NCBI GenBank assembly: GCA_023432655.1
Contig: JAEYUK010000358.1
Span: 1 to 16,418, forward strand
DNA length: 16,418 nt
Source: Pseudomonadota bacterium
GTDB taxonomy: Bacteria; Bdellovibrionota; Bacteriovoracia; Bacteriovoracales; Bacteriovoracaceae
Reading direction: 5' to 3'
The notes under the pieces: model-generated
What the model was told of the DNA's origin: nothing
Databases searched by the model: none
Seen by the model: only the letters and a program-made list of their open reading frames with translations
Program-made: the position numbers and the translations under genes
Part shown: one piece after another, positions 1 to 16,418 of the stretch
Numbering within the stretch: the first letter of the stretch is position 1
How the letters are laid out: every line of letters begins with the position of its first letter

Positions 1-266
1 CTCTTACTTTTATTTCGAAAGAAATTGATGGATTTTATGTGTTCTTCCACATCGTCGAGTTTTGCTTTGGCGAGCTTTTGAGGAGTTGCATACTTTTTAA
101 AGAGGGCCGGGGTTACCATATTGACCCGTGCATCCGTGCATTGAGCAGAAAGGATGGTCGCTAATAAAAGCTCAAAGGGGTTAGAATGATCCAACTCGCA
201 GTGGGCATCAGGATGTATTTTTTTTAGTCTTTCAAAGACAACTTGGGCCAATTCACTTTTTTTCAT
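1..266 (-). CDS. nth: Endonuclease III, N-terminal part (cut by window edge)
   Basis: The minus strand from the ATG at 266-264 reads open to the window edge, giving about 88 residues beginning [17 protein letters not shown]. The segment [21 protein letters not shown] (in pieces: [12 protein letters not shown], then CTDARVN) is the typical early helix of endonuclease III, followed by the expected '[17 protein letters not shown]' and '[12 protein letters not shown]' stretches. Endonuclease III is a DNA glycosylase/AP lyase that removes oxidised pyrimidines in base excision repair. The helix-hairpin-helix with its catalytic Lys, the catalytic Asp and the Fe-S cysteines lie beyond the edge and cannot be checked. 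The gene is divergent from rlmE, with 53 bases between the two starts. No clear Shine-Dalgarno sequence precedes this ATG, so the start is likely but not certain. Confidence 0.88.
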
Positions 267-274
267 GAGGGAAT

Positions 275-312
275 CTTAGCAAAGTTGGCCTATTTCATCA
301 AAGATTGCTAAG
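275..312. repeat. 8-bp perfect inverted repeat between nth and rlmE
   Basis: CTTAGCAA at 275-282 is the exact reverse complement of TTGCTAAG at 305-312, with 22 bases between the arms and 30 bases centre to centre. It fills most of the 53-base gap between the divergent starts. The right arm lies directly before the AAGGG (314-318) in front of the rlmE ATG. It could be an operator or an RNA hairpin next to the ribosome site. I could not recognise a promoter for either gene here. The arm pair is short enough that chance is possible. Confidence 0.4.
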
Positions 313-319
313 TAAGGGC

Positions 320-916
320 ATGAGTAATTTCAAAGTAAAAGACCACTATTTTAATAAAGCGAAGAATGAAAACTTCCTCGCCCGCAGTGTTTATAAACTT
401 GAGGAAATTGATGAGAAGTACAAGATCCTTAAACCGGGCATGCAGGTGGTGGATTTTGGTTATCACCCTGGTTCCTGGATTCAATACACCAGCAAGGTGA
501 TTGGTGACCAAGGCCTGGTAGTTGGAATCGATATTCGCCCCTTGAATAAGACATTATCAGCGATTAAAAACGTCAGAGTTTACGAAAAAGATATCTTCGA
601 TATTCATGATCTCGCACAGTTGGGAGTTGAGGGACAGTTCGATGCCGTTCTGTCTGACATGGCGCCAAACACCACTGGAATAAAATCTCTGGACCAAGAC
701 CGAAGCCTTAACCTCGTAGAATCAGTCTTTGGTCTTCTCCCGAAGTTCCTCCGACCGGGCGGAAACTTCGTCATTAAAGTCTTTGATTCACAACACGCCC
801 AGAACTTTTTGAAAGAACAGAAGAACCTGTTCAAAGAGTTCCATTATTTAAAACCGAAATCTACCCGAAGTATCAGTAAAGAATTTTTTGTCATTGGAAA
901 GAACTTTAAGGCATAA
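320..916 (+). CDS. rlmE: 23S rRNA 2'-O-ribose uridine methyltransferase RlmE (FtsJ/RrmJ)
   Basis: This 198-residue protein has the size and layout of RlmE, which methylates the 2'-OH of U2552 in the A-loop of 23S rRNA on the assembled large subunit using S-adenosylmethionine. The K-D-K-E catalytic tetrad can be placed at K26 (RSVYKL), D113 (LSDMAPNTTG), K153 (GGNFVIKVFD) and E188 (SRSISKEFF region, seen as SISKEFF). SAM motif I reads VVDFGYHPGSW at about residues 43-53 instead of the common DLGAAPGGW; the PG core is kept. I chose the ATG at 320 because the family starts close to its basic N-terminal segment and AAGGG lies just upstream; an in-frame TTG at 305 would add five residues. It is the first gene of a cluster with the transpeptidase and lepB. 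Confidence 0.93.
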   Translation: MSNFKVKDHYFNKAKNENFLARSVYKLEEIDEKYKILKPGMQVVDFGYHPGSWIQYTSKVIGDQGLVVGIDIRPLNKTLSAIKNVRVYEKDIFDIHDLAQLGVEGQFDAVLSDMAPNTTGIKSLDQDRSLNLVESVFGLLPKFLRPGGNFVIKVFDSQHAQNFLKEQKNLFKEFHYLKPKSTRSISKEFFVIGKNFKA

Positions 917-923
917 TGCTTTC

Positions 924-2192
924 ATGGTTTTTAAGGATTTAAACCGCAAAGGTAACTTTGCTCTTCTTGGCATACTTGTCGTTGTCGCCTTGGCAACTTT
1001 CCCTGCATGGGGAAATCTCAACTTTATCAAAGATAATACACTTTTTAATTCCTCTCCTGAAACGTCCACACCTGCGGCAGAAAAAGAATCTTCTGATGAT
1101 TTTCAAAAAATTCTTTCTAATCACCAGGATTGGAACGAGCAGATTGATTACGATAGTTCCCGCTATAATGTTAATTATACTTTTAATGAAGAATTAGAAG
1201 ATTACATTAAAAAGCAGCTCTCGCTTTATCGTCCTGACTATACTTCTGTTGTCGTTATGGATAATGAAACAGGCCATATCTTGGCGGCGGTTGATTACTC
1301 AAGAAAGCACAAAGTGTTTGGAAGAGATCTCGCCTTCACCAACACCCATCCTGCTGCCAGTATCTTTAAAGTCATAACGGCAGCTGATCTTTTAGAAAAT
1401 ACTCATGTTCGAACTGATTCTGAATTTCACTTCACTGGTCGTTCTACTACCCTTTACAAACATCAGCTAACGCAACCTAATGGCCGTCACCGCTGGATTC
1501 GGACCATTAATTTTAAAAAAGCCTTTGCAGCTTCGAATAACGTAATCTTTGGCCGTGCGGCCATTGAGAATCTGACACCTGCAGGCCTTAAGAAGATGTC
1601 GGAGAAATTTGGCTTTAATAAAAAGCTCGTTGAAGGTGTGAATCTTGCTCCTTCGGTTTTTAATCTTGCTACTGATCAATATAATCTTGCTGAATACTCT
1701 TCAGGACTTAATCGTCATACCCTAATGAGTCCAGTGCATGGAGCGGTCATAGGATCGGTTATTGCTAATGGTGGTGTCCTTCGCTACCCGGTTGTGATTA
1801 AGTCTTTGGAAGGGCACTCTGATCAAAAAGTCATTTACCCTCCTATTAAGAAAGAAGAAGTTGTTCTCACTCCAAATACCGCAGCTGAAATGAAAGAACT
1901 TTTTGCTGCAACCATCACTAATGGAACAGCTCGTTCCTCCTTCCGTAGAAGTAAGTATCTATTGGAAAAACTTGAAATTGGCGGTAAAACAGGAAGTCTC
2001 ACCGGCGGAGAACCGTTTGGTAAAAGAGACTGGTTTGTCAGTTACGCAAAATCTCTTGAAGATAAAAGCGATAAAGGTATTTCCATAAGTGTCATGATTG
2101 TTAACCAGAAAAAGTGGTACATAAAATCTCCATTACTGGCCAAAAACATCATGGAGTACTACTACTCGCATCTTTATCCTCAAAAAAAGTAA
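924..2192 (+). CDS. Penicillin-binding transpeptidase, single catalytic domain, membrane anchored
   Basis: The protein (422 residues from the ATG at 924) has one N-terminal membrane helix (about residues 8-30), a linker of roughly 80 residues, then a penicillin-binding transpeptidase domain. All three active-site motifs are visible: S146-I-F-K149 (SxxK, nucleophile Ser), S204-N-N206 (SxN) and K355-T-G (KTGS). It should act in the periplasm, cross-linking peptidoglycan by D,D-transpeptidation. There is no glycosyltransferase domain, and the N-terminal part is too short for the usual class B dimerisation module, so it is a minimal PBP. An in-frame TTG at 888 would add 12 residues overlapping rlmE; I prefer 924, although the nearest AAGG (908-911) is 12 bases away. 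It lies 7 bases after rlmE and 12 before lepB, so the three are probably co-transcribed. Which cell-wall task it serves cannot be told from sequence. Confidence 0.88.
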   Translation: MVFKDLNRKGNFALLGILVVVALATFPAWGNLNFIKDNTLFNSSPETSTPAAEKESSDDFQKILSNHQDWNEQIDYDSSRYNVNYTFNEELEDYIKKQLSLYRPDYTSVVVMDNETGHILAAVDYSRKHKVFGRDLAFTNTHPAASIFKVITAADLLENTHVRTDSEFHFTGRSTTLYKHQLTQPNGRHRWIRTINFKKAFAASNNVIFGRAAIENLTPAGLKKMSEKFGFNKKLVEGVNLAPSVFNLATDQYNLAEYSSGLNRHTLMSPVHGAVIGSVIANGGVLRYPVVIKSLEGHSDQKVIYPPIKKEEVVLTPNTAAEMKELFAATITNGTARSSFRRSKYLLEKLEIGGKTGSLTGGEPFGKRDWFVSYAKSLEDKSDKGISISVMIVNQKKWYIKSPLLAKNIMEYYYSHLYPQKK

Positions 2193-2204
2193 AAGGTAGA
2201 TAAC

Positions 2205-3005
2205 ATGGAAGAAAATTCAAATCCTGAAGTTGTTCAAGCAACCCCCCAGGAAACGGCCGGAGCGGCAGCACCCCTTATATCTAAGAAAGATAAGTTCATT
2301 AAAGAAGTAAAGTCATTTACCTTCATCATTCTTTCAGTGCTGATTTTTAGATCAGTCTTGTTTGAGCCGTTTAAAATTCCATCGGGCTCAATGATCCCAA
2401 CACTTCTGATCGGTGATTTTATCCTGGTAAATAAGTTTTCCTACGGTTTCAAGGTCCCTTTCAGTGATTGGTTCACTGATCCTATTTATATCACTGGTCC
2501 ATCTCAACCAGAGCGCGGGGATGTGATTGTTTTTAAATACCCGAAAGACACAAATCTTAACTACATTAAACGCGTGATCGGTCTTCCCGGAGACACCATC
2601 GAAGTGATTGATAAAGTGGTTTATGTGAATAATAAGCCCATTGAGACTAAAGAAATTGATGGCAAAGAAATTTTAGAAGACATGGATGATCGTTACCGCG
2701 CTTATCAGTTTAAGTTCATGGAAACTAAAACTGGGGATGCAACTCACGTGACTCAGGTAGATATGGGGAATGATTACTTTGCAAACTACTATAAGTACAC
2801 TGTTCCGAAAGATAACTACTTTGTAATGGGTGATAACCGCGATTTCTCGGCTGATTCTCGTCGCTGGGGAACTGTTCCTTTTGGTCACATTAAAGGAAAA
2901 GCGATTTTAACTTGGTTCTCGCTTTCTGTGCCTTGGCCTTGGAGTGAGGATGAGCAAGAGTCATGGAAGTTTCGTCCATGGCGTATTGGTAAAATGATTG
3001 ATTAA
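2205..3005 (+). CDS. lepB: Signal peptidase I
   Basis: This 266-residue protein is leader peptidase, which removes signal peptides from secreted preproteins at the outer face of the inner membrane. A Pro/Ala-rich cytoplasmic tail (1-28) precedes a single membrane helix (about 34-54). The catalytic Ser is S62 in PSGSMIPTL and the general-base Lys is K122 in YIKRVIGLPGD. The conserved GDNRDFSADSRRWG box follows near residue 207. An insertion between the Lys region and this box (about 140-195) is typical of Gram-negative enzymes. AAAAGG at 2191-2196 gives a good ribosome site. The gene ends its operon, directly before the terminator at 3015. The periplasmic and secreted proteins in this window with predicted signal peptides would be its substrates. 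Confidence 0.95.
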   Translation: MEENSNPEVVQATPQETAGAAAPLISKKDKFIKEVKSFTFIILSVLIFRSVLFEPFKIPSGSMIPTLLIGDFILVNKFSYGFKVPFSDWFTDPIYITGPSQPERGDVIVFKYPKDTNLNYIKRVIGLPGDTIEVIDKVVYVNNKPIETKEIDGKEILEDMDDRYRAYQFKFMETKTGDATHVTQVDMGNDYFANYYKYTVPKDNYFVMGDNRDFSADSRRWGTVPFGHIKGKAILTWFSLSVPWPWSEDEQESWKFRPWRIGKMID

Positions 3006-3014
3006 GTTTTTAAG

Positions 3015-3042
3015 ACCCCGGTTATGCCGGGGTTTTTATTTT
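3015..3042 (+). terminator. Rho-independent terminator after lepB
   Basis: ACCCCGG (3015-3021), a TTATG loop and CCGGGGT (3027-3033) form a 7-bp GC-rich stem followed by a T-rich tract (3033-3042). It ends the rlmE-transpeptidase-lepB transcript. The tail overlaps the mutS2 stop codon (3036-3038, minus). On the minus strand the hairpin is followed by CTTAAAAAC rather than a T run, so it is a weaker terminator for mutS2. Confidence 0.88.
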
Positions 3043-5405
3043 AGAGTGATCTTTGTTTCACCATCATTCCCATTCTCAGGTGGTGCTCCCTGAAAATCTC
3101 TGGAGCGCTTTAAGTAATCTCTGAGCCAATTCTTCAAGACTCCATCTCCATGCCCATGAATAACACTTATATAAGGCACGTCTCCTGATAAGAGATCTCC
3201 TAGGGCGTTTTCGATGAGGTTTTGAAACTCAGATAATCTCATCCCACGCACGTCAAATTCGAGCTGAGAGTTGGAAGTTTTAACAAAGCTCACGGAAACC
3301 TTAGGCTTAACCGGAGCACGTTTTGAACGTCCCAATGTGTGGACTGGGACAGTCATTTTGATCGGCCCCTTGGCGATAGTGATTTCACTTCGGCGAGGAT
3401 CAATACTCTGAACGACAAATTCCTTTTTAAGGGTGAAGGAATAAACCACATCCCCTTTTTTAACGGTGCTTATATCGAGATCACTTTCGGGTGGTAATTC
3501 CTCTTGGGATACCGGCATCTCGCCACCGAGTCGGGAAATTTGAGACTTAAGCTGATGAGCCTTTTCATCCACTCTTTTTACTTTTTGGATTTCATTCCGG
3601 CGGGCCTCTTCCACCAGTGCCCGAGCTTCATTCAGGATTTTATCTACTTCCTGACGGGCCTTGGTGAGTTCCTCTTTCATCTTAAGATTAAGAATCCCTT
3701 CCATAGCGCCTTTTTGATTTTTTAATTCCATTTCTAAACGGCGATTAGAGTTTAGGATTTTATCGAGTTCAATTTGTTTTTGGGAAACTCGCTGGAGGAG
3801 AGTTTCATAGCTTACGTTTTTTGTACTTAAGTGAGAGAGAGCTTTCTCTGGAACATCCTTCACCCCGGGGTTATTCCGGGAGAGGATTTTAAAGATATCA
3901 ATCGCCATGGAGGCACCGGGAGTGCCCCATTGAATTTTATAGGTAGGTTTCATGCTTTCGGTGTCAAATCCTACGTGACAAGAAATGTAGCTTCGATCCT
4001 GGTGAATCAAAGTCTTAAACATCTGATGGTGGGTAGATACCACGATATGGCAGGTCGCTTTCTTATGAAGTTCATCAAAGTAGGCCATGGAGAGGGCCGA
4101 TGCCTCATCGGAAGAAGTGGAGTTAAAAATTTCATCGATTAAAATGAGATTTGAGGGAAGAATATTTTCCATCAGTTCGATGTAGTTTTTTACTTCTCCC
4201 GAAAAGGAACTGAGTCCGGTTTTTAGATCCTGAAGATCATTTCCAAAATAGAAGAGACCTTCATAAGGATACATTTCAGCTTCCGCCGCCGGAACAAAGA
4301 AGCCGTGATAAAAAAGTAAGTAAGAAAGTGTAATGGATTTAAGGAAAACTGTCTTTCCACCGGTGTTGGGACCCGAGATGACAATCCCATGATCTCTTTG
4401 ATGGCAGTCAGCATTGTTCTTAACGGCGTTTTTTATCAGAGGATGGAAGAGCTGGGTGAATTTAAAGCCGGGTGTTTCTTTAATTGTAGGAGACTCTAAA
4501 TTGTAGCGATAAGCAAAATCACTTTTTGCTAGATAGAAATCAATTTTTGTTATGAGCTGCAAGGATTCATCAGAGAGCGGGGAGAAATCGGCCAGCTGCT
4601 TTGAGAACTTGATAGTTAACTGATTGATAATTTCATCAATTTTAGCAATGAGCTCGAGTCTTCGATTACAGGTGTCTCTTATTTCAAAAGGCTCCACAAA
4701 GAGGGTCTGACCTGATTCCGAACGTGAAATAATAAACCCAATATCGGAGCGATAGGAATCAGTTCGGACCGGTACGACGAAGCGGTCATAGTGAACGTCG
4801 TAGCTATTGTATTGGAGAAGCTTTTGATTCGCGGGTTGAGTGATCCAATCCTGGACCGTTCTTCGAATGCGCTCTTCTAATTCCCGTAGTCTTTGATGGA
4901 GTTCCGACAACTCCGGATGGCGATCAAAATGGACTTCTCCTGAGCTGTCCACCAGGTGTCTGAACTCTCTTAAAAATTTCCGCTGAACTGGTTGGAAATC
5001 AATCTGTGAGACAGCACTAAATTCCGCCAAATTAAACTTGGGTAAATCTTGTTTGATGAACAGCGCGCTCTCGATGAGGAGCGCCACTTTATTAAGTTCA
5101 CTAAATGACAGCACTCCATCTTTCTTAAGATGAAGAATATGACGCTCAAGTGAGTTGTCTTCGGGAAGCTTACTTAGGAGTTGTTTAAAAACCTGGCGGT
5201 AATCTTCTTTAAACTCCTGAAGGTAAGACTTCGTGCGGACAAATTCCAGGGCCAGATCACCCCAGCGGCCAATAAAAAGCTCTTCCATGAGAGCTTTCTT
5301 ATTACGTTCAAAAAAAGCAAATTGAGCTATAATGCCTGAAAGGACATCCCATTCGACCTGTGTGTGGTGCACGGAATGTTGAGTGGTGATGAGATTAATA
5401 GTCAT
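3036..5405 (-). CDS. mutS2: MutS2 family ATPase with KOW and Smr domains
   Basis: At 789 residues this has the MutS2 length and order: core/clamp helices (1-330), ABC-type ATPase with Walker A GPNTGGKT near 343-351 and Walker B LILIDE near 418-424, a charged coiled coil (about 520-640), a KOW-like beta segment (GDVVYSFTLKKEFVV, about 650-690) and a C-terminal Smr domain (FDVRGMR, then HGHGDGVLKNW). It lacks the mismatch-recognition N-terminal domain of MutS. In Firmicutes, MutS2 binds collided ribosomes and splits or rescues them; older work proposed an anti-recombination role. The stretch after Walker B (DEIFNSTSSDEAS) departs from the DELGxGTDPxEG usual in MutS2. I chose the ATG at 5405 rather than the TTG at 5414 because a predicted promoter would start RNA between them. 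It is head-to-head with the rqcH-like gene. Confidence 0.92.
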   Translation of the reverse strand: MTINLITTQHSVHHTQVEWDVLSGIIAQFAFFERNKKALMEELFIGRWGDLALEFVRTKSYLQEFKEDYRQVFKQLLSKLPEDNSLERHILHLKKDGVLSFSELNKVALLIESALFIKQDLPKFNLAEFSAVSQIDFQPVQRKFLREFRHLVDSSGEVHFDRHPELSELHQRLRELEERIRRTVQDWITQPANQKLLQYNSYDVHYDRFVVPVRTDSYRSDIGFIISRSESGQTLFVEPFEIRDTCNRRLELIAKIDEIINQLTIKFSKQLADFSPLSDESLQLITKIDFYLAKSDFAYRYNLESPTIKETPGFKFTQLFHPLIKNAVKNNADCHQRDHGIVISGPNTGGKTVFLKSITLSYLLFYHGFFVPAAEAEMYPYEGLFYFGNDLQDLKTGLSSFSGEVKNYIELMENILPSNLILIDEIFNSTSSDEASALSMAYFDELHKKATCHIVVSTHHQMFKTLIHQDRSYISCHVGFDTESMKPTYKIQWGTPGASMAIDIFKILSRNNPGVKDVPEKALSHLSTKNVSYETLLQRVSQKQIELDKILNSNRRLEMELKNQKGAMEGILNLKMKEELTKARQEVDKILNEARALVEEARRNEIQKVKRVDEKAHQLKSQISRLGGEMPVSQEELPPESDLDISTVKKGDVVYSFTLKKEFVVQSIDPRRSEITIAKGPIKMTVPVHTLGRSKRAPVKPKVSVSFVKTSNSQLEFDVRGMRLSEFQNLIENALGDLLSGDVPYISVIHGHGDGVLKNWLRDYLKRSRDFQGAPPENGNDGETKITLK
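5328..5333 (+). promoter_or_regulatory. Candidate -10 element for rqcH-like gene, inside mutS2
   Basis: A perfect TATAAT lies 72 bases before the rqcH-like ATG, within the mutS2 coding sequence on the opposite strand. The best -35 is poor: GTTCAA at 5306-5311, with 16 bases spacing. If used, RNA would start near 5340 and the leader would be antisense to the first codons of mutS2. This is pattern matching only. Confidence 0.35.
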
Positions 5406-6740
5406 ATGATCCAATATTATCTTGATTTAGAAAAACAGGTCAAAAATATCAAAGAAAAGGCGCTCTCCCAAGGGCAAATTCAGAAACTTTACAGCACGGC
5501 TTACTATATTAGTTTATCCATTCGAGCCCCGGGAAAAACCTGGCATCTTTTCTTCGGACGCGGCAGTGGCTTTGAAGGTGTGTGGCTCCATGATTCACCT
5601 CCTCCTTCTGTGTTAAGAAGAAAAGATAACTTTTTAGAATACTTGAGAAGGCATTTATCTTCCTGCAGTTTTTTAGATGTCACTCTGGACCGCTTTGATC
5701 GGATCGTGAAACTCACGTATCAGAAATTTGGAAAAGAACAATCTTTCCTTTGGTTTTGGCGTGGTCGAAAACTCTATTTTTTACATCACTATATGGAGCG
5801 GCCAGAAACTCCTTTTAAAATACTTTTGAGCTGGCGAAATAAATCCTTTATCCCAGAGGGCGAAGATCCTGATCTCTTTTCCTACTTTGATGAAATTGGC
5901 CGGCACCAGGACATGAATCATGACTTATTCTCACCAGTTTTACCGACGATGGATGTTCTCCTGGCGGAAGAACTAAAAGTTGCCGAGTTGAAGGATGTAA
6001 CTTCTGTGCCAACTTTTCTTCAAAGAAAAAAAGTTAACATCGAAGCCGATCTTAGAAAGGCCGAGCAGTGGCAAAAGCTTCAGGCGCTACTGGATAAACA
6101 ACATCCTCTAGAGAATGTTTATGAACTTAAAGTGGATGATCAAAAAATTAAATTTGAAGGGGAGCTTAATCCTTATGAACGAAGAAACCTGGTTTTTGAA
6201 AAAATCAAAAAACTAAAACGAGGTGAGAAAATTCTTAAGGAGCGATTGGGTCAAGTTGAAGAGCAGCTGACAGGAAAAGAGTTAGTTAAGGCCAAAGAAT
6301 CTAAAATCCCTATGGTCCGTCCGATTTGGGGAGAAGAAACTAAGACCCCTGTCATTCAGCCAGCAAAGGTCACCGAAAATTATCGGGTTTTTTCCATTGA
6401 AGGCTGCCAAATCGGTGTAGGCCTTAATGCCCAGGGAAATGACCAGCTTAGAAGCCGTTGGGCGAATAAAGAAGATCATTGGATTCACTTGGATGGCCAC
6501 AAAAGTACCCATGTTATTATTAAGTTAACCGGTACTCAGTCGATAAGTTCCGAGCTTTTAAACTTAGGAGCCTCGATAGTTGCCCATTTTTCTCGTTTTG
6601 GAGATGATTGGATTCCAATTATTTACACCCAGGTGAAAAATTTGAAAGGTGTTTCGGGGGCCCCAGGTATGGTAATATACAAAAAAGAAAAACATCTAAG
6701 ATGTCCTAGAAAAGCTGTGGATGATCTTATTAAGGATTAA
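5406..6740 (+). CDS. rqcH: RqcH-like NFACT protein (ribosome-associated quality control)
   Basis: The 444-residue protein has the NFACT layout of RqcH/NEMF/Rqc2. An NFACT-N-like part (about 1-190) contains the GRGSGFEGVWLHD segment and a Phe-Asp-Arg at F97-D98-R99, matching in place the DR pair that RqcH needs for alanine tailing. A charged helical, probably coiled-coil part follows (about 200-310). The C-terminal NFACT-R domain (about 335-444) has GVGLNAQGND, DHWIHLDG and THVII, and ends with the expected APGMVIYKKEK strand. In bacteria RqcH binds peptidyl-tRNA-blocked large subunits and adds C-terminal alanine tails as degradation tags. It is shorter than Firmicutes RqcH (about 570), mainly in the middle, where I see no clear helix-hairpin-helix. 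The ATG at 5406 fits the family N-terminus; ATG 5376 is in frame but would overlap mutS2. Older annotations may call it fibronectin-binding protein. Confidence 0.83.
   Translation: MIQYYLDLEKQVKNIKEKALSQGQIQKLYSTAYYISLSIRAPGKTWHLFFGRGSGFEGVWLHDSPPPSVLRRKDNFLEYLRRHLSSCSFLDVTLDRFDRIVKLTYQKFGKEQSFLWFWRGRKLYFLHHYMERPETPFKILLSWRNKSFIPEGEDPDLFSYFDEIGRHQDMNHDLFSPVLPTMDVLLAEELKVAELKDVTSVPTFLQRKKVNIEADLRKAEQWQKLQALLDKQHPLENVYELKVDDQKIKFEGELNPYERRNLVFEKIKKLKRGEKILKERLGQVEEQLTGKELVKAKESKIPMVRPIWGEETKTPVIQPAKVTENYRVFSIEGCQIGVGLNAQGNDQLRSRWANKEDHWIHLDGHKSTHVIIKLTGTQSISSELLNLGASIVAHFSRFGDDWIPIIYTQVKNLKGVSGAPGMVIYKKEKHLRCPRKAVDDLIKD
5416..5443 (-). promoter_or_regulatory. Candidate sigma70 promoter for mutS2, inside rqcH-like gene
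   Basis: On the minus strand TTGACC (5443-5438) and GATAAT (5421-5416), each one base from consensus, are separated by 16 bases. The expected RNA start is near 5409, about four bases before the mutS2 ATG at 5405. This would give an essentially leaderless mRNA, which agrees with the lack of a Shine-Dalgarno sequence there. The promoter lies within codons 4-13 of the rqcH-like gene. Confidence 0.5.
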
Positions 6741-6741
6741 T

Positions 6742-7569
6742 ATGAAAACTTTTTTCGGTCTTTTACTCCTTACCACTTCTGTATTTGCTCAGGACCCAAG
6801 TGCTTATCTTAAAAATTTTGACAGTAAAGTCTACTCTCTCAAATCAAAGGGAGTGACGGATTTCGTCGTTGACATCGAGAGCCCCCAGATCACGAAACAA
6901 TTAAATGAACAGAAACTTTTCGGAAAAGTTGAAGAAGTCATCTTTAGAACTTACTGGACAGCTAAGCCGGAACGTCTGGCGATTGAAGTGATTGGACTAC
7001 CCGAAGGTTTTAGAGAAGTTAAAGAAGAGTTAAAAATGGGTGTTCTAGGAATTATGGATAACTTAATTCCTATGACTACCGCTCAGCGTTTTAACGGTTA
7101 TAAGTTCTCAGCAGGTAAAGCTAGTCGGGAATACATTGCGGAAGACACAACGGGCGTTGCCCCGATTCCGAGCTTCATCTTAAAGTTTGATGAACAGGAT
7201 AAACTCGTCGAAATCAATGCTGTAAAAAATATTGGAACAATGGTCATTAAGCCTGAGTATAAAAAGGAATCTTTTGCTGATGGTAAATGGGTGCTGGATG
7301 AACAAACCACCACTACTTCCGAGCAGGGACAAACGTTAGTGGTCACAAAAGAGCTCGAATACGACAAAGTTCAAGGCATCGGTGTTTTAAGCGAAGTTGA
7401 AATCGAAACGGAACATAAAATGACTGTGCCTGAAGCTAAAACAGTAAAAAATAGTGAAAAAATCTCCTTCAAAAATTACAAAATTAATACAGGGGATGCC
7501 CTTAAATACTTCCTGGGTGAGGCCAAGGCTGCCCCTGCGGCTCCGGGCCAAGCTCCTACCCAAGAGTAG
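6742..7569 (+). CDS. Secreted protein of unknown function, possibly LolA-like fold
   Basis: The 275-residue product begins with a Sec signal peptide (MKTFFGLLLLTTSVFAQ, likely cut after FA), so the mature protein is periplasmic or exported. The body is rich in alternating polar/hydrophobic strands (for example AKPERLAIEVIGLP and VVTKELEYDKV), which resembles beta-rich lipoprotein-carrier or outer-membrane-sorting folds of the LolA type. This is only a fold-level impression, and no diagnostic motif was recognised. The C-terminus is an Ala/Pro-rich tail (AKAAPAAPGQAP). The start at 6742 is supported by TAAGGA at 6731-6736 and the signal peptide; an upstream ATG at 6721 would bury it. The gene begins one base after the rqcH-like stop, so the two are likely co-transcribed, but a functional link is not evident. 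Confidence 0.75.
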   Translation: MKTFFGLLLLTTSVFAQDPSAYLKNFDSKVYSLKSKGVTDFVVDIESPQITKQLNEQKLFGKVEEVIFRTYWTAKPERLAIEVIGLPEGFREVKEELKMGVLGIMDNLIPMTTAQRFNGYKFSAGKASREYIAEDTTGVAPIPSFILKFDEQDKLVEINAVKNIGTMVIKPEYKKESFADGKWVLDEQTTTTSEQGQTLVVTKELEYDKVQGIGVLSEVEIETEHKMTVPEAKTVKNSEKISFKNYKINTGDALKYFLGEAKAAPAAPGQAPTQE

Positions 7570-7614
7570 TATCCGATCATAATAGTTTCTTTAGGCGATT
7601 ATCTGCTTCTTTCC

Positions 7615-7642
7615 TTGAGTGGAGTCAGTTACAAGTTATAAT
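7615..7642 (+). promoter_or_regulatory. Probable sigma70 promoter of the rlmI-moxR-bat-ribF operon
   Basis: TTGAGT (7615-7620) and a perfect TATAAT (7637-7642) are separated by 16 bases, predicting an RNA start near 7649 and a leader of about 20 bases before the rlmI GTG at 7669. It lies in the only non-coding gap between 6742 and the right edge, so it is the natural promoter for the eight genes that follow. The rest of this 99-base gap shows no convincing terminator. Confidence 0.65.
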
Positions 7643-7668
7643 AATTTAAATAACTTTGTAGGTGACAC

Positions 7669-8859
7669 GTGCGCTCATTATCTCTAAGCAAAAGCGGAAT
7701 TAATAAAATTCGTAGCAATCTTTTTGAACTAAAGGCCAGTGATTTTGAAGGGTCGATTAAATCTATTCCTTCGGGTGAATGGTGTATCTTAAGTTGGGGA
7801 CCTCAGGATTACGGCATTGGTTTCTTGAACCCCATGATCGAAGATAAGTATTCTTGTGCTTCTTTGGTGGGGAAATTATCCAAAGAGGCCCTGACGAATT
7901 TCTCGGTTGAAAATTTTATTTCAGACAAATTAAAAGAGGCCTTTGAAAAACGGCAAAAAATAAAAGGTTACGAAAAAAACGCCCGAATCTTTTACGGTGT
8001 AAGTGACGGATTACCGGGACTCATCATTGATCTCTTTCACAATGCTGCCATCATTCAGATTAATACTGCGGGTGTTGATAGGTTTAGAGAACATATTAAA
8101 AAAACGATTACTGAGCTTACTGGAACTCACGCCTACTTTCTGGATAATCCAAAATATCGCGAAAAAGAGTTCCTTCCCACTTTTCATAACGAAGCTTTGC
8201 CTGACCTGGAAGTTGAAGAGAATAATCTTAAATATAAAATCCGTTCTGAAGTATTACAAAAAGTCGGATTCTATTATGACCACCGGGAGAATCGGTATAA
8301 TCTTATGCAGCTCCTCTCACGTCTCAATCAGGAGTTCTCATCAGGCCTTGATCTTTTCTCCTATGCTGGTGCCTGGGGAATGAGTGGCCTTAAAGCTGGC
8401 GTAAAGGAATTGCATTTTGTGGATCAGGGAGACTTTGCCGTTGAAGTCACAGAAGCTCTAAAGCTTAATGGATTTGAAGGCAGAGGGAATTTTTACCGCA
8501 GTGATGTCTTCAAATATCTCGATGAAGCGATTCAGAAGAATAAAAAATTTGATCTGATCCTTTGTGATCCGCCAGCCTTTGCGAAAAGCGCTCTTCACAA
8601 AAATCAAGCACTCGAAGGTTATAGCAAGCTTCATCGGAAAGTGTTTAAGGTTCTAACGGAAGCTTCAATTGTGGCGTTCTCATCTTGTACTCATTATGTG
8701 AGTCATGAAGAGTTTCAAAAAAACATCCAGGACGCAGCTTCTCGGGAGAATAAAAAAATTCAGTTAATTTATTGTGGCATGCAAGGTTTTGATCATCCGG
8801 TCAAATCTCTGGAAGATCGATCAAATTATATTAAAAGTTATTTTTATAGCGTGGAGTAG
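7669..8859 (+). CDS. rlmI: RlmI-like 23S rRNA cytosine-C5 methyltransferase
   Basis: This 396-residue protein matches the RlmI/class I SAM methyltransferase layout. It has an N-terminal PUA-like part (about 1-75), a central segment with FYGVSDGLPGLIIDLF and KVGFYYDHRENR, and a Rossmann methyltransferase domain. In that domain motif I is LDLFSYAGAWG, motif IV is D300-PPAFAKS, and the presumed catalytic Cys is C340 in SSCTHYV. RlmI makes m5C1962 in E. coli 23S rRNA. The target here is inferred, because paralogues such as RlmK/RlmL share parts of this architecture. The start is a GTG, preceded by AGGTG (7660-7664) four bases upstream. It leads a long operon, with its stop only three bases before moxR. 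Confidence 0.85.
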   Translation: MRSLSLSKSGINKIRSNLFELKASDFEGSIKSIPSGEWCILSWGPQDYGIGFLNPMIEDKYSCASLVGKLSKEALTNFSVENFISDKLKEAFEKRQKIKGYEKNARIFYGVSDGLPGLIIDLFHNAAIIQINTAGVDRFREHIKKTITELTGTHAYFLDNPKYREKEFLPTFHNEALPDLEVEENNLKYKIRSEVLQKVGFYYDHRENRYNLMQLLSRLNQEFSSGLDLFSYAGAWGMSGLKAGVKELHFVDQGDFAVEVTEALKLNGFEGRGNFYRSDVFKYLDEAIQKNKKFDLILCDPPAFAKSALHKNQALEGYSKLHRKVFKVLTEASIVAFSSCTHYVSHEEFQKNIQDAASRENKKIQLIYCGMQGFDHPVKSLEDRSNYIKSYFYSVE

Positions 8860-8862
8860 AAT

Positions 8863-9804
8863 ATGGAGTTACAAGAAAAGGTTCAAACGGTCATTAAACA
8901 AGCTCAAAGCATTATTTTTGGTCAAGATGAACTTCTTGAATCGATTGTGGCGGCATTGGTTTGTGAAGGCCATCTTCTGATTGAAGGTCTTCCCGGATTA
9001 GGTAAAACACTTAGTGTATCCGTTATGAGTAAGCTTTGTGATTTGCAGTTTCAGCGTATTCAGTTTACTCCAGATCTCCTGCCCTCAGATTTGATTGGGA
9101 CCATGATGTACAATCAACAAAAACAAGAATTTACTACGAAATTTGGACCAATATTCACTCAGCTCGTTCTGGCCGATGAGATTAACCGTTCGCCGGCAAA
9201 AGTTCAGGCAGCTCTTCTTGAGGCCATGGCAGAAAAACAAGTCACTATTGGGGATAAGACACATAAACTTCCTTCTCCATTTGTAGTGCTTGCTACTCAG
9301 AACCCGATTGAGCAAGAAGGAACATATAACTTACCAGAAGCCCAGCTCGATCGATTTATGATGAAAATTACTGTCGATTATCCGGACTTTGAAGCTGAAA
9401 AAAGTGTCCTTGGATTGAAACCTTCTCAACTGGACATGAAACCAATCATTGGCCAAAACGATCTCTTTGCGATGAAAGAAAAAGTAGAAGCAATCTACGT
9501 GGATGAAAAGATTAAAGATATGATCATTCGAATTGTTCATGCCACACGACCTGGAAGTAAATTTTTCTTAAAAAAATATGACGGGGCGATCACTGCCGGT
9601 GCTTCTCCGCGGGCTTCAATTTGGCTATATAAGATTGCTAAGTTTAAGGCCTTCATGGAAGGAAAAGATTTTGTAACACCGGAACATCTTCTGAGTATTG
9701 TTCCTTCAGTTTTAGGCCACCGGGTTATCCCATCTTATGAAGCGCAAATTGATAAACTCAATACCCGCAATCTGGTGGCAACTATCGCAGCGAGTGTTGT
9801 TTAA
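8863..9804 (+). CDS. moxR: MoxR-family AAA+ ATPase
   Basis: The 313-residue protein is a MoxR-type AAA+ ATPase. Walker A GLPGLGKT spans 42-49, Walker B is LADEINRSP with D105-E106, and the sensor region reads LATQNPIEQEGTYNLPEAQ, a MoxR hallmark. The small C-terminal lid contains TAGASPRAS. MoxR ATPases are thought to act as chaperones that remodel von Willebrand A partner proteins, often in maturing enzymes or membrane complexes. Partners are encoded immediately downstream (DUF58, batA, batB). GGAG at 8853-8856, inside the end of rlmI, is the likely ribosome site, so translation is probably coupled. The protein has no signal peptide and should be cytoplasmic. Confidence 0.95.
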   Translation: MELQEKVQTVIKQAQSIIFGQDELLESIVAALVCEGHLLIEGLPGLGKTLSVSVMSKLCDLQFQRIQFTPDLLPSDLIGTMMYNQQKQEFTTKFGPIFTQLVLADEINRSPAKVQAALLEAMAEKQVTIGDKTHKLPSPFVVLATQNPIEQEGTYNLPEAQLDRFMMKITVDYPDFEAEKSVLGLKPSQLDMKPIIGQNDLFAMKEKVEAIYVDEKIKDMIIRIVHATRPGSKFFLKKYDGAITAGASPRASIWLYKIAKFKAFMEGKDFVTPEHLLSIVPSVLGHRVIPSYEAQIDKLNTRNLVATIAASVV

Positions 9805-9806
9805 TT

Positions 9807-10649
9807 ATGAATTTGCGGGAGATCGAACGTGTCGTTGGGATGATCCAGACACATATATTTCGAAATTCCAATGCTTACTCAGCGGGTATGCTGAAATCAC
9901 ATTTTCGTGGTTCTGGACTTCAGTTTCGGGAACATCAGATTTATGTTCCTGGTGACGATGTTCGTTTTATTGACTGGAAACTATCCGCTCGTTCACCCAA
10001 TATTTATTTGAAAACATTTGAAGAAGAGCGGAATGTCGAGATCGTAGTTTTTTTCGACCTCTCCAATACGCTCCTGTACGGATTTGAAGGAGTTTCTAAG
10101 CTTCAGGCTATGCTTGAGATTGTGGGCCTCCTCTATCTCCTGGCGGGTGAAACCCACGATCTGGTAAGGGTCATCATCTGGGGTGAAAAGACATTAAATC
10201 TTCCACCCAAGAAGGGCCGGGAAGGTCTGACTCTTTTTATTTCTCAGCTCGAGAAAATGGGACTGCTGGACAGTGATGGAAAAGTTATCCTCAACCAGAA
10301 TCGCCCTCTGAATACCCATACTGAAGATAATAAGATAGCTCAGATAAAATCCTTTCTGGCACGTAGAAAGGAAGTCATTTATCTGGGGGACTTAAGTCTA
10401 GTGCAGGACAAAGAAATCTGGAGAAAGATTCTGGATAAGAAGAATATGCACTGTTTTAGAATTTTTTCGCCTGTTGATAAAAATGCCAATCAACCTTTCT
10501 TACTTAAAGTAAAGAATCCGTCGAGTGGTAAAGGCACAGTCAGAGACCTTAAGGGCGACGCAGATGATCCCCTTTTTGTTAAGCAGCGATTTAAAGAAAT
10601 TGGCGTTCACGAGCGCTACCTAGAGAAATTTGTAAAAGAGTTAGTGTGA
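9807..10649 (+). CDS. DUF58 domain protein of the Bat operon
   Basis: This 280-residue cytoplasmic protein contains the DUF58 core near residues 50-90, with the recognisable DVRFIDWKLSAR and LKTFEEERN segments. The following VVFFDLSNT is a von Willebrand A-like metal site in which D84, S86 and T88 occupy DxSxS-type positions. DUF58 proteins nearly always follow moxR and are assumed to be partners of the ATPase, although their biochemical role is not settled. There is no membrane helix, so this protein probably works on the cytoplasmic face with MoxR. The ATG lies two bases after the moxR stop without a strong ribosome site, suggesting translational coupling. Its stop overlaps the next start. 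Confidence 0.9.
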   Translation: MNLREIERVVGMIQTHIFRNSNAYSAGMLKSHFRGSGLQFREHQIYVPGDDVRFIDWKLSARSPNIYLKTFEEERNVEIVVFFDLSNTLLYGFEGVSKLQAMLEIVGLLYLLAGETHDLVRVIIWGEKTLNLPPKKGREGLTLFISQLEKMGLLDSDGKVILNQNRPLNTHTEDNKIAQIKSFLARRKEVIYLGDLSLVQDKEIWRKILDKKNMHCFRIFSPVDKNANQPFLLKVKNPSSGKGTVRDLKGDADDPLFVKQRFKEIGVHERYLEKFVKELV

Positions 10650-11398
10650 AAAAGATTCTATTCGTTTTACTAGTTTGTTTTTCGACTTCTGTCCTTGGGA
10701 CAGTAGGAATGCATATTAATTTTTCGAACCCGAGCATTAAGCAAGGTAAGGTCGAAGAAGCTACGATTTATTTGGATGAGTCGACGGCCCAAAAGCTACT
10801 CGCTTCAAAAATAGCGGGGCAATCTTTGGAAAGTACGATTTACCTCATGGAAGTGGGGCCGTTAACTAAGACTGAGAATAACTTTGAGGCCAGTGCCAAA
10901 GTTATTTTCCTGAAAATCCCTGAAAGTAAAGCTCTCCTCTACAAAGGTAGTCATGGTGAATTTCCTGTCACTTGGTCCCCGGTAGAAATTGTCCCAACCG
11001 AGGCTACACAAGAACTTATTTTTGAAACATTCTCCATTCCGGCCAAAAAGGATCTCGTTCTATGGTTTGGTCTTCTACTAATCGCGGCCCTTTTGATATT
11101 CATCATTTTGAAATTCAGAAAAGCTCAGCTCATAAAGACACAGATTAAAAAAAGGCGTGCCTCTTTACGGGATGATCTCCTTAAAGGCTCTAATTATGTA
11201 GAAGTGGTTGAGATTTGGAAAAAGCGCGAAGAGTATCTGAATGAGTTTCCTGCGATTCATGATCATTTTAAAAAGTTTGAGCAGGTACTTTATAAGTACC
11301 AGTTTAAACCTTCACAGAGTGAAGCTGAAAAAATTGAAGTCATGCAGGCCTACCGTGAATTTGTAAACAATGTCAGCGGAGGGTTAAATGGAGTATAA
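10646..11398 (+). CDS. Unrecognised single-span membrane protein of the Bat operon
   Basis: The 250-residue protein starts with a GTG that overlaps the DUF58 stop as GTGA, and ends 11 bases inside batA. It has a signal peptide (MKKILFVLLVCFSTSVLG, likely cut near residue 18) and a periplasmic, strand-rich domain (about 19-135). One membrane helix follows (about 137-157, LVLWFGLLLIAALLIFIIL), then a basic, helical cytoplasmic tail (158-250, with IKKRRASLRDDLL). I do not recognise its family. Its slot between DUF58 and batA is where many proteobacterial operons carry a small DUF4381 membrane protein, and its domain plan resembles a reduced BatD. It may therefore link a periplasmic signal to MoxR/DUF58. 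That role is inference from position and topology only. Confidence 0.82.
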   Translation: MKKILFVLLVCFSTSVLGTVGMHINFSNPSIKQGKVEEATIYLDESTAQKLLASKIAGQSLESTIYLMEVGPLTKTENNFEASAKVIFLKIPESKALLYKGSHGEFPVTWSPVEIVPTEATQELIFETFSIPAKKDLVLWFGLLLIAALLIFIILKFRKAQLIKTQIKKRRASLRDDLLKGSNYVEVVEIWKKREEYLNEFPAIHDHFKKFEQVLYKYQFKPSQSEAEKIEVMQAYREFVNNVSGGLNGV

Positions 11399-12365
11399 AT
11401 ATCCACTCCTTCTCTGGCTTGGTGTTTTCGCAGGCCTTTTATGGACACTGGATTATTGGAAAGTATTCCAGAAAGCCCAGATTTACTTTCCTCCCGGACA
11501 AGGAGACTTCTCCTGGTGGAAGAAGACGCTGAGAACCTTTTTGTTCTTAGCAGGAGTCGCCGGCTGGGGCTTTTTAAGTTATTCCCTCATGCAGCCGCGC
11601 TTCCCTCAAAAACTTTCTCCAACCAATGTTGAAGTGAATGACATCATTATTAGTATCGACGTTTCCCGTTCCATGCTGGCCGAAGATTTAAAACCAAATA
11701 GGTTGGAAGTAGCTAAAGAGAAGATTCGAGAGTTCACTCGGATGCGTCCCACCGATAGAATTTCAGTCATTATTTTTTCTGAAAAGGTTTTCACTCTTTT
11801 ACCTTTGACGACTGACCCTGCCTTGGTTGACCAAGTGTTGTCAGAGATATCTATTGGATACTTAGGTAGTGGAACTAATATTGGTGATGGGCTGGCCCTC
11901 GGTGTAGCACGTGCAGTTAATAGCGAAACTAAAAATAAAGTCATTATTCTTTTAACAGACGGAGTTGCCAACGTAGGAACTCTAACCCCCATGCAAGCGG
12001 CTGAAGAAGCTAAAAAGTATGGAATCAAAGTTTATACCATAGGACTTGGGACCGATGGCGATGCCCGCATACCTGTTGGGCCAGGCGTATTCGGAACTCA
12101 GTATCAGCTTATCCCGGGTGGATCAATTGATTACAAGACACTTAAAGAGATAAGCGATTTGACCGGTGGTAAGTTCTATCCTGCCAAAAGCGAAAAGGCC
12201 CTGAAAGAGATTTTAGATGACATTCAGAATCTTGAAAAAACAGAGATTAAAGTTAATCATCAGATTGTTTATGATGAAAGATTTTATTTCTACTTACTAA
12301 TTGGGGTAGCGATTTTATTCGGCGTAGAAGTTCTGCGAAGACTGCTGCTTAAGGATATTATATGA
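11388..12365 (+). CDS. batA: BatA, membrane von Willebrand A protein
   Basis: The 325-residue protein has two N-terminal membrane helices (about 4-23 and 47-68), a von Willebrand A domain (about 85-285) and a C-terminal helix (about 297-319). The metal-ion-dependent adhesion site is complete: D91-x-S93-x-S95 (DVSRSM), T163 (GSGTNIGDG) and D191 (LLTDGVAN). This is the BatA pattern, an inner-membrane protein with its VWA domain facing the periplasm and a likely partner of BatB. The start is well supported by GGAGGG at 11378-11383, inside the previous gene. The stop overlaps the batB ATG as ATGA. Bat proteins have been linked to oxygen tolerance or envelope stress in other bacteria, but direct functions remain poorly defined. 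Confidence 0.93.
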   Translation: MEYKYPLLLWLGVFAGLLWTLDYWKVFQKAQIYFPPGQGDFSWWKKTLRTFLFLAGVAGWGFLSYSLMQPRFPQKLSPTNVEVNDIIISIDVSRSMLAEDLKPNRLEVAKEKIREFTRMRPTDRISVIIFSEKVFTLLPLTTDPALVDQVLSEISIGYLGSGTNIGDGLALGVARAVNSETKNKVIILLTDGVANVGTLTPMQAAEEAKKYGIKVYTIGLGTDGDARIPVGPGVFGTQYQLIPGGSIDYKTLKEISDLTGGKFYPAKSEKALKEILDDIQNLEKTEIKVNHQIVYDERFYFYLLIGVAILFGVEVLRRLLLKDII

Positions 12366-14119
12366 ACTTCAATCAACTGAGTTACTGGCCAGGCCTTCTT
12401 TTAATTTTGCTAGTATTTGTGGTGCTGGTACTTCTTCTGGAGAAACGTTTTTTCTCATTCATTAAGACCTATTGGTTCTACAACAGAAGCTGGTTCAGCT
12501 ACATATCTAGTTTCCTATTTATTATTGGAATGACGGGTCTTTTGTTCAGCCTCCTTGACCCTCGAGGACCGGAAGAAAGAATAAAAGCGGAAGTTCCCAG
12601 TGATCGGACGATCATTTTAATTGATACTTCTGCCAGTATGCTGGCCGAAGATGTTAAGCCAAGCCGATTACAAAAGGCCGTTCTGATTGCTAAACACTTT
12701 GCCCGTAAAGCTGCTGGTCACCAGTTATCCATTGTAGTTTTTGCGGAAATTCAAAAGAAAATAGTTCCTTTTACTAATGATATTGATCTTATTGATGCGC
12801 GCCTCGATAGTATCAAAAATCTTCGCAATCAATATGGTTCATCGGCCTTAACTCACGCCATTCAGGAGAGTATTCAGTACTTCCGTGAAACCGGTGGAGA
12901 AGCCCAGGGCAATATCCTGGTTTTAACAGATGGTGAGGAAACTTCGGAAAGTATTGACCTCAAAATTCCTGCTGGCATTCATGTGGCCCTGGTAGGTGTT
13001 GGAACCGAACAAGGAGGAAGAATTCCTTTGGATGATGGTCGTGGATTCCGGTTCGGCTACAAGAAAGACCGAGGCCGTGACATCACAACTAAACTTAATG
13101 AAAAGTACTTTAAGCAGATCGTCTCTGACATACCTTCTGGTAAATATTGGGTGGCCAACACCTATTCTTTGCCTTCTGAAGAAATTCTAAGCTTCTTTCA
13201 AGCTGAAAAAGTTAAGAGTAACGACCAACAAGACATGGTCATAAAACCTGTTTTAATGGAGTGGATTGTCGTTCCTTCATTACTGCTTCTGATTTTATCT
13301 TATTTTTTCAAAGCGATTAAAGTCTTCTCGTTGGGATTGTTACTTATTATCGCCCCTTCTTTTGCCCAAGAGGAACAGGACTCGCCAAAACTTTCTCCGG
13401 AAGTTGTCGAGCAACTTGAAAAACTTCAACAAGGTAAACTAACTCAGCTTGAAAGAATTAAACTCGCTGATGATCTCCATCGCTCAGGGGCGAAGCCTGA
13501 AGCATTGGAACTCTACCAGGAAAACTTAAATCCTAAAGTTGATAAGGAGGTTCCGGCAGAAGCCTACCTTAATTACGGTACAGCACTGCTTGAAAAAGGG
13601 GACATTCAAGCTGGTCTGGATGTCTACCAGAAACTCAATGAATCAATGGATGGAAGTCAGCACTCAAACAAAATCCGTGAAACAATGGATCGAAACGTAG
13701 TTTCCGCCTTTCAGCTACAAGAACAAAAGAAAAAAGAGGAACAAGAAAAAAAAGAGCAGGAAAAGAAAGATCAGAATAAGAAAGAGTCTGGTTCACAAGG
13801 TCAATCAGAGCCACAGTCTGGTGAGCAGAAAAAGAACCAGGATAAATCCGATGGTCAAAATAAGGATGAAGAGAAAAAAGAGTCCGGCGAACAAAAAGAT
13901 AAAGAGAAAAACGAGCCTAATGACGAATCTGAAGAGCAGGATAAAAAAAATAAAGATCAGGCAAATGAGGGCGAGGAACAAAAGCCTATGCCTCCTAAGA
14001 AAATTCCTGCCAAGCTTAAGCAATTGATGTCTGATGATCGCCAGCTTCAAATGAAGATGATTGAAAATGGTACGAAGGATTTGAACAAGCGGAAATCCAG
14101 AAAGAGTAAGGATTGGTAA
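12362..14119 (+). CDS. batB: BatB-BatC fusion: VWA domain plus TPR and charged tail
   Basis: The 585-residue protein joins two Bat components. Residues 1-300 are BatB-like: two membrane helices (about 9-26 and 45-66), then a VWA domain with D88-x-S90-x-S92 (DTSAS), S161 in the place usually held by Thr (GSSALTHA) and D190 (LTDGEE). A helix at about 298-315 is followed at 316-336 by a segment that reads like a Sec signal peptide (K320 VFSLGLLLIIAPSFA, predicted cut SFA/Q). After it come TPR-like repeats (about 366-425, with LNYGTALLEKGDIQAGLDVY) as in BatC, then a very Lys/Glu/Gln-rich stretch (about 455-545). AAGGA at 12351-12355 supports the start. If the internal signal is cleaved, the TPR part would be freed into the periplasm; otherwise it stays tethered. 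Confidence 0.9.
   Translation: MNFNQLSYWPGLLLILLVFVVLVLLLEKRFFSFIKTYWFYNRSWFSYISSFLFIIGMTGLLFSLLDPRGPEERIKAEVPSDRTIILIDTSASMLAEDVKPSRLQKAVLIAKHFARKAAGHQLSIVVFAEIQKKIVPFTNDIDLIDARLDSIKNLRNQYGSSALTHAIQESIQYFRETGGEAQGNILVLTDGEETSESIDLKIPAGIHVALVGVGTEQGGRIPLDDGRGFRFGYKKDRGRDITTKLNEKYFKQIVSDIPSGKYWVANTYSLPSEEILSFFQAEKVKSNDQQDMVIKPVLMEWIVVPSLLLLILSYFFKAIKVFSLGLLLIIAPSFAQEEQDSPKLSPEVVEQLEKLQQGKLTQLERIKLADDLHRSGAKPEALELYQENLNPKVDKEVPAEAYLNYGTALLEKGDIQAGLDVYQKLNESMDGSQHSNKIRETMDRNVVSAFQLQEQKKKEEQEKKEQEKKDQNKKESGSQGQSEPQSGEQKKNQDKSDGQNKDEEKKESGEQKDKEKNEPNDESEEQDKKNKDQANEGEEQKPMPPKKIPAKLKQLMSDDRQLQMKMIENGTKDLNKRKSRKSKDW
13725..13990 (+). repeat. Low-complexity purine-rich tract encoding the charged tail of BatB-BatC
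   Basis: The coding strand here is almost all A and G, encoding irregular Lys/Glu/Gln/Asp-rich text with no exact repeat unit. Two runs of eight A bases occur in frame (13746-13753 and 13943-13950). It probably encodes a disordered periplasmic segment after the TPR. Such tracts are prone to polymerase slippage and length change. The complementary strand is correspondingly T-rich and produces a spurious hydrophobic reading frame. Confidence 0.8.
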
Positions 14120-15783
14120 TGAAGTTTTTAAAATTTTTAATCATTTTTATATTGAGTTTTTCAGCTCTTGCTAATGAGCTGAAAGTTGAAGTGAATCCTA
14201 ATCGCCCGGTGGCCGGTGAAATGTTTCAGGTCTACTTTAGAATCTTCACAGATTCGGATGAAGAGCCGGTGATTAACTTTAGTCCAAGTAACGTGGAGGT
14301 TGCCGGAAAATCCAATCAGGGAGTTTCGACTCGTACTATCTATGCTAATGGAAAGCTAACAGTGACTCGTGAGATGACAGTGGTCTATGAATTAGTCGCT
14401 GCCAAAGCCGGTACGGCCTATTTAAGGGATATTACGGTTCAACTTGGTTCGGATAAAATAAGGCACCAATCAATTAGCATTAATATTCTGAATGAGCCTG
14501 AGGTTAGGGCCGATGCCTTTGTCATGGCCGATCTTCCTAAAAAGTCCTTCTTTTTGGGAGAGGGATTCGTTGTTCGCTATTTTCTTTATTCAAAAGTTGC
14601 GATCAGTAATCTGGATGTGAAAGAGTATCCTAAACTTAATAAATTTTTAAAACGATATTTGCAAGAACCAGATCGATCTGAGCGTGTTTCTATTGATGGA
14701 GAAATCTATACGCGGACATTGATTTATGCCGCCAAACTATTTCCCGAAAAACTCGGAACCTTGAAAGTTGATCCGCTACGGCTATCAGTGACTTATCCCG
14801 TTGGGCGGGCGGGGGATCCATTTGGAGCGTTTGGTCTCAATCGTGATTTTAAAACCAGATCTATTAGTAGTGACACGATCGATGTCGAGGTAAAACCTTT
14901 CCCGGCCCCTCAGCCACCACATTTTACAGGATTGGTAGGTAATCACGATATTCAATTGCAAGTGAGTAGCAATAAACTCATTGTAAATGAACCTCTTGAA
15001 CTAAAACTTACTGTAAGTGGAGTTGGGGCCCTGGAGAATTTAGAAGCACCAACTCTGATTAAGAGTCCAGGTTTGGAAGAATTTGATACCAACGGAGATC
15101 TTAAAGTTAATAACTCCGAAGAAGCTACCAAGGTTTTTGATTATACCTATTTGGCTAAAGAGAATCAGACACTACCAGCGAAAGAGATTATTTTGAGTTA
15201 CCTGGATCCAGCTACTGAACAGTATGTTCCGGTTAAATTAAATATTCCTGAAATTACAATCGCCGGCGGTCAAGCTACGACCTCAAAGAACATTGAGCCC
15301 CCTAAGGAGAAGAAAAAAATAAATCAACCAGCGCCAGTATCTGCTGAACCGGATTTTTTCGCACCAATTGCTGAATCCAAGTGGCAATGGCAAGCATGGA
15401 TTCCTCATATAAATTTAGGCCTCGCTGTGATGGCGATATTGATAAGTTTTGGATGGATGTTAAAAAATAAGAATTTCAGTGGTTTTCACTTTAATACTAA
15501 AATTCCCGCATCCCTTAAAAAGAATGAGTTCGACTTGGGAGAATTTGTGTTGTGGCTAACACCTCTAATTAGAAAGACTGGTAAATCACCTTTAGCAATA
15601 ATCAAAGAATCTACGATGAGTGAAGATTCGAAACGATATTTTATTGATTTATTGGAAACCAATGACTACAAATCATATTCCAGTCAGAAAGCTGAGATGA
15701 CCTACAAATTTGATGCTGCTCATTTTAAAGAACTAAGTAAGTATATAGAGAGTGCCCATGAAAATACTTCAAAACCTTCTTGA
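14119..15783 (+). CDS. batD: BatD-like membrane-anchored periplasmic protein
   Basis: This 554-residue protein has a signal peptide (MKFLKFLIIFILSFSALA, cut likely before NELKV). A long periplasmic region of Ig-like beta domains follows (about 20-400), beginning LKVEVNPNRPVAGEMFQVYF, which is the typical BatD opening. A charged linker, one membrane helix (about 428-450, INLGLAVMAILISFGWML) and a cytoplasmic tail of about 100 residues complete it. BatD proteins accompany BatA/BatB and may scaffold or sense on the periplasmic side. I chose the ATG at 14119, which shares a base with the batB stop (TAATG), because TAAGGA (14107-14112) is well spaced and the signal peptide starts there. A TTG at 14113 would add two residues. 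Its last 26 bases overlap ribF. Confidence 0.9.
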   Translation: MKFLKFLIIFILSFSALANELKVEVNPNRPVAGEMFQVYFRIFTDSDEEPVINFSPSNVEVAGKSNQGVSTRTIYANGKLTVTREMTVVYELVAAKAGTAYLRDITVQLGSDKIRHQSISINILNEPEVRADAFVMADLPKKSFFLGEGFVVRYFLYSKVAISNLDVKEYPKLNKFLKRYLQEPDRSERVSIDGEIYTRTLIYAAKLFPEKLGTLKVDPLRLSVTYPVGRAGDPFGAFGLNRDFKTRSISSDTIDVEVKPFPAPQPPHFTGLVGNHDIQLQVSSNKLIVNEPLELKLTVSGVGALENLEAPTLIKSPGLEEFDTNGDLKVNNSEEATKVFDYTYLAKENQTLPAKEIILSYLDPATEQYVPVKLNIPEITIAGGQATTSKNIEPPKEKKKINQPAPVSAEPDFFAPIAESKWQWQAWIPHINLGLAVMAILISFGWMLKNKNFSGFHFNTKIPASLKKNEFDLGEFVLWLTPLIRKTGKSPLAIIKESTMSEDSKRYFIDLLETNDYKSYSSQKAEMTYKFDAAHFKELSKYIESAHENTSKPS

Positions 15784-16418
15784 TATTCCAGATGTAGCGG
15801 GGGGAACTCAACCTGATATAGGTGTTACTTTAGGAAATTTTGATGGAGTTCATTTAGGTCACAGGGATCTATTGAAGAAAATTAAGTCAGACTGTCTTAA
15901 AAATAATCTACACTTTGTTGTCGTTACCTTTGTTCCACATCCTCAGAAGATTCTCCAGCCGGACAAGGAACGTTTTTTGATCAACAGTTATGAGCAAAGG
16001 CGAGAGCTGTTAAGTCAGTTAGGTGTTGATTATTTAGTAGAGTTAAAATTCACAAGAGATTTTAGTACACTGAAAGCGGAGGAGTTTCTAAGTAAGTATC
16101 TTCTTTGTTACAGAGGTCTTAAAAAATTGTATCTGGGCTATGATTTTGCCTTCGGTGCTAATAAAGAAGGCGACTTTGATTTAGTTAAGTCGGTGTGTCT
16201 TCCTCTTAATATTGAAATTGAAATCCAGTCAAAATATGAACATGAAGGCAAGGTAGTTTCTTCGAGTATGATCAGAGGCTTCCTCCAATCAGGGAAGCTC
16301 GAGGATGTTGAAGTTATTCTGGGGCGACCTTTTCACTTAGAAGGTGTGGTTGTAAAAGGGGAAGGTCGTGGTAAAAAGATCGGATTTCCGACGGCCAATA
16401 TTCAGGCTTCTCCAGATC
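15758..16418 (+). CDS. ribF: Bifunctional riboflavin kinase / FAD synthetase, 5' part (cut by window edge)
   Basis: The reading frame from the ATG at 15758 stays open to the window edge (220 complete codons). The N-terminal FMN adenylyltransferase domain shows TLGNFDGVHLGH (nucleotide-binding HxGH), VTFVPHPQKIL, the GYDFAFG box and SSSMIRGFL, which is SSTxIR in most relatives. The beginning of the riboflavin kinase domain follows, with GRGKKIGFPTANI. The enzyme makes FMN from riboflavin and then FAD. It starts 26 bases inside batD, with GAGAG (15748-15752) as a modest ribosome site, so it appears translationally coupled to the Bat operon. The catalytic Glu of the kinase domain lies beyond the edge. 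Confidence 0.94.
   Translation, partial: MKILQNLLDIPDVAGGTQPDIGVTLGNFDGVHLGHRDLLKKIKSDCLKNNLHFVVVTFVPHPQKILQPDKERFLINSYEQRRELLSQLGVDYLVELKFTRDFSTLKAEEFLSKYLLCYRGLKKLYLGYDFAFGANKEGDFDLVKSVCLPLNIEIEIQSKYEHEGKVVSSSMIRGFLQSGKLEDVEVILGRPFHLEGVVVKGEGRGKKIGFPTANIQASPD

Follow-up and report, generated by a model that had tools for sequence, protein, structure and literature searches.

In an excludon, divergent neighbouring genes give transcripts with antisense overlap and may repress one another, and in face-to-face promoter systems opposed polymerases collide, giving rise to transcriptional interference. The mutS2/rqcH-like locus described here differs from the excludon in that its very start codons touch or overlap and its two promoters are predicted to lie within coding sequence. 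It differs from face-to-face promoter systems in that it concerns a chromosomal housekeeping pair, for which interference is a prediction.

Gene overlaps of the divergent kind are rare. The available sections of the published surveys count 457 cases among well-characterised overlaps, a share of about 1% (PMC2478687), and describe divergent 5' overlaps as strongly under-represented in prokaryotes (PMC2174442). The present genes likewise overlap at their 5' ends, but, unlike the short divergent overlaps of these surveys, one overlap has been kept across most of a class.

Both protein families are known from the MutS2/RqcU-RqcH pathway of Bacillus subtilis, in which, according to the sections of PMC10897456 and PMC11633108 drawn on here, MutS2/RqcU splits collided ribosomes and RqcH then tails the chain. 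Alanine tailing in B. subtilis requires MutS2 (PMC10897456). The order assumed in the original prediction, with MutS2 upstream of RqcH, is borne out by the literature only (PMC10897456), and for Bacillus. Co-occurrence of the two genes extends across bacteria: the available text of PMC11633108 reports MutS2 in 97% of RqcH-bearing genomes, and rqcH and mutS2 each in 5/6 genomes of Bdellovibrionota. As to the gene order of the pair, the word "adjacent" does not occur in that text, nor do "operon" and "neighbor" in the available text of PMC10897456, and the portions of the literature covered here contain no test of the pathway in this Gram-negative lineage.

The two genes and their start junction

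The window, the whole 16,418-nucleotide stretch of DNA that was analysed, contains both genes as open reading frames (Table 1). The identification of the minus-strand gene as mutS2 is supported by the NCBIfam equivalog model TIGR01069 (443.1 bits against a cut-off of 400). Its product also exceeds the gathering thresholds of MutS_V (79.6 bits; threshold 30.2) and Smr (47.5; 25.7), and its best PDB matches are chains named MutS2 (3.5e-69). KOW, expected between the coiled coil and Smr, gave no Pfam match; in the long PDB alignment the region lines up with a MutS2 chain. Splitting of collided ribosomes by the MutS2 of this lineage is a putative function.

Table 1. Positions of genes and predicted signals around the start junction, numbered from the first letter of the window.
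Feature	Position	Strand	Basis or remark
lepB, tail-to-tail with mutS2	2205..3005	+	TIGR02227 170.2 bits, cut-off 47
mutS2	3036..5405	-	789 aa from ATG 5405; TIGR01069, MutS_V, Smr and PDB matches
mutS2 codons 22-36, most synonymously constrained 15-codon window	5298..5342	-	rank 1/139
Predicted rqcH -10, TATAAT	5328..5333	+	mutS2 codons 25-26 (ATT ATA); 23/25 loci
Predicted rqcH leader, antisense to first 22 mutS2 codons	5340..5405	+	inferred from the predicted -10 position
CATATG, both ATGs back to back	5403..5408		sequence
RqcH-like NFACT gene	5406..6740	+	444 aa; Pfam, PDB and Foldseek matches; start backed by relatives
Predicted mutS2 -10, TAATAT	5414..5419	-	4/6 to consensus; inside rqcH codons 3-5
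Predicted mutS2 -35, TTGACC	5438..5443	-	inside rqcH codons 11-13

The plus-strand product passes the gathering thresholds of NFACT_N (37.9 bits; threshold 31) and NFACT-R_1 (38.5; 29.8). RqcH chains are its best PDB sequence matches, and its predicted model, which resembles RqcH/NEMF chains best, has RqcH as its top Foldseek match (E 1.6e-14). The protein retains the fold and the Asp-Arg motif: D98 and R99 are invariant in 20/20 aligned proteins and, in a profile that includes four full-length relatives, align with Asp97-Arg98 of B. subtilis RqcH, identified in the available text of PMC8373112 as its tRNA-Ala motif. The HhH domain typical of RqcH is absent; in the alignment with four full-length NFACT proteins, class members have no residues across this stretch, and part of NFACT-N is missing as well. 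At this place the model has strands, followed by a short helix (157-164) and a further helix (182-197). Scores fall far short of the NCBIfam models RqcH_arch (57.8 against 400 bits) and EfbA (63.9 against 1025). The predicted identity holds at the level of an NFACT/RqcH-like protein, and because the HhH domain is absent we file the protein as RqcH-like.

The abutting starts described in the original prediction can be read directly from the sequence, with the mutS2 ATG at 5405-5403, the rqcH-like ATG at 5406-5408 and 0 nt between them. Residues 1-4 of the rqcH-like product (MIQY) are invariant in 20 aligned proteins, window included. A contig scan placed residue 1 of the two products exactly back to back in 22/26 loci, the remaining four (L020, L024-L026) having a CATG overlap. 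An annotation error behind the abutting starts is ruled out, since relatives agree on both starts. Were mutS2 instead to begin at the alternative in-frame TTG at 5414, its overlap with the rqcH-like gene would only be larger.

Conservation of the divergent pair

An RqcH-like gene is present in 119 of the 129 genomes searched in this class of predatory-type bacteria, and mutS2 lies beside it in divergent orientation in 105 of the 110 genomes that could be judged. On adjacency in relatives the original prediction thereby passes its own refutation check. The CATATG palindrome itself, by contrast, belongs to one branch: CATATG occurs in 24 of the 105 genomes and CATG, in which the two ATGs have the bases AT in common, in 63, while 15 have spacings of <=30 nt and 3 other spacings. 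Starts thus abut exactly or overlap as CATG in 87 genomes, although RqcH-like proteins of the class diverge to about 35% identity; in some lineages the spacing is altered (+1 to +15, +51, -8 to -26). Two comparisons place this tight spacing beyond chance. Among control divergent pairs, taken from two 400-kb samples with a crude custom gene caller, a gap of <=5 nt was seen in 1/107.

In a tree built from 105 RqcH-like proteins (103 labelled), spacing class changes 11 times against a shuffled mean of 36.8, and the arrangement changes 9 to 11 times. The tree leaves out G007 (L143), which is included in the 63 CATG genomes. Its pair is very divergent, with MutS2-like at 163.7 bits, below the cut-off (the fetched stretch cuts the gene), and NFACT-R at 24.4 bits, below gathering.

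The class search found no mutS2 in 6 genomes with an RqcH-like gene, and the two genes are apart in 5; in L098, L134, L137, L138 and L140, which lack mutS2 or have it at another place, rqcH directly follows lepB. Neither gene was found in 9/129 genomes, 5 of which also gave no lepB match. Because missing assembly may explain these genomes, we dropped co-loss as proof of linkage. Separately, smpB was found in 19/20 genomes queried.

Across the phylum (368 genomes), PF05670 matched in 267 and mutS2 exceeded its cut-off in 254. Comparing the listed rows by eye, we found, among the matches listed, divergent near pairs outside the class in G302 (95 nt), G304 (24 nt) and G303 (~31 nt), and same-strand rqcH followed by mutS2 in G366 (~15 nt) and G367 (~12 nt). 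In chromosome-sized records of Listeria, Fusobacterium and Acetoanaerobium (filed among plasmids), at least hundreds of kb separate the two genes. The head-to-head pair is real, deeply conserved and unusual, and it is its regulatory purpose that we infer.

Predicted promoters in the CATATG branch

A TATAAT-like predicted rqcH -10 recurs at the same offset in 23 of the 25 CATATG loci (synonymous shuffle mean 3.7; 0/1000 reach 23), a count unmatched at any position within 140 nt in 300 shuffles. It falls on mutS2 codons 25-26. Of the 23 conserved Ile columns, that of Ile26 shows the strongest codon freezing, and in no other is ATA the commonest codon; ATA, a rare codon making up 15% of mutS2 Ile codons, is used there in 23/25. 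In a scan of 139 windows of 15 codons over the first 480 mutS2 codons in 23 sequences, the top-ranking window has a z of 4.46, set against a column mean of 0.74. No recognisable -35 accompanies the predicted rqcH promoter, which counts against a pair of facing promoters.

On the other strand, the predicted mutS2 -10 is found at the same offset in 23/25 loci (shuffle mean 12.9; 0/1000), and 16/25 have a -35 that agrees with TTGACA at 5 or more of 6 positions (shuffle mean 4.4; 0/1000). When the rule is tightened to 5 of 6 matches, nothing stands out as a mutS2 -10, again counting against facing promoters. A GATAAT at 5421-5416 overlaps the predicted TAATAT.

The codon freezing of this branch is local. 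The most frozen mutS2 columns among Ile, Phe, Asn and Lys are Ile26 and Phe32 together with Phe29, Asn35 and Lys36, and those of rqcH among Gln, Tyr, Asp and Lys are 3, 5, 7 and 13; rqcH Val and Leu freezing peaks elsewhere, at 426 and 416. Shine-Dalgarno-like motifs precede mutS2 in 0/88 and rqcH in 5/88 cases, compared with 42-57% of other ATG starts, a scarcity to be expected if the upstream space serves another use.

The CATG majority and control genes

No promoter layout common to the whole CATG group was found. TANNNT at mutS2 -7 occurs in 21/63, no more than in shuffles (84/300), and at rqcH -8 in 25/63, barely above shuffles (20/300); a strong rqcH -10 at -8 exceeds the null (1.6; 0/300), though no more than 9/63 genomes carry it. 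In a 12-genome CATG subclade no common rqcH -10 is present, and the mutS2 motifs at -39 and -67, present in 12/12, are nearly reached by shuffles (means 8.8 and 9.8). We likewise rejected leaderless transcription as a rule holding for both genes in every genome. TANNNT does peak near -7 to -9, but among CATG genomes the amino-acid sequence accounts for the mutS2 peak and almost accounts for the rqcH peak. Of the proposal that each gene carries its partner's control signals, what stands is the codon-level evidence of the CATATG branch; it does not extend to a layout shared by the majority.

Synonymous constraint near starts is, moreover, not special to this pair, which counts against facing promoters. 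The start-near window ranks 1/125 in pbp (z 5.4), 2/112 in rlmI-like, 2/78 in lepB, 10/61 in rlmE and 18/74 in lolA-like (control starts set by eye, possibly off by a codon or two), and the own start window of rqcH ranks 7/121, behind its own 3' end.

A conserved hairpin in the rqcH leader was considered and rejected: against plain shuffles the window and four close relatives give z -3.3 to -2.3 and L023 gives -2.0, but for most of the 25 loci the value is weak or near 0; with dinucleotide shuffles the window alone has a z of -1.59. The window has no Rfam match at gathering thresholds.

Discussion

Codon evidence supports two predicted facing promoters embedded in the CATATG branch. Transcription of rqcH would begin near 5340 and proceed for ~66 nt antisense through the mutS2 start, while a mutS2 promoter TTGACC-18-TAATAT (5443-5414) in rqcH codons 3-13 would yield an almost leaderless RNA from near 5407. 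With promoters facing each other in this way, the 5' ends of the two mRNAs would be complementary over ~68 nt, mutS2 start included, and each polymerase would have to cross the partner's promoter, so that the genes may interfere and their ratio be set in cis. If the Bacillus roles apply, with MutS2 splitting collided ribosomes and RqcH extending the chain on the freed large subunit, the ratio would couple splitting with tailing. We lean slightly toward this account, in which facing promoters, each inside the other gene, set the mutS2:rqcH ratio by mutual interference; conserved promoters alone do not prove interference, and the genomes with no mutS2 found or with the two genes apart also count against it. 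That a shared start region balances two rescue steps may be read as a putative regulatory purpose. A hard-wired switch in cis across the class, with mutually exclusive face-to-face promoters, each encoded in the codons of the partner gene, favouring splitting or tailing per cell or moment and selection for antagonism keeping the overlap, seems unlikely.

The junction could also be a frozen compaction, in which a spacer between divergent genes was once deleted and the overlap persists without regulatory purpose, the starts being unable to drift apart once the first codons carry the partner's promoter. The looser divergent form outside the class, the few, clustered spacing changes on the tree and the raised codon conservation at nearby tight junctions (rlmE 3' end, pbp 5' end, rqcH 3' end) would fit such a lock-in. 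Retention of CATG or CATATG in 87 genomes despite the extent of protein divergence speaks against it, as do the lineages with altered spacing, in which escape from the overlap was possible; we consider it a doubtful but serious contender. Very improbable, in our estimation, is that codon freezing reflects the needs of translation initiation or of the protein rather than of promoters, through AU-rich, unstructured starts lacking Shine-Dalgarno motifs and through conserved N-termini: the strongest mutS2 signal lies far from the start, at codons 22-36, and includes the rare ATA, even though such motifs are mostly absent at both starts, the RqcH-like N-terminus is conserved at the amino-acid level, the in-frame mutS2 TTG overlaps Gln3 CAA and control genes also show start-near constraint.

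A further question is whether the NFACT gene encodes a working RQC elongator; if not, the pair would not join collision splitting to tailing. The lack of HhH and of part of NFACT-N, and scores far under the RqcH_arch and EfbA cut-offs, count toward such a reading. We think it quite unlikely, given the aligned Asp98-Arg99 and a predicted model that matches RqcH/NEMF chains best.

Without recourse to Bacillus biochemistry, the gene order links two bacterial ribosome quality-control steps in a Gram-negative lineage. The locus further provides a clear example of a usually rare divergent start overlap held across most of a class, and in one branch frozen synonymous codons show promoter-like signals.

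Divergent junction of mutS2 and an RqcH-like gene

In the window, mutS2 and a gene for an RqcH-like NFACT protein (rqcH) start back to back within one CATATG, running leftward and rightward, respectively, as the original prediction had claimed. Both identities also stood: MutS2 exceeds the NCBIfam equivalog cut-off and matches MutS2 structures, and its partner passes both NFACT Pfam domains, with RqcH nearest in sequence and predicted fold. Named close homologues come from Peredibacter and Bacteriovoracaceae, names that most genome-scan loci also carry, and the nearest loci belong to Bacteriovoracaceae, Bdellovibrionota (NCBI ranks). The class searched, that of genome G002, we take to be Bacteriovoracia, and presumably predatory.

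Positions of features in the window and in loci fetched from other genomes (L-numbers)
Feature	Locus	Position	Strand
rlmE	window	305-916	
pbp ORF, first possible start	window	888	
pbp start/rlmE end	window	888-924	
lepB	window	2205-3005	+
mutS2	window	3036-5405	-
Dyad CTTATT-N8-AATAAG	window	5298-5317	
Predicted rqcH -10, TATAAT	window	5328-5333	+
CATATG	window	5403-5408	
rqcH	window	5406-6740	+
Predicted mutS2 promoter, TTGACC-18-TAATAT	window	5443-5414	-
Codon-frozen rqcH 3' end	window	about 6545-6701	
Downstream gene, start	window	6721 or 6742	
rlmI-like	window	7669-8859	
RlmE-like gene	L192	9-590	
RlmI-like gene	L199	2232-3473	
RlmI-like gene	L200	2914-4389	
lepB end/rqcH start	L134, L140	1501/1501	

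A scan of genome contigs yielded 26 loci, all with mutS2 adjacent and divergent; the first residues abut exactly in 22, and the ATGs overlap as CATG in 4. Across the class, rqcH occurs in 119 of 129 genomes. TIGR01069 is matched at any strength in 128 of 129 and above cut-off in 75, many of the weaker matches probably being MutS1. The proposed check for conserved divergent adjacency came out in its favor, the pair being kept in 105 of 110 judged genomes, that is, the 119 less three at contig edges (G008, G014, and G106) and six with no mutS2 match above the weak-match level of E 1e-43 to 1e-51 (G040, G041, G042, G059, G075, and G127). The two genes lie apart in the other five (G025, G043, G044, G067, and G128). 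Exact abutment was less general: with starts chosen independently per gene, closest to the homologous position and with ATG favored, CATATG is found in 24 of 119, but most have CATG (63 of 119, including G007, both of whose proteins are very divergent). Of the remaining genomes, 15 have the two starts within 30 nt of each other, the 14 named above have no judged or adjacent pair, and three fall elsewhere: G063 has a 51-nt gap, the G062 assembly contains N, and the start of mutS2 could not be resolved in G083.

Predicted embedded promoter signals

The claim that each gene's control signals lie inside its partner gained support from codon evidence in the CATATG branch (25 distinct loci including the window, 23 long enough for mutS2 scoring); no common layout was found among the CATG loci. 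Within the branch, mutS2 codons 22-36 form the top 15-codon window for synonymous conservation (rank 1 of 139, first 480 codons). Inside them, 73 nt ahead of the rqcH ATG, 23 of 25 loci carry TATAAT or a 5-of-6 variant, a number reached in 0 of 1000 codon shuffles (mean 3.7), which, unlike same-gene column comparisons, do not control for relatedness. In such a comparison, for which residue types were picked after the stretches had been seen, Ile26 of mutS2 ranks first for codon freezing among 23 conserved Ile columns; it is ATA in 23 of 25 loci, although ATA makes up 15% of mutS2 Ile codons. Read in the mutS2 direction, rqcH codons 3-13 hold a TAATAT-like hexamer in 23 of 25 loci (null 12.9, 0 of 1000) and TTGACC in 16 of 25 (null 4.4, 0 of 1000). 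The predicted rqcH promoter has no clear -35, and the predicted mutS2 -10 agrees with consensus at only 4 of 6 positions. Face-to-face embedded promoters are the likely arrangement predicted for this branch. A dyad upstream of the predicted rqcH -10, present in 12 of 25 CATATG loci (the window copy has AAAAAG instead of AATAAG), could be an operator or a by-product of codons.

Constraint near starts is not peculiar to this pair. The rqcH start window ranks 7 of 121, below the gene's own 3' end. Among control genes from the same loci (enough orthologues in five, too few in five), start-near windows rank 1 of 125 in pbp (z 5.4), 2 of 112 in rlmI-like, 2 of 78 in lepB, 10 of 61 in rlmE, and 18 of 74 in lolA-like; raised constraint near the start is therefore common, with lower z, pbp excepted. 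In the 63 CATG loci, amino acids account for the mutS2-side motif and nearly so for the rqcH-side motif, and a strong rqcH -10 at -8 occurs in only 9 of 63, so the start overlap is more widespread than any single promoter layout. SD-like motifs precede mutS2 at 0 of 88 junctions and rqcH at 5 of 88. The frozen rqcH 3' end (alignment codons 385-432) perhaps reflects signals of the downstream gene. The pbp ORF overlaps the end of rlmE, and each gene has its top synonymous-conservation window on that side, pbp at its start and rlmE at its end.

Rarity and probable origin of the spacing

Control divergent pairs were drawn from two genomes, each sampled as 20 stretches of 20 kb in which a simple gene caller marked 77-78% of bases as coding. 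One of the 107 pairs has a gap of 5 nt or less, the next smallest being 27 and 42 nt. In published surveys, divergent overlaps are called strongly under-represented (PMC2174442) and make up about 1% of overlaps (PMC2478687). A FastTree tree was built from 105 RqcH-like proteins, 103 of them labelled, after exclusion of the first 20 codons. On it, the CATG, CATATG, and near classes require 11 changes versus a shuffled mean of 36.8, the exact number being unsure because of some long branches.

In three genomes outside the class the pair is divergent, its starts separated by 95, 24, and about 31 nt, and chromosome-sized records of Listeria, Fusobacterium, and Acetoanaerobium have the two genes far apart. 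Two further loci from outside the class (L195 and L196) show linkage in another form: the genes are co-oriented, rqcH first, with spacers of about 15 and 12 nt. In loci whose mutS2 is missing or located elsewhere (L098, L134, L137, L138, and L140), rqcH lies directly behind lepB, the gene beyond mutS2 in the window. Taken together, these arrangements suggest that the tight junction arose by compaction of an older divergent pair. In L134 and L140, where mutS2 was not found, the lepB end and rqcH start have one base in common, like a tight operon. Inspection by eye placed an RlmE-like gene beside the mutS2 of L192; in both L199 and L200, rqcH diverges from the gene for an RlmI-like methyltransferase. 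Genes of both kinds also lie nearby in the window.

Discussion

The mutS2-rqcH arrangement is real and unusual; among the open-licence papers listed, all six matches to one query and 10 of 3,301 to another, we found none on this adjacency. The class protein resembles RqcH in retaining the Asp-Arg motif (Asp98-Arg99, invariant in 20 of 20 aligned close homologues), which matters for tRNA-Ala (PMC8373112), but lacks the HhH domain, hence the name RqcH-like. It has about 440 residues versus about 580 in full-length homologues, part of NFACT-N also being missing; if working, it would use a trimmed tRNA-facing part. Earlier studies report that deletion of MutS2 or RqcH in B. subtilis abolishes Ala tails at a stall (PMC10897456) and that MutS2 is present in 97% of RqcH-bearing genomes (PMC11633108). 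It is reasonable to infer that mutS2 and rqcH would restrain one another, balancing splitting against tailing.
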